Positions 1-45,792 of a stretch of 45,792 nt of DNA are shown here, piece after piece. How positions within the stretch are numbered: position 1 is the first letter of the stretch; each line of letters starts with the position of its first letter. The notes beneath the pieces are model-generated. The model did no database searches. It was not told the DNA's origin and worked only from the letters and a program-made list of their open reading frames with translations. This DNA comes from a virus, in the IMG/VR virus record IMGVR_UViG_3300037225_000328, positions 1-45,792 of that record; one strand, given 5' to 3'. The translations under genes and the position numbers were made by a program.

Positions 1-151
1 CAAGAAAGCGCGAAACGACTTACGAAGAGATTGTCCTTGACTTTGCCAAAGTCTCGAATTACGTGGCGTTCACTTTTGGAAACACAAAGGTGCCGATGTT
101 GCGTTCGTTGCACTCAACCGGCGCAGTCTGTTTCGGGCTTCCGCTTCGGTT
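1..151. other. Left-edge stretch without a firmly supported gene
   Basis: A plus-strand frame is open from base 3 to a TGA at 168-170 and would give a 55-residue C-terminal fragment running convergently into the minus-strand genes. A minus-strand frame is also open to the window edge. Neither has a visible start, ribosome site or recognisable motif inside the window. The plus frame reads slightly more protein-like, but it would be against the direction of all other genes. Confidence 0.25.
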
Positions 152-346
152 TCATCCTGCCACCATTTGATCGAATTGTTCCTCTAGTTTTGCTAGAGTC
201 TGCTCAATAACGTGCTGCAACCGAATCAATCGGCCGCGCAGTTCCTTGTCGATTGCGCTTGCTGCCCAACGGTCAACTTGACTCAAAAGCTTGCGATCTG
301 CTTCAATTGTGTCAATCAGATGGTTCACAGAAAACTCCCTCTTCAT
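152..346 (-). CDS. Small hypothetical protein, helical
   Basis: Unrecognised 64-residue protein rich in Leu, Glu, Arg and Gln with a predicted all-helical pattern (Ile-Glu-Ala-Asp and Leu-Ala-Lys-Leu-Glu-Glu stretches), suggesting a small coiled-coil protein. Its start lies 35 nt inside the 3' end of the upstream gene, so it is probably translated from the same mRNA by coupling. No strong ribosome site is seen. It is the last clear minus-strand gene before the left edge. Confidence 0.6.
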   Translation of the reverse strand: MKREFSVNHLIDTIEADRKLLSQVDRWAASAIDKELRGRLIRLQHVIEQTLAKLEEQFDQMVAG

Positions 347-554
347 TGATTAACCAGAAATACTTGAACCCTTGAGCGCGCAGCGCTTTGACTTCATGCG
401 CCAAATCATAATCATCGGGCATATTGATAAGAAAAATGTACCACGTTATCAATCGGGCTTGTTCGGTGGTTATATTGTTATCCAACATAAACCGCCAAAC
501 GGTCCAGATACAGGAATTCGCCCCTGGATGCTGAATTACTAATCTGTGAATCAT
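312..554 (-). CDS. Small hypothetical protein
   Basis: Unrecognised 80-residue protein. The central and C-terminal parts (Ile-Thr-Trp-Tyr-Ile-Phe, then Phe-Lys-Tyr-Phe-Trp-Leu) read like a small folded alpha/beta domain. The first 22 residues are less protein-like, and a Met at residue 23 is an alternative start. The ATG overlaps the stop of an upstream reading frame as ATGA, which fits coupled translation. Confidence 0.6.
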   Translation of the reverse strand: MIHRLVIQHPGANSCIWTVWRFMLDNNITTEQARLITWYIFLINMPDDYDLAHEVKALRAQGFKYFWLINEEGVFCEPSD

Positions 555-663
555 GATGCTCTTTTCAGTAAACGATCAAACTTCTTAGCAAGCTTCGTTT
601 CGCAAGCTTGGCAACGAAAAACAGTGCGAACCGGAAAACCTCCGAAAACCAGTGCGGGTTCAT
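551..663 (-). pseudogene. Possible frameshifted small gene
   Basis: An ATG at 663 opens a 32-codon frame. A different frame across the same bases encodes a more protein-like C-terminus with a Cys-Gln-Ala-Cys pair and a Lys/Arg-rich tail, ending in a TGA that overlaps the next ATG. That second frame has no ATG, GTG or TTG of its own. One single-base shift near the start would join the two. It could be a broken gene, a sequencing indel or a recoded small zinc-binding protein. Confidence 0.3.
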
Positions 664-860
664 CGTGTCCCCCGCTCTAGCTTGGCATCGACAATTGCTC
701 CCTGGATAAGGCGGCCGAAGTATTCAAGCGCTTCGATATCCACAAGCGTCATTGTTCCGTGTTCATTAACGCCGGCATAGGCGTCAAGAATATTGTCGAT
801 GGTAATCTCGCCACCATTGGCAGCGGCTACCGCATTCATAAATTGTTGCATTGGAGTCAT
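660..860 (-). CDS. Small hypothetical protein, leaderless promoter
   Basis: Unrecognised 66-residue acidic, mostly helical protein. The ATG sits 6 nt after a -10-like TAGTCT, which itself lies 16 nt from TTGACT, so the mRNA is predicted to begin at or very near the start codon with no room for a Shine-Dalgarno site. The stop overlaps the ATG of the next small frame. Confidence 0.7.
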   Translation of the reverse strand: MTPMQQFMNAVAAANGGEITIDNILDAYAGVNEHGTMTLVDIEALEYFGRLIQGAIVDAKLERGTR

Positions 861-866
861 ATTGAT

Positions 867-894
867 AGACTACCATCTCTCCGGTAAAAGTCAA
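867..894 (-). promoter_or_regulatory. Promoter for the gene at 660-860
   Basis: Read on the minus strand: TTGACT (889-894), 16-nt spacer ending in GG, TAGTCT (867-872). The ATG at 860 is 6 nt further on. Confidence 0.65.
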
Positions 895-981
895 GGAAAA
901 GGCCCACTTTTTGGTCCTTTATAGTGGGCGCGCTTGCAGCCGGATTAACCCAAGCGGCTTTGACGGTCCACCCATCGCTGC
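895..981 (-). ncRNA. Short promoter-to-terminator unit (small RNA or 18-residue peptide)
   Basis: A strong promoter at 988-1015 and a terminator at 897-929 define a transcript of about 85 nt. It contains an 18-codon frame (975-919) starting ATG GGT GGA and stopping inside the terminator hairpin, without a Shine-Dalgarno site. It may be a small RNA, a leaderless micropeptide or an attenuator-like leader. No match to a known family is recognised. Confidence 0.45.
897..929 (-). terminator. Rho-independent terminator, minus strand
   Basis: Minus-strand stem GCCCACT (923-929) pairs with AGTGGGC (902-908), then C and four T. It closes the short transcription unit that starts near 981. Its T tract abuts the -35 box of the next promoter. 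Confidence 0.75.
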
Positions 982-987
982 TATACT

Positions 988-1015
988 AGTATAGCTTATG
1001 AATGGCACTTGTCAA
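988..1015 (-). promoter_or_regulatory. Promoter of the short unit at 895-981
   Basis: Minus strand TTGACA (1010-1015), 16-nt spacer, TATACT (988-993). An inverted CTATACTAGTATAG overlaps the -10 box and could be an operator or simple symmetry. Confidence 0.75.
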
Positions 1016-1022
1016 GTAAAAT

Positions 1023-1418
1023 CTAAGTCGCAAACAAGTGAACTTGTGGTAATGATGCCGGATCATTCAAGAGGTTAGCATTGTACAAATGCTTCAATTG
1101 TCGTGCGACAACCTCACAAGGGGCTTCCGTTGCCGTCATAGTAGACTGCGCATTATAAGTATGCCCGCATTTGATGTTTAGAGTGTACTTTCCGTAGGAA
1201 TTAGCGACCCATACCTTAGCGATGGGGCCAGCAATTTCCTTCTTTCCAAACTCATTGCGGACACCTACGTAAACTTGAAAATCGAGAAAATCGTCAAGTA
1301 TCGAGTATCCAAGATGAATTGGATCCCGGCAAACATCCAATACCTTGCCCTTCTGCACAAGCAGAAAAACCTGGATTACCGGCAATTCAATCAAAGCGCG
1401 TTGTTCGCAATCGACCAT
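1023..1418 (-). CDS. Hypothetical protein, 131 residues
   Basis: Unrecognised soluble protein with alternating hydrophobic beta-like segments in the first two thirds (Val-Phe-Leu-Leu-Val, Gln-Val-Tyr-Val-Gly-Val) and a helical C-terminal third. Its layout (a variable opening with a 'QxGKxL' turn, then a Tyr-Thr-Leu-Asn-Ile-Lys strand) resembles the protein at 6593-7030, which has 'QGGKPL' and 'VxRxMYxLNxMYGLG', so the two may be distant paralogues. The ATG is 6 nt after the -10 box, predicting a leaderless mRNA. Confidence 0.75.
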   Translation of the reverse strand: MVDCEQRALIELPVIQVFLLVQKGKVLDVCRDPIHLGYSILDDFLDFQVYVGVRNEFGKKEIAGPIAKVWVANSYGKYTLNIKCGHTYNAQSTMTATEAPCEVVARQLKHLYNANLLNDPASLPQVHLFAT

Positions 1419-1424
1419 AACACA

Positions 1425-1452
1425 ATTCTACCATCAGGTAGCGGAAAGTCAA
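1425..1452 (-). promoter_or_regulatory. Promoter for 1023-1418
   Basis: Minus strand TTGACT (1447-1452), 16-nt spacer ending GATGG, TAGAAT (1425-1430), then 6 nt to ATG. Confidence 0.8.
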
Positions 1453-1634
1453 GCCTTAACAGGGATTTCCGACCAGCAATAGCCACACCACGGCCCATCT
1501 GGCCCTTTGACGGCCGCATCCGTTGCACTATGATAATGCCGACTATTAAGCGCTACTCGAATAGCGCGATCAGCGGTATCATAGTCGGAAACGGAAAATC
1601 GACCCAATGGAGTGTTATACGTTATTGAGTACAC
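1449..1634 (-). CDS. Small hypothetical protein, GTG start
   Basis: Unrecognised 61-residue protein. The GTG start overlaps the 3' end of the upstream gene by 13 nt and has an AAGG element 7 nt before it. The sequence (Tyr-Asp-Thr-Ala-Asp-Arg-Ala-Ile) suggests a short alpha/beta fold, and a single Cys lies in the Trp-Cys-Gly-Tyr-Cys-Trp C-terminal segment. It is co-transcribed with the gene at 1622-1837. Confidence 0.65.
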   Translation of the reverse strand: MYSITYNTPLGRFSVSDYDTADRAIRVALNSRHYHSATDAAVKGPDGPWCGYCWSEIPVKA

Positions 1635-1837
1635 TTATCAGCCTTGTGAAGATGAATCTCAGGAATGACAACCGTATCAAACGGATACACTTCGGATATG
1701 GGCCACTCGAACATGCGCACAATGTAGTGATGCCCAAGCACGGGCATCTCTACCGTGGCAAGCCCTCTCACTTCACCCACGCCTTGCACCGGGCCATAGT
1801 CAACTGCCACAACCTCACGGAAAGCAAATTTACTCAT
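1622..1837 (-). CDS. Small hypothetical protein, leaderless promoter
   Basis: Unrecognised 71-residue beta-rich protein (Val-Val-Ala-Val-Asp-Tyr, Tyr-Ile-Val-Arg-Met-Phe). The ATG lies exactly 6 nt past a TATACT box, so it is the first gene of a two-gene unit with 1449-1634. Nothing indicates a function. Confidence 0.7.
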   Translation of the reverse strand: MSKFAFREVVAVDYGPVQGVGEVRGLATVEMPVLGHHYIVRMFEWPISEVYPFDTVVIPEIHLHKADKCTQ

Positions 1838-1843
1838 ACCACA

Positions 1844-1871
1844 AGTATACCATCATATCGGTTCCTGTCAA
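1844..1871 (-). promoter_or_regulatory. Promoter for 1622-1837
   Basis: Minus strand TTGACA (1866-1871), 16-nt spacer ending GATGG, TATACT (1844-1849), 6 nt, ATG. Confidence 0.85.
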
Positions 1872-1915
1872 GTCAAAATGGCCGACCCCGACAATCATTA
1901 CACTATGTCTAAAAG

Positions 1916-1948
1916 AAAAGACCCCGGTAGGTGGGTCCGGGGCCTTTT
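1916..1948. terminator. Bidirectional rho-independent terminator
   Basis: CCCCGG (1922-1927) pairs with CCGGGG (1937-1942), flanked by an A-rich run on the left and CCTTTT on the right, so T tracts follow the stem in both directions. In the minus direction it ends transcription coming from the first amidoligase gene and the structured RNA at 1949-2204. Confidence 0.7.
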
Positions 1949-2204
1949 CCTTGTTGCCAGTGTTAATTATAATTTTTTATAAATCTAATTAGCACCTAAC
2001 CGTTTTATGCCTCCCCACTAGTATGGGCGGCAGGTTCCTTATTTTCTCTCAAACCCTTACCTTATCGTATCCTTTGACCTACAACGTAGGTGGGATTCCA
2101 ATGGAGCGAGTTGTTTCATACATTCCATAGCTCTACAGGCAACTAGGAACCAAGTACGCTTAGGCGGGGCACCGTTGCCCCGCCCGAAAGGGGCCTAACT
2201 CCCT
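1949..2204 (-). ncRNA. Structured intergenic RNA candidate downstream of amidoligase 1
   Basis: No reading frame fits here. A long-range helix GGTTCCT (2033-2039) with AGGAACC (2145-2151) encloses inner hairpins: CCTAC/GTAGG (2078-2090) and ATGGA/TCCAT (2101-2128). Next to it are CCCA/TGGG around CTAGTA near 2017-2030 and the GC hairpin at 2163-2184. On the minus strand the block lies between a gene end and a terminator, so it would be a transcribed 3' RNA. It may be an independent small RNA, an intron relic or a stability element. Confidence 0.4.
2163..2184 (-). terminator. Strong GC hairpin after amidoligase 1
   Basis: GGCGGGGCA (2163-2171) pairs perfectly with TGCCCCGCC (2176-2184) around a 4-nt loop, 20 nt after the stop codon. 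No T tract follows on the minus strand, so it may act in mRNA 3'-end protection rather than as a classic terminator. Confidence 0.5.
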
Positions 2205-3215
2205 TTAGTCATCTTCATATCCGTTGCGAGATCGTCCGTGAACTCGAAAACGACGGCGGTAAAACTCGCTAATCCGTTGCCCGCCGGCATTGTCCCAAAC
2301 GAAGCACAAACTCTCAAATTGGGACTGTGCATCTCCATTAAACATTTCGTCAATCTGGTCATAAGTCATATCCTTGACCGCATCCACAAATCGCGTATGC
2401 GCGATAATCCAGTACATGATGGTTTTTGCATGAAGCGTTCCATCATGCAAGCGAACCTCAAAAGTCTTGTGCTTGCTGTATGCTTGCAGATTGAGGTAGT
2501 TGTACCGATCCGAGTCACTGAAAAAGCTGGCAATTGACCCGCGACAGTCACGAATCGCGCTTGCTGAATACCGAGGGGCATGGCAATAGAAACTATCGCA
2601 AGCCCGATACTCAGAGACTAGACCGCGCCAAGCAACATAACTCTTAGCATACGCATAAGCGACATGCCGCAATTGAACGGTAGTCTCATCACGCATGTCA
2701 AGGTGCAAATGATAGCCACAGTCATCATTTACAGTATAACCATGCTCATCGGCCCAACGACAGAAATTTTCAACTTCTGTCAAACCCTCATCACCGTACA
2801 GGATCGGGGTAAAAAACTCCATCCCCCGAACACTGCAATCATACTTAGCGCCAAAAAGGGTTTTACCCTTCAATTGACGGTAATCATCGCAAGAGTGAGT
2901 TTCCAACTCAATCCCAAACTTTCGCTTGCTTGCGATGTTCCCATAATGGGCGATGGAAACCGGGCTAGGAGTCGGCTCCCACGTATCTCCTGCGCGGTAG
3001 CATTCCTCACAAATTCGGACATTATCGCGGGTTCGTCGGCTACAGTCAAGCCACCGGACTTCATTGCACTCCGGGCAAATGAAGCAATAGGCCGTCCAAC
3101 AGCGGGAGCAAAACAAACTCCCATCCGGAGCCCGTTGCATCAAATCATCATAATGCTCTTCCCGGCAGTGACAGCAAAGGCTCCGAGTACGAGTAATGGT
3201 AGCAGTGTTAGGCAC
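2205..3215 (-). CDS. Amidoligase-family enzyme with N-terminal zinc modules (paralogue 1)
   Basis: 336-residue protein. Residues 14-72 carry repeated Cys pairs (CxxC at about 14-17, 36-39, 47-50 and 69-72), read as two zinc-ribbon or LIM-like modules. The rest matches the glutamine-synthetase-fold amidoligase family (Amidoligase_2 type): GIELE at 101-105, a GMEFFTPIL strand near 131-139 and the signature CGYHLHLD at 166-173. The family is predicted to join a carboxylate to an amine using ATP. Two paralogues lie downstream (5365-6348, 7349-8743), with a class II glutamine amidotransferase between. GTG start chosen, with an AAAGGGA site 5 nt before it. The substrate is not known; the zinc modules may bind a partner or target. 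Confidence 0.85.
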   Translation of the reverse strand: MPNTATITRTRSLCCHCREEHYDDLMQRAPDGSLFCSRCWTAYCFICPECNEVRWLDCSRRTRDNVRICEECYRAGDTWEPTPSPVSIAHYGNIASKRKFGIELETHSCDDYRQLKGKTLFGAKYDCSVRGMEFFTPILYGDEGLTEVENFCRWADEHGYTVNDDCGYHLHLDMRDETTVQLRHVAYAYAKSYVAWRGLVSEYRACDSFYCHAPRYSASAIRDCRGSIASFFSDSDRYNYLNLQAYSKHKTFEVRLHDGTLHAKTIMYWIIAHTRFVDAVKDMTYDQIDEMFNGDAQSQFESLCFVWDNAGGQRISEFYRRRFRVHGRSRNGYEDD

Positions 3216-3252
3216 TTGTTTCCCTTTCGTTAAGCGTGTTGAACTCTACTTA

Positions 3253-3280
3253 ACTATACCTCATTTTTACAGGTTGTCAA
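3253..3280 (-). promoter_or_regulatory. Promoter for amidoligase 1
   Basis: Minus strand TTGACA (3275-3280), 16-nt spacer, TATAGT (3253-3258). Unlike most promoters here, a leader of about 30 nt with a ribosome site precedes the start. Confidence 0.85.
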
Positions 3281-3762
3281 GTAGTTTTCCAGGTTCGACC
3301 GTGTTTAATACCTGCAATAGCCCCGGAACTAACATTAAATTCTCTGGCAACTGTCGCACGACTTTTACCAGTTTTAAGTTGTTCACGAATTAAAATGACT
3401 TTTTCTTTTGTAAGGATTGCGCGGGGATTTTGTTCACCACTATTCGTTTTTCGCCCACGACGGTATGCTTGGAGCAGATTTTCGCGTTGTGTATCTTGCA
3501 TCAAATGTTTAGGATTTACACAAACAGGATTATCACAACTATGTAAAACTCCTAACGTATTATCAATTTTTCCATAATATAGAAAATATATAATACGTGG
3601 AGCATACCGTACTTGACCACGATGTCCGCATGAAAATACACCCCGGCCCTCCCAATTTACATTGCCAGACCATTGCCAACAACCATCGCTTTTAGTAACA
3701 TTGCGCCAAAAGCGAGCAAGCTGATTTTCTGTTAAGATTGGTATTGGTTTGTATTCAGGCAT
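3277..3762 (-). CDS. HNH homing endonuclease with C-terminal helix-turn-helix
   Basis: 161 residues. The N-terminal half has the HNH_3-type pattern CWQW near residue 28, an aligned His-Ser-Cys-Asp-Asn and CVNPKHL, the zinc-stabilised nuclease core. The C-terminal part (Ser-Arg-Ala-Thr-Val-Ala-Arg-Glu-Phe) is a helix-turn-helix ending in a GRTW motif. It sits between amidoligase 1 and the amidotransferase, and its 3' end overlaps the -35 box of the amidoligase 1 promoter. Closely similar in layout to 4849-5364, 11523-12020 and 20289-20768. Typical of free-standing phage homing endonucleases. Confidence 0.9.
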   Translation of the reverse strand: MPEYKPIPILTENQLARFWRNVTKSDGCWQWSGNVNWEGRGVFSCGHRGQVRYAPRIIYFLYYGKIDNTLGVLHSCDNPVCVNPKHLMQDTQRENLLQAYRRGRKTNSGEQNPRAILTKEKVILIREQLKTGKSRATVAREFNVSSGAIAGIKHGRTWKTT

Positions 3763-3770
3763 AAACGGTA

Positions 3771-3798
3771 GGCCCGCTAACCCGATTGTTAGCGGGCC
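3771..3798. terminator. Inverted repeat between HNH gene and amidotransferase
   Basis: GGCCCGCTAAC (3771-3781) and GTTAGCGGGCC (3788-3798) form an 11-bp stem with a 6-nt loop. A T-rich tail (TTTCCTTCT) follows only on the plus side. On the minus strand it lies downstream of the amidotransferase gene and probably defines its mRNA 3' end. Confidence 0.55.
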
Positions 3799-3848
3799 TT
3801 TCCTTCTGACAGGGTTGCAAAGATCCTACCGACGATCTCAAAACCCCA

Positions 3849-4721
3849 TTAACTCTTTTGCCCATCATCGGTTTCATCCATGCTTCCGCTGTATTGAGCC
3901 CAAGCTTCCCTCCAATCTTGGTCATAGTCCTTCACATTGGCACCCGCGCCCACATACTCATCATCCTCCCACCGCGAAGTGCTAGCGCCCTTACCGCTGG
4001 TGTAAACCACCCGACCCTGACGCTTGCCCTCATACCACTCCGTAGTATTGCTGCATCCGTACTTACGCCCCCAGTATTCCGGGGCTTGCGACACAAACGG
4101 GGCAACCACTTCAACCTTACCATCCTGAGAGAAGCGGATAGTCTCACCCTCACCTACGGCCTTGATTGTATCACTATGACCGATACACTGCGCTAGATGT
4201 TTGGCGCTAGAAGAGTAGTACCAAACCCCTCGATACTGGCCGTAATGAAGTTCCCCATTGTGAACTTGGAGATAGAAGTATTCCCCGTCAAACCAGGAAA
4301 CCCCCCAATATCCGCAAACCGTCCCCCAAGCGCTGTTATAGTCGCCCTTGTGCTTAGCAAGGGAATCAAACAGGAATTGGGAATCCACGGCATAACCATC
4401 CGGGGCGTCAACAATACCATTGTGCGCTCCGATGATTCGGCCGTAGCGGAAGGGGTGAGAGTTGCGGCGGTTTACTGCGCCCCGCGTAGCGAGTCGCGTA
4501 TGCCCTGCCACAAACCACGTATCACACTCAGACCGCTCTAACCAAGCGGAGATGTTCTTTTGCTGTAGACCCTCAGACGGAGTAACGGCCGCCTTGATCA
4601 TCTTGCCGGTTGAATCGAAGAAACCAAGGCTATCGGTTCCCCGATTTTCATTGGCAAGCACAAGAGCGCGGAGGATTCCGAGATTCCAGCCTTTACCAAT
4701 AGCTCCGTATATGCCGCACAA
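3849..4721 (-). CDS. Class II glutamine amidotransferase (Ntn hydrolase)
   Basis: 290 residues from a TTG start. The TTG is followed directly by TGC, so after Met removal Cys2 is the N-terminal nucleophile (CGIYGAIG), as the family requires. A run AAGAGGA ends 8 nt before the TTG and decides this start over an upstream GTG (4781) that lacks a ribosome site. Other class II features are HTRLATRG and the His-Asn-Gly of the glutamine pocket. The enzyme would release ammonia from glutamine. No synthetase domain is fused, so the amidoligases on both sides are the likely acceptors of the ammonia. The C-terminal 60 residues are acidic and low in complexity. Confidence 0.9.
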   Translation of the reverse strand: MCGIYGAIGKGWNLGILRALVLANENRGTDSLGFFDSTGKMIKAAVTPSEGLQQKNISAWLERSECDTWFVAGHTRLATRGAVNRRNSHPFRYGRIIGAHNGIVDAPDGYAVDSQFLFDSLAKHKGDYNSAWGTVCGYWGVSWFDGEYFYLQVHNGELHYGQYRGVWYYSSSAKHLAQCIGHSDTIKAVGEGETIRFSQDGKVEVVAPFVSQAPEYWGRKYGCSNTTEWYEGKRQGRVVYTSGKGASTSRWEDDEYVGAGANVKDYDQDWREAWAQYSGSMDETDDGQKS

Positions 4722-4824
4722 AGTAACTATCCTCTTATTAAACCACGTAGACCGGAAACCTATAGTGTCAAGGTTAATCACCGGGGCGGAAGGGGCTTAA
4801 TTGTTCCTTGCCGCTCTATAATGA

Positions 4825-4852
4825 AGTATACCTGATTCAAGGCAAAAGTCAA
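4825..4852 (-). promoter_or_regulatory. Promoter for the amidotransferase
   Basis: Minus strand TTGACT (4847-4852), 16-nt spacer ending GG, TATACT (4825-4830). It leaves a leader of about 95 nt before the TTG start, unusually long for this window, with GC-rich inverted segments. Confidence 0.75.
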
Positions 4853-5364
4853 GCAGGTTTTTTCGGAATCCCTGTTAGCCAGGACCAGCTAGAACCGTGC
4901 AAAACATGTTCTATGGCACGACCCCGACAACCAATAATTCGTGCAAGTCGAGTTGCACCTAGCGGTTTTCCATTGACAATTTGCTTATGTAGCTTTACAA
5001 TCTGTAAGACCTGCTTTCGAGTCAAAACTGCTTTATGCTGCTTTTCTCCTCGGATAGGATTACCGTTTCGATCTCGATCTGCGGAGTTTCTTGCGCCATT
5101 TCCTGGATAAAGATGCTTGGGATTAACACAATCAGGGTTATCACAAGTATGACACGTCATGTTACCGGCATCACCATATTTAATCCAACAAGCAACACGA
5201 TGCGCTTTATACCAATCCCTTACTCCAAGATGAGGATGATAAATGCCATAACCATCTTTATCGTGAGCACCTAACCAATTCCAACATTCATTAGGAGTCC
5301 GTTTTTCAACAAAATCCCAAAAATGCTCTATATCCTCAGAAGTTAGGATAATGGGCTTGGGCAA
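4849..5364 (-). CDS. HNH homing endonuclease with C-terminal helix-turn-helix
   Basis: 171 residues. HNH_3-type core: CWNWLG near residue 27, CHTCDNPDCVNPKHL around residue 75, then a helix-turn-helix (Leu-Ala-Arg-Ile-Ile-Gly-Cys) and an aromatic SSWSW end. TTG start with GAGGGGA 6 nt before. The start follows the stop of amidoligase 2 within 3 nt, so the gene is co-transcribed and coupled. It separates the amidotransferase from amidoligase 2. Confidence 0.9.
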   Translation of the reverse strand: MPKPIILTSEDIEHFWDFVEKRTPNECWNWLGAHDKDGYGIYHPHLGVRDWYKAHRVACWIKYGDAGNMTCHTCDNPDCVNPKHLYPGNGARNSADRDRNGNPIRGEKQHKAVLTRKQVLQIVKLHKQIVNGKPLGATRLARIIGCRGRAIEHVLHGSSWSWLTGIPKKPA

Positions 5365-6348
5365 CTATAGTCCCCTCCCCGCCATTGATACATCCGCTAG
5401 TGTCCGTCGATTATGAGGTACTCGCCAGAATTGGGCATAATACCGGGCAAGCCGGGGGCCTAGAATCTGGCGCATGGTGCGCTTTGCGCGCCGCTCATCT
5501 CTGAACATATTGCGGATCCGTGCAAATGTCTTATCCTTGACAAAATCGACAAATCGCAAATGCGCAACAATCCAGTTACAAATCTCCGGACCCCGAAGAG
5601 TCCCCTGATACCCCCGAATCTCAACAGTCTTATGACTCCCCCAAGCCCGCCAATTGATAAACTCGTAGCGGGTCAAATGTCGGGCAAATGTGTCAAAACT
5701 GGCCGCATTAAGCACGGTTTCGGCTTCATAGTCCGGAGGGCGACAAAAGCAATTTCTCAATCGATCAGGATCCACCAGCTTTTGCCACAATTCGATGGTT
5801 AATCGGTAGGCATAAGCAAGATGCCGACGTTGCAAACTAGTAGATTCGCGCAGATCAATGTGAACGTGAAAACCGCACTCATCATCAACCTCAAAGTGGT
5901 TTTGATGGGCAAGTCGGCAGAACTTGCGAATCTCCGCTAATCCCTTGTCCCCTTGGAGAATAGGAGAAATAAACTCTAGCCCGCTAATACTTCCATCCTC
6001 TTTAGCGCCAAAACAAGTGTGCCCGCGTAACCGAATATGATTAGGACAATCGGCAGTTTCTAATTCAACCCCAAAACAGCGCTCACTATGCGTTTTGATG
6101 AACGTATTAGCGGATGAATGAAACTCTGTTTCCCGCCAACGGGAAATAGCAGACCAACAATCATAACAGATAGGTTGCCCGCGATCATTGCGCTGAGTAT
6201 CATCCCGAGAAGCAACGTTCCCGCAATCAGCACAAAGGAAATAGCGGGAACTAAAGCAGCGCTGACAATACACATACCCGCAGGCCCTTTGGCTTGATTC
6301 GGCCGTAACGGGGCACCCACATTGATCGCAATGGCTTCTAGCTGGCAT
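5365..6348 (-). CDS. Amidoligase-family enzyme with N-terminal zinc modules (paralogue 2)
   Basis: 327 residues. Cys pairs at about 7-10, 28-31, 39-42 and 61-64 form two zinc-binding modules. The catalytic region keeps GVELE (93-97), a GLEFISPI strand and CGFHVHID (158-165), the hallmark of the amidoligase family. About one-third of residues look shared with paralogue 1 by eye, including the FGAKxD and KTVEIR/KTFEVR segments. The ATG is 6 nt after TATACT, predicting a leaderless mRNA, whereas paralogue 1 has a leader. An HNH gene follows directly. Confidence 0.85.
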   Translation of the reverse strand: MPARSHCDQCGCPVTAESSQRACGYVYCQRCFSSRYFLCADCGNVASRDDTQRNDRGQPICYDCWSAISRWRETEFHSSANTFIKTHSERCFGVELETADCPNHIRLRGHTCFGAKEDGSISGLEFISPILQGDKGLAEIRKFCRLAHQNHFEVDDECGFHVHIDLRESTSLQRRHLAYAYRLTIELWQKLVDPDRLRNCFCRPPDYEAETVLNAASFDTFARHLTRYEFINWRAWGSHKTVEIRGYQGTLRGPEICNWIVAHLRFVDFVKDKTFARIRNMFRDERRAKRTMRQILGPRLARYYAQFWRVPHNRRTLADVSMAGRGL

Positions 6349-6354
6349 GATTCA

Positions 6355-6382
6355 AGTATACCCTACACTCGCAAAAAGTCAA
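6355..6382 (-). promoter_or_regulatory. Promoter for amidoligase 2
   Basis: Minus strand TTGACT (6377-6382), 16-nt spacer ending GGG, TATACT (6355-6360), 6 nt, ATG. Confidence 0.85.
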
Positions 6383-6591
6383 ATGGAATTTTCGACCGTA
6401 TAAAAGGCCAATCGAATAATTCCCCTCGCTGGGTCAAATCCGATAAGTTCAATCCATCTCATACCGGCGTCACCGCCATTAACATATATTTCTCTCTTCC
6501 GTAAGAAAAACTTGGTAGCAGAATCAAGAGTATCAAAATCGGTAAATTGAGCGTAAACAGAATAACCCCGAACAACCGAGTATCTATACAT
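6379..6591 (-). CDS. Small hypothetical protein, 70 residues
   Basis: Unrecognised. Aromatic beta-like N-terminus (Tyr-Ser-Val-Val-Arg-Gly-Tyr) and a Lys/Arg centre. A GGGGA element precedes the ATG by about 6 nt. It follows 6593-7030 with a 1-nt gap, so the two form one unit. Its 3' end overlaps the -35 box of the amidoligase 2 promoter. Confidence 0.7.
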   Translation of the reverse strand: MYRYSVVRGYSVYAQFTDFDTLDSATKFFLRKREIYVNGGDAGMRWIELIGFDPARGIIRLAFYTVENSI

Positions 6592-6592
6592 C

Positions 6593-7030
6593 TTATATCC
6601 CCTGTCCTACAAACTGTGCCACCGGAATAAACGGCTTGATGCGAATTTGAGCGACAGTGTTATATTGCCGGAATTCGCCAAGTCCATACATTCTGTTAAG
6701 ATACATACGCACCGCCGACTTTACATTTTTAGCCTCAATCTTGAATTCGCGCTCACTTTGACTGTATTTGACATAGATCGCGGCCTTATCAGAACGCGGT
6801 AATTGTTGCACAATTGCAATCGGATAGAAAACTGTTTTCATTCCGATCGCATTGATACCGGCCGCGTATACTGTCCAGTCACTAAAATCATTGGGATCTA
6901 GCTTGTCATAGTCTAACACCATAGGCGTAGCACGTGCGCATATTAAGTGCCCGCCGCAATGTTTACCATGCAACGGTTTTCCACCTTGCACAAGGATAAA
7001 CGTCGTTATTTGTGGTTTGTGTAATTGCAT
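6593..7030 (-). CDS. Hypothetical protein, 145 residues
   Basis: Unrecognised soluble protein. It begins with a hydrophobic strand (Thr-Phe-Ile-Leu-Val-Gln-Gly-Gly-Lys-Pro-Leu), then alternating strands and a C-terminal Arg-Met-Tyr-Leu-Asn-Arg-Met-Tyr helix. The same 'lead strand + GK.L + C.. P/H' layout is seen at 1023-1418 and weakly at 8833-9243 (ThrValLeuThrGly), suggesting a small paralogous set in this GC-richer part. The ribosome site GAGG lies 8 nt before the ATG. Confidence 0.75.
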   Translation of the reverse strand: MQLHKPQITTFILVQGGKPLHGKHCGGHLICARATPMVLDYDKLDPNDFSDWTVYAAGINAIGMKTVFYPIAIVQQLPRSDKAAIYVKYSQSEREFKIEAKNVKSAVRMYLNRMYGLGEFRQYNTVAQIRIKPFIPVAQFVGQGI

Positions 7031-7040
7031 AGTAAACCTC

Positions 7041-7072
7041 GAAAGAAACCGGCGGGCGGTTAAACCCGCCGG
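7041..7072 (-). terminator. Terminator after 7086-7292
   Basis: CCGGCGGG (7049-7056) pairs with CCCGCCGG (7065-7072). On the minus strand the stem is followed by TTTCTTTC. Confidence 0.8.
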
Positions 7073-7085
7073 CTTACCATATTCA

Positions 7086-7292
7086 TCACTTCTTACAACG
7101 CGCCAGCGCTGCTAAAACATCTACCACGGCCCTTTGCACCATTACCAGTATCAGCCCTTGACCGTTTCTCAGACCGGCTACGAAAACTGATAGAATAGCG
7201 CCAACAGCGGTGCCCGCTAAATAAACGGGAACCGTTGCGACAAGACCAGTATAGACAATAACCCTGCCCAGTACCTTTAGTACCTTACGCAT
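7086..7292 (-). CDS. Small membrane protein
   Basis: 68 residues with two hydrophobic segments, about 12-38 (Val-Ile-Val-Tyr-Thr-Gly-Leu-Val-Ala onward) and 46-62, separated by an Arg-Asn-Gly turn, so a two-pass membrane protein is likely. The ATG has an AGAAAGG site 7 nt upstream and a TATAAT about 15 nt before that. Followed by a strong terminator. It could be a holin-like or envelope-modifying protein; size and topology alone do not decide. Confidence 0.7.
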   Translation of the reverse strand: MRKVLKVLGRVIVYTGLVATVPVYLAGTAVGAILSVFVAGLRNGQGLILVMVQRAVVDVLAALARCKK

Positions 7293-7348
7293 GATTAAAC
7301 CTTTCTATCGGAATTATACGGCCTTGATGCATCATTCATCTTATCCGC

Positions 7349-8743
7349 TTAATGGGGAGCTTCATCCAAATCGTAATAAAACGCTTCTCGTCTAGGCGCA
7401 TCGACCACCCACGCAAATGGACGTTGCGGAGCCCGCCGCGCTGGTTGGGGCCTAAGCGATTTATGCCATTCTTCGGATTTTCTGATCCAATACTCCGCTA
7501 ACTCAGGACCAATAATCTCCGCAATAGCGACAAAATCCTCGCGGGGAGTGTTATGGAAAAGACTGTCAAGTTCCGAAAAACTCTTATCCTTGACAAAATC
7601 AATAAATCGGGCGTGAAGGATAAGCCAGTTACAAATCTCCTCAGCGTCAAGACTGCCTTGATACAATCTAACCTCAACACTGCCATGAACCAAATAAGCC
7701 CGCCAGTTGACAAACTCGAATCGGTCACGCTTTCCGACAAAGTAGTCAAAATCCTCATGGGTAATGTCGCTACTCTCATAATCAGGAGAACCGCAATAAC
7801 GGTTATCACTGCGAGAATTAGGCACTAAGGAACACCAGACCTCATAAGTCCTACGATACGCATAAGCTATTGCTTTCAGCGAATCGGTAGACTCAGTGCT
7901 TACATCAAAGTGAGCATGATAGCCACATTGCCTACTTACCTCAAAATGCAACTCTTCGGCCCGCTGGCAGAATCGTTCAATTTCTTCTAATCCTTCATCT
8001 CCATACAAAATGGGCGAAACGAACTCCATACCCTCAATAGAACAATCATGCTTACACTCCCAAATGGTGTGACCATTAAGAACATTATGATCAGGGCATC
8101 GGTAAGTTTCCAATTCTACCCCAAACCGCCGCCTTGAACCGATACGATCATAATGAGAATCGGAAACGGTAAAACTGCCCATTTCCCACTCACTCGACGG
8201 GCGGTAACAATCACGGCAATAAGGGCGATCATCCGACCATTGGGCCGAATCGTTCCATAACGGGTTTCCACAACCGCTGCAATTTACGCACAAATCATGG
8301 AAACATTCATCACAGTAATAGCTATCGCCAGGGGTGCGAAAACGTTCCCGTTGATGGAATGTTTCCTCGCAATTGTCACAAACGAAAAATCGACGATCAA
8401 AGCATCGGGCGCAATAGTGTTCATTATCTGGCCCGACAGTCGCCCGCCCCCGATTTACTTCCCGACCGCAACCGTAGCATTGCGTAAACATACTATCATA
8501 ACAGTAGTCACAATAGAAAGTTCCGTTACTAGAGATTCGCCCATCTTCGCGGACAATATACTCTTGACAATGACAACATTGTCGAAAAAGCATCTCAAAG
8601 CAAGCCGGGCAGTAGGAAAATCCATCCGGCCCTTCGTGGGCTTCTGTTAATGGCTTATTGCAATGGCTACAAAACTCTGCCACTTGGCGCACCGGGGGCG
8701 TAGACTCAATACGCGTACCGGGAAATGGGCGCTGGGTTGGCAT
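7349..8743 (-). CDS. Amidoligase-family enzyme with about five N-terminal zinc modules (paralogue 3)
   Basis: 464 residues, the longest of the three paralogues. Residues 25-180 hold a string of Cys pairs spaced like LIM or zinc-ribbon repeats (CxxC at about 25-28, 45-48, 56-59, 78-81, 89-92, 111-114, 122-125, 144-147, 155-158, 176-179). The catalytic part has GVELE (208-212), a GMEFVSPIL strand and CGYHAHFD (273-280). The ATG is 6 nt after a perfect TATAAT, so leaderless translation is predicted. The C-terminal 50 residues are Arg/Pro-rich and probably disordered. Likely acts with the nearby amidotransferase. Confidence 0.85.
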   Translation of the reverse strand: MPTQRPFPGTRIESTPPVRQVAEFCSHCNKPLTEAHEGPDGFSYCPACFEMLFRQCCHCQEYIVREDGRISSNGTFYCDYCYDSMFTQCYGCGREVNRGRATVGPDNEHYCARCFDRRFFVCDNCEETFHQRERFRTPGDSYYCDECFHDLCVNCSGCGNPLWNDSAQWSDDRPYCRDCYRPSSEWEMGSFTVSDSHYDRIGSRRRFGVELETYRCPDHNVLNGHTIWECKHDCSIEGMEFVSPILYGDEGLEEIERFCQRAEELHFEVSRQCGYHAHFDVSTESTDSLKAIAYAYRRTYEVWCSLVPNSRSDNRYCGSPDYESSDITHEDFDYFVGKRDRFEFVNWRAYLVHGSVEVRLYQGSLDAEEICNWLILHARFIDFVKDKSFSELDSLFHNTPREDFVAIAEIIGPELAEYWIRKSEEWHKSLRPQPARRAPQRPFAWVVDAPRREAFYYDLDEAPH

Positions 8744-8749
8744 ACTAAT

Positions 8750-8777
8750 ATTATACCTGATAGATGCGGTTTGTCAA
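8750..8777 (-). promoter_or_regulatory. Consensus promoter for amidoligase 3
   Basis: Minus strand TTGACA (8772-8777), 16-nt spacer ending GG, TATAAT (8750-8755), 6 nt, ATG. One of the best sigma70-type promoters here. Confidence 0.92.
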
Positions 8778-8779
8778 GT

Positions 8780-8804
8780 AAAAAGCGGGGGCCACGGCCC
8801 CCGC
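8780..8804 (-). terminator. Terminator after 8833-9243
   Basis: GCGGGGG (8785-8791) pairs with CCCCCGC (8798-8804); five T follow on the minus strand and run straight into the next promoter. A second hairpin, AACGGC/GCCGTT (8814-8829), precedes it. Confidence 0.85.
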
Positions 8805-8832
8805 CCAACGCCGAACGGCTCTTGCCGTTGAT

Positions 8833-9243
8833 CTAGTTATCTTCGGGTAAAACGATAATAGTAGTATTATCGTTAGGATTGTCAAATTTCTTCTCGTAGT
8901 ACCAAATGGTTAAAGCGCCCCGAATAATAGGGGTAAGGTGCGAATGGCAAGTTATTCGATCAACTGGAGAATTATGATAATTATTGAGTCGTATTGAATA
9001 ACTGCTGGCGGCGCGCCAATCTACTCCCGCAATAATTCGTTGTTGTTCATCGGGATAAACGGCAACAACGAACCATTGATGCCGTTGATGCAATTTGCTA
9101 AAATCCAAGTTTTGAGGGCGATCCGCGACAGCTAAAACTTGGCGGTTAATCGTTTGGATCTGGAATACCGGATGCATCACTTTATCGGCTCCCCGGCCAG
9201 TGAGAACCGTTGCCCGCTGAATCGTGAATGTGATGCTTTGCAT
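8833..9243 (-). CDS. Hypothetical protein, 136 residues
   Basis: Unrecognised. The opening strand (Ile-Thr-Phe-Thr-Ile-Gln-Arg-Ala-Thr-Val) followed by strands with Val-Val-Ala-Val-Tyr-Pro suggests an all-beta or alpha/beta fold. The acidic tail ends Leu-Pro-Glu-Asp-Asn. The ATG is 6 nt after TAGAAT and the gene ends at a terminator, making it a single-gene leaderless unit. Confidence 0.75.
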   Translation of the reverse strand: MQSITFTIQRATVLTGRGADKVMHPVFQIQTINRQVLAVADRPQNLDFSKLHQRHQWFVVAVYPDEQQRIIAGVDWRAASSYSIRLNNYHNSPVDRITCHSHLTPIIRGALTIWYYEKKFDNPNDNTTIIVLPEDN

Positions 9244-9249
9244 ACTTCG

Positions 9250-9278
9250 ATTCTACCTTACTTTTGGCCGCGTGTCAA
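9250..9278 (-). promoter_or_regulatory. Promoter for 8833-9243
   Basis: Minus strand TTGACA (9273-9278), 17-nt spacer ending AAGG, TAGAAT (9250-9255), 6 nt, ATG. The -35 lies in the 3' end of the upstream gene. Confidence 0.85.
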
Positions 9279-9473
9279 CTGGGCTTTCATCAAATTGATA
9301 ATTTCGGATATGCCTACTTGACTTTTTAGATAGTCAGCTAAAGCCCGACCCTCGACAATGGACATTCCATCTGCTAGGAGTTGCTTAAACAGCTTATCCG
9401 TAAGCTTAGCAATCTTATCCCCAACCGCAAAGGCGGCGTCATTCGTCAAATTTCCGTTGCGATCATATACCAT
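9258..9473 (-). CDS. Small hypothetical protein, 71 residues
   Basis: Unrecognised helical protein. The opening Tyr-Asp-Arg-Asn-Gly-Asn-Leu-Thr segment resembles the Tyr-Asp-Arg-Asp-Gly-Asn-Leu-Thr near the end of the protein at 27978-28304. The ATG is 6 nt after TAGAGT, so leaderless. It overlaps the promoter of the next gene. Confidence 0.7.
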   Translation of the reverse strand: MVYDRNGNLTNDAAFAVGDKIAKLTDKLFKQLLADGMSIVEGRALADYLKSQVGISEIINLMKAQLTRGQK

Positions 9474-9479
9474 GTTTCA

Positions 9480-9507
9480 ACTCTACCATCTTCTCGCAGT
9501 TTGTCAA
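9480..9507 (-). promoter_or_regulatory. Promoter for 9258-9473
   Basis: Minus strand TTGACA (9502-9507), 16-nt spacer ending GATGG, TAGAGT (9480-9485), 6 nt, ATG. Confidence 0.85.
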
Positions 9508-9702
9508 GCGGAAATGTACGACCCCGATAATTGATATCACAAACCGCGTGCCAATTGGCCCGTAATCGTTAAATTTGGAATAATCGAAAAAATACAAATT
9601 GGCACAGTAATTTTCTGTTATAATCATTACAGTCTGAACTGAACAATCGCTATATCCTGAATTCTGACCCCGATAATCCTTATAGACCTTACAAGAATTT
9701 TC

Positions 9703-9730
9703 TTGACATTTTACTTTTTCGTGGTAGGAT
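9703..9730 (+). promoter_or_regulatory. Only clear plus-strand promoter
   Basis: TTGACA (9703-9708), 16-nt spacer ending CGTGG, TAGGAT (9725-9730). Same architecture as the minus-strand promoters; it drives the small RNA that follows. Confidence 0.8.
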
Positions 9731-9736
9731 TGTATC

Positions 9737-9850
9737 GTGGCGGCAAAGTCGCTACGGCCGGTCAAGCCGGTGGATTGTATACAACTGAACACTTATGTTC
9801 AGTAATAAAATTCGCTAAAAGCAAAAGGACTGGCATTGCCAGTCCTTTTC
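9737..9850 (+). ncRNA. Plus-strand small RNA with four hairpins
   Basis: A transcript of about 114 nt is framed by a sigma70-type promoter and a perfect terminator. It folds into consecutive hairpins: GTGGCG/CGCTAC (9737-9755), CCGG/CCGG (9758-9770), CTGAACA/TGTTCAG (9785-9802, 7 bp, 4-nt loop) and the terminator stem. A 22-codon frame starts GTG at 9737, but its codons run through the hairpins and there is no ribosome site. The only unit opposed to the surrounding genes. No known RNA family is recognised; a trans-acting regulator or RNA decoy is possible. Confidence 0.7.
9823..9850 (+). terminator. Terminator of the plus-strand small RNA
   Basis: AAAAGGACTGGC (9823-9834) pairs perfectly with GCCAGTCCTTTT (9838-9849) around ATT; CGTTT follows. 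The A/T symmetry lets it work on both strands. Confidence 0.9.
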
Positions 9851-9920
9851 GTTTAATCGGTAATCTCGCTACCGGCCGCTGAATCCCCAAGAAGAGGGAA
9901 AAGAGGCATCTAGGGTGGTC

Positions 9921-9958
9921 TCCATCGGGGCTCAAAAATGGTCCGAGATGGATTTTTT
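9921..9958 (+). terminator. Second plus-strand terminator-like hairpin
   Basis: TCCATC (9921-9926) pairs with GATGGA (9947-9952), with GG/CC inside, followed by six T. It may catch read-through from the small RNA. A small hairpin CGGTA/TACCG lies just before (about 9857-9873). Confidence 0.55.
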
Positions 9959-9969
9959 CTGGTTTCCCT

Positions 9970-9993
9970 TTTTGAGATTTTCAAATCTCAAAA
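9970..9993. terminator. AT-rich inverted repeat after the small membrane peptide
   Basis: TTTTGAGATTT (9970-9980) and AAATCTCAAAA (9983-9993) form an 11-bp stem directly after the stop codon of the minus-strand gene at 9995-10114. No long T tract follows on the minus strand. Confidence 0.5.
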
Positions 9994-9994
9994 T

Positions 9995-10114
9995 TTAGGG
10001 ATGCCCGGCTAAGCAAACTGACATCATGTAAATTGCGCAAACTATGATTCCGGTCAGCAGGCTACATACCACAATCAGATCAAATAGACTGGCACGAATT
10101 CCAGGAGTTGCCAT
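9995..10114 (-). CDS. 39-residue single-pass membrane peptide
   Basis: Short gene with a strong ribosome site (GGAGGT, 9 nt before the ATG) and a hairpin at its end. The peptide starts MATPGIRASLFDL, then a hydrophobic segment of about 20 residues (Ile-Val-Val-Cys-Ser-Leu-Leu through Ile-Tyr-Met-Met-Ser) and a short tail ending GHP. Phage micro-membrane proteins of this size often act on the envelope, but no family is recognised. Confidence 0.7.
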   Translation of the reverse strand: MATPGIRASLFDLIVVCSLLTGIIVCAIYMMSVCLAGHP

Positions 10115-10165
10115 TATATTCTACCTCCGTTTTCTTGCTAAAAAAGTTGACAAATTCATTCGACT

Positions 10166-10540
10166 TTAGCCCACAAAATACGCATGTAATGGCATAGCCG
10201 GTTCCGATATCTCAATATCTCGAATCGGTAAAACAGGGCTCACTTCGGCTGCTCTGGCAACTACCTTTGTTTCATCAACACAAAAATCTGAAATATCGGT
10301 TAGAGCAATATAAAGGGGTGTTTCTAAAACCACAGGTTTTAGACACTCCGAGTAAACCCAACCATATCGCTGGTTAGGTTTAAGCCGGGCAATATATCGG
10401 CAACCTATAAGACTAATTGCTTTTACTTCTCGAAACTTGTTATTGACTTCCAAGAAAACTTTCGTACCTTTTGGAAGTGGCTCTCGAAGATATCGCTTAA
10501 CCGTAATCATTCCTACACGCTCACAAATCATTAAATTCAT
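10166..10540 (-). CDS. Hypothetical protein, 124 residues
   Basis: Unrecognised beta-rich protein. Residues 15-60 (ProLysGlyThrLysValPheLeuGluVal through TyrIleAlaArgLeu) look like a small barrel, followed by a Trp-Val-Tyr strand. GAAAGG lies close before the first ATG; Met11 is an alternative start. It is the last gene of the AT-rich operon beginning near 13931. Confidence 0.7.
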   Translation of the reverse strand: MNLMICERVGMITVKRYLREPLPKGTKVFLEVNNKFREVKAISLIGCRYIARLKPNQRYGWVYSECLKPVVLETPLYIALTDISDFCVDETKVVARAAEVSPVLPIRDIEISEPAMPLHAYFVG

Positions 10541-10631
10541 TACCTTTCATTTATAAAACTACACTAATAAACTTTGTATTCGCGCCTCCGAAACCCCTCT
10601 TAGGCGATCTGAAAAATTTGGATCCGAATTC

Positions 10632-10982
10632 TTAGGAATTAGGAGGGCCATAAAGCCGCTGTGCTTCTTCTGTTACTTTTTCAAGTTGCCGCATAATTTC
10701 CTTTAGTGTAGATTCATCTTCAGGGTGAAGAGACTCTAATTCCTTTAACCTATTCACCATATAAACAATATTAAAAACATGTTTAAGCGGTAAGGTAACA
10801 GACAGAGTTAGATTCTTACCTTGATCAAACCCAATAGTCATAAAACTCTCCTTTACTGATTTAATCAGATGAATTACTGTTTTACACTCCCAATAAGAAT
10901 CTATGAATCCTATTCCTTGAATCCAATCGCCGAGTTTTATATCATCGGGTGTTTCTAAAGCTTGTTTGGTTGTCCAGTTCAT
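10632..10982 (-). CDS. Hypothetical protein, 116 residues
   Basis: Unrecognised. An N-terminal beta-rich half (Lys-Leu-Gly-Asp-Trp-Ile-Gln-Gly) and a C-terminal charged helix (Glu-Leu-Glu-Ser-Leu onward) likely to form a coiled coil, ending TyrGlyProProAsnSer. The ATG overlaps the stop of the upstream gene as ATGA. Confidence 0.75.
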   Translation of the reverse strand: MNWTTKQALETPDDIKLGDWIQGIGFIDSYWECKTVIHLIKSVKESFMTIGFDQGKNLTLSVTLPLKHVFNIVYMVNRLKELESLHPEDESTLKEIMRQLEKVTEEAQRLYGPPNS

Positions 10983-11464
10983 ACATGTTCTTCGGGGTTT
11001 TGATTGGGTAGTATTGAATCATCGTGAGAGAAATCCACTTGCCCCGTGCTGATATTTGGCGGAAATTTTTTAACAGTCCCCTTGAATAATGCGGCGTCCG
11101 CATTATTTAACTGGGCATCTTCACGTCCCGACTGAACCGCCCCGTCTCCAATAGGTGCTACTCTCTGATATGGCGGGGTAGTCGGCTGAAAGACTAATGT
11201 GTCAAAATTGCTCTTACAATTAGGGCAAGCATGAGTCTTAGGATTTACCGTGGTGGTTGGCTGATAGCCGGGTCCAATTAACTGTTTGCCTGGCCCATAC
11301 GTCCAACTCACCGCCCCATAATCATTAGTAATAGGTTGATTGAAATGAACTGCCAACATCAATTCATCTAGGGTATCATAGAACGATGTCTCTTTGGTAC
11401 AGACATCGCAAATCATTTTGACTTGCCCCTCTTGATTATAAGCAAGCGTCACGACATTCCCCAT
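10979..11464 (-). CDS. Zinc-ribbon hypothetical protein, CDxC type A
   Basis: 161 residues. A first Cys pair CDVC near residue 19 is followed by a Ser-x-Tyr helix with Leu-x-x-Ala-x-His, a GPGxQLIGPG segment and a second pair CPNC around residue 75, so a zinc ribbon split by an insert is likely. The protein at 12062-12340 shares the CDxC, the aligned His and the Gly-Pro/Pro-Pro-x-Gln-x-x-Gly segment, so the two are paralogues. The C-terminal half is polar and looks disordered. It overlaps the 25-residue peptide upstream. Confidence 0.75.
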   Translation of the reverse strand: MGNVVTLAYNQEGQVKMICDVCTKETSFYDTLDELMLAVHFNQPITNDYGAVSWTYGPGKQLIGPGYQPTTTVNPKTHACPNCKSNFDTLVFQPTTPPYQRVAPIGDGAVQSGREDAQLNNADAALFKGTVKKFPPNISTGQVDFSHDDSILPNQNPEEHV

Positions 11465-11526
11465 TTAGCAATAAGACAGATTGCAATTATACCAGCCAAA
11501 ACAATAAGCCCTTCAATAATGTTCAT
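11449..11526 (-). CDS. 25-residue membrane peptide
   Basis: ATG overlaps the HNH stop as ATGA; AGGA lies about 11 nt upstream. The product MNIIEGLIVLAGIIAICLIAKW plus three residues is one transmembrane helix. Its 3' end overlaps the start of 10979-11464 by 16 nt, so it probably serves in translational coupling as well as, or instead of, having its own function. Confidence 0.55.
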   Translation of the reverse strand: MNIIEGLIVLAGIIAICLIAKWGMS

Positions 11527-12020
11527 GATTTCTTTATTCCTGTAATATGATTCCAACGGCGACCATTAATAATATACTGAATAATTGTATATCCACAATG
11601 AAAATGATTTGCAATTTCTTGATAAGTTTTACCGTGTTTTCGGAAAGATAAAATTAACTTAATATCTTTATCGGTAAATTTTGAGCGAGAATTTTGTTCT
11701 CCCTTTGGATTGTTACTTCGATGCCTTTTCACAGCATCCCATCTATTAGTTTTTCTACTTCCATTGTATAAATGAGAGGGATTACAACAAATCGGATTAT
11801 CACAGTGATGACAGGTACAGGAACTTAATACTTTATATTTAAGAAAACAGGAAATTCGATGCGCTTTTATGGGTTTCCACAGTCCAAGTTGTTTTACTGT
11901 AAATTGACCATATCCTCTCCCATCTTGACTGGCAAGCCACGGCCAGCAAGCATCTTCGCCACCAGATTTATCTACTTTAGTCCAGAATCGGGCAATATCT
12001 TTTTTACTTAATTTTAACAT
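11523..12020 (-). CDS. HNH homing endonuclease with C-terminal helix-turn-helix
   Basis: 165 residues. HNH_3-type core: ACWPWLA near residue 25, CHHCDNPICCNPSHL near 73, then a helix-turn-helix (Tyr-Gln-Glu-Ile-Ala-Asn-His-Phe) and a GRRWNH end. GGAGG lies 7 nt before the ATG. Same architecture as 3277-3762, 4849-5364 and 20289-20768. Confidence 0.9.
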   Translation of the reverse strand: MLKLSKKDIARFWTKVDKSGGEDACWPWLASQDGRGYGQFTVKQLGLWKPIKAHRISCFLKYKVLSSCTCHHCDNPICCNPSHLYNGSRKTNRWDAVKRHRSNNPKGEQNSRSKFTDKDIKLILSFRKHGKTYQEIANHFHCGYTIIQYIINGRRWNHITGIKKS

Positions 12021-12061
12021 AAAAGAACCTCCATGTATTTATACAGCAAATTTTATGCCAC

Positions 12062-12340
12062 TTATCCGTAGTAACGATTTGCTAAACCTCGGCATTCTGG
12101 ACCGAGATGTGTTCCTATTGAAATTATACCTTGTTGAAAAGTAAACTGATCACTTGTTACCCCCTCATCACCTGTAATTTGTTCAGGTGGACGACCGTTT
12201 ACCCATCCAGGTGGTTCGTCCCAAAGACTATTTCCCAGATGTGTCGCCACCACCAGGGCTTCATAAGAGGGGTAACTAGCGCTTATAGTGCCACACATAT
12301 CGCAGACAAAATGATATAATCCATCTTCAATTATGAGCAT
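12062..12340 (-). CDS. Zinc-binding hypothetical protein, CDxC type B
   Basis: 92 residues from an ATG with CCGGAG 7 nt upstream; the frame extends further but the extra residues lie inside the methyltransferase gene. The opening strand leads to CDMCG near residue 14, then a Tyr-x-x-Leu-Val-Val-Ala-Thr-His helix and a Pro-Pro-Glu-Gln-Ile-Thr-Gly segment. It parallels the protein at 10979-11464, but only a single Cys is left at the C-terminal site. Function unknown. Confidence 0.7.
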   Translation of the reverse strand: MLIIEDGLYHFVCDMCGTISASYPSYEALVVATHLGNSLWDEPPGWVNGRPPEQITGDEGVTSDQFTFQQGIISIGTHLGPECRGLANRYYG

Positions 12341-12957
12341 CGAAAGACTCCGGTAAAAGCTTCCACTGTACAAAGTAGTTCAGGGTCGCTAAGCAGTTTC
12401 GTTTCGACCCGTTCGGCTTTGCATCCTGGCAACCATTGAAGCAAAGCTTCAGCGGTTAGCATGTGCGGGTGGCCTGGGTGTGGGGGTATATTGACCCACT
12501 CGATTATCCGCAACTTAGCCGCACTGGCAATTGCATTCTGTAAAACTTTCTGGGGATCAACAACATGCTGTAGCACATTATAGATCCAGACCTCATCAAA
12601 ATATCCAAAACAAGCTTGCTGCTCTGGGGGTGGAATTTGTTCACCAGGCAGATTGAGAAATTCGATTCCATAATTCCTATATCGACGGACTACAGAAGGA
12701 GGATACTGCAATGGATCAACACCAACAAGTCTCCCGGCATTATAGCAACGCAATAACATTGACCACGGCCCACAACCAATATCTAAGATTGATTTGCCGA
12801 GTACATTAAACTCGCCCCACTGATCGGCATAGGTTTCCGTGATGCCCATTTCTCGGGCGTAGACATTATGCTTTTGGATTTCGCCGAATGCGGCAGGCCC
12901 CCAACAATTGCCCCAATATCCAGCTTCATGCACTTGGGCATCAGTCCACTCATTCAT
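12331..12957 (-). CDS. SAM-dependent methyltransferase, class I
   Basis: 208 residues. Rossmann-type signature: motif I LDIGCGPWS near residue 57 (SAM-binding Gly loop), an acidic VGVDPLQ strand end about 20 residues later, and a motif IV-like strand VWIYNVLQHV with the following helix. This resembles UbiE/Coq5-like small-molecule or peptide methyltransferases. The substrate cannot be read from sequence. A CTGGxNCWGP segment precedes the core and may bind the substrate. It overlaps its neighbours by a few bases within the operon starting at 13931. Confidence 0.85.
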   Translation of the reverse strand: MNEWTDAQVHEAGYWGNCWGPAAFGEIQKHNVYAREMGITETYADQWGEFNVLGKSILDIGCGPWSMLLRCYNAGRLVGVDPLQYPPSVVRRYRNYGIEFLNLPGEQIPPPEQQACFGYFDEVWIYNVLQHVVDPQKVLQNAIASAAKLRIIEWVNIPPHPGHPHMLTAEALLQWLPGCKAERVETKLLSDPELLCTVEAFTGVFRCS

Positions 12958-13256
12958 TTCTTTTCCTCCAACAGATGATTAATTTCACTAAGATGATAAT
13001 AAGCTTGGAGAAGATGATTTCGGATAGCTGGGTTTTTTGTATCTTTCAAATAAGGCACAGGAATTTTATCAGTGAAATGTGGTTCCGTAGCTTCTTGGAT
13101 ACTGACATGCACATTGCTTGGATAGCAAAAGCTAATTGGATCTTCTGATGCAATCAATCGCTGTGCTGCTAAGACTCCTGCCTCAGTCTTATTAAAATAG
13201 TCGCCAGGAATCTCGTCAAATTCATGGACACCCCAAATCAATGCTCTGAGTTTCAT
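12954..13256 (-). CDS. Hypothetical protein, 100 residues
   Basis: Unrecognised. The N-terminal part has Trp-Gly-Val-His-Glu-Phe-Asp-Glu-Ile-Pro, the C-terminal part a Lys/Glu helix. AGGAA lies 8 nt before the ATG, which directly follows the stop of the upstream gene. The stop overlaps the methyltransferase ATG as ATGA. Confidence 0.75.
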   Translation of the reverse strand: MKLRALIWGVHEFDEIPGDYFNKTEAGVLAAQRLIASEDPISFCYPSNVHVSIQEATEPHFTDKIPVPYLKDTKNPAIRNHLLQAYYHLSEINHLLEEKK

Positions 13257-13484
13257 CTAATTATTCCTGTGGTTAAAGACTTTTTCCATCCGATTATAAC
13301 AAGCTTGTATCCCGCCCCAATGCTCTGTATTACTAATACGATATCGAAGCGGTTGAAGTTGCCACTTCGCTTCATAAGCTGCACGTAAATATGCCGCATC
13401 GGAAGGCTGGAGTATAATAGCCCACGGTTCCCAATGATTATGGGCAAATACTTCAAGTACCGGAAATACTAAATCTGCGGGCAT
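13257..13484 (-). CDS. Small hypothetical protein, 75 residues
   Basis: Unrecognised; aromatic and Arg-rich (Asn-His-Trp-Glu-Pro-Trp, Trp-Gln-Leu-Gln-Pro-Leu). It overlaps the upstream gene by 16 nt and ends 1 nt before the next, as expected for a coupled operon member. Another frame across the same bases (13253-13456) is taken as its shadow. Confidence 0.65.
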   Translation of the reverse strand: MPADLVFPVLEVFAHNHWEPWAIILQPSDAAYLRAAYEAKWQLQPLRYRISNTEHWGGIQACYNRMEKVFNHRNN

Positions 13485-13675
13485 AGTTTGTCTAGTTCAC
13501 TTGTTAAGTATTTTCCAAACTCCATCTCCCGCATGAACTCTTCTCGCAAATCCTGTACCTCTTCTACAGTTGGATACTTTTTTGCATGGCGAACCCGCCT
13601 AACTATATCCATAAGTACGGCGTGCTGACGCTCTGCTATACTGGTAAGTTGATTAATTTCGGTATTAACGTCCAT
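13469..13675 (-). CDS. Small coiled-coil protein, 68 residues
   Basis: Starts at an ATG with AGGAAG 8 nt upstream; a longer frame lies inside the upstream gene. Nearly all helical, with heptad-like Leu/Ile/Val spacing (Ile-Asn-Gln-Leu-Thr through Leu-Met-Asp-Ile-Val) and a charged second helix, so a dimeric coiled coil is probable. Confidence 0.65.
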   Translation of the reverse strand: MDVNTEINQLTSIAERQHAVLMDIVRRVRHAKKYPTVEEVQDLREEFMREMEFGKYLTSELDKLCPQI

Positions 13676-13931
13676 AAGTTTTAACTTCCTGTAGTCGTTT
13701 ATCAACATACTGTTTCCACTCTTCAACAACACGCTCAAATAGTGGCTTCTTCTCCTTTGGCAATGTGTTTACAAGACAATGAAATTCCCAAGATTCAGGG
13801 TAATAGCTGGGTTCATGTACAGTAACAAACCACTCGGCGACCCGGCCACCTAGCAGCTCAAAAATCATCAAACGATCCATCAATGGCAAATAAGCCCACT
13901 TATCCCAATAATTCAAAGCATCAAATTTCAT
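13665..13931 (-). CDS. Hypothetical protein, first gene of an operon
   Basis: Unrecognised 88-residue protein with a Trp/Tyr-rich N-terminus and a Lys/Glu C-terminal helix. The ATG is 6 nt after a perfect TATAAT, so leaderless translation is predicted. It heads the minus-strand operon that runs through 10166. Confidence 0.75.
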   Translation of the reverse strand: MKFDALNYWDKWAYLPLMDRLMIFELLGGRVAEWFVTVHEPSYYPESWEFHCLVNTLPKEKKPLFERVVEEWKQYVDKRLQEVKTYGR

Positions 13932-13937
13932 ATTACA

Positions 13938-13965
13938 ATTATACCTTATTTCGAGTAAATGTCAA
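13938..13965 (-). promoter_or_regulatory. Consensus promoter at 13.95 kb
   Basis: Minus strand TTGACA (13960-13965), 16-nt spacer ending AAGG, TATAAT (13938-13943), 6 nt, ATG. The -35 lies in the last codons of the HNH-AP2 gene. Confidence 0.92.
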
Positions 13966-14474
13966 ATTTTATTCAATACGGCAAAGGGACCACGACATTT
14001 TATTGCGGCTTCATTATAGGCTCTTGCGGCATCTTTCTTATTAGTAAAAATCCCCAAAAAACTTTGTTTACCTTTAACTCGAATATTAGCTACCCATTTA
14101 TTTCTTCGTTTATCCTCAGTAACACCCGTGTATCCCGATGTATTATTTTTACGCTTACCTTGATTCGAGTTACTTTGTGAATCTGTTGCAATTCGCAAAT
14201 TACTTCGTTGATTATTTAATCCATTTCGATCTTTATGATCTACTTTTTTATCTTTAATATTAAGATGCATTCTTTCAGCAATAGCTTGATGCATTCGTAA
14301 TGTTACAAATTTTCGACAACCACACAGTCTACAGGGCTTTGTTTTTGAAAGATTTCTTTCGGCATAAAAAGTTATTCTATTTTTATGCGCGAACCACTTC
14401 CATTGCATTAAGTAAGTATAATCTTTATTAGAGACTAATACAAACTTGCCTTGTGTGAGCGGAATTCGTTTCAT
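13962..14474 (-). CDS. HNH-AP2 homing endonuclease directly after the tmRNA
   Basis: 170 residues. N-terminal beta segment (Gln-Trp-Lys-Trp-Phe-Ala), a CRLCGCRKF zinc pair not seen in its relatives, HNH core MHQAIAER...DHKDRNGLNNQ near residues 64-92, then an AP2-type DNA-binding domain (SGYTGVTED through a KDAARAYNEAA helix, residues 115-160). The ATG starts 2 nt after the discriminator base of the tmRNA (A-CT-ATG), exactly as at 20289-20768 after tRNA-Lys. No ribosome site is seen. Confidence 0.92.
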   Translation of the reverse strand: MKRIPLTQGKFVLVSNKDYTYLMQWKWFAHKNRITFYAERNLSKTKPCRLCGCRKFVTLRMHQAIAERMHLNIKDKKVDHKDRNGLNNQRSNLRIATDSQSNSNQGKRKNNTSGYTGVTEDKRRNKWVANIRVKGKQSFLGIFTNKKDAARAYNEAAIKCRGPFAVLNKI

Positions 14475-14476
14475 AG

Positions 14477-14773
14477 TGGAGATGCCGAGAGTCGCACTCG
14501 GGTCTTAATTGCTTCTAGTGGTATATCTACATACATAGTTATTCGTTATTCAACAGCCCAAATAACTCGGCTGATCTATAAATGTACATCAACTGTCAAT
14601 TACTAACGACTTCTGCTACATTGACACTTACAGTTGTCTTGGCAGCTTTACGCAGCCAGTGCTAATTGCGGTTTGGCAATTAAATAATTTAGTCAGCTTT
14701 TAACGTGGCCAACTGACTAACCACGGTATGCAACACTTCCTGTTCACAATTAATCGAAACCTACTTCATCCCC
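14477..14773 (-). ncRNA. ssrA: Transfer-messenger RNA (tmRNA)
   Basis: The 5' end GGGGATG pairs with 3' CATCTCC as a 7-bp acceptor stem containing the G3-U70 pair that marks alanine charging. The discriminator is A; CCA is not encoded. The T arm is CCGAG-TGCGACT-CTCGG. The 5' part carries the D-arm-like GTAGGTTTCGATT conserved in tmRNAs. An H2 helix, TGCATAC (14726-14732) with GTATGTA (14528-14534), matches the E. coli layout. The tag frame (14648-14677) reads GCC resume codon then AKPQLALAA and TAA, preceded by TTAATT as in ssrA. Length 297 nt. It would free ribosomes stalled on broken mRNA and tag the product for proteolysis. Confidence 0.93.
14648..14677 (-). CDS. tmRNA proteolysis tag frame
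   Basis: Internal reading frame of the tmRNA: resume codon GCC (14675-14677), tag AKPQLALAA, stop TAA (14648-14650). The hydrophobic ALAA end is the usual degron for ClpXP-type proteases. Confidence 0.85.
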   Translation of the reverse strand, partial: AKPQLALAA

Positions 14774-14783
14774 ATCGTACCTT

Positions 14784-14951
14784 TTACGGTACAACTCGCC
14801 TCAATTCACGAGCCACATACTCATAAACACGCCGGACTTCTGTACCAAGTAGCGTTACCGCAGGTATCGCTACAATCGTAATTAGTGCCAATAGCACTGC
14901 ATACTCGACGGCTGCCGGCCCATCCTCAGAAACAAGAAACTTACGAATCAT
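14784..14951 (-). CDS. flp: Flp-family pilin-like protein, 55 residues
   Basis: Short N-terminal segment MIRKFLVSEDG, then PAAVEYAVLLALITI, the class III pilin signature: a G/P-A-x-x-x-E-Y core with Glu and Tyr at mature positions 5 and 6, followed by a hydrophobic helix of about 22 residues and an amphipathic Arg-rich tail. AAAGG lies 7 nt before the ATG. Flp/Tad pilins are cleaved by a TadV prepilin peptidase and assembled by Tad machinery; none of these is encoded here, so host machinery would be needed. It lies between a zinc-ribbon gene (4 nt upstream) and the tmRNA. Small size and lack of a Tad locus leave open another role, such as a decoy or membrane peptide. Confidence 0.8.
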   Translation of the reverse strand: MIRKFLVSEDGPAAVEYAVLLALITIVAIPAVTLLGTEVRRVYEYVARELRRVVP

Positions 14952-14954
14952 TGA

Positions 14955-15182
14955 CTAACCTTTCAAAAAAGAGGAACAAGAAACAATAAATGATCCATTG
15001 CGCCAATCAGGCGGCGACTGCGGTATACACGGATAAACCGGATACGGAGGCATGGGTGGATCCATTGGAATAACTGGTCCCCACGGACGAGTTGCCTTGG
15101 CATGACAACGCTTACATCGCCCAACACCTTCCATATCTGTTTCAACCGGCCCGCCACAAATTGAACAAGTTCCAATGATCAT
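14955..15182 (-). CDS. Zinc-ribbon protein with proline-rich tail, 75 residues
   Basis: ATG chosen with GGAGG 8 nt upstream; a longer frame lacks a ribosome site. CSICGG near residue 5 and CKRCHA near 23 form a one-zinc ribbon. A Pro/Tyr-rich linker (PMDPPMPPYPVYP) and a short hydrophobic end follow. It precedes the pilin-like gene by 3 nt, so the two are coupled. Function unknown. Confidence 0.75.
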   Translation of the reverse strand: MIIGTCSICGGPVETDMEGVGRCKRCHAKATRPWGPVIPMDPPMPPYPVYPCIPQSPPDWRNGSFIVSCSSFLKG

Positions 15183-15197
15183 ATTTAATACCTCCAG

Positions 15198-15264
15198 CGA
15201 TTTTGGTTGGACTCGAACCAACATTCACACTTCGACTTAATGTAAACCCCAACCTGGCAAACTC
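15198..15264 (-). tRNA. Degenerate tRNA-like element
   Basis: A perfect T arm (GTTGG-TTCGAGT-CCAAC) and an acceptor GAGTTTG with CAAAATC (6 of 7 pairs) are separated by a shrunken D arm (AGG-TTGGGG-TTT) and a 5-bp ACATT/AGTGT anticodon-like stem whose loop AAGTCGA lacks U33. No anticodon can be assigned safely. Probably a tRNA relic or a tRNA-like RNA. Confidence 0.35.
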
Positions 15265-15266
15265 TG

Positions 15267-15293
15267 TTGGATCGGACTATGACCCCGATCCAA
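15267..15293. terminator. 9-bp inverted repeat next to the tRNA-like element
   Basis: TTGGATCGG (15267-15275) and CCGATCCAA (15285-15293) with a 9-nt loop. No T tract on the minus strand, so a processing or recognition element is as likely as a terminator. Confidence 0.4.
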
Positions 15294-15335
15294 GGTTGTC
15301 CCGAATTCAACACCCGAATACAACCATGCCGAGCA

Positions 15336-15821
15336 TTAGACCTTATTTAATACTGCAAATTTGCCAAAATATTTTAATGCTGCTTTATTATAGGCTTTAG
15401 CAGCTTCTTTTTTACTGGTAAAATAACCTAAATGAATATCTTTTCCATTTATTTGAATCTTAGCTTGCCATTTATGGCTATCTTTTCGCCAATGTACACC
15501 TTTATAACCAGATGTATTATTCCGTTGTTTAGGTCGATTTATTCCATTCTGAGATACTGTTGCGAGTCTTAAATTTAAGCGTTGATTATTTAATCCATTC
15601 TGATCAATATGATCTAATGTGTCACTCGCTAAAAGACCCATTCTTATAGCAATGATTTGATGCATTTTTATTGCAGTTTGTTTTAACTTGCTCTGAACAC
15701 ATCGAACAGCATAAAACATACCACGATGTTTAGAGGCACACCATTTCCACTGTATTAAGAATTCATAATCTTGATCATCAACCAAAGCAAACTTATCTTG
15801 CGTAAGTTTTATCTTTTTCAT
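15336..15821 (-). CDS. HNH-AP2 homing endonuclease
   Basis: 161 residues. QWKWCA near 25, HNH core MHQIIAIR...DHIDQNGLNNQ (residues 55-80) and AP2 domain SGYKGVHWR to KEAAKAYNKAA (residues 105-150). GGAGCTTCTTTT precedes the ATG, the same run as before the HNH gene at 11523-12020. Closely similar to 17504-17995, 39893-40363 and 41733-42227. Confidence 0.92.
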   Translation of the reverse strand: MKKIKLTQDKFALVDDQDYEFLIQWKWCASKHRGMFYAVRCVQSKLKQTAIKMHQIIAIRMGLLASDTLDHIDQNGLNNQRLNLRLATVSQNGINRPKQRNNTSGYKGVHWRKDSHKWQAKIQINGKDIHLGYFTSKKEAAKAYNKAALKYFGKFAVLNKV

Positions 15822-15834
15822 AAAAGAAGCTCCA

Positions 15835-16023
15835 TTACGATTCGGACGTAATTACAATGCTGGCAACGGGGCGCGGATTGCAGAGCCTTCGCTGGAGAGC
15901 TTGTACCGAGATAGTGTGGATCACAAGAGGCGTTACTAAAAGATAGTCATCAATTGCACCACGGAAGTCTACTTGCCTGTCGTCGTAAATGCCAACTTCA
16001 AACATCCGACCAAGGTATTTCAA
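15835..16023 (-). CDS. Small hypothetical protein, TTG start
   Basis: Unrecognised 62-residue protein. TTG overlaps the upstream TGA stop (TTGA), so initiation probably follows termination of the preceding gene. Composition is mixed, with a hydrophobic LeuValThrProLeuValIle segment. Confidence 0.6.
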   Translation of the reverse strand: MKYLGRMFEVGIYDDRQVDFRGAIDDYLLVTPLVIHTISVQALQRRLCNPRPVASIVITSES

Positions 16024-16376
16024 ATCCTATAAACGGGCACTGGGATAGCAGCGATTGTACCAACCGGCTGACCACCCAGCATCACGGTGACATTGTAAGG
16101 AAGAGACTTGGGCTCTTCGAGAGTAGAGAGATTGAAAAAGCTAATCAGTCGTGTCAACTCTTCCACTCGATTCCAAGTTCGACCAATCCGATAATTCGTA
16201 TCCGGATTGCTCTCTTGGTTCATTAGAATATGAGCGTCCTTCTTTAGGCCATCAACTTCATATTCGAGAATATGCTTAATATCAGAAAAGGCCGGTGGAC
16301 ATTCGACTACAGTACAAATATACTCTTCACCATTGCGGCCGTGAATACATACGTTATACGCGACTACTTGGGTCAT
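16020..16376 (-). CDS. Hypothetical protein, 118 residues
   Basis: ATG with AAGGGA 7 nt upstream; earlier in-frame ATGs lie deeper in tatA. Unrecognised alpha/beta protein with a Tyr-Asn-Val-Cys-Ile-His strand, a central helix (Asp-Ile-Lys-His-Ile-Leu) and a C-terminal strand pair (Tyr-Asn-Val-Thr-Val-Met-Leu). It overlaps tatA by 23 nt, so is coupled to it. Confidence 0.7.
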   Translation of the reverse strand: MTQVVAYNVCIHGRNGEEYICTVVECPPAFSDIKHILEYEVDGLKKDAHILMNQESNPDTNYRIGRTWNRVEELTRLISFFNLSTLEEPKSLPYNVTVMLGGQPVGTIAAIPVPVYRI

Positions 16377-16497
16377 CATCAATTCCCTTCTTGAATTCAC
16401 GGATTCCTTGCCCTAGACTTCGCATCATATTTGGCAGTCTATTACCGAATAGGAGCAAAGCGACGAAGGCCAGGATAAGAATTTCCGCAAGCTTCAT
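16354..16497 (-). CDS. tatA: TatA-like membrane protein, 47 residues
   Basis: Residues 3-17 form a hydrophobic helix (Ala-Glu-Ile-Leu-Ile-Leu-Ala-Phe onward) ending in FGNRLPNMMRSLGQGI, the TatA/TatB hinge (F-G-x-x-L-P) and amphipathic helix with the conserved LGxGIREFKKG, then an acidic DDD tail. This is the Tat translocon pore subunit pattern, shortened to its core. No TatC is present, so it could join the host Tat complex or disturb the membrane. The ATG is 6 nt after TATAGT, so leaderless. Confidence 0.8.
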   Translation of the reverse strand: MKLAEILILAFVALLLFGNRLPNMMRSLGQGIREFKKGIDDDPSSRV

Positions 16498-16503
16498 ATT
16501 ATA

Positions 16504-16531
16504 ACTATACCATGAAAAAAGCCTTTGTCAA
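16504..16531 (-). promoter_or_regulatory. Promoter for the tatA-like gene
   Basis: Minus strand TTGACA (16526-16531), 16-nt spacer ending ATGG, TATAGT (16504-16509), 6 nt, ATG. It overlaps the 3' end of the upstream gene. Confidence 0.88.
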
Positions 16532-16888
16532 GGCAACAATTAAAACTATTGTCAGACAGGCAGCATTAAACCAAAAATAATTCGGTTCTTCGGGTTGTAC
16601 TATTATCGGTTCCCACGCCACAGGAGGCACTGGCACCGACGAAGCGGGTGGTGGGAGCGCTGGAGGCATCACGACTGGCGCTAAACCCAGTGCCTCCTGC
16701 CATTCTATCGGGACTAGTTCAGGTCTAATCGCGCCCGATAACCGTCTTATTTCAAATAAAGTTTCTCCAATTGAAGCAATATCGCCGGGAATCTTTGGAC
16801 CCCGACCAAAAACGAAACATTTAGTTTGATCTTTTTGAGAAAAATCTACAGCAATATAATCATTGCCAGACTTGTAATAGTTAGCCAT
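16505..16888 (-). CDS. C-tail-anchored membrane protein with proline-rich linker
   Basis: 127 residues. An N-terminal globular part with beta strands (Tyr-Ile-Ala-Val-Asp-Phe, Lys-Cys-Phe-Val-Phe-Gly), a Pro/Ala-rich linker (ProProAlaLeuProProProAla onward) at about 70-95, and one C-terminal transmembrane helix (Leu-Thr-Ile-Val-Leu-Ile-Val-Ala-Leu). The domain would face the cytoplasm or periplasm depending on insertion. The start overlaps the upstream stop by 8 nt. Confidence 0.7.
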   Translation of the reverse strand: MANYYKSGNDYIAVDFSQKDQTKCFVFGRGPKIPGDIASIGETLFEIRRLSGAIRPELVPIEWQEALGLAPVVMPPALPPPASSVPVPPVAWEPIIVQPEEPNYFWFNAACLTIVLIVALTKAFFMV

Positions 16889-17216
16889 TATAATTACCGC
16901 GTTCGTCAACTACTCCCATTTTTAGATGTCGTCCAAATGCGGGAAGTGTCCGAAACTCTTCTTTTGGAATAGTGATAACTGTAGACCCCTCATGATGGCC
17001 CCGTACATAATCGGCGACCCCGTGAGAAGGATATATCGCTACAGTGGGATGTGACAACGACACCCAACCTTCGGATTCCCCGTCATCATAACCAAGATAC
17101 TCAAACTGTCCATCAACCTTCCGACGAACCGCATAGACATTGGGCTCTAAGACGCGAAGTTGTTGTTTACGTAAGATAAGGGCTTGCTGTAAAGCTGTAA
17201 CCTCATCCCAACTCAT
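16881..17216 (-). CDS. Hypothetical protein, 111 residues
   Basis: Start taken at the Met just after the upstream stop; the longer frame lies inside that gene. Unrecognised: a helical N-terminus (Glu-Val-Thr-Ala-Leu-Gln-Gln-Ala), then strands with Val-Tyr-Ala-Val-Arg-Arg and Gly-Trp-Val-Ser-Leu-Ser. No motif found. Confidence 0.65.
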   Translation of the reverse strand: MSWDEVTALQQALILRKQQLRVLEPNVYAVRRKVDGQFEYLGYDDGESEGWVSLSHPTVAIYPSHGVADYVRGHHEGSTVITIPKEEFRTLPAFGRHLKMGVVDERGNYNG

Positions 17217-17217
17217 C

Positions 17218-17511
17218 TTACCGATTGCTTTTATCCAATTCACGTATTCGCTCCTTGTATTTGGCGTATAGATTATGTAAATCTTGTTTAGCAGTCGAAA
17301 CTTGAAGTTTGGCATCATGAAGTTTTCGTCGAAGATACTTTCTCATCCAGGTATAAGCTTCTTTCAAATCTGTAAAGATATTTTCTTCATAAACCTTAAA
17401 TTCAATTTGAAACTTATCTTTAACCCATAGACTTTGGTTATCAATGCGTTTAATTACTCGAAGTTTTTCAAGCCCATATTTCGTTGCCATGTATACAATT
17501 GGTTCATTCAT
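17218..17511 (-). CDS. Hypothetical protein with C-terminal coiled coil
   Basis: 97 residues from an ATG that overlaps the HNH stop. The first half is beta-rich (Ile-Val-Tyr-Met-Ala-Thr, Leu-Trp-Val-Lys); the second half (about residues 52-97) is a long Lys/Glu/Leu helix with heptads, ending Lys-Ser-Asn-Arg. Unrecognised. Confidence 0.7.
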   Translation of the reverse strand: MNEPIVYMATKYGLEKLRVIKRIDNQSLWVKDKFQIEFKVYEENIFTDLKEAYTWMRKYLRRKLHDAKLQVSTAKQDLHNLYAKYKERIRELDKSNR

Positions 17512-17995
17512 CTTTAATCTCATTTAAAGTGGCAAACTCGCCAAAATATTTTAAAGCCGCTTCATTATATGCTTTTGCTGCATCTATTTTAGTATCAAAG
17601 AATCCTAAAGAAATAAATTTATTATCAACTTGAATTTGAGCCCGCCATTTAGATCCATGTTTAAATTGGGAAACACCTTTATAGCCAGATGTATTATTTT
17701 TATATTTTCTTCGATGAGCAGAATTTTGAGAATCTGTTGCTAACCGTAAATTATCTCTTTGATTATTTAGTCCATTTCTATCTATATGATCTACCTCCCC
17801 TAGAATTCCCATTCTTTCAGCAATAGTTTGATGCATACAAATAGTTTTTCGTGGGGGATTTTTTCTGCTTGTTTTTCGTCTTGCGTAGAATGTAAATCCT
17901 ATTTTAGCAGCATACCACTTCCATTTCATCAAGATATCATAATCTTGGTCATCTAATAGAGCAAACTTGTCTTGTGAGAGTAGTATCTGTTTCAT
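17504..17995 (-). CDS. HNH-AP2 homing endonuclease
   Basis: 163 residues. KWKWYA near 25, HNH core MHQTIAER...DHIDRNGLNNQ (residues 54-80), AP2 domain SGYKGVSQF to IDAAKAYNEAA (about 105-150). It overlaps the GGPP-family gene upstream by ATGA and the next gene downstream. Member of the same family as 15336-15821. Confidence 0.92.
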   Translation of the reverse strand: MKQILLSQDKFALLDDQDYDILMKWKWYAAKIGFTFYARRKTSRKNPPRKTICMHQTIAERMGILGEVDHIDRNGLNNQRDNLRLATDSQNSAHRRKYKNNTSGYKGVSQFKHGSKWRAQIQVDNKFISLGFFDTKIDAAKAYNEAALKYFGEFATLNEIKDE

Positions 17996-18429
17996 CCTGC
18001 ATACCTTTCAGCAGCAGCAAGATCGTTCCATTCGTCAGATTTCTCTTCTTCGTAACTTTTATTCTTCCAATCGACAATATCATTTAATTTAGTTTTAACA
18101 AATTTAAGTCCGTGTTTAGAAACTTCTCGGAGTACCCGGTCTACTATAAAAGTTGCTACAGTTCCTTTATATCGCGCAATTTCCGTTGGACCCCCATCAA
18201 AGATTATATTAATTTCAGTCAACGGGCGAAAACAATCTGCGCTCTTCAACATACTACTAACCGAAGTCTGAAAGGCAGTGCCTCTTAATGTAAAAAAATC
18301 CTGCTCGTATCCACCTAGATTTTTAAGGAGAATACACGCCTGAACAGTATCGAATGTATTAACAAGGGCCATAATTGCAGTAATTAGTGATCGTCGCTTA
18401 TTCTCGGTTTCAATCTCTTGGTGCATCAT
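17992..18429 (-). CDS. GGPP-family protein, divergent eighth member
   Basis: 145 residues. The C-terminal region (Phe-Asp-Gly-Gly-Pro-Thr, 7 residues, then Lys-Gly-Thr-Val-Ala-Thr-Phe-Ile-Val-Asp-Arg-Val) matches the GGPP...GTLLTxLxDR core of the tandem family at 30025-33093, about 12 kb away. An N-terminal helical part (Ala-Leu-Val-Asn-Thr-Phe-Asp-Thr) parallels theirs. The second Pro of GGPP is Thr here. It has an acidic C-terminal extension. Family function unknown. Confidence 0.75.
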   Translation of the reverse strand: MMHQEIETENKRRSLITAIMALVNTFDTVQACILLKNLGGYEQDFFTLRGTAFQTSVSSMLKSADCFRPLTEINIIFDGGPTEIARYKGTVATFIVDRVLREVSKHGLKFVKTKLNDIVDWKNKSYEEEKSDEWNDLAAAERYAG

Positions 18430-18592
18430 TTAACAATACTTTCTGGTCGGGTTTCATCCATCGAAGAAGATTAGTAAATGACTGACCAATGAATACTCGT
18501 ACTATAGGTGCTGCCTCGACTATTAGACCATTTGATACTTTAACTCCGACCGTCATTCGAGGACTTGATAACCACCACTTATCCATTTGCAT
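18410..18592 (-). CDS. Small hypothetical protein, 60 residues
   Basis: Unrecognised. Beta-rich (Met-Thr-Val-Gly-Val-Lys-Val, Val-Arg-Val-Phe-Ile) with Trp pairs at both ends. It overlaps both neighbours by 14-20 nt, as expected in this operon. Confidence 0.65.
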   Translation of the reverse strand: MQMDKWWLSSPRMTVGVKVSNGLIVEAAPIVRVFIGQSFTNLLRWMKPDQKVLLNDAPRD

Positions 18593-18887
18593 TAGCCACT
18601 AAATTATACCATAATTTTGTATCTGGATCAAGATTTTCTAGTTTTTTTAGTAAAATATTTTTCGCAGATTTCATCCAACCATTATCCGCTAACCATTTAG
18701 CTGCAATTACTATGCCAGATTGTGTAATAATTTGATGAATTTTTACATCGTAAACATTTACTTCTGGTGGGGTTGGCGGGCAGCCGCTCCCATCAGGGTA
18801 ATAAGGCACGCCTGGATCTCCGGGTGTAAAGAAATAAAGGATCTCGGCGTCAAAAACATCATCAATTAAATGATAGATACATTTCAT
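18579..18887 (-). CDS. Hypothetical protein, 102 residues
   Basis: Unrecognised. The N-terminal part has a Pro/Gly-rich loop (ProGlyAspProGlyValProTyr) and the C-terminal part is helical with Lys-Leu-Glu-Asn-Leu. The ATG overlaps the upstream stop by ATGA. Confidence 0.7.
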   Translation of the reverse strand: MKCIYHLIDDVFDAEILYFFTPGDPGVPYYPDGSGCPPTPPEVNVYDVKIHQIITQSGIVIAAKWLADNGWMKSAKNILLKKLENLDPDTKLWYNLVANANG

Positions 18888-19174
18888 ACTTGTTGCTCAT
18901 TCCACGCCATAATTTCGCTACAAAGTTCATTAAACTTCTTTATCGCGGATCCACGTCCCTTGAAAACATAGACAATTCTGGTGTTGAATTTATGCAATCT
19001 CTTGTTGCTATAATGCCCCGCTTCTCTAAGAACTATACGGGCATACATTTCCGGGCCGACAACCCACTTATTATTTTTTGCATGAAAAATGGCCGTTCGC
19101 ATCCCTGTGTTATGGCAACCAAAAAACTCCGGGCCTAGAAATCCTTTTCCAAGGTCCAATTTTGGGATCTTCAT
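18884..19174 (-). CDS. Hypothetical protein, 96 residues
   Basis: Unrecognised small basic protein. Gly-Lys-Gly-Phe-Leu-Gly-Pro-Glu-Phe-Phe-Gly-Cys-His and a later Val-Tyr-Val-Phe-Lys-Gly-Arg-Gly strand suggest a compact alpha/beta domain. Start and stop overlap neighbours by 4 nt. Confidence 0.7.
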   Translation of the reverse strand: MKIPKLDLGKGFLGPEFFGCHNTGMRTAIFHAKNNKWVVGPEMYARIVLREAGHYSNKRLHKFNTRIVYVFKGRGSAIKKFNELCSEIMAWNEQQV

Positions 19175-19440
19175 GGTGTCACCGGATGGATAATCTCAAT
19201 CTCTTCATATTCATAGCCTTGGTCGCTACGTATATTTAGAAGATTAATAATCGCCCTTATGTCTCCACCCTTTGCCTTGTAGTAAAACATTTCTTGGTCG
19301 CTATCAAGATCGTCAGGATTACCATAATAGCCCCACTCATCCATCACACGAAACAAATGAAGATATGCCTTATCTCGCTCAGCTTCATTACGGGCATAAA
19401 CGGGGTAATCCCCATGCTTTGCTTTAAGAATTAGTACCAT
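19171..19440 (-). CDS. Hypothetical protein, 89 residues
   Basis: Start chosen with AGGAG 7 nt upstream, inside the 3' end of the preceding gene. Unrecognised; opens with a Val-Leu-Ile-Leu-Lys strand, then charged helices rich in Asp, Glu and Tyr. Confidence 0.7.
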   Translation of the reverse strand: MVLILKAKHGDYPVYARNEAERDKAYLHLFRVMDEWGYYGNPDDLDSDQEMFYYKAKGGDIRAIINLLNIRSDQGYEYEEIEIIHPVTP

Positions 19441-19723
19441 CGGCACTCCTGTATAATTCGCGTTCGGCAATTAGTTGCTTTAATTCAGCCAAATTAGTTA
19501 TTGAAGTTTGAATACTCTGCGAGAGAGTAACACAATCTCTACGCAATTTATCCATGCGCTTCTTCCACTGCTCTAATTGAAATTCCCCATGCTCCAAAGC
19601 AGCAGTGGCTTCCAGCCGCATTTGTTTCATTTCAGGAATTCTAGCCTCATAGGCATCCCGAAGAATACAATATCGAGAGTAATCATCAGGAGCCTTATTG
19701 AGTAATTCTTGCCAGTTGTCCAT
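19424..19723 (-). CDS. Coiled-coil protein, first gene of an operon
   Basis: 99 residues, almost all helical with long Leu/Ala/Glu/Arg/Lys heptads (Met-Lys-Gln-Met-Arg-Leu-Glu-Ala; Leu-Arg-Arg-Asp-Cys). A dimeric coiled coil is the likely fold. The ATG is 6 nt after TAGGAT, so leaderless. It heads the operon that runs through 16881. Confidence 0.75.
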   Translation of the reverse strand: MDNWQELLNKAPDDYSRYCILRDAYEARIPEMKQMRLEATAALEHGEFQLEQWKKRMDKLRRDCVTLSQSIQTSITNLAELKQLIAERELYRSADGTNS

Positions 19724-19729
19724 ACTATA

Positions 19730-19757
19730 ATCCTACCATCAAGTTTCAAGTTGTCAA
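19730..19757 (-). promoter_or_regulatory. Promoter at 19.74 kb
   Basis: Minus strand TTGACA (19752-19757), 16-nt spacer ending GATGG, TAGGAT (19730-19735), 6 nt, ATG. It overlaps the last codons of the deaminase-like gene. Confidence 0.85.
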
Positions 19758-20105
19758 GTTAAAAATACCCCATTCCGAGTCGGAAATTGAATAGTAGCAG
19801 CGTTTCACACCCCGGAGCCGCATCGCCCCTTGACACCGCCTGCAAGGCCGGGCGAGGGCCAAGGTGCCATCCGAATGTATTCTGACAACATAGACCGTGC
19901 TTCCCCAATCAAGCTTCTTAGTGACCCGTGCTTCGGCATGGGCGAGAGGATTAGGCGTCCTAGAAACAATGTTGCTTGCGGTAACAACTGCCCCATCGGT
20001 GCGGATACCGACCGCCCCCACACGATAATGACGATTAGCCTCCTTGCAATCACCTTTAAGGGCTACTTGACGTGCTATACGAAAATACTTATCAATTTGA
20101 GCCAT
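19746..20105 (-). CDS. CMP/dCMP deaminase-fold protein
   Basis: 119 residues. The zinc-site motifs of the cytidine/deoxycytidylate deaminase family are present: HAEA at 56-59 (His ligand plus catalytic Glu) and PCRRC at 87-91 (two Cys ligands). The preceding strands (Arg-Val-Gly-Ala-Val-Gly-Ile) fit the fold. It is shorter than typical dCMP deaminases, with no allosteric insert. Likely converts a cytidine nucleotide to its uridine form, feeding dTMP synthesis; an RNA or DNA base target cannot be excluded. It follows the tRNA cluster directly. Confidence 0.85.
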   Translation of the reverse strand: MAQIDKYFRIARQVALKGDCKEANRHYRVGAVGIRTDGAVVTASNIVSRTPNPLAHAEARVTKKLDWGSTVYVVRIHSDGTLALARPCRRCQGAMRLRGVKRCYYSISDSEWGIFNLTT

Positions 20106-20107
20106 AG

Positions 20108-20179
20108 TCGGAATGGGTGGAATCGAACCACCATCTGGGCCTTATAAGAGTCCGGTCCTAACCATTGAACGACATTCCG
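20108..20179 (-). tRNA. tRNA-Ile (anticodon UAU)
   Basis: Acceptor CGGAATG/CATTCCG pairs fully; discriminator A; T arm GGTGG-TTCGATT-CCACC; D arm GTTC/GGAC; anticodon loop CTTATAA gives UAU. One A-C mismatch in the anticodon stem. CCA is not encoded. Confidence 0.75.
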
Positions 20180-20182
20180 CAA

Positions 20183-20256
20183 TAGTGGGCGAAGGACTCG
20201 AACCTTCACTGTTCACGTTCTAAGCGTGATGCCTCCTTCCATTGGGCTAGCCCACC
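20183..20256 (-). tRNA. tRNA-Leu (anticodon UAG), short variable loop
   Basis: Acceptor GGTGGGC/GCCCACT with a G1-U72 pair; anticodon stem TCACG/CGTGA around CTTAGAA gives UAG (reads CUA); T arm GAAGG-TTCGAGT-CCTTC. The variable loop is only 5 nt, whereas bacterial tRNA-Leu normally has a long variable arm. Confidence 0.85.
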
Positions 20257-20262
20257 ATTAAG

Positions 20263-20335
20263 TAGCAGGGATCGGACTCGAACCGATACTACCGACATTT
20301 TGAGTGTCGTGACTCTTCCATTGGTCTACCCTGCC
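20263..20335 (-). tRNA. tRNA-Leu (anticodon CAA), short variable loop
   Basis: Acceptor GGCAGGG/CCCTGCT with G1-U72; anticodon stem CGACA/TGTCG around CTCAAAA gives CAA (reads UUG); T arm ATCGG-TTCGAGT-CCGAT. Same D-loop and G1-U72 as the neighbouring tRNA-Leu. Its 5' half is also the last 15 codons of the HNH gene. Confidence 0.88.
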
Positions 20336-20768
20336 AAGTTTTATTTTGTCTAATATTTCTAATTGATTTTCGATCAACATCAAACTGTCGAGCTAAACTT
20401 GAAACACTATTATTTGATAGTCTAATTGCTAATACTTGACTCCAATTTAATTTAGCCCGACCATTGTTAATATCTTTTGCACTTCGTTTTCGTTGAACCC
20501 GATCATAAACATTATCACTATGAGTTCCCGATTTTAAATGATTTGGATTAACACAATTAGGAACATCACAAGTATGACGAATTACTTCTGTTAGTATAAG
20601 TCCCTCCAAAAATGCTGCAATGCGATGGGCTCGATAATGCTTATTATTTATACAAAAATAACCGTAACCTTCGCTGTCTATACCGCCGCCCCACAACCAA
20701 CAAGAATCAGATGAACCTTTCTTGTAGCAACCATAAAAGCGTTTAATTTGTTCTTCAGTCAAATTCAT
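20289..20768 (-). CDS. HNH homing endonuclease inserted between tRNA-Lys and tRNA-Leu
   Basis: 159 residues. HNH_3-type core: CWLWGGG near residue 23, RHTCDVPNCVNPNHL near 65, then a helix-turn-helix (Ser-Leu-Ala-Arg-Gln-Phe-Asp-Val) ending in a KTW motif. The ATG starts 2 nt after the tRNA-Lys discriminator (A-CT-ATG). The last 15 codons and the stop lie in the tRNA-Leu(CAA) gene, so the tail after KTW is tRNA sequence read as protein. No ribosome site is visible. Confidence 0.9.
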   Translation of the reverse strand: MNLTEEQIKRFYGCYKKGSSDSCWLWGGGIDSEGYGYFCINNKHYRAHRIAAFLEGLILTEVIRHTCDVPNCVNPNHLKSGTHSDNVYDRVQRKRSAKDINNGRAKLNWSQVLAIRLSNNSVSSLARQFDVDRKSIRNIRQNKTWQGRPMEESRHSKCR

Positions 20769-20770
20769 AG

Positions 20771-20843
20771 TGAGCCCGGCAGGGATCGAACCTGCGACCT
20801 AGCGGTTAAAAGCCGCTTGCTCTACCAATTGAGCTACGAGCCC
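20771..20843 (-). tRNA. tRNA-Lys (anticodon UUU)
   Basis: Acceptor GGGCTCG/CGGGCTC, discriminator A; D arm GCTC/GAGC; anticodon stem AGCGG/CCGCT around CTTTTAA gives UUU; T arm GCAGG-TTCGATC-CCTGC. A canonical tRNA. Confidence 0.96.
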
Positions 20844-20847
20844 CAAG

Positions 20848-20935
20848 TGGGTAATGAAGGAATCGAACCCTTTCGGCAGCCACCTTGCATCTTTTACGCC
20901 AAGCGGTTTACAGCCGCACGCAAGGAACATCACCC
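20848..20935 (-). tRNA. Irregular tRNA-like RNA, apparent anticodon GUA (Tyr), no D arm
   Basis: Acceptor GGGTGAT/ATTACCC (one G-U) and discriminator A are good; a T arm with GTTCGATTC and one mismatch follows. GCGG-CTGTAAA-CCGC looks like an anticodon arm with GUA. Only about 10 nt separate the acceptor from it, so there is no D arm. Instead CCTTGCGT before it pairs with ATGCAAGG after it (8 bp, one G-U), enclosing the anticodon hairpin. This could be a tRNA-Tyr rebuilt around a long variable region, a relic or a mimic. Confidence 0.4.
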
Positions 20936-20946
20936 ATATTTATAAA

Positions 20947-21014
20947 TCGGGCCTGTGGGACTCAAACCCACAACCTCCCGGTTCCTCCCGGTGCTCCTAT
21001 TAAGCTAAGGCCCG
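20947..21014 (-). tRNA. Irregular tRNA-like RNA, anticodon unclear
   Basis: Perfect acceptor CGGGCCT/AGGCCCG, discriminator A, perfect T arm GTGGG-TTTGAGT-CCCAC, but a shortened D arm (GCT/AGC) and an anticodon hairpin CCGG-GAGGAA-CCGG with a 6-nt loop and no U33. It is 68 nt long, several bases short. Either a decayed tRNA or a tRNA mimic. Confidence 0.45.
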
Positions 21015-21033
21015 CCAAATTCCTATAGAAACT

Positions 21034-21255
21034 TTAATCATAATCATGGATTGCATAATAATCGCGGGCTTCATCCCAACCAGCCTCATGCGCACGATCC
21101 CACACACCGCTCACAAGAGGCATAGCAGCATTGGCACAAGTCTCATAGCCATTATGCCACGCCAGGCGTGCTAATTCCTTGATTGTATCAAGACGATTAC
21201 TTTCCATGTGAGAAATGTCAAGTGCCCGCCACCACTTGTCAAAGTAAGTTGTCAT
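21034..21255 (-). CDS. Small hypothetical protein, 73 residues
   Basis: The ATG chosen is 6 nt after TATGAT; the longer frame would begin inside the promoter. Unrecognised; helical with Trp-Trp-Arg-Ala-Leu near the start and an acidic AspTyrTyrAlaIleHisAspTyrAsp end. It lies just upstream of the tRNA cluster and may share its transcript. Confidence 0.75.
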   Translation of the reverse strand: MTTYFDKWWRALDISHMESNRLDTIKELARLAWHNGYETCANAAMPLVSGVWDRAHEAGWDEARDYYAIHDYD

Positions 21256-21261
21256 ACTACA

Positions 21262-21289
21262 ATCATAGCACAATTTTTCAGATTGTCAA
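21262..21289 (-). promoter_or_regulatory. Promoter at 21.27 kb, upstream of the tRNA cluster
   Basis: Minus strand TTGACA (21284-21289), 16-nt spacer, TATGAT (21262-21267), 6 nt, ATG. The likely promoter for 21034-21255 and the tRNAs after it. Confidence 0.85.
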
Positions 21290-21561
21290 GCCGGGGTACT
21301 GATTATTTTCAAGAAGCGCCTACTCAGGCGGCGAAGAGTCTTTACCCGCTTAGTATTCTGTAGAATCTGAAATTCTGTCCGTTCAAAGTCAATATCCGGA
21401 ATACGTGTTACAATCAATTTATCCGTAAATCCCATCCGGCGGGCGGCACGTCGGCATTTTAGAAACGCAGCTTTTACAACACTACGTTTTTCGTGGTAGA
21501 AAAGAAAAAACGGATAAAACTTATCAACCTGTGGTTGTTTCACTAAGATCGCATAGTTCAT
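21286..21561 (-). CDS. Basic hypothetical protein, 91 residues
   Basis: Start chosen with GGGAG 7 nt upstream. Strongly basic (Arg/Lys runs such as Cys-Arg-Arg-Ala-Ala-Arg-Arg and Leu-Arg-Arg-Leu-Ser-Arg-Arg), so nucleic-acid binding is plausible. It overlaps the Thg1-like gene by 38 nt and may assist RNA handling, but no family is recognised. Confidence 0.7.
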   Translation of the reverse strand: MNYAILVKQPQVDKFYPFFLFYHEKRSVVKAAFLKCRRAARRMGFTDKLIVTRIPDIDFERTEFQILQNTKRVKTLRRLSRRFLKIISTPA

Positions 21562-22273
21562 TTGCTGACTCCCATAGTTCCTTGATATCATTGTAATGTG
21601 GCTCAATATTTGATAGCATTCTCCACGGCACATCTGCTATGTGTGATTTAACAATAAACGTGCCATTTTTTTCTTCATATGATAAATCTTTAGTCCAACA
21701 TTGTCCTATTCCAGCAAGCATTTCGTGCATTGCAGTACGATTCTTTCCTTGCAAATCACAATGCGAAAAGAATTGACGTGTATAAAGACTTAAAGAGTTT
21801 CGTTGCCAATCAGTAGCTCGCCAGAGAAAATAGTTTACTACTTCCTGTTCAGGAATATTAAAGGCTCTAGCATCAAATGCAGCGGGGGATCGACTATAAA
21901 AACCAAAGGCATTTAACATCTTGTTAAAGTGGCCACCAAAAACGGACGCTGATACTGATTCCACTTTTGATTGATTATATCCAAACCAAGCATCAGTTGT
22001 CAAAGTATCATAATCTGTTAGCACAAAGCTTGCTTCGTCACTTTGAATATAGGCCAGCTTGCAACCCTGCATATCATCCGCAAGCGCCCTGGCAGCCATC
22101 ACCATAGACCGCATGATACCGTGGTCAAACGGACTATTACATTGACGAGTGAAAGTGGAAAAGGCACGACCATCAACTCTTATAATTACAGGTATCCGGC
22201 GTGTTAAATAATGTCGTGCCGGATTTTCATAGTTTAACTTTATTCTTTTTGCTAGTTCAGAATGGTCAGGCAT
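21524..22273 (-). CDS. thg1: Thg1-like 3'-5' RNA polymerase (tRNA-His guanylyltransferase family)
   Basis: 249 residues. Family signatures: RVDGRAFSTFTR (32-43) with the first metal-binding Asp at 34, and QSDEASF (77-83) with the second Asp. The downstream FDARAFNIP and a Trp-Arg-x-x-Asp-x-x-Arg-Asn segment also match. These enzymes add nucleotides to tRNA 5' ends in the reverse direction; bacterial and phage members mostly repair truncated tRNA 5' ends. ATG chosen with AGGAG 9 nt before, overlapping the upstream stop. It is close to the tRNA cluster, which holds irregular tRNAs. Confidence 0.9.
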   Translation of the reverse strand: MPDHSELAKRIKLNYENPARHYLTRRIPVIIRVDGRAFSTFTRQCNSPFDHGIMRSMVMAARALADDMQGCKLAYIQSDEASFVLTDYDTLTTDAWFGYNQSKVESVSASVFGGHFNKMLNAFGFYSRSPAAFDARAFNIPEQEVVNYFLWRATDWQRNSLSLYTRQFFSHCDLQGKNRTAMHEMLAGIGQCWTKDLSYEEKNGTFIVKSHIADVPWRMLSNIEPHYNDIKELWESANELCDLSETTTG

Positions 22274-22773
22274 CAACATTTACTCCTAATTTGGTCGGCT
22301 GGTACATAGTTAAGGGCTGCTTGTTTTGCGGCTTCAAATGTTGAGTGTTTATCAGGTACAAAAATATGACCTTTATTGCTACATAGATAATAATGCCGAC
22401 CTTCCGGCCACTTAGCAATTGTAATAATTTCATCCTCTAACTTATCTGGCCACGCCAACCTCTCTGACTCAACTGTTGAAAGAATTCTAGTCTCATGGTA
22501 TGGAATAAATCCACCGTTTCTATTAACTAAAATTGTATCGCTGCTTAAATACCTCTGAACACTTAACACCCACTGTTCAGCTAAATAGCGTGGATTATAG
22601 TATGGGTGCCCATTAAAGTGGGGATCAGTACCAAATTTACTATAATACATTGCTGTTACACCCAAATGGAGATCCATTAGGGTTGCAAAATCGCCTGGGC
22701 GTAATTCTAAATACCAACCCGTAAGATTAGGCAATTTAAGATGAGGCTGACAGCGATGAAATCGGTAAATCAT
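22273..22773 (-). CDS. Hypothetical protein, 166 residues
   Basis: Start taken at the ATG overlapping the HAD stop (ATGA). Unrecognised soluble protein, aromatic-rich, with Gly-Trp-Tyr-Leu-Glu-Leu-Arg-Pro-Gly-Asp-Phe near residue 20 and a C-terminal Phe-Glu-Ala-Ala-Lys-Gln-Ala-Ala helix. It lies between the HAD phosphatase and the Thg1-like gene. Confidence 0.7.
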   Translation of the reverse strand: MIYRFHRCQPHLKLPNLTGWYLELRPGDFATLMDLHLGVTAMYYSKFGTDPHFNGHPYYNPRYLAEQWVLSVQRYLSSDTILVNRNGGFIPYHETRILSTVESERLAWPDKLEDEIITIAKWPEGRHYYLCSNKGHIFVPDKHSTFEAAKQAALNYVPADQIRSKC

Positions 22774-23138
22774 TTCAGATGTAGCTTTCGTAGAATCCAA
22801 TCCTTAGTAGATCGGAGAAAACTTTCAATCCGAATCAGCCAAAGAATGCCGGGGCCACCAATTCCCTCGGGTGTATCATCAATCCATATCGTGACATTGT
22901 ATCCAGCCGCTTTGCAAGCTGGCCTCTTGAATTTATTTCCACAGAATACTATCTTTACCCCAATTGGCAAATTTTCCTTTAGGTGGCATTCTTCCCAATG
23001 AGAAAACTTCCGTGATGTTGCGCAAATAATGGTATAACCATGTAACTGAAGAAGCCTAATTATATTTGACCAAACTTCGGGATCTGCGGTAAATGTATCA
23101 TCAAAATCAATAGCAATTGCATCTTTATGTTTCCACAT
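22770..23138 (-). CDS. HAD-superfamily phosphatase
   Basis: 122 residues. HAD motif I DFDDT at 11-15 (nucleophile Asp11, acid/base Asp13), motif II ATSR around 40-43 and motif IV IDDTP near 93. There is no cap domain, so a small protein or nucleic-acid 5'/3' phosphate is a plausible substrate. Position beside Thg1-like and RNA-ligase genes suggests end-healing of RNA, which is an inference. GGGGAA lies about 8 nt before the ATG. Confidence 0.8.
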   Translation of the reverse strand: MWKHKDAIAIDFDDTFTADPEVWSNIIRLLQLHGYTIICATSRKFSHWEECHLKENLPIGVKIVFCGNKFKRPACKAAGYNVTIWIDDTPEGIGGPGILWLIRIESFLRSTKDWILRKLHLK

Positions 23139-23343
23139 GTTTTATTCCCCAGAGTCTTGTAATTTCAATCTTAGCTTCGGCAATCTGAACATCCTGGGAT
23201 AATCGTTTTATGCGGGCTTCACCTTTAATATCTTTTACTAAATCCGGCAGTCGATTAAGTGCATCATGAATTGATGGGGAACGAGTTAATATCTTATATG
23301 GCACCCATTTATCAAGAAGGCACACTTCAATAAGAAATTTCAT
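23125..23343 (-). CDS. Small hypothetical protein, 72 residues
   Basis: Unrecognised. Opening strand (Phe-Leu-Ile-Glu-Val-Cys-Leu-Leu) followed by charged helices. GGAG lies 11 nt before the ATG. It overlaps both neighbours. Confidence 0.65.
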   Translation of the reverse strand: MKFLIEVCLLDKWVPYKILTRSPSIHDALNRLPDLVKDIKGEARIKRLSQDVQIAEAKIEITRLWGIKHVET

Positions 23344-23487
23344 ATAAAATACTCTCCTTGTGGTAAACTATTCCATTTAATTCCTACACGATTTAATGTA
23401 TGATAACCCCGGTATATTTGCAAAGCCTCACATACTGACACGGCGGCTATTTCTCCGTGGGAATCCCGAAGTTTTTCCTTTAATCAT
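23340..23487 (-). pseudogene. Possibly frameshifted small gene
   Basis: A good ribosome site (GAGAGGG) and ATG at 23487 open a 19-codon frame. One base further on, another frame encodes a convincing 48-residue C-terminus (HGEIAAVSVCEALQIYRGY and more), ending in a TGA that overlaps the next ATG. A +1 shift in the A-rich run just after the start would fuse them. Alternatively a GTG at 23441 starts a 33-residue protein in the second frame (GGAG 11 nt upstream). Confidence 0.4.
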
Positions 23488-23564
23488 AATTTATTTCCCT
23501 CTCTATATCTTTGATGAAAATTTGACAAAATTTTATTTCTGTTGTTTCTTAACATTAAGTTTCA

Positions 23565-24098
23565 TTAGACTTCATTACCCCAACAATCCCAACCTGAAAC
23601 TTTTTCTCGGGCAAACAATTCAATTCGTGGTAAATCTCCGCATAATTCAACAATTCTACCCCGTACCACAGCAGGTTTTTGACTATGCCTTTCAATTGGG
23701 GTGTCAATTACTGAACTAACAGCCGCCGAAAGTCTTTTAGGATGTCCACGAGTAGCAAGCAAACACAACTCAGCGTTTGCACGAGTCCAACGACCCATAC
23801 CCCAGAACCATGAAGGAGTTTTCTTATTACGCTTAACCCAAGTGAAGGCGCAAGTTTTATATTCAAATCCCCACTTCTTGATTAGTTCCCAACATTCATT
23901 AAGCTTTGGCATCGTAACCCAAAGAAATAAACAACAATCATCGTCGGCAATATCAACAACTGGTAAATCTTCAATCCATTGCATACTCTGGGTTGGGTAT
24001 TTACAACATGCGCCCCTATTACCGGCCAGGGCCTTATCTCGATAAGACCACGGTGGGTCCGCATATATAATTTGATACTTTTTATCTGGCAGGTGCAT
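23565..24098 (-). CDS. MT-A70 family adenine-N6 methyltransferase
   Basis: 177 residues. DPPW at 14-17 is the catalytic motif of the MT-A70 family; the following Trp-Ser-Tyr-Arg, the FLWVTMPKL strand and GMGRWTRANAELCLLATRG are characteristic. Phage members methylate adenine in DNA and may protect against restriction. RNA adenine methylation is another family role. It overlaps the protease gene by 17 nt. Confidence 0.9.
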   Translation of the reverse strand: MHLPDKKYQIIYADPPWSYRDKALAGNRGACCKYPTQSMQWIEDLPVVDIADDDCCLFLWVTMPKLNECWELIKKWGFEYKTCAFTWVKRNKKTPSWFWGMGRWTRANAELCLLATRGHPKRLSAAVSSVIDTPIERHSQKPAVVRGRIVELCGDLPRIELFAREKVSGWDCWGNEV

Positions 24099-25014
24099 AT
24101 AGAAGATGCTCCACAGGCTTTAAGGCTTCCCGCTTCAACTCATCGTATCCTCGAATAGTTTCAATAAACCAGCGGACACGCAAGCAATGACTACCGTGGG
24201 CTCCGAGAGAGTCACTTCCAAATAGAACGGCTCCTAACGTACCATCAGGCTTAAATAGTGGTCCACCGGAATCCCCACTTCGGGCCGCAGCATCCATTGC
24301 TACAATATCATTAGGCTCGCGTCCACCGGGACTAAAGAAATGTTGAATAGTTCCAGTAACTTCTCGGTAGTCTCCAGAACCAAAACCGCAAACAGTTAGC
24401 CTATCTCCAATTCTCGGGGCTACATCACTGAGTTGTGAAACTGAAAATCGCTGATCAATAACCAATACGGCTAAATCCCAAGTCTTATTAGTAGCAATTA
24501 CCTTTGCTGGCAGCCCATTAACCTTAAACTCGTATCCATCCCGAACAACATGCCAGGCCGTAATAATTAAAGACTGGTTTGTAGTGGCAATGCAAGTACC
24601 ACTCCCAAGAGAACTCATTCTATGCTCAACTGCTTCCACTCTAACTACCGAGGGGCGGGCGACATACGGATTAGGAATAATAAGTGGATTCGGAGTAGGA
24701 GCCGGTACAGGGTAAGGAACCGGATAAGGCTCAGGCACCGGCACTGGATAAGGCTCAGGCACCGGCACTGGATACGGTGCTGGGGGATAAATAGGATAGG
24801 GGCAAGGAATTGGAATAGGCACTGGCACTGGGCGCGGAGGCGTCGGAGGGACTGGCCGGGGCGGTACTGGCCGGGGCGGTACTGGCCGGGGCGGCGTCGG
24901 TGGCTTAGGGGGCACTGGTTTAGTTGCCACAGCACTATTAACATGAATTGTGACCGTGGGCGCAGCCATTGCCATAGAACCACAGAGTAGAATAATCAGT
25001 AAAAGTTTCTTCAT
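24082..25014 (-). CDS. Secreted trypsin-like serine protease with proline-rich linker
   Basis: 310 residues. Signal peptide at 1-18 (Lys-Lys, then Leu-Leu-Leu-Ile-Ile-Leu, Ala-Met-Ala-Ala). Residues 33-110 are a Pro-rich linker with PPRPV and EPYPVPV repeats. The protease domain has His155 (ITAWHV), Asp180 (TWDLAV) and Ser249 (SGDSGGP), the trypsin/DegP-type triad. No PDZ domain. It would be exported and could act in the periplasm or on the envelope. GGAGG lies 5 nt before the ATG. Confidence 0.88.
   Translation of the reverse strand: MKKLLLIILLCGSMAMAAPTVTIHVNSAVATKPVPPKPPTPPRPVPPRPVPPRPVPPTPPRPVPVPIPIPCPYPIYPPAPYPVPVPEPYPVPVPEPYPVPYPVPAPTPNPLIIPNPYVARPSVVRVEAVEHRMSSLGSGTCIATTNQSLIITAWHVVRDGYEFKVNGLPAKVIATNKTWDLAVLVIDQRFSVSQLSDVAPRIGDRLTVCGFGSGDYREVTGTIQHFFSPGGREPNDIVAMDAAARSGDSGGPLFKPDGTLGAVLFGSDSLGAHGSHCLRVRWFIETIRGYDELKREALKPVEHLLYAPAR
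24722..24769. repeat. Two 24-bp tandem repeats in the protease linker
   Basis: GGATAAGGCTCAGGCACCGG plus CACT occurs twice in a row, encoding the Pro-Val-Pro-Glu-Pro-Tyr repeats. Confidence 0.85.
24851..24895. repeat. Three 15-bp tandem repeats in the protease linker
   Basis: ACTGGCCGGGGCGGT occurs three times (last base C in the third), encoding Pro-Pro-Arg-Pro-Val units. This is the GC-richest spot nearby. Confidence 0.85.
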
Positions 25015-25706
25015 TATGGCCTCCAATTCCAGACTGCATTTTGATTAGAAATATCTGGCAAATACTTACCAGCTTCATAGTCTGGTCTAACCCATTTTGC
25101 TAAGAAATCAACTCCATAACGTGTTTCAACTCGCCACACCCATCCTTCAACTTGTGCGGCTCCACACCCGCTAATCGGAAAGTGATCCATAACCCATTCA
25201 GGAGTATGAGGAGGTCCATAAGAAATCAATGGTACGGTTTCAAATTTACCTGCCACCCTAGTCATGAAATCTTCATATCGAAGACGCTTATCTTCAGTCA
25301 TTAAATCAAACGCACGAAAAACTTCTTCATTTGAGAGAATGGTATAATTAGTTCCATGCGCCTGGGCAATCCATTCTCCAACAAGTCGCTCCCCCTCCTG
25401 TAATAGTTTGTCAAAGCGCTCTATTCGTTCCATCACCCAACGATAGAATAAGTGGTGATTTATAAAACGAGATGTGCAAGCTAAATTACCCGCGCGAGTA
25501 ATTGGGAGGATAGCACCATTAACCTTGCATACTGCAACACAGGAACCATCAACCTTCTCTTGAATAACTATGTTATCATATTTATCACGAGTTTGTTGGG
25601 TCGCAATAATAGCTTGTCCTGGCGTAATATAACGATCAGTCTTTCCAACCCGCGAGCCAGGAAGATGTCCTATATGTCCGTATGCTTTTCTATTAAGAGG
25701 TTTCAT
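25014..25706 (-). CDS. RNA ligase (nucleotidyltransferase superfamily)
   Basis: 230 residues. Motif I KVDG with Lys51 as the adenylated residue, motif III-like GEW (110-112), FDLM (133-136), motif IV EGWVWR (187-192) and motif V LAKWVRP (202-208) follow the Rnl2/DNA-ligase nucleotidyltransferase order. It lacks a clear C-terminal extension. It likely seals RNA nicks such as broken anticodon loops. In an RNA-repair setting with Thg1-like and HAD genes 2-3 kb away. ATGA overlap with the upstream gene. Confidence 0.87.
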   Translation of the reverse strand: MKPLNRKAYGHIGHLPGSRVGKTDRYITPGQAIIATQQTRDKYDNIVIQEKVDGSCVAVCKVNGAILPITRAGNLACTSRFINHHLFYRWVMERIERFDKLLQEGERLVGEWIAQAHGTNYTILSNEEVFRAFDLMTEDKRLRYEDFMTRVAGKFETVPLISYGPPHTPEWVMDHFPISGCGAAQVEGWVWRVETRYGVDFLAKWVRPDYEAGKYLPDISNQNAVWNWRP

Positions 25707-26353
25707 ATTGCACCACCACCTAAAACAAATTGCAAATTAGCTAATTCGTGACCTAATGGAACCCTCCATAAAATAGGCCGGGTTCCTTTCATCATTTCAG
25801 CCGCCGTCTTTCGACACCATAAAATATCAAAGCATAGTACCGATTGTCCCTCATCGTATCCAATAGCCGTTGTATGTCGCTGGCCTGCCACCACCTTCCA
25901 ATTCAAATGTGGAGCTACTTTAAGACCAAGAGCACAATTAAAGGCTCCTAGAGAATCCGATGCTCCAATGCAACGATACCAGTCGGGAGTTTCTGGCTGC
26001 GGGTAAAATTCTGCCATAAGTTCTTTATAACGAACCAAAATAAATTGGGCCACTTCTGAATCATACCATCTTTCCAGTTCCAACTCACTGAGATATTTAG
26101 GTTCTTGTTCCTCACTCCAACGTAGCCATTCTTTATAGGCATCAGAAGTTTCAAAACGTTGATAAGCAATATAATCCCAGGCATCATCCTCAGAGTACAT
26201 CCAAGGGGCTTTTACTAAATCCCACGGCCCCGGAATAGTTGGCATATTTTCAGCATAGACTTTCATACCTAAATCCAGCGCTAGTTGGACAGTAGGATCA
26301 CTAAGATGCCGTTTTACTTCCGGCCAGCATTTATCAACGTCATATATTTTCAT
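25703..26353 (-). CDS. Hypothetical protein, 216 residues
   Basis: Unrecognised soluble protein, acidic and Trp/Tyr-rich in the N-terminal half (Trp-Asp-Tyr-Ile-Ala-Tyr, Trp-Tyr-Arg-Cys-Ile-Gly). The C-terminal part has strands (Gln-Ser-Val-Leu-Cys-Phe-Asp-Ile-Leu-Trp-Cys). No motif matched. It overlaps both neighbours by a few bases. Confidence 0.7.
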   Translation of the reverse strand: MKIYDVDKCWPEVKRHLSDPTVQLALDLGMKVYAENMPTIPGPWDLVKAPWMYSEDDAWDYIAYQRFETSDAYKEWLRWSEEQEPKYLSELELERWYDSEVAQFILVRYKELMAEFYPQPETPDWYRCIGASDSLGAFNCALGLKVAPHLNWKVVAGQRHTTAIGYDEGQSVLCFDILWCRKTAAEMMKGTRPILWRVPLGHELANLQFVLGGGAI

Positions 26354-26537
26354 GTTTTTTGGGAACTAAAGTAACTTCAGTCTCGCCATTTTCTATTGCT
26401 TTGAGAATTGCATAAGTGAACAAACTAGCGGGATCCGTAGTGTAACCACACACTTTTCGGATGAACAAAGAATTCCATAATTCTTGAACATGTTTTGAAT
26501 CAACATTAAGTGTAATTGTTTTAAGTTCAGTAGCCAC
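26340..26537 (-). CDS. Small hypothetical protein, GTG start
   Basis: 65 residues from a GTG placed after the hydrophobic segment of the longer frame, which overlaps the upstream gene. Beta-helical start (Lys-Thr-Ile-Thr-Leu-Asn-Val), then a helix and a Lys-rich tail. The longer version would add a Leu-rich run that is really coding for the neighbour. Confidence 0.6.
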   Translation of the reverse strand: MATELKTITLNVDSKHVQELWNSLFIRKVCGYTTDPASLFTYAILKAIENGETEVTLVPKKHENI

Positions 26538-27039
26538 GGCCAATTTCCAAAGTAACAATATCGACAGAATTAACAACCGACATACCTTGTTTCAAAGCCA
26601 TCTGAATAAAGGCTTCTTTTTGTTTCTCGGCTTGTTCTCGGGTATACCATAATTTTTCAGAAAAAATAACAGTTTCTTCTCTTCGCACAATCCCACTATC
26701 TAAACCTATCGCTCTTAATTGATAAAGTTTCTGAATACTGCCAAACCAATTATGATATCGTCCATACGCTCCAGCAATATCAAGTGCTTCACCGGGGTCA
26801 ATACCTTTTAGGTATAAAATTATAAAAAGAGCCGCCATCCTTTTAGCATTATCTTTAGATAACCAATCAACGCGCCCCAATTGCATTGAACCATGCTTCC
26901 ATGAGATATTCCAATCTGGCCCATCAGGAGCTAAGTATTTATGTCCGCTCGCGTCTACTCTGCAATAATTTAATTCAACTCTCGCATTATTGACATCAAG
27001 AATAGCATCAGGATTATCAAAATATTGACAATAATTCAT
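26527..27039 (-). CDS. Hypothetical protein, 170 residues
   Basis: Unrecognised. Contains Trp-Lys-His-Gly-Ser-Met-Gln-Leu and a central Ala-Leu-Phe-Ile-Ile-Leu helix. GGAG lies 8 nt before the ATG. No catalytic motif found. Confidence 0.7.
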   Translation of the reverse strand: MNYCQYFDNPDAILDVNNARVELNYCRVDASGHKYLAPDGPDWNISWKHGSMQLGRVDWLSKDNAKRMAALFIILYLKGIDPGEALDIAGAYGRYHNWFGSIQKLYQLRAIGLDSGIVRREETVIFSEKLWYTREQAEKQKEAFIQMALKQGMSVVNSVDIVTLEIGRGY

Positions 27040-27043
27040 TTAA

Positions 27044-27232
27044 TCACTCCGGTAATTGAATTGCCTTATCTGCCCGTTTTAATGTACGACGGATTGATTT
27101 CTTATTGCGGCAATATGGGCGACAGTCGCCAGACTTTTTGGATAATCGACCAACTCCACTTCGCCGCCCTTCATTTTGAATATCAGCAATATCGGGGCCT
27201 TCTGTTAATCTCTTATGTTGATAGGGATGCAT
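27044..27232 (-). CDS. Small basic protein, 62 residues
   Basis: Rich in Arg and Lys (Lys-Ser-Gly-Asp-Cys-Arg-Pro-Tyr-Cys-Arg-Asn-Lys-Lys) with one Cys pair. The TAATG overlap couples it to the upstream gene. Possibly a nucleic-acid-binding protein; no family recognised. Confidence 0.6.
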   Translation of the reverse strand: MHPYQHKRLTEGPDIADIQNEGRRSGVGRLSKKSGDCRPYCRNKKSIRRTLKRADKAIQLPE

Positions 27233-27615
27233 TAGTCATTCCACAAAGTTTCTCGATTGCCTTTCAAGAATTGTTCCGCAACCCGTGAAATTAAAGCATC
27301 TCGTTGGATCGGGTCAAAATTATCCGAAACCGTAATAATTGGATCAACTAATGCAGTAGCTTTTTGCTCGGCTCTCGCTTTAATTCCGGCCTCAATCATA
27401 GGCGTCGTACTTTCAACTAAACCCTTTAAGTGAGTCGTTAAATTATTATTAAGTCTCTTAAAGACTATTGACAACATTTCAAAATATTTAACTGCCTGAG
27501 TATTTCCCACCTTCGTCATCTTTTTTGCCAATTCAAGACAATAGCATTCAGCTTCATGAAGCGATTGGGCTCCTTGTTCATTAGCATACAGAAGCATTGA
27601 TAAATCAACGTCCAT
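27232..27615 (-). CDS. Helical hypothetical protein, 127 residues
   Basis: Almost entirely helical (Ala-Leu-Lys-Tyr-Phe-Glu, Leu-Asn-Asn-Asn-Leu) with an acidic C-terminus. Overlaps the upstream gene by 11 nt. Unrecognised. Confidence 0.7.
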   Translation of the reverse strand: MDVDLSMLLYANEQGAQSLHEAECYCLELAKKMTKVGNTQAVKYFEMLSIVFKRLNNNLTTHLKGLVESTTPMIEAGIKARAEQKATALVDPIITVSDNFDPIQRDALISRVAEQFLKGNRETLWND

Positions 27616-27958
27616 TTATAATCTCCCAAATCTCACTAAGAAACTGTTGAATAAAAGTAATTCGGGCACGAATTCGTTCATCAGCTACTTGCTCAGGAGT
27701 CAACCAATTACACATAACTTCAGTAAAACCACGGGCCGCAACCAACTGACGCAAATGATCAACCGTAAATTGCTTTGGACTCTCAGGAAGAAATTCCAAG
27801 AGATTTAGTAATTCGCGTGAAGAAAACCCATCTTGTGGATTAGCCTCCAAATGTTTTATATCTAAGTCAAGAATATCCTGTGGAGGCGCATACTGATAAT
27901 CGGCGGGTTCAGGTATATACTCTCGGTATGCCCATGCTAGGTGTCGAATTTTGTTCAT
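27605..27958 (-). CDS. Hypothetical protein, first gene of an operon
   Basis: 117 residues, helical, with Leu-Leu-Glu-Phe-Leu-Pro and Phe-Ile-Gln-Gln-Phe-Leu segments. The C-terminal part resembles that of 33113-33499 (LeuThrProGlu-type loop, then Arg-x-x-Phe/Met-Ile-x-x-Leu), and both follow a Phe-Thr/Ala-x-x-Met helix, so the two may be distant paralogues. The ATG is 5 nt after TAGAAT, so leaderless. Confidence 0.75.
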   Translation of the reverse strand: MNKIRHLAWAYREYIPEPADYQYAPPQDILDLDIKHLEANPQDGFSSRELLNLLEFLPESPKQFTVDHLRQLVAARGFTEVMCNWLTPEQVADERIRARITFIQQFLSEIWEIINGR

Positions 27959-27963
27959 ATTCT

Positions 27964-27991
27964 ATTCTACCATCTTTTTAGGCGTTGTCAA
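27964..27991 (-). promoter_or_regulatory. Promoter at 27.97 kb
   Basis: Minus strand TTGACA (27986-27991), 16-nt spacer ending GATGG, TAGAAT (27964-27969), 5 nt, ATG. It overlaps the last codons of the upstream gene. Confidence 0.85.
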
Positions 27992-28304
27992 TATCATATT
28001 CATCCCAATAGAAATTATCGGTTAGATTACCATCCCTGTCGTATACCCGTAAACCAATGAAACTAACCGGACCACTTGACCAGGGTTGTGCTTGTAAATA
28101 CTCATCTGCATAACGTCCATCTTTAAGCTGATGCCGAAATAACGTATACTCTTCATCAAACATTCCATGAAATATATCGCCTGTTGGCTCCATAACTGGT
28201 GGAAAAGGTCGATTACAATGAGGGCAGGGTGGGGGCGTTACTTCATTATCACGAAGAAAACAAACCGCAGCATCAGGTAAACCTAGTGTCTGATCACAAC
28301 GCAT
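27978..28304 (-). CDS. Hypothetical protein with one Cys-x-x-Cys
   Basis: 108 residues. CPHC near residue 27, with another Cys at 15, then an acidic C-terminal half with Tyr-Asp-Arg-Asp-Gly-Asn-Leu-Thr, also seen at the start of the protein at 9258-9473. GGGGAA precedes the ATG, which is next to the upstream stop. Confidence 0.7.
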   Translation of the reverse strand: MRCDQTLGLPDAAVCFLRDNEVTPPPCPHCNRPFPPVMEPTGDIFHGMFDEEYTLFRHQLKDGRYADEYLQAQPWSSGPVSFIGLRVYDRDGNLTDNFYWDEYDIDNA

Positions 28305-28811
28305 TTAATTCCCCTTTCGATGAAATAGACGCCATAACCAACCATGATTAGGTTCAGGTGTCGGAGTTGGTATTAATGGTGTCGGATTTACTGTTGTCAC
28401 ACCGTCACAAAAATGACCACATGAATACCAAATACCAGTCCTTCGACTTTGTACCATTGCATAGCCATAATAGCTGTGTGGTGCATTGCATTCTTTCCAG
28501 TGGCCGGGCGATTGACGCCAACACTTATAAGCATCATCAGCCGATTCGGCTGCGGATTGACCTTCCCATGACTCTGCACATATTTCAGAAACAGAGCAGC
28601 CTGGAAACTGCTTCATTGTTTCTGCCGACCTACAATCAAAATGCTGGTGCCCAAGAATATCAGTATCCGCTTGATAAGTCGCTTGCTTCAATGCTTGCTC
28701 CATCATAAAAGGATGGGGCGGCGTTTGTGTAATACTAGGAACGCCAATCTTTCGGCCTGCCTCTATGAGCAGATCAGAGGGAGTGGGCTGACCAATTAAA
28801 TCGTAATCCAT
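28305..28811 (-). CDS. CAP/SCP-like domain protein
   Basis: 168 residues. The central region matches the CAP (SCP/PR-1) fold: a GHQHFDCR helix, CSVSEICAESWEG with the conserved Glu, AYKCWRQSPGHW with the His, and a Trp-Tyr-Ser-Cys-Gly strand. Such domains are usually extracellular; no signal peptide is visible here, and the C-terminal Pro/Thr-rich tail plus Trp-Arg-Leu-Phe is unusual. Role unknown, possibly virion- or envelope-associated. Confidence 0.7.
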   Translation of the reverse strand: MDYDLIGQPTPSDLLIEAGRKIGVPSITQTPPHPFMMEQALKQATYQADTDILGHQHFDCRSAETMKQFPGCSVSEICAESWEGQSAAESADDAYKCWRQSPGHWKECNAPHSYYGYAMVQSRRTGIWYSCGHFCDGVTTVNPTPLIPTPTPEPNHGWLWRLFHRKGN

Positions 28812-29083
28812 TAGCGTAGTACCTGCTTGCGAGTTAGCTCAAATGTTACTGTGCCTAACTTACGACCCGTCTTATCTCGAACTACCGCCACGCGAGAAAC
28901 TGGTAGATTCTTAGGCCATAGACGTACATTGTCTACAACATTCTTCAAGCTAGTCTTCCCATCCAATGGAAGTGTCTGCTTATCAATGTCTACCTTCACA
29001 TCGTCACGGGTGGGCATTGAATTATACAAGCCCGTGAATCCATAATTGCCACCAACAATCTTGATACTGTAAAAAAGTGTCAT
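28811..29083 (-). CDS. Hypothetical protein, 90 residues
   Basis: Unrecognised. Beta-rich (Lys-Ile-Val-Gly-Gly-Asn, Arg-Val-Ala-Val-Val-Arg) and basic at the C-terminus. ATGA overlap upstream and a TAATG-style overlap downstream. Confidence 0.65.
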   Translation of the reverse strand: MTLFYSIKIVGGNYGFTGLYNSMPTRDDVKVDIDKQTLPLDGKTSLKNVVDNVRLWPKNLPVSRVAVVRDKTGRKLGTVTFELTRKQVLR

Positions 29084-29466
29084 ATCAAACTCCTCGAAAT
29101 ATGTGGCTTTAGTGCCTGTAAAGCCCGCAAGCCCATCGACATACAGTAGTGTCGTTCATTTGGCACAACGACGGCTACTAAATCTCTAAGATCATCTTTA
29201 CTAAAGTTTTGAAGTTCGGCCACAGTTCTACCAACCATAGCCTCCGCAATAATCGCACAACACGCATCACAAACACAGCACCCTCTTGGAAAGATCCCAA
29301 TTTCTGATAAGATGCTATTTTTAATATTAGCCTCGACATAGACATTATCTCCACAAATTGGACTCTGAACTTCCGCGCTATGAGTAATTACGGATGGATG
29401 AATTGGCTTTTGGGCTTTTTCCCAATAATTTAGCATACGCTCAGTGTATAATTCATAACTACTCAT
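29080..29466 (-). CDS. NifU/IscU-like scaffold protein (copy 1)
   Basis: 128 residues from an ATG with AAAGG 7 nt upstream, which gives the expected family start (SYELYTERMLNYW). Motifs: SPICGDNVYVE near residue 35 (first Cys ligand), RGCCVCDACCAI near 62 (second) and a late HYCMSMGL (third). These match NifU/IscU N-terminal scaffolds for Fe-S assembly, though the middle segment is Cys-rich. No IscS or ferredoxin gene is seen nearby. Copy 2 lies directly upstream. Confidence 0.8.
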   Translation of the reverse strand: MSSYELYTERMLNYWEKAQKPIHPSVITHSAEVQSPICGDNVYVEANIKNSILSEIGIFPRGCCVCDACCAIIAEAMVGRTVAELQNFSKDDLRDLVAVVVPNERHYCMSMGLRALQALKPHISRSLI

Positions 29467-29506
29467 TGCACCGCCTTTTATAGCAGCAAGTCTAGTCCCA
29501 AGTGGT

Positions 29507-29896
29507 TTATTCATCGTTTACTTGTCTACATTTACCACGTTCTTTTGTATCCCAATTAAAACACCCTTCAACTGCCGCTTTTACAACTTTTAAGCAAGTT
29601 GTTCTTTTATATTCTTCAAAAGGAAGTAATGCTTCGGTAGCGATAGTATCTACTGAAACCAATTGACAGCCTTCTAAAGCATCAGCTACAACAGAAGCGG
29701 CTGATAAAACAATAGGACAGCCAGTGCCTTGCCAACGAATTTCTTCGATATGACCCCGATAAACTTTTGCTTGAAAGGCAATAAAATCCTCATGCTCAGG
29801 ACCACGCGCTGCCCCCGAGTGTGTGAATCTAACAACCCTACCAAAATTAATCGGTTCGCTTATATGTCTCGAAATCAAATCCATCAAATCCATCAT
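29507..29896 (-). CDS. NifU/IscU-like protein with altered first ligand (copy 2)
   Basis: 129 residues. QGTGCPIVLSAASVVADALEG is the GxGCxxxxASxSxxxxxxxG element of IscU, and a late RTTCLKV gives the third Cys. The first ligand, Cys-Gly-Asp, is replaced by Gly-Pro-Glu-His-Glu-Asp, so this copy may not hold a cluster alone and could pair with copy 1. Several in-frame ATGs follow an AGGGGAAG site; the first was kept. Confidence 0.75.
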   Translation of the reverse strand: MMDLMDLISRHISEPINFGRVVRFTHSGAARGPEHEDFIAFQAKVYRGHIEEIRWQGTGCPIVLSAASVVADALEGCQLVSVDTIATEALLPFEEYKRTTCLKVVKAAVEGCFNWDTKERGKCRQVNDE

Positions 29897-30023
29897 CTTC
29901 CCCTAATTCTCCTCTCTGGCGCTTTCGTTTTAATTGTTTTTCAGCGCGCTTTAGTTTCTTTTTCAAATCTCTAGCCCGCCTTGCATCACCCATCTCTTCG
30001 TTGAATCTCCATGTTCGGCCCAT
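29847..30023 (-). CDS. Small highly charged protein, 58 residues
   Basis: Starts MGRTWRFNEEMGDARR, then a Lys/Arg helix of about 25 residues and an acidic Asp/Gly/Phe tail. AAGGAG lies 15 nt before the ATG. The opposite charges suggest a nucleic-acid-binding or adaptor peptide. Confidence 0.6.
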   Translation of the reverse strand: MGRTWRFNEEMGDARRARDLKKKLKRAEKQLKRKRQRGELGEDDGFDGFDFETYKRTD

Positions 30024-30024
30024 G

Positions 30025-30339
30025 TTAACAGCCAACTCTCCTTTCAATTTGAGTCACGTTGTAAAGCATCTTATCTAGGATCATTGTTAATAAACTTCCA
30101 GCCAACCATCTTACATGGCCAGGTGGACCACCGCAAAATAAGATTGGACCTGCGCCAGCAGCCGGATAATCTCCTGGAAATACATCAAGTAACTCTATAG
30201 GTGTTATGGTTTTATTACCTGTTTTAGTGGGTCTAATGATTGGTTCATTAAGACTGTTATGGAATAATAAATATTCACCTGCTTCATTTACACTCATTGA
30301 ACCATGCCGGGTAATAAATTCCTCTATATCTATTTGCAT
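30025..30339 (-). CDS. GGPP-family protein A
   Basis: 104 residues. An N-terminal helical half, then a strand Gly-Pro-Ile-Leu-Phe-Cys-Gly-Gly-Pro-Pro, about 7 variable residues, and AGSLLTMILDKML. This GGPP...GxLLTxLxDR core is shared by seven neighbouring genes in tandem. No known family is recognised. The ATG lies inside the stop region of gene B. Confidence 0.75.
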   Translation of the reverse strand: MQIDIEEFITRHGSMSVNEAGEYLLFHNSLNEPIIRPTKTGNKTITPIELLDVFPGDYPAAGAGPILFCGGPPGHVRWLAGSLLTMILDKMLYNVTQIERRVGC

Positions 30340-30683
30340 GTTGCTTTTACTTTACTCAATGCTTGCCCTACAACATGAAACTTGCCTTTTGCTAATTGAA
30401 AAGCGGCATGATCAAGTAACATGGTTAAAAGTGTTCCATTAAAATGCCGCCCTTTCCCCGGTGGGCCACCATAAAATTGTATTTCTAATTCATCGGCAGC
30501 AATATTGGCCCAATACTTCGGAAGAGTTAAAAGTTCTTTTAGAGAAAAATAAAGGCCATCCACAAATACCCGCGAATTAGGGGCTTCAAAAATATTACAG
30601 AGAATCTCTAAAGCTTCCAACGCCGTCACATGCTGGAAAAATTCCTGTAAACGAGTTAAGTCAATTTTATGATGCATGTCCAC
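30330..30683 (-). CDS. GGPP-family protein B
   Basis: 117 residues. N-terminal helices (Val-Thr-Ala-Leu-Glu-Ala-Leu-Glu-Ile-Leu), a Ser-Arg-Val-Phe-Val-Asp-Gly strand, then FYGGPP, 7 residues, GTLLTMLLDH and a C-terminal helix. Here the Arg of DR is His. Confidence 0.75.
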   Translation of the reverse strand: MDMHHKIDLTRLQEFFQHVTALEALEILCNIFEAPNSRVFVDGLYFSLKELLTLPKYWANIAADELEIQFYGGPPGKGRHFNGTLLTMLLDHAAFQLAKGKFHVVGQALSKVKATCK

Positions 30684-31083
30684 TTATTAAATCCGCATAT
30701 CCACCTTGAAGAAAATGGATATAAAGAATACGATCACACAGCACAGTTAATAATGTACCTTGAAATTGTCGGGCAGCATTATTTGGAGGGCCGCCCCAAA
30801 AAAATAATGGACCCACTTCAGATGCCGCAATGGTATGATCTTTACATAACTCCCAAATTTGTGAAATAGTTGTTTCACGCCCACTAGGGAATCTCACATG
30901 TCCATTGGCTAAATTAAATTCATCAATTAAAGTTCTAGCCGCATCCGAGGCTGAAATTTTCCCCAGTGTCCGATTTAGATTTGAAATCATTGGACACCGT
31001 TTTTGCAACAACTTTTGATTCCGTCGTTGTTTCTTTAAGGCTGCTTGCCGGGATCGATCAAAGGCAAATTTATTCTGCTTCAT
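30667..31083 (-). CDS. GGPP-family protein C, leaderless
   Basis: 138 residues. A basic Lys/Arg/Gln-rich N-terminal extension of about 30 residues, then the family layout ending FFWGGPP, 7 residues, GTLLTVLCDRIL. The ATG is 6 nt after TATACT, so this gene starts a transcription unit that also covers A and B. Confidence 0.8.
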   Translation of the reverse strand: MKQNKFAFDRSRQAALKKQRRNQKLLQKRCPMISNLNRTLGKISASDAARTLIDEFNLANGHVRFPSGRETTISQIWELCKDHTIAASEVGPLFFWGGPPNNAARQFQGTLLTVLCDRILYIHFLQGGYADLISGHAS

Positions 31084-31089
31084 ATATAA

Positions 31090-31117
31090 AGTATATCATA
31101 AAACTTAGACTTGTCAA
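31090..31117 (-). promoter_or_regulatory. Promoter for GGPP genes C-B-A
   Basis: Minus strand TTGACA (31112-31117), 16-nt spacer, TATACT (31090-31095), 6 nt, ATG. The -35 lies in the stop region of the HNH gene. Confidence 0.88.
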
Positions 31118-31671
31118 GTCTGGTGGGGACATTTTCCAAAATGTGCCTTAGCCTCATTGCAATTCCAGCATAGACATTGAAAATCCCTTTTAGGGTAGTT
31201 ATGTTGCTTTAGCCAAGTATAAAACAAGGCTGTTGTTACACCGTCTCGGCGATGTTTAGCTCCATCATTATGTATATGATCAATGGTTAAAAATTCATAC
31301 ATTGATTCACCACAACATTGACACTCCCCACCATAGGCAATAATAACTTGTTGTTTTAACTTCTTACGGGCTTTCTGGCGTGATAATCTGCATTCATCTG
31401 GGTGCTGTTGTTGATATTCTCGATGTTTCTTTTTAAGTCGCTCTTTATTTTTTTGCTGATATTTCTTTTTATAATCTTTAATTTTCTCTTTATTTTTTTC
31501 CTCATATTTTCTTCGAGTAGCTTTAACCTTATTCTTATTTTCTTGTCGATATTTTTTAGCAATATCTGCGTGACACTTTTTACAATGTGGATATGGTTTT
31601 CCATTTGACCACATATAAAAGTCGTTAATATTTTTTCGTTTAGCACATTTTGTACAGATTTTAGTTTTCAT
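31114..31671 (-). CDS. HNH endonuclease with N-terminal zinc finger and Lys-rich coil
   Basis: 185 residues from the ATG near an AAGAG site. CTKC (6-9) and CKKC (30-33) form a zinc finger, then a long Lys/Glu/Gln coiled segment (about 40-100), then an HNH core: CQCCGE near 120, LTIDHIHNDG with the catalytic Asp-His, and a late CLCWNCNEAKAH. A different subfamily from the HNH_3 and AP2 types. It interrupts the tandem GGPP array between members C and D. Confidence 0.9.
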   Translation of the reverse strand: MKTKICTKCAKRKNINDFYMWSNGKPYPHCKKCHADIAKKYRQENKNKVKATRRKYEEKNKEKIKDYKKKYQQKNKERLKKKHREYQQQHPDECRLSRQKARKKLKQQVIIAYGGECQCCGESMYEFLTIDHIHNDGAKHRRDGVTTALFYTWLKQHNYPKRDFQCLCWNCNEAKAHFGKCPHQT

Positions 31672-32047
31672 TAGCATACTCTTGTGGAAACAGGGGTTTT
31701 GCAGCGAGCATTCCATCTGCTAGAGCAGCCATCATAACTCGATCGATCAATAGGGTTAATAAGGAACCTCTATATATCTTCTTATAGCCCGGTGGACCAC
31801 CATAGAACTTCACTGAAATGGATTTTGCAAGACAACCTGCCACATCGGTTCCAATTAGTTCCCAAACTTGACCTCTATCTCGATTTCCCCAAATACCATC
31901 AACATACAAAGAATCTTTCTCACAACCATATTCACGCATTGATTCAACAAACTGAGAAACTCGCATAAACTGAAATTCAGTAAATATACGCCCGCATAAC
32001 AGCATTGCTATGGCTCGATTAAAATGCCGTGTATTTCGTATTACCAT
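31661..32047 (-). CDS. GGPP-family protein D
   Basis: 128 residues from an ATG with AGGATAGGAT upstream, 4 nt after the stop of gene E; the longer frame is a shadow of E. Core Val-Lys-Phe-Tyr-Gly-Gly-Pro-Pro, 7 residues, GSLLTLLIDRVM. Its N-terminal half (Phe-Thr-Glu-Phe-Gln-Phe-Met-Arg) is the most divergent. Confidence 0.75.
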   Translation of the reverse strand: MVIRNTRHFNRAIAMLLCGRIFTEFQFMRVSQFVESMREYGCEKDSLYVDGIWGNRDRGQVWELIGTDVAGCLAKSISVKFYGGPPGYKKIYRGSLLTLLIDRVMMAALADGMLAAKPLFPQEYANEN

Positions 32048-32051
32048 TATC

Positions 32052-32393
32052 CTATCCTTTGGCGGCACGAATACCGACTCGCAATGCTCGCTTGGCACAG
32101 TCAAATCCGTATTCAGCAACAATTCGGGCAATCCTGTCGAGGAGGTAAGCGTAGAAACTGGCTTGCACCCATCTACCAAACTTAGGTGGACCGCCCCAGA
32201 AGCTAATGTGTACGCATCTTGGATGGCAGCCGGAATACATTTGGTTGAGGAGTTTATCAGGTGTCGTAGCTCTATTCTTGAATATGATGTCATCATTTTG
32301 TTCGCCAAGATAATAAATAATATCTAAGGTATCACTAAGATGTAAAGGTTCAAACTTCTTTAGTAGTGACTCAGCTTGTTGTACAGGGTTCAT
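32052..32393 (-). CDS. GGPP-family protein E
   Basis: 113 residues. Core Ser-Phe-Trp-Gly-Gly-Pro-Pro, then 7 residues, Ala-Ser-Phe-Tyr-Ala-Tyr-Leu-Leu-Asp-Arg, so the GTLLT element is changed to ASFYAY. Otherwise the helical N-terminus, strand and C-terminal helix are kept. ATGA overlap with gene F. Confidence 0.75.
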   Translation of the reverse strand: MNPVQQAESLLKKFEPLHLSDTLDIIYYLGEQNDDIIFKNRATTPDKLLNQMYSGCHPRCVHISFWGGPPKFGRWVQASFYAYLLDRIARIVAEYGFDCAKRALRVGIRAAKG

Positions 32394-32758
32394 ATCTTAC
32401 ACTGTAAAAATCGTTTTAGCAAATCGTTTCGCTTGTGTGCTACTGCATCCATTATTCGGTCAGAAAGAAATGTAAATAAAGTCCCATTAAACCAATTATA
32501 TTGCCCTGGTGGTCCCCCAAAAAATCTAATATAAATATGGGCTGCGGGAATATTTTCTAAGTAAGACTTCTCAGCCAACATTTCTAAGGGCGATGTATCT
32601 TCCCCACAAAATCGAATCTCAGCATGACCTGCATTAAAACAATAATGAAGGATATTAACTGCCTGTCGAACAGTTATATCTCTAGTTAGGCGTTCACTAA
32701 CTTCTGCTGTATAATTAGGTTTAGAAGTAAACCCGGCATCTGCGGAAATTACAACCAT
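32390..32758 (-). CDS. GGPP-family protein F
   Basis: 122 residues from an ATG with AAGAAGG 7 nt upstream. Helical N-terminus (Val-Arg-Gln-Ala-Val-Asn-Ile-Leu), then Arg-Phe-Phe-Gly-Gly-Pro-Pro, 7 residues, GTLFTFLSDRIM and a Lys/Arg tail. Overlaps gene G by 10 nt. Confidence 0.75.
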   Translation of the reverse strand: MVVISADAGFTSKPNYTAEVSERLTRDITVRQAVNILHYCFNAGHAEIRFCGEDTSPLEMLAEKSYLENIPAAHIYIRFFGGPPGQYNWFNGTLFTFLSDRIMDAVAHKRNDLLKRFLQCKI

Positions 32759-33093
32759 ACATGAACCTTCTTGGGTGCAATACAAATAACTTCTCTAGCT
32801 GCTTGAACCCCATGAGCCTGAATCTTATCAAGTAATCTGTCACAAAGCAACGTATATAAAGTTCCACGATAATATTTTAAGTGTTTAGGCGGCCCGCCCC
32901 AAAAAAGAAATGGTCCTACATTTCGAGCTATTTGATGTTTAACCGTATCTTCAAGAATAACATCTCTAATATCAAAAAGTTGTCCCTTAGAAAATACCGA
33001 GATACTAGGTTCCCCCAGTGCCTTAATAATAGTATAGGCTTGGGGGGCCGTAATATCCTGAATCAAACTCAAAATCTCTACTGGTAACTTCAT
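32749..33093 (-). CDS. GGPP-family protein G, leaderless
   Basis: 114 residues. Thr-Ala-Pro-Gln-Ala-Tyr-Thr-Ile-Ile helix, Ser-Ile-Ser-Val-Phe-Ser-Lys-Gly strand, Leu-Phe-Trp-Gly-Gly-Pro-Pro, 7 residues, GTLYTLLCDRLL. The ATG is 6 nt after TATAGT; it starts the unit G-F-E-D. Confidence 0.8.
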   Translation of the reverse strand: MKLPVEILSLIQDITAPQAYTIIKALGEPSISVFSKGQLFDIRDVILEDTVKHQIARNVGPFLFWGGPPKHLKYYRGTLYTLLCDRLLDKIQAHGVQAAREVICIAPKKVHVWL

Positions 33094-33099
33094 ATTACA

Positions 33100-33127
33100 A
33101 CTATAGCATTTTTTATGCCGAAGTCAA
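33100..33127 (-). promoter_or_regulatory. Promoter for GGPP genes G-F-E-D
   Basis: Minus strand TTGACT (33122-33127), 16-nt spacer, TATAGT (33100-33105), 6 nt, ATG. Confidence 0.85.
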
Positions 33128-33499
33128 ATTATTCTTTCCAATATTAACTAACTCCCTAATCATTGTCACCCGTAAAGCATTTTGTTCAGGAGTAATCGGT
33201 CGCCAATGTTCATCAGATTCCTCATGTAACTTAAATTTATCAGCATTCATCCACCGTTGACAAAATTCATATAATCTTGTCGGTTTAATATCTAAATCTT
33301 CTGGAATCCCTGAATCCGTTAATTTACAATCCCGAAAAAATCTATATTGTTCTCTCTCTACCCATTGCTTATAAATCTCGGGTTGTGCGTCTCGAAGCTT
33401 CAAGCCAAGCATTGTCGCAATCTGACGGGCGAACAGGGTTCGCGCCGCTTCTGGGACGCGCCCTTGAAGGCCGGTGATTATTTCTACGAACTCTTTCAT
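33113..33499 (-). CDS. Hypothetical protein, 128 residues, long 5' overlap
   Basis: Helical protein with a Trp-Val-Glu-Arg-Glu-Gln-Tyr-Arg-Phe segment and an Ile-Thr-Pro-Glu-Gln-Asn-Ala-Leu-Arg-Val-Thr-Met-Ile-Arg-Glu-Leu C-terminus, resembling the end of 27605-27958. Its first 44 codons overlap the upstream gene by 131 nt. An internal Met at 33412 is an alternative start, still overlapping. Confidence 0.65.
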   Translation of the reverse strand: MKEFVEIITGLQGRVPEAARTLFARQIATMLGLKLRDAQPEIYKQWVEREQYRFFRDCKLTDSGIPEDLDIKPTRLYEFCQRWMNADKFKLHEESDEHWRPITPEQNALRVTMIRELVNIGKNNLTSA

Positions 33500-34145
33500 C
33501 TATTGGTTCCTCATAATACTGATACGGCCACGCAAGCGGCAGATTTGCATTTTCCGTAAAATTTTGTTGTGTTACATAGTAATTTTGACGACAAGAAATA
33601 TGCCTCTCTAAAAATATGTGTTTTAGATTTTCCATCATGGAATAATCCATTTGACTCAAATGCGCACCAAACTCGTAATTAAGCCACGATTCAACAGATA
33701 CAGGTGTGCTAGCATCTCTTAATACTTCTCGGACTGTTCTTTGACGCCGTGGCTGTCGATGCAACGTGCTTCTAATAGCAGTACAAACAAGTCGCTTTTC
33801 ATCCGCAAATCTTAATGCAGCCCGGTGAGATTTATGAAGTGGTTCCCATCCTAACCATTGCGGGTGTTGATAAGGGATTTGATATTGAGCTAAATGAAAT
33901 AGAAATGTATCATTGTAACCTCGATTTAATGATTCCTGAGCTAAAATCTTTCCATATCGAACCAATGCCCCTTGATGCTCTCGCCACATCCCCGCAAGGC
34001 ATGGATTATCAGCGTCATTAGGAACACTACCAAAATGTCGAAAGTGACTAAGAAGCCTTATAATTTCAATACATTGTTTTCTCAATGTGTATGAATCAAA
34101 GCAACTAGCACACTGTTGATAGTCAGCAAAAGGTAAATAAATCAT
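33369..34145 (-). CDS. Hypothetical protein, 258 residues
   Basis: Unrecognised. The first 215 residues look coding (aromatic and Arg-rich, CASC near residue 14, Trp-Leu-Asn-Tyr-Glu-Phe-Gly). The last 40 residues are an Arg/Pro/Ser-rich basic tail that falls in the region overlapping the next gene and is locally GC-rich. This tail may be read-through of an older stop or a genuine overprinted extension. ATGA overlap upstream. Confidence 0.7.
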   Translation of the reverse strand: MIYLPFADYQQCASCFDSYTLRKQCIEIIRLLSHFRHFGSVPNDADNPCLAGMWREHQGALVRYGKILAQESLNRGYNDTFLFHLAQYQIPYQHPQWLGWEPLHKSHRAALRFADEKRLVCTAIRSTLHRQPRRQRTVREVLRDASTPVSVESWLNYEFGAHLSQMDYSMMENLKHIFLERHISCRQNYYVTQQNFTENANLPLAWPYQYYEEPIDERVRRNNHRPSRARPRSGANPVRPSDCDNAWLEASRRTTRDL

Positions 34146-34507
34146 AGTTTAACTCGACATCTCAATGGAAACTTATTATCTCGACCATAACTTCGCATAC
34201 TATGATGAGTCCCTCCATTACGCCATCTCCCGATTAACGTAAAAGTTTTACGGTCATTCTTATTACTAAATAAAGTTTCAGTAAGTGTTATTCCTTCTTC
34301 ATCAGTAAATGTGGTTTGTACAATTACACCATATGTTAGTTCAACAATTAACATAGTGCGTGTTACATCAATCATGAAACAATTAGTTTTGATAACACTA
34401 TCAGGCTCGATAGACAAAATATCCTCGGCTGACATCATATTAATAGGTAATCGTTTATGTTTTCGCAGCGAAACAGGCAGCGAATCCTCTAAGTTGTCGC
34501 AATTCAT
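34142..34507 (-). CDS. Hypothetical protein, 121 residues
   Basis: Unrecognised beta-rich protein (Thr-Met-Leu-Ile-Val-Glu-Leu-Thr; Val-Ile-Val-Gln-Thr-Thr-Phe). Its first 17 codons overlap the methyltransferase gene. GGAG is 10 nt before the ATG; a Met-Met pair just after the overlap is an alternative. Confidence 0.65.
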   Translation of the reverse strand: MNCDNLEDSLPVSLRKHKRLPINMMSAEDILSIEPDSVIKTNCFMIDVTRTMLIVELTYGVIVQTTFTDEEGITLTETLFSNKNDRKTFTLIGRWRNGGTHHSMRSYGRDNKFPLRCRVKL

Positions 34508-34982
34508 AACCTTGCGGCTCCAATATATCTTTTAATCGAACTAATTTACCCGCATTCAAACCCCACCCCACTGCAATATATTTAAATCGCCGTAATTCCT
34601 CGGGCAGGGTACTCGAATAATAGGAATCCAAAAGTGCAAGTTCAGCGCCATTTATTAACACTAATAAATCAATTGGATTCGGTGTATAGGTTAAAATTGT
34701 CGCCAGTGGTAGTGTTCCATTTGATTGACAGACAGTACAGGTTGGACGATTTTGTACTAGCTGTTTATTTAATTGCTCATCAGGTTCGACCAAAATCCCT
34801 GTCCAACCCAATTTATCAAGAGTTAATGTATTGCTATCGTGAATCCCGTTTCCGGCAGTTATTTCGACAAAAAATCCTCGGAACAATCTACCCTTTAATT
34901 CTTCAATAATCCACTCATCAATCCGAACTAGTGGATTAGAAAAAAATGTATAAGTAATACCATTAACTTCTTTTGTGTACAT
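34455..34982 (-). CDS. FkbM-like SAM-dependent methyltransferase
   Basis: 175 residues from the ATG sharing a base with the upstream TAA. FVEITAGNGIHDSNT near residue 38 (motif I) and LGWTGILVEPDEQL near 60 (acidic SAM ribose contact) are the FkbM-type arrangement; a later LLVLINGAEL strand fits motif IV. FkbM-like enzymes methylate hydroxyl groups of sugars and natural products, so a glycan or small molecule is a plausible target. AAGAGAAA precedes the ATG. Confidence 0.8.
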   Translation of the reverse strand: MYTKEVNGITYTFFSNPLVRIDEWIIEELKGRLFRGFFVEITAGNGIHDSNTLTLDKLGWTGILVEPDEQLNKQLVQNRPTCTVCQSNGTLPLATILTYTPNPIDLLVLINGAELALLDSYYSSTLPEELRRFKYIAVGWGLNAGKLVRLKDILEPQGYELRQLRGFAACFAAKT

Positions 34983-35512
34983 TAAATTTCTCTTCGATCT
35001 AATATTCGTCGGCCACCAGCTTCCCGACGCCGTTGTTGACATGAATCACAATTGCAATCTGGAAATGTTCCTTCTACTTCAATATTAGTAAATTCTTCAT
35101 CTTCTGAAACCCCCGCAGATTGAGGGATCGGAGAATTATCAATTATGGTATTGTGGATTGAAAGCAAACGAATAATCCAGGCTTCTGTACAATTATGTAC
35201 AGTACCACACCGACAACGCCCTTGAAGGGTATCACAGGAATCATGAAAACGCGGCTTTCGCCAATAACGAGGCATCAAGACTCGACCATCAAACTCCCAG
35301 TGAAGAATAAATGGAGCCAATGTATGGTTGTAATCATGGAGCAAATCTTGTACCCATTCATCATCTTCTTGATGAACAGCCCCACAAGCACATGGCCCGA
35401 CTAAAACATCACATTTAGTTCGATAACGTGCTGAACCATCAACAATCCGCTTATCAGCATCTTTAGGGTAAAGAATGAAGCCGCTTTTCGGCCTACGGGA
35501 CAATGTTGCCAT
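34982..35512 (-). CDS. Cysteine-containing hypothetical protein, 176 residues
   Basis: An internal repeat is visible: a 'Cys-Asp-x-Leu-x-Gly-x-Cys-x-Cys-Gly-x-Val-His' element occurs near residue 35 and again near 93, each followed by a Trp helix, so the protein is a tandem duplication, probably with a metal site in each copy. A C-terminal Cys-Asn-Cys-Asp-Ser-Cys adds a further Cys cluster. Function unknown. GTTGAGAA precedes the ATG. Confidence 0.75.
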   Translation of the reverse strand: MATLSRRPKSGFILYPKDADKRIVDGSARYRTKCDVLVGPCACGAVHQEDDEWVQDLLHDYNHTLAPFILHWEFDGRVLMPRYWRKPRFHDSCDTLQGRCRCGTVHNCTEAWIIRLLSIHNTIIDNSPIPQSAGVSEDEEFTNIEVEGTFPDCNCDSCQQRRREAGGRRILDRREI

Positions 35513-35515
35513 TTC

Positions 35516-35545
35516 TCAACATCCAAAAAAGTGTGGTTGAATCAT
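35516..35545 (-). CDS. Nine-codon leader frame
   Basis: Just after the promoter, ATG ATT CAA encodes MIQPHFFGC then TGA, ending 4 nt before the next gene. It could act as a leader peptide. Evidence is position only. Confidence 0.3.
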   Translation of the reverse strand: MIQPHFFGC

Positions 35546-35554
35546 GTACCTACT

Positions 35555-36145
35555 CTACTCTACCACACATTCCAGGTTTGTCAAGCCATCATGCAAAAAA
35601 TGAGCCCGCATAAGACGAATAACATCCATAGCATCAGCCAGGGCTTCATGTGAAGAACTATGGGGGATGCTTGCCCGCTCTAAACAGGCTTCAGTGCCAG
35701 GTGGGGTTTCATCAAAAGCTTCAAGATACAACATTCCAGGATCAAGAATACGATGGTGAAATTTTACCTCACGATTAAAGGCAGGTAATCGTGTTAAAAA
35801 TTGTAAATCAAACTTTGCAAAATTCTTACCTGCTGCAACAATATTCATTGGATCAATCTCATGCCTAATACAAAATCTATTAAGCCAGCAGCCTACTTCA
35901 TTTGGTAAAGCCACTTTCTCTTCTTGCATAAGATCGGGATTTGCTAATCGCCACCATATTGAGCGATGTAAACCTGCGGCAAAAGGTTCGCATACATATC
36001 GCTCATGCTTTACTAAGAAATTAATTGCTGGGCGCTTGATATCATTGGACCAACTAAGATCATCTATAATTGCTGCAAATTCAATAACTTGACAGTAATC
36101 ATAATCTAAGCCGGTCGTTTCAATATCAATACTAATGTACTTCAT
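35555..36145 (-). CDS. DnaQ-like 3'-5' exonuclease
   Basis: 196 residues. DEDDh motifs: ExoI SIDIETTGL (Asp7, Glu9), ExoII GKNFAKFDLQFL near 110 and ExoIII HSSSHEALADAMDV near 165 (His and Asp). It is a stand-alone proofreading or RNase-type domain without a polymerase. The ATG is 6 nt after TAGAAT, so leaderless. Confidence 0.9.
   Translation of the reverse strand: MKYISIDIETTGLDYDYCQVIEFAAIIDDLSWSNDIKRPAINFLVKHERYVCEPFAAGLHRSIWWRLANPDLMQEEKVALPNEVGCWLNRFCIRHEIDPMNIVAAGKNFAKFDLQFLTRLPAFNREVKFHHRILDPGMLYLEAFDETPPGTEACLERASIPHSSSHEALADAMDVIRLMRAHFLHDGLTNLECVVE
35557..35584 (-). promoter_or_regulatory. Promoter at 35.57 kb
   Basis: Minus strand TTGACA (35579-35584), 16-nt spacer ending TGTGG, TAGAGT (35557-35562). 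Overlaps the last codons of the exonuclease-like gene. The downstream gene starts about 45 nt after it, giving a short leader. Confidence 0.8.
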
Positions 36146-36151
36146 GCTATA

Positions 36152-36180
36152 ATTCTACCTTACTTTTCGGTACTTGTCAA
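36152..36180 (-). promoter_or_regulatory. Promoter for the DnaQ-like gene
   Basis: Minus strand TTGACA (36175-36180), 17-nt spacer ending AAGG, TAGAAT (36152-36157), 6 nt, ATG. The -35 is inside the 3' end of the membrane-protein gene. Confidence 0.88.
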
Positions 36181-36379
36181 ATAAATATTGAATTCCCTTT
36201 CCGACCACAACAACCGGAATACCTACTATAGCTAAACCATATACTAATGCTACCAAACTATACCAAATAACTGTTATTATACCTGTAGTTATTAAGATAC
36301 ACCCAACTGAAATCACATAAATGATATAAACAATTGCCCAAATTACCGCGGCTAAACTATCTTCAAACAATTCTCTCAT
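36155..36379 (-). CDS. Small membrane protein, 74 residues
   Basis: Two or three hydrophobic segments from residue 9 to 60 (Ala-Val-Ile-Trp-Ala-Ile-Val-Tyr, Ile-Thr-Val-Ile-Trp-Tyr, Val-Tyr-Gly-Leu-Ala-Ile) and a basic tail (AspLysTyrArgLysValArg). Probably a small multi-pass inner-membrane protein. ATGA overlap with the zinc-ribbon gene upstream. Confidence 0.75.
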   Translation of the reverse strand: MRELFEDSLAAVIWAIVYIIYVISVGCILITTGIITVIWYSLVALVYGLAIVGIPVVVVGKGIQYLFDKYRKVR

Positions 36380-36741
36380 GGTCGTAATGTCCCTTCTGTT
36401 CCAATACCAGACTTATTTTTCTGTTCAATACCGCCCACGGGTCCAGCATCTAGGGGTCGGCCACATCGGCGACAACGATAAATATTAGAGGCTTGTTCAC
36501 CAGCAACAAACGGCATTGCATTCTGTGCCCGATTCTGAGTGAATGGTGGGCCGCTAACCCAACCTTTGCATCCTTCGGGGCAATGAGTAAAGCGCCGCCC
36601 ATCAGAGCCACTTGCTTGCCGTGGCACACTATACTTTATCTCACTAATACCTTCTGGTAGTTTCTTGAAAACTGGCACGCCTTGATCAACAATATTTTTT
36701 TCAGCCAGCGGAAAATTTTCCATCGTATCGCGGTGCATCAT
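36376..36741 (-). CDS. Zinc-ribbon paralogue 1 of 3
   Basis: 121 residues. LPEGIxE near residue 27, HCPEGCKGWVSGPP near 55 and YRCRRCGRPL near 92 give four Cys for one zinc. The same layout (LPxGIxE, HCxxxGWVxGxP, T/YxCRxCxKxL) is found in the next two genes. The tail is Gly/Thr-rich. Two Mets follow a GGGAG site. Function unknown; likely a nucleic-acid or protein-binding ribbon. Confidence 0.75.
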   Translation of the reverse strand: MMHRDTMENFPLAEKNIVDQGVPVFKKLPEGISEIKYSVPRQASGSDGRRFTHCPEGCKGWVSGPPFTQNRAQNAMPFVAGEQASNIYRCRRCGRPLDAGPVGGIEQKNKSGIGTEGTLRP

Positions 36742-37113
36742 TTACTCCCGGGACGTTACTCGCCCCTTGTTAGAACTTGACTGGGCACTCTGTCCAATGC
36801 CAGTATTATAAGTAGAATTTCCCACAGTTGCTAGAATCTTCTTGCAACTGGGGCAAGCATAAGTGGTAGCCCCGTCTTTATTTGTAATTCTAGGGCCTTC
36901 GGGAGGGTCTACAATGGGATCACCGGGCACCCATCGGCCTTCAAAAGGGCAATGAACAAGATGTTGTCCATCGGCTATTGCCTGTTTTACACCGCTGGTT
37001 GGATATTCTTGTATTCCTTTAGGAATTTGAGACCCTAATGGCAATTGACTTCCTTGTAAAGTTTGAATGTCTCCCGGTAAAACCGGAGACTGTGGACGAT
37101 ATTGTTTACTCAT
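36742..37113 (-). CDS. Zinc-ribbon paralogue 2 of 3
   Basis: 123 residues. Pro/Gln-rich start, then IPKGIQE, HCPFEGRWVPGDP and TYACPSCKKILAT. The first knuckle has one Cys only (HCPFEG), so zinc binding may be weaker or use His. GGGAG 6 nt before the ATG; ATGA overlap. Confidence 0.75.
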   Translation of the reverse strand: MSKQYRPQSPVLPGDIQTLQGSQLPLGSQIPKGIQEYPTSGVKQAIADGQHLVHCPFEGRWVPGDPIVDPPEGPRITNKDGATTYACPSCKKILATVGNSTYNTGIGQSAQSSSNKGRVTSRE

Positions 37114-37388
37114 TGTATTCTCCCACCCATAGCATCGCCAGTCTTAGCAAGAATCTTATTGCATTTTCGGCATCGATGCAAAGTCATTGGTTGTCGATTT
37201 CCATCATTCGGCCACGGAACATTCTGTGGCTCTAAAACGGGTGAGCCTTCGACCCACCCGCAACTAGAACACTTATGTAATACTTTTCCTTTACCAACTG
37301 CTGTTGGGGGAAGGGATTGAGGAAACTCCTCAAAACCATCCGGCAACTCAGAATAAGTTTTAATTGTATTCTTATTTAGCTTTGTCAT
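37110..37388 (-). CDS. Zinc-ribbon paralogue 3 of 3
   Basis: 92 residues from an ATG with GGGAAA 7 nt upstream. LPDGFEE, HKCSSCGWVEGSP and LHRCRKCNKILAKTGDA match the two neighbours. The trio likely arose by tandem duplication. The longer frame is a shadow of the deoxyribosyltransferase-like gene. Confidence 0.78.
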   Translation of the reverse strand: MTKLNKNTIKTYSELPDGFEEFPQSLPPTAVGKGKVLHKCSSCGWVEGSPVLEPQNVPWPNDGNRQPMTLHRCRKCNKILAKTGDAMGGRIQ

Positions 37389-37971
37389 ACTGTTTTTTCC
37401 CGTGTTTTCGCTTCTTTTGAAAAGAATAAGCAAAATCAAAAAAGTACCATCGTTTAAAATTTTCAACAACAGGATCATGAGCCACATGCCGTAAATAATT
37501 ATGAACTTCCGCCCAAGTTGAAAAAATCATTTCATGTGGTAATACCCCTATTAACCAATCAGGTGAATTTTCTTTCCCTTGTTCAACATGAACAATAACT
37601 GGTTTCATTTCCCGATTCGCAAGATAAATTTCTTCATAGGAGCCGCAAGCATGAACATCCAAATCTAAATTAGCAACCATAAAATCGGAAATATCTACCA
37701 TGCGTAAATCAACCCTACGAATGATCTTCATATCATTGCGAACAGCATCATAATTATTTGCTAATTTCCATAGATGCCGTTGCTGCCGATTCTCCATATC
37801 TTCAATACCAATATCAATTGGCTTATTTGTTGGATCTAACCAGCAAACATTCAAATCTCGTAAATCATGTTGAATCTGTTGTCGCCAACCAAGGCCACCA
37901 TCTTTAACACGATCCATTGCACCACATAAATAACCTCGATTAAGAAATAATCGGTTCAGTTTTCGTGGCAT
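37372..37971 (-). CDS. Nucleoside 2-deoxyribosyltransferase-like protein
   Basis: 199 residues. The pattern YLCGAMDRV near residue 14, a Trp-Arg/Gln helix, LDPTNKP, then DLRMVDISDFMVANLD and HACGSYEEIYLANREMKPVIVHV corresponds to the NDT-like fold, with the Glu of SYEE as the candidate nucleophile. NDTs exchange bases on deoxyribose; the phage may use it for modified or salvaged bases. GGGGAG lies before the ATG. The C-terminal tail is Lys-rich. Confidence 0.8.
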   Translation of the reverse strand: MPRKLNRLFLNRGYLCGAMDRVKDGGLGWRQQIQHDLRDLNVCWLDPTNKPIDIGIEDMENRQQRHLWKLANNYDAVRNDMKIIRRVDLRMVDISDFMVANLDLDVHACGSYEEIYLANREMKPVIVHVEQGKENSPDWLIGVLPHEMIFSTWAEVHNYLRHVAHDPVVENFKRWYFFDFAYSFQKKRKHGKKQYDKAK

Positions 37972-37972
37972 A

Positions 37973-38692
37973 TTATTCTCCCCGCAACCGTTTCATTGTT
38001 TGAATATAATAAGTCTCACAGTTAAGACATTCTCGACAATAACTACACTCTAAACTGCTACACATTGATACTAACCTATTATCTCGGTATCGACGTAATA
38101 CAGCTTCCATAAATAATGGCGTTGCACACCAGTATTCATTAATATGCCGTGTTTTCCAAACATAACAGAGATTAGCTGGAATATCAATATCATCGGTACA
38201 GACACTTACATCTTTGTCATAGTATGCCATGAAGGTCAATACCACAGGAACCTTAGTCGCTGTCCACGCGGCTACTGCTTCATCAATTAGTGCAAGATTT
38301 GTGCCAGATACTCTTAGTCGAACAAACATTAAATTAATTGGAATATGCTTTGGTGGTGGAAAGTATTCTTTTTCTTCTTTTGGATTAGCGGTTAATACAA
38401 CTGGACCGGGGAAATCAAACTTTGGAATCGAGGTATTAAAAAAGTATCGTTGATACTGGATAGCTGTTTTAATAACCAATTCTCGTTGATTGTTTGAATC
38501 ATTTCCACAATTCATTCTAACTATTCCATTCCCAACTTCATCGGGATCGGGTATATTGGGAACATCAATTGGAGCATAATAGGCTCCTGGTCTATTGTAA
38601 AAACACTGAGAGCAGCCAATAGGGCACGGTCCAACTTGTGGAACACAATCCCAGAATTTAGTATTTACCAGCTTCGGGTTTCGCACACTCAT
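37973..38692 (-). CDS. Radical-SAM protein
   Basis: 239 residues, start chosen with AAGGA 7 nt upstream. GPCPIGCSQCFY (21-32) is the CxxxCxxC 4Fe-4S ligand of radical-SAM enzymes. The C-terminal CSSLECSYCRECLNC cluster could hold an auxiliary cluster (SPASM-like). The substrate is unknown; it lies between deoC and the NDT-like gene, so nucleotide or base chemistry is a reasonable guess. It overlaps deoC by 35 nt. Confidence 0.8.
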   Translation of the reverse strand: MSVRNPKLVNTKFWDCVPQVGPCPIGCSQCFYNRPGAYYAPIDVPNIPDPDEVGNGIVRMNCGNDSNNQRELVIKTAIQYQRYFFNTSIPKFDFPGPVVLTANPKEEKEYFPPPKHIPINLMFVRLRVSGTNLALIDEAVAAWTATKVPVVLTFMAYYDKDVSVCTDDIDIPANLCYVWKTRHINEYWCATPLFMEAVLRRYRDNRLVSMCSSLECSYCRECLNCETYYIQTMKRLRGE

Positions 38693-39353
38693 TGAGAATT
38701 CCTTCATAAGATCCTACACCAAGTCGTTTACAACCTTGGAGCAAATATGATACCGCAGTCGCTCGGGTTTTAATTCCGCCACTGGCTTTAACCCCTACTT
38801 TAGGGCCAACTGTATCTAACATAATCTGAACAGCTTCTCGGGTGGCTCCTCCATCACCAAACCCAGTTGAAGTCTTAACAAAATCAGCCCCATTATCGGC
38901 TGCTATTTGACTGGCTAATTTAATCTCCTTGGGAGATAAATAACAAGTTTCTAAAATTACTTTTAGAAGCCCCCTTTCTTTATGACAAACCTCTGCCATG
39001 CACTTAATTTCAGCGCCAACATGAGTATATTTGCCATCCGCAAACCACCCAAGATTCATAACCATATCAATCTCAGAGGCCCCAGCTTGAATAGCATAAT
39101 AGGCCGCCCGTAATTTAACTTCTAGTGGCCCGTATCCCAATGGAAATCCAATCACTGTACACACGGGGACATACGGCTTTTTATTCACCAATTCTCTAAA
39201 AGCATGAAATACATAATCAGGTCGTACACAGACTGAAGCCATATTATACTGTCTTGCAGCCATACAAGCAGCTATCACATCGCTGACAGTTGCTCTTGGT
39301 TTCAAGACGGCTAAATCAAGCGTCTGAGCTATTTGGGCTGTTTCGAGATCCAC
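38658..39353 (-). CDS. deoC: Deoxyribose-phosphate aldolase
   Basis: 231 residues from a GTG with AAGGA 7 nt upstream. DeoC hallmarks: EIDMVMN (94-100), the Schiff-base Lys160 in VKTSTGFG and the later VGVKASGGIK. It cleaves 2-deoxyribose-5-phosphate to glyceraldehyde-3-phosphate and acetaldehyde, allowing salvage of sugar from degraded host DNA. Length is near normal for the family. Confidence 0.95.
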   Translation of the reverse strand: MDLETAQIAQTLDLAVLKPRATVSDVIAACMAARQYNMASVCVRPDYVFHAFRELVNKKPYVPVCTVIGFPLGYGPLEVKLRAAYYAIQAGASEIDMVMNLGWFADGKYTHVGAEIKCMAEVCHKERGLLKVILETCYLSPKEIKLASQIAADNGADFVKTSTGFGDGGATREAVQIMLDTVGPKVGVKASGGIKTRATAVSYLLQGCKRLGVGSYEGILNECAKPEAGKY

Positions 39354-39906
39354 GTTTCTTTCCTTTATCGGATCGTTGTTTACGTTTCTTACCAATTTCG
39401 ATAGGAGGTTGATTTATCAATATCTCAACATTCTTAGATGCTTCTTCAAATTTCCGAAGATTCTCTAAAGTTTCTTTTAATTTTCTAGGTTTACCTTTAT
39501 CACTTCTGGGTTTTCGTTGTTTCTTTTCTGGGGCGAGCGGTAATGTTGGATCAAGCACTGCGGGTGCTAATTTTACTTTCTTTGATTTTCGTCTTCGCTT
39601 TAGTTTTCTTTCTAACTTACGAAGCTTAAATTCTTTGGCCGGATTTAATCCATTTGCCCGATCTTCGCAAGCAGCAAATGCTGCTTTCCGAGTATTAAAG
39701 ACTTTGTATCGCCACACCAAATCTAGTATTACTCTTCCATCGGGGAGTCGTATTTGATATAATGCTTGATAGCCCGCTGGGACATTAACATCTAAAAAAT
39801 TATCTCGCCAGCGCACAACATATTTACCTCTTTCAGCGTGCCAGGCTTTTTGATGTTGGGGATCAACATTTTGAAGTCTAGTTCGATACCAATTAAGAGA
39901 CATCAT
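39316..39906 (-). CDS. Lysine-rich basic protein, 196 residues
   Basis: A globular N-terminal part of about 85 residues (Tyr-Val-Val-Arg-Trp-Arg-Asp, Val-Trp-Arg-Tyr-Lys-Val-Phe-Asn) resembles an AP2-like or small DNA-binding fold. The rest is a very basic, low-complexity tail with repeated RSDKGKxR boxes (two copies) and Lys/Arg helices. Likely a nucleic-acid-binding protein. It overlaps the HNH-AP2 gene by 14 nt. Confidence 0.7.
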   Translation of the reverse strand: MMSLNWYRTRLQNVDPQHQKAWHAERGKYVVRWRDNFLDVNVPAGYQALYQIRLPDGRVILDLVWRYKVFNTRKAAFAACEDRANGLNPAKEFKLRKLERKLKRRRKSKKVKLAPAVLDPTLPLAPEKKQRKPRSDKGKPRKLKETLENLRKFEEASKNVEILINQPPIEIGKKRKQRSDKGKKRGSRNSPNSSDA

Positions 39907-40363
39907 TTAATCTCGCAAACTTTCCAAAATATTCTAAAGCAGCTTTATTATAGGCTTTAGCGGCTTCTTCTAGTGTGCTATAATATCCTAAATGTATACT
40001 TTTTTGATTAAGCATAATTCCGGCTCTAAATCGTTGTCTAACTTTCCAAACGCCTTTATAGCCGGTCGTATTAGTTTTATTTATACCGTGATTTGCTCCG
40101 TTTTGAGATTTAGTGGCCACCCGTAAGTTAATTCTTTGATTATTTAATCCATCGGTATCTTTATGATCTATATTTCCTTTAAGTCCCATTCTTTTAGCAA
40201 TAATTTGATGCATTAGTATAGTTTTTGAATTTTTCCATACGCATCTCACAGCATAAAATACTTTATTAGGCATTAAAGCATACCATTTCCACTGCATCAA
40301 GAATCCATAATCTTGGTCATCAACTAATGCAAATTTATCTTGTGTAAGTGAAATTTGTTTCAT
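39893..40363 (-). CDS. HNH-AP2 homing endonuclease
   Basis: 156 residues. QWKWYA near 25, HNH core MHQIIAKR...DHKDTDGLNNQ (51-77), AP2 domain TGYKGVWKV to EEAAKAYNKAA (about 100-145). ATGA overlap with the zinc-ribbon gene upstream. Confidence 0.92.
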   Translation of the reverse strand: MKQISLTQDKFALVDDQDYGFLMQWKWYALMPNKVFYAVRCVWKNSKTILMHQIIAKRMGLKGNIDHKDTDGLNNQRINLRVATKSQNGANHGINKTNTTGYKGVWKVRQRFRAGIMLNQKSIHLGYYSTLEEAAKAYNKAALEYFGKFARLNDVS

Positions 40364-40563
40364 TTTCTTGTTACTCTCCCTCGATTATACCGGGGGTGCA
40401 TCGGTGAATAAAAAATATGGGCAGCGGGGCAAGTAAACAGTCTAATTATCTTTTTACTGCCACACTTTGGGCAAACTTTACAATTGTAAATTTCTTCAGG
40501 CCCATCCTGAGTATAGGACCATTTATGCCCGCATTTGCATTCATAGTCATATGTTTTCATCAT
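40360..40563 (-). CDS. FmdB-like zinc-ribbon protein, 67 residues
   Basis: YDYECKCGHKW (4-14) and CPKCGSKKI (about 31-39) form a rubredoxin-like ribbon of the FmdB/regulatory-protein type, with a basic tail ArgGlyArgValThrArgLys. ATGA overlap upstream and downstream. Possibly a nucleic-acid-binding adaptor. Confidence 0.78.
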   Translation of the reverse strand: MMKTYDYECKCGHKWSYTQDGPEEIYNCKVCPKCGSKKIIRLFTCPAAHIFYSPMHPRYNRGRVTRK

Positions 40564-40784
40564 GTTACTACAATCGTCCTTTCCGAGCGTTCCACAATAA
40601 CTTGCCGACCACCTTGATTAACCCCTACTAACTTAAATTTAGGCGGACCAACTGTTAGTGTCTTCTTGATCGCTAAAATTTGCATTTTGCGAAGATATAA
40701 TTCTGAACCCCGACGAACGGGGTATACAACCATATCGCCCTCTTCAATAGGGCAACCTAAGAAATCTACTGGACCATCTAACAT
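40560..40784 (-). CDS. Small hypothetical protein, 74 residues
   Basis: Beta-rich SH3- or KOW-like look: Val-Asp-Phe-Leu-Gly-Cys-Pro-Ile, then a Gly-Asp-Met-Val-Val-Tyr-Pro-Val strand and later strands. Start chosen with GGGAGAAATTAAT upstream. Confidence 0.65.
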   Translation of the reverse strand: MLDGPVDFLGCPIEEGDMVVYPVRRGSELYLRKMQILAIKKTLTVGPPKFKLVGVNQGGRQVIVERSERTIVVT

Positions 40785-40785
40785 A

Positions 40786-41127
40786 TTAATTTCTCCCATC
40801 AACTCGAAGCCCTGTATTTGAAATTACTTGAACTGCCTTATCATCCCAAAGTTCGTCCATCCACGGATCCTTTTCACTGGTTATAACTAATTCAGTTCCT
40901 AAATATGTTTTTAACCAAGCCTGAATTAGTTTCTTATTTTGGATTGCATTTGGATTTGTAGTTGCCACACGCGCCGTTACAATACGAACATCTTCGCCTT
41001 GCGCCAACCATCGTTGTACTCTATTTAACATTAAACTTATTGGCCGTCCAATACGATAACTAGAGTAGTCTCCATCGTACTCCGCAAGAGTTCCATCAAA
41101 ATCTACACCCTTCCAATGTTTATTCAT
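40786..41127 (-). CDS. HAD-family phosphatase, PNKP-like
   Basis: 113 residues. Motif I DFDGT (9-13), then RIVTAR (motif II, Thr), a Lys-containing segment and WDDKAV (motif IV). No cap. Short like phage 3'-phosphatase domains, so DNA or RNA 3' ends are plausible substrates. It overlaps the methyltransferase gene by 8 nt. Confidence 0.8.
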   Translation of the reverse strand: MNKHWKGVDFDGTLAEYDGDYSSYRIGRPISLMLNRVQRWLAQGEDVRIVTARVATTNPNAIQNKKLIQAWLKTYLGTELVITSEKDPWMDELWDDKAVQVISNTGLRVDGRN

Positions 41128-41743
41128 TACAAGGCTTTCTTCCATTATTCATAGGATGCGCCCCGGTTATTAAAATTTCTCCTAAATTTTGAAATTCCTC
41201 TAACGTTAAGAAATGGGTGCTTTGCTTCTTTAGTAGCAAAGCCGCCACATGTTCCTTATCTGACTTAGAATCAAAATAGTTAAGAAGCGCGTAGCCACAA
41301 GCCTCAGCTAACTTCGGTAAAAATTCATGGGTATAGACATATCCACAGCCACAGTGATATCCATTCTCGGATGGAAGAATATGAATAAAGGCTCCATAAG
41401 GTACTGCCAATTCATGAATTGACTTAAATGCTTGCCACTGGTCTGTGAAGTCATTTGCAGTGACCACATGTTCTGTTGTTCCCGCATTAGTTACTAAATC
41501 AAAATATCCTAACATTGAATCTGGCAATGGTTTTGATAGATCAAATTTTAAAGCACCATCTAATCCATTCAAATCAATACTTATATGTTTAGCTCCAAGC
41601 CATTCCATAATCTTCTTGACAGGCACTCGTAAATTCCAACCTGATTCTTGATTGCCTAATTCACAAACACGCAAGCTGCGCATTGGCAAATTTAATTGTC
41701 GGCAAGCTTCAACTAGTAACCACGCAACATCGTTAGTTATCAT
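41120..41743 (-). CDS. SAM-dependent methyltransferase-like protein
   Basis: 207 residues. VCELGNQES near residue 26 (motif I variant), HISIDLNGLDGALKFDLSKPLP near 53 and the motif IV-like FDLVTNAGTTEHV fit a class I methyltransferase. The Gly-x-Gly of motif I is reduced to Gly-Asn, so SAM binding may be weak. No substrate can be assigned. Confidence 0.7.
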   Translation of the reverse strand: MITNDVAWLLVEACRQLNLPMRSLRVCELGNQESGWNLRVPVKKIMEWLGAKHISIDLNGLDGALKFDLSKPLPDSMLGYFDLVTNAGTTEHVVTANDFTDQWQAFKSIHELAVPYGAFIHILPSENGYHCGCGYVYTHEFLPKLAEACGYALLNYFDSKSDKEHVAALLLKKQSTHFLTLEEFQNLGEILITGAHPMNNGRKPCNE

Positions 41744-42227
41744 AATTATTTAACCTTGCAAATTCACCAAAATACTTTAAAGCAGCTTTATTATATGCTT
41801 TAGCAGCATCTTTCTTATTAGTGAAATATCCTAAAGAAATATCGTTCCCATTAACTTGAATTCGAGCGTGCCAATTATTTCGGCATTTATGCTCACTAAC
41901 ACCGATGTAACCTGATATATTATTTTTTCGTTTGTTTCTATTTGCTTGGCTTTGTGAATTAGTTGCAATTCTTAAATTACCTCGACAATTATTTAATCCA
42001 TTTCTATCAATATGATCTACTTTTTTATCTTTAATATCAAGCCCCATTCTTTTAGCAATAACTCGATGCATTTGAACTGTAATTTGTTTTAAACAATTCC
42101 AAAAACCCCTGACACCATAGAATGTTTTATGATTTTTATTCGCACACCATTTCCATTGCATCAAGAATTCATAATCTTGATCATCAACTAAAGCAAACTT
42201 GCCTTGTGTAAGTGGAATTTGTTTCAT
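41733..42227 (-). CDS. HNH-AP2 homing endonuclease
   Basis: 164 residues from the Met after the upstream stop. QWKWCA near 25, HNH core MHRVIAKR...DHIDRNGLNNC, AP2 domain SGYIGVSEH to KDAAKAYNKAA. It lies between two methyltransferase genes. The final Asn of the NN pair is followed by Cys instead of the usual Gln. Confidence 0.92.
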   Translation of the reverse strand: MKQIPLTQGKFALVDDQDYEFLMQWKWCANKNHKTFYGVRGFWNCLKQITVQMHRVIAKRMGLDIKDKKVDHIDRNGLNNCRGNLRIATNSQSQANRNKRKNNISGYIGVSEHKCRNNWHARIQVNGNDISLGYFTNKKDAAKAYNKAALKYFGEFARLNNYDN

Positions 42228-42228
42228 A

Positions 42229-42990
42229 TTAATAACCAAACCATGATGCTTGCCACGGAAATGGATTAGGATTCTTTTCTAATCCACTATCAGCCGCAAT
42301 ATTTTCACAGTACAAGGCATCTAATTCTATAGCAATTACAGGTAAATCCAACTGGCGACATACCCTAAGAGTTGTTCCTGTTCCGCTAAATAAATCTATA
42401 ACTACGTCATCTGCTTTACAACAAAATTTTAAACAACGTTCAACTAATCCTTCATTTAACTGTGTAGGATGCCATTTGCGCCTTTGTTTACTGTTCCCAG
42501 TGACGCGAGGGAAATCAAATACATCTGTTGCAACCTTTCCGCGTTCATCGGCTCTTTTATCTCCGTGTTCTTGTCTCCAAGAAGGAATACGAATCTTATC
42601 AGGATACAGCGGCGCGCTTATTTTCTTTAAACGTAAAAGGGGCCGATAACAGTTTGTTAAATCTGTTTGTCGGTTCTGACCAAAGGTAAACACCTGAACA
42701 CATAATTTTGCCTCCCATATAGGTCTATATTGTAGCAAATCCTGTACCAACTTTCCCATTTGAAGTGCCCACTTTGCATTGTATGAAACCCATATAATAT
42801 TGGCCTTATCTAATGATAATTTAACTATTCGATGTAAAAAAGCAAGATAATTACTATCCGATAAGGTATCTTTGTAACTATTATACTCTAAGCCAATATT
42901 ATCCGGGACATCGGCAAAAATTAAATGCACCGGCTCTAGCACTGGTAGCACATCTTCAACATCACCTTGAATCAATGTAGTAAAACTCAT
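42229..42990 (-). CDS. DNA (N4/N6) methyltransferase with altered catalytic motif
   Basis: 253 residues. Motif I FSGTGTT with Asp (about residue 209) and a TRD-like centre fit the type II DNA methylase family. The catalytic motif, normally DPPY or SPPY, reads DVPD (27-30), so activity may be altered. A start with GGAAAAG 7 nt upstream was chosen; ATGA overlap with the AAA ATPase. Confidence 0.85.
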   Translation of the reverse strand: MSFTTLIQGDVEDVLPVLEPVHLIFADVPDNIGLEYNSYKDTLSDSNYLAFLHRIVKLSLDKANIIWVSYNAKWALQMGKLVQDLLQYRPIWEAKLCVQVFTFGQNRQTDLTNCYRPLLRLKKISAPLYPDKIRIPSWRQEHGDKRADERGKVATDVFDFPRVTGNSKQRRKWHPTQLNEGLVERCLKFCCKADDVVIDLFSGTGTTLRVCRQLDLPVIAIELDALYCENIAADSGLEKNPNPFPWQASWFGY

Positions 42991-44258
42991 ACACTTTTCC
43001 AATTCTTAACCGCATCTTGCACATTATCTCGATATTTTAATAAGTGCCCCTGTATTTCCGCCATACTAATAGGCGTTTGAATTAGCCGACCAAATACCTC
43101 AGATTCAACATCATTATTTGGAAAGAACCGTGAAAACAATTGTCGGGCTTGATCAGGAGTTGCGGGGCCAATGTCTAAATGAACATCACAACGCCCCGGT
43201 CTAATTAAAGCTGGATCCAACTTATCAATATGATTAGTTGTCATAAATAATAACCGACCTTCATTTGACATTACGCCATCAATAGCATTTAATAATCCTG
43301 AAAATGTCACCGTTTCTCTGTCGTCCTTTTTCTCTCGGTGTTGAAAAACACAATCAATATCCTCAATTAAAAGAATTGCACCTTCAGGAAGATTTAGCAT
43401 TAGCTCTATTAATCGGTCATCAGACAAACCCGAAGCACTTAAATTAAGCACACAAATATCCAAATGAAGTTCAGAAGCCAAAGCCATTACAAGTGAACTT
43501 TTACCATTGCCTGGTGGCCCACAGAGTAAATAACCTCGACGATAAGGAATACCTAAAGTATTATACCATTTTTCAGAATTTCTAAAAGTCTGAACATCAT
43601 TTAATGTTGTTTCGACTAAATTATTTGCCAAAATTACAGAGGTAATTGGCCTCGGAAGTTTACGTGTAACTCGCACCCAATCACCATACATAGGAACAAA
43701 TACGGATATTCTATCGTCAGTTTTTGGATGTGCTAATTCACGAGCCTCTTCTAGTAAATCCATTACAAGTTGTCGATTCCGACTAAAAATTTTGAAATTA
43801 AACGTTTCACGAAATCCTAAAAGCATTGAACCTTGTTTTTCACTGCCATCTTTACGTTCCCGGCGTAAAATGACAAATCGACCCCGATAAAAGAAATAGT
43901 GAGTACCAGGGGCAGGAGATAATCTAATTGTTGGCCGGGCTCGATAGTCAACATCATTTTCAACGGGGCAATTATCAATCCGATCCCGCCGTTTTCGTGA
44001 AGTATAAATTGTCAACAATCGACATCGTTTTTGATAGTTCTGGTATGAAAGCCACTCATCAAGCCATTTGAATGCTTCATCTTTATCAGGAATGTCTAAT
44101 TCAATAACACACCGTCGTTTACACCAATTCCAGATACCACCTGGCAAGTGTCGAAGATAAGCAATTAAAAATCCAACCGCTCCAATAACAGCCCCACCTG
44201 TTAAGAATTGATTGGTTGAAATTTGACTAGAAATAAAATGCCAAGTAGCATTAAACAT
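42987..44258 (-). CDS. BCS1-like AAA ATPase
   Basis: 423 residues. N-terminal transmembrane helix (about 17-36), a BCS1-specific middle domain (about 45-220), then the AAA module: Walker A GPPGNGKS (247-254), Walker B ILLIEDID (295-302), sensor TTNH (340-343) and RPGR (353-356). BCS1 translocates folded proteins in mitochondria; bacterial homologues are also found in predicted defence loci. The phage version is membrane-anchored and could translocate or disassemble a protein. It follows the small gene at 44251-44469. Confidence 0.9.
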   Translation of the reverse strand: MFNATWHFISSQISTNQFLTGGAVIGAVGFLIAYLRHLPGGIWNWCKRRCVIELDIPDKDEAFKWLDEWLSYQNYQKRCRLLTIYTSRKRRDRIDNCPVENDVDYRARPTIRLSPAPGTHYFFYRGRFVILRRERKDGSEKQGSMLLGFRETFNFKIFSRNRQLVMDLLEEARELAHPKTDDRISVFVPMYGDWVRVTRKLPRPITSVILANNLVETTLNDVQTFRNSEKWYNTLGIPYRRGYLLCGPPGNGKSSLVMALASELHLDICVLNLSASGLSDDRLIELMLNLPEGAILLIEDIDCVFQHREKKDDRETVTFSGLLNAIDGVMSNEGRLLFMTTNHIDKLDPALIRPGRCDVHLDIGPATPDQARQLFSRFFPNNDVESEVFGRLIQTPISMAEIQGHLLKYRDNVQDAVKNWKSV

Positions 44259-44469
44259 TCTCGGATACTCTCTTCACAACTAAATGAATCTCGGCTGTAA
44301 ATTCGCCCGGCTGTACATTATCCGTTGGATCTGAATAGTCCATCATTATAGAGACTTCTGGAAAATTAGTTTGTTTAGCACTTAAAGCTAATGAATCCAT
44401 TAAATCAATAAGTTCAGGACCGAGAAGATTGACTTTTTTAATTCTCTCACGAATATTTGCATTAATCAT
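44251..44469 (-). CDS. Small hypothetical protein, 72 residues
   Basis: Unrecognised. A helical N-terminus (Ile-Arg-Glu-Arg-Ile-Lys-Lys) and a beta-rich, acidic C-terminus (Thr-Ala-Glu-Ile-His-Leu-Val-Val). ATGA overlaps upstream; 8-nt overlap with the AAA gene. Possibly a partner of it. Confidence 0.7.
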   Translation of the reverse strand: MINANIRERIKKVNLLGPELIDLMDSLALSAKQTNFPEVSIMMDYSDPTDNVQPGEFTAEIHLVVKRVSENV

Positions 44470-44951
44470 CTAATTCCCCCAACTGGAGCATTAAAAGCAA
44501 ACGCATCTTCAGCCCGACCACAATATGTGACAAGATCCCGCATAATAGGAGGCTGCGCACGAAAGCCACGATTATTTAGCCAGCGACTTGCATCTTGCGG
44601 TTGGCCAGGGCAACATAAGCTTTCTGGAACCATTATCCGAAGTGTTTTATAATGGGCTTGTAATGCTGCTAATTCAACTGCTTTTAATAGTTGTGTTCCC
44701 GTCCCTTCATTTCGATGCTTAGGTTTTACTGCCAGTCGATAAATTGTAACAGCATCCGAGTCCGTTAAAAGCTGCCAAAACACAAAACTCATTGGGGTTC
44801 CATAATAGGTTCCCACCAACTTATTGATATTTGTATCGGTACACAACCCCCGCCACAAATTAACATCCCACGGGTCTTCAAAACACTTCAAATCAATGTC
44901 TAACAGATAATTTACATCTGTTAATGTTGGCTTTCGTATATTAGTGAGCAT
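44466..44951 (-). CDS. GNAT acetyltransferase
   Basis: 161 residues. LAVKPKHRNEGTGTQLL near residue 73 is the RimI-type acetyl-CoA-binding loop (Arg-x-x-Gly-x-Gly/Ala), with the preceding Tyr-Arg strand. The substrate may be a protein N-terminus or a small molecule. TAATG overlap with the nuclease-like gene. Confidence 0.88.
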   Translation of the reverse strand: MLTNIRKPTLTDVNYLLDIDLKCFEDPWDVNLWRGLCTDTNINKLVGTYYGTPMSFVFWQLLTDSDAVTIYRLAVKPKHRNEGTGTQLLKAVELAALQAHYKTLRIMVPESLCCPGQPQDASRWLNNRGFRAQPPIMRDLVTYCGRAEDAFAFNAPVGGIR

Positions 44952-45775
44952 TAGAATAATACCCTCGGAGACATTCGCAAAATATCATCATCTAAAGAAT
45001 AATTAGTTAATGCTTGTTGATCTAAAACAGCACATCGAGCATCACTCTCTTCTCTGGATAGTTCCTTGAAAATATGCCCGCTGTTAATACGATTCCAAGC
45101 ATCATGAATTCGACCCATCAAAATTTGCTGATACATTCGAGAAATTCGAGCCCGATGATTTGCTACTCGGAGTAACGGTTTATTAAGCCCTGGTTTGGGT
45201 TTACCACAAATCTGGTCAATACAAAAAATCACACTTTCATCGCCTACTGGCTCTTTCAAAATCCAACCATAGATACTTAATTGATCACTCCAATCGGTGT
45301 TTGCATCTTCTAAATATCCATAATGAATCTCTACTCCTTTAAACATCACTGGTCTATAATTTTTATGTGGGGCCCCGGCTCCTATAGTTGCTTTAGCGAT
45401 TTCAGGGAGCCAACCATCTCGACATAACCTAAAATTCTTAGCTGGAGAAGTAGCAGATTTGGAACAGAATCCATTACACTTCCAATCCAATATTATGTGA
45501 GCCCCACTTTTATGAATAAATCGGAGGTCAGGTTTACCTAACATAGGCACGCCTTCAATTGTTCCATTGATTGTTGTTTCAAATTGCGACGCTACTTCGC
45601 TCTCCTGGAGCATTATGAGTAGATCATCATAAGCACCTGAGATTTTATATGCCTCAAAAGCATATTTACCATTTTCTAAAGCCCAATCTCTATTATGAGA
45701 TTCAACTTGCGCTTCAAAAAGTGTAGTAAATTCAAATTTAGGATCTGATCCTTTACCAAAAAGAACTTCATGCAT
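44951..45775 (-). CDS. PD-(D/E)XK nuclease-like protein, possibly cut by the window edge
   Basis: 274 residues from the first ATG. LGKPDLRF (79-86) and IILDWKC (94-100) give the Asp83 and D97-x-K99 catalytic pair of the RecB-like PD-(D/E)XK fold, so an exonuclease or Cas4-like role is plausible. The frame is open upstream to the right edge with no stop, so the true start may lie outside the window. Confidence 0.8.
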   Translation of the reverse strand: MHEVLFGKGSDPKFEFTTLFEAQVESHNRDWALENGKYAFEAYKISGAYDDLLIMLQESEVASQFETTINGTIEGVPMLGKPDLRFIHKSGAHIILDWKCNGFCSKSATSPAKNFRLCRDGWLPEIAKATIGAGAPHKNYRPVMFKGVEIHYGYLEDANTDWSDQLSIYGWILKEPVGDESVIFCIDQICGKPKPGLNKPLLRVANHRARISRMYQQILMGRIHDAWNRINSGHIFKELSREESDARCAVLDQQALTNYSLDDDILRMSPRVLF

Positions 45776-45792
45776 TGCTGATTTAATGTATG

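Follow-up and report, generated by a model that had tools for sequence, protein, structure and literature searches.

Eight paralogous genes on the minus strand of an uncultivated phage

The DNA analyzed here, called the window in the following, comprises bases 1-45792 of IMG/VR record IMGVR_UViG_3300037225_000328, a 109,792-base contig of an uncultivated phage. It contains eight paralogous genes for proteins of about 105-145 residues, all on the minus strand, of which seven lie at 33093-30025 and one at 18429-17992 (Table 1). These eight genes had been named as homologs in the original prediction, and all of them are open reading frames at these places and on this strand. A ninth member was not found in the whole 110-kb contig. 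The genes of the array are co-directional and mostly overlap or touch, as expected for a single transcription unit: member 2 shares 10 nt with member 1 and 4 nt with member 3, the latter in the form of an ATGA. For member 4 we chose the ATG at 32047, which is probably the start. The earlier description as seven genes in tandem is right in number, but the run is not unbroken, as a gene for an HNH endonuclease splits members 4 and 5.

Table 1. Genes and putative promoters of the array and its surroundings (positions in the window).
Feature	Position	Strand	Length	Remarks
Array member 1	32749..33093	-	114 aa	Position-1 clade in 5/5 phages
Array member 2	32390..32758	-	122 aa	ATG start chosen
Array member 3	32052..32393	-	113 aa	ASFYA instead of GTLLT
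Array member 4	31661..32047	-	128 aa	Probable ATG start chosen
Array member 5	30667..31083	-	138 aa	Basic N-terminal tail; 8-residue spacer
Array member 6	30330..30683	-	115-117 aa	Used for structure prediction
Array member 7	30025..30339	-	104 aa	
Detached member 8	17992..18429	-	145 aa	GGPT; six-residue spacer
HNH endonuclease gene	31114..31677	-		Full ORF to 31716; likely start ATG 31677; phrog_2255, E = 6.4e-15
Upstream neighbor gene	33113..33499	-		Helical, conserved; adjoins array in 5/5 phages
Putative sigma-70-like promoter	33100..33127	-		TTGACT-16-TATAGT; +1 expected at member 1 ATG
Putative sigma-70-like promoter	31090..31117	-		TTGACA-16-TATACT; +1 expected at member 5 ATG

A family confined to one phage lineage among the sequences searched

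Using degenerate DNA patterns for F-x-GGPP-x7-G[TS]-L we identified four more IMG/VR phages that carry the family, IMGVR_UViG_3300032156_000005 (G005), 3300001533_000890 (G006), 3300037245_001295 (G007) and 3300027917_000032 (G008). Profile searches yielded nine members in G006, seven in G007, six in G008 and seven in G005, the last number being a lower bound as this contig ends soon after its array. Over the five phages the main array has 7, 7, 7, 5 and 5 copies and the totals are 6-9. Scans of IMG/VR with single members gave nothing and those with other patterns no records beyond the ones already found; the family is also not present in four records with a related capsid (G001-G004), which are fragments.

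Leave-one-phage-out HMMs recovered all 37 members of the five phages. The model trained on the other four phages picked exactly the eight genes from the 486 ORFs of the window with E-values from 3.3e-25 to 1.4e-12, and the next-best ORF had an E-value of 0.75. As the eight were recovered without any window sequence in the model, the family is not a product of chance and the proposed homology is real. The weakest member overall (L038_m9, E = 2.4e-4) has lost the phenylalanine and one glycine of the core.

The statement that no known family can be recognized also stands. Member-by-member scans of Pfam-A, PHROGs, NCBIfam and PADLOC gave only single-member matches at chance level (best E about 0.03), and the family profile has no match among PDB sequences (best E 0.37). 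No relatives were found among INPHARED phages (tblastn), plasmids and 84,980 prokaryote genomes in single-sequence or motif searches, which diverged relatives could escape. A microvirus match at E = 0.1 was discarded as chance. By sequence comparison the family is therefore new among the libraries searched.

Conserved core and predicted fold

The family had been described by the consensus GGPP-x7-GTLLT..DR. An alignment of the eight window members has six invariant columns, namely the start methionine, F, G, G, P and the D of 'DR', and in 32 aligned members from all five phages F68, G70, G71, P72 and D89 are invariant, with G81 present in 31. The shared core was thus confirmed, but the exact letters and the constant spacer were idealized. 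GTLLT itself occurs in only two members, the others having GTLYT, GTLFT, GSLLT, ASFYA or GTVAT; 'DR' is replaced by DH or DK in two members, the last proline of GGPP by threonine in the detached member, and the spacer measures seven residues in every array member except member 5 (Table 1). D89 is the sole invariant polar residue, so no catalytic set is visible.

Structure prediction, which had been suggested as a check, resulted in a confident AlphaFold2 model of member 6 based on the 32-sequence alignment (pLDDT 94.0, pTM 0.86). The predicted fold consists of two helices (7-14, 19-29), a hairpin (strands 36-39 and 42-45), two short helices (46-50, 53-56), a second hairpin with the GGPP turn (strands 65-70 and 77-82) and two final helices (83-96, 100-113). 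In this model the fixed residues lie on the hairpin turn and the helix after it. A profile comparison did not detect an internal duplication of two hairpin-helix halves.

A Foldseek search against the PDB gave a best E-value of 0.49 and TM-scores of at most 0.29 among the matches listed. In BFVD no match had E < 1e-3 or TM > 0.5; the best E-value was 8e-3 with a TM-score of 0.22, and the match of highest probability had a TM-score of 0.35. Two BFVD proteins with a size near that of the family, A0A0B5H2Z5 of Vibrio phage phi 3 (109 aa, Foldseek E = 0.02) and A0A2H5BGG9 of Vibrio phage Ceto (146 aa, Foldseek E = 0.1), superimpose poorly (TM-score 0.31-0.35, rmsd 8-11 Å), and the family profile found nothing at E <= 10 in either genome; for both reasons we do not accept them as relatives. 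Judged by structural comparison with the PDB and BFVD, the predicted fold is probably new.

Positional orthology and divergence

The major capsid proteins of the other phages are 60-62% identical to that of the window phage and the DNA polymerases 60-68%. In all four the array occupies the same genomic place, and in all five phages it directly follows one and the same helical gene (33113-33499 in the window). Comparison of this neighbor with the family showed no relationship, and its predicted model (pTM 0.47) is too uncertain to interpret.

When the window array is compared with that of G005, the best shuffle-normalized match of every one of its seven members lies at the same position, a result expected in 1 of 5040 random permutations, and six of the seven are genome-wide reciprocal best hits with 31-38% identity. 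The corresponding values are about 59% for the capsid, about 67% for the polymerase and a median of 43% over 75 reciprocal best hits. The array genes hence diverge faster than capsid and polymerase and at a rate comparable to other small accessory genes; their divergence falls in the lower quartile for this pair and is not exceptional. The HNH gene is missing at the junction of members 4 and 5 in G005, where the two genes overlap, which implies either an insertion on the branch of the window phage or a loss on that of G005.

The position-1 members of the five phages form one clade (bootstrap 83-90). A position-2 group of the window phage, G006, G007 and G008 is weakly supported (52); the G005 position-2 member falls outside this group in the tree, yet it and the window member are reciprocal best hits. 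The detached members of G006, G007 and G008 also form a clade (96), with that of the window outside. As the latter has the shortened spacer in common with them, and it and the detached member of G008 are each other's best hits, its orthology to the detached members of the other phages is probable. A local duplication is seen in G006, where members m3-m6 group with one member of G007 and G008. Since the best matches in G005 lie at the same positions, the sequence comparisons indicate that the paralogs are old and individually maintained.

The seven residues after GGPP

In the original prediction the seven residues between the fixed flanks were taken for a binding loop that diversifies. In the model of member 6 they follow the GGPP turn as the tip of the hairpin and its second strand (77-82). 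Aromatic residues predominate in two of the seven columns, with mostly W/Y at 78 and Y/F at 79. Mean column entropy is 2.96 bits in this stretch and 3.00 bits in the remaining columns outside the motif. Orthologs are identical at 26 of 102 positions of the stretch versus 357 of 1148 elsewhere (Fisher p = 0.26), and the identity of non-orthologs is 15.9% versus 16.0% (p = 0.85). It is the flanks that are unusually fixed, whereas the stretch is not unusually variable.

The dN/dS test proposed for the loop proved uninformative as dS is saturated: of four pairs of closest orthologs, three have reached saturation at synonymous sites, and the fourth (dN 0.61, dS 2.4) is a weak sign of constraint. 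At this divergence the sequences do not support a diversifying loop. The position of the stretch between strongly conserved flanks would fit fast-diversifying binding-loop cassettes, but it is no more variable than the remaining protein in orthologs or paralogs, and the array members occupy matching positions in the window phage and G005, a pattern not expected of freely recombining variable cassettes. We consider such cassettes extremely improbable.

Promoters and genomic surroundings

The 110-kb contig contains 23 strong sigma-70-like promoters compared to 1-7 in six shuffled versions. In 11 of the 21 promoters on the minus strand an ATG begins exactly six bases past the -10 hexamer, where the +1 position is expected (binomial p = 3e-13), and the two promoters of the array, in front of members 1 and 5, both show this layout. 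An ATG at the expected +1 in so many promoters suggests leaderless mRNAs, and the promoter sequences suggest that these would be made by the host RNA polymerase. The corresponding spacing is eight bases before member 1 of G005 and six and five bases before the detached members of G007 and G008; the promoter of member 1 in G006 has a conventional leader with GGAGG, and in G007 and G008 member 1 is not directly preceded by the strict promoter pattern. Taken from the promoter sequences, expression of the array would be early.

The array is part of a region of nucleic-acid and accessory genes. Some 50 kb or more separate it from the genes for capsid, portal-like and tail proteins; the virion genes are located at about 81-108 kb of the contig. 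This location and the array's own host-type promoters argue against virion-associated proteins, i.e., decoration or internal head proteins in several variants. Small size, paralogy and conservation through the lineage would fit such a role, which we nevertheless regard as very unlikely. Genes close to the array code for a pyrimidine-dimer glycosylase-like protein, an exonuclease-like protein and a DNA methylase. Together with the strongly basic tail of member 5 these neighbors could hint at nucleic-acid-binding or DNA-mimic proteins that act on phage or host DNA or RNA. But the predicted pI ranges from 4.6 to 10.6, the net charge differs even between orthologs (+8.8 versus -7.2 at position 5), and Foldseek found no DNA-binding fold in the PDB. 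As charge is not kept between orthologs, binding or mimicry of nucleic acids is an unlikely common role.

Discussion

Small non-enzymatic binders that share one scaffold and have separate partners, probably from the host, are in our opinion the most likely explanation of the family. The invariant F-x-G-G-P ... G-[TS] ... D core would hold the fold, i.e., the hairpin turn and the following helix, and would not be an active site. Each paralog would bind a different partner through its variable remaining surface, most likely a host or host-defense protein, and the array genes would be transcribed early by the host RNA polymerase, so that the whole set might act as a multi-target kit for host takeover or counter-defense. 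A vertically inherited battery of small soluble proteins with a shared, apparently new fold and this function is a tentative proposal, to which we give somewhat less than an even chance. It is in line with the distance of the array from the virion genes, the promoters at members 1 and 5 and the confidently predicted fold, and the changes in copy number and the local duplication in G006 would fit adaptation to partners. The PADLOC scan, which gave nothing, speaks against the counter-defense part. Counter-defense genes usually turn over quickly, and the fact that all five phages have kept position 1 argues against this part as well. The unexceptional divergence from G005 and the promoter differences at member 1 of G006, G007 and G008 also count against the proposal.

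The main rival to binders with separate partners is a single hetero-oligomer, such as a ring, filament or cage. Each paralog would then be a distinct subunit, the gene overlaps would ensure production in stoichiometric amounts, and the invariant GGPP hairpin would be the interface common to all subunits. Such an oligomer would explain the positional orthology with G005 (seven of seven) almost equally well and is in agreement with the retention of position 1, the gene overlaps, which suggest coupled translation, and an invariant patch in proteins that are otherwise 20-30% identical. A fixed subunit set is however difficult to reconcile with 6-9 copies per phage and with the duplication of one type in G006; varying copy number is against a fixed ring in particular, and the window array is also split by the HNH gene and a second promoter. 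We therefore consider a hetero-oligomer possible but doubtful. Sm/LSm rings are hetero-oligomers of about seven diverged paralogs with one small fold, and the array resembles them in keeping about seven such paralogs together. The order of secondary structure elements is different, and the copy number of the array varies among phages.

The arrangement of diverged small paralogs in tandem also resembles other known systems. Strings of the type VII secretion immunity genes EsaG, TsaI and TipC encode non-identical small paralogs against polymorphic toxins (PMC9484751) and are in this respect like the phage array. These arrays are cellular, those of EsaG and TipC evolve by recombination between paralogs (PMC9484751), and no sequence match to the phage family exists in Pfam or NCBIfam. 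Compared to a recombining array of the EsaG kind, the positions of the phage array correspond one-to-one with G005 despite 31-38% identity, with G006 m3-m6 as a local exception. TifA of phage T4 is an inhibitor of ToxN, and copies of tifA were increased by segmental amplification in experimental evolution (PMC9391042). As in the phage family, an accessory protein changes in copy number, in this case during the evolution of counter-defense (PMC9391042), whereas the copies in the array are old and diverged; TifA was compared to the family only through the family libraries.

Returning to binders with separate partners, the most far-reaching form of the proposal is that one uncultivated lineage has anciently duplicated an unseen fold, confined to this lineage, into 6-9 small, positionally maintained proteins. 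Each of these would have evolved to neutralize or redirect a host component of its own, and leaderless promoters would drive their expression as infection begins. All these elements together seem rather unlikely to us.

As it combines a confidently predicted fold that has no convincing match with the lack of any match in the sequence libraries searched, the family is a clear-cut subject for structural studies. Positions that have been kept while the core genes diverged to about 60% identity represent a natural experiment on the reason for keeping so many copies of one small domain in a phage, in which many host targets could be distinguished from one hetero-complex. Furthermore, the leaderless layout of the promoters provides a testable prediction of how expression may start in this phage lineage.

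Leaderless-Type Promoters

Of the 21 strong TTGACW-TANANT promoters on the minus strand of the 110-kb contig, 11, all followed by an ATG within the window, have this ATG six bases after the -10 hexamer, precisely where transcription is expected to begin (binomial p = 3e-13), and an identical spacing was found for three ATGs in 20 kb of the related phage G007. This position of the start codon implies, as judged from sequence, a leaderless-mRNA promoter module that would be in use across the phage. Two of the three amidoligase-like genes carry leaderless-type promoters, and together with the glutamine amidotransferase-like gene located among them these paralogs possibly form a cluster for peptide or cell-wall modification.

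Features of the window and of related phages (L039 and L040, sequences from G007 and G008)
Feature	Position	Strand	Remark
Leaderless-type ATGs	33093, 31083, 16497, 13931, 9473, 9243, 8743, 6348, 1837, 1418, 36145	minus	TTGACW-TANANT promoter
Amidoligase-like paralog	2205-3215	minus	
Amidoligase-like paralog	5365-6348	minus	
Amidoligase-like paralog	7349-8743	minus	
Glutamine amidotransferase-like gene	3849-4781		among the three paralogs
tmRNA, complete, phage-encoded	14474-14773	minus	predicted tag AKPQLALAA
Fifth tRNA-like match	20947-21014	minus	Rfam, 41 bits
HNH endonuclease gene	17504-17995	minus	directly adjoins family member 8
HNH endonuclease gene	31114-31716	minus	directly adjoins family members 4/5
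NifU_N-matching gene (PF01592)	29080-29514	minus	E 7.6e-8
NifU_N-matching gene (PF01592)	29507-29896	minus	E 3.6e-6
G007/G008 members with extra segments	L039 9182-9889; L040 8396-8821; L040 3847-4563		

The fifth tRNA-like match is absent from the ARAGORN output.

Genes Beside the Family and Extra Segments

The two HNH endonucleases are perhaps homing close to the conserved DNA of the family. The two NifU_N-matching genes adjoin each other and, by this match, would encode iron-sulphur scaffold-like proteins; in the related phage G005 the segment that separates the array from the next shared gene holds no reciprocal best hit of the pair. The last array members of G007 and G008 have a C-terminal extension in common (..FDP....QL..SIP..), and the detached member of G008 ends in a zinc-ribbon-like tail with four cysteines. 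Both are additional segments fused to the common family scaffold.
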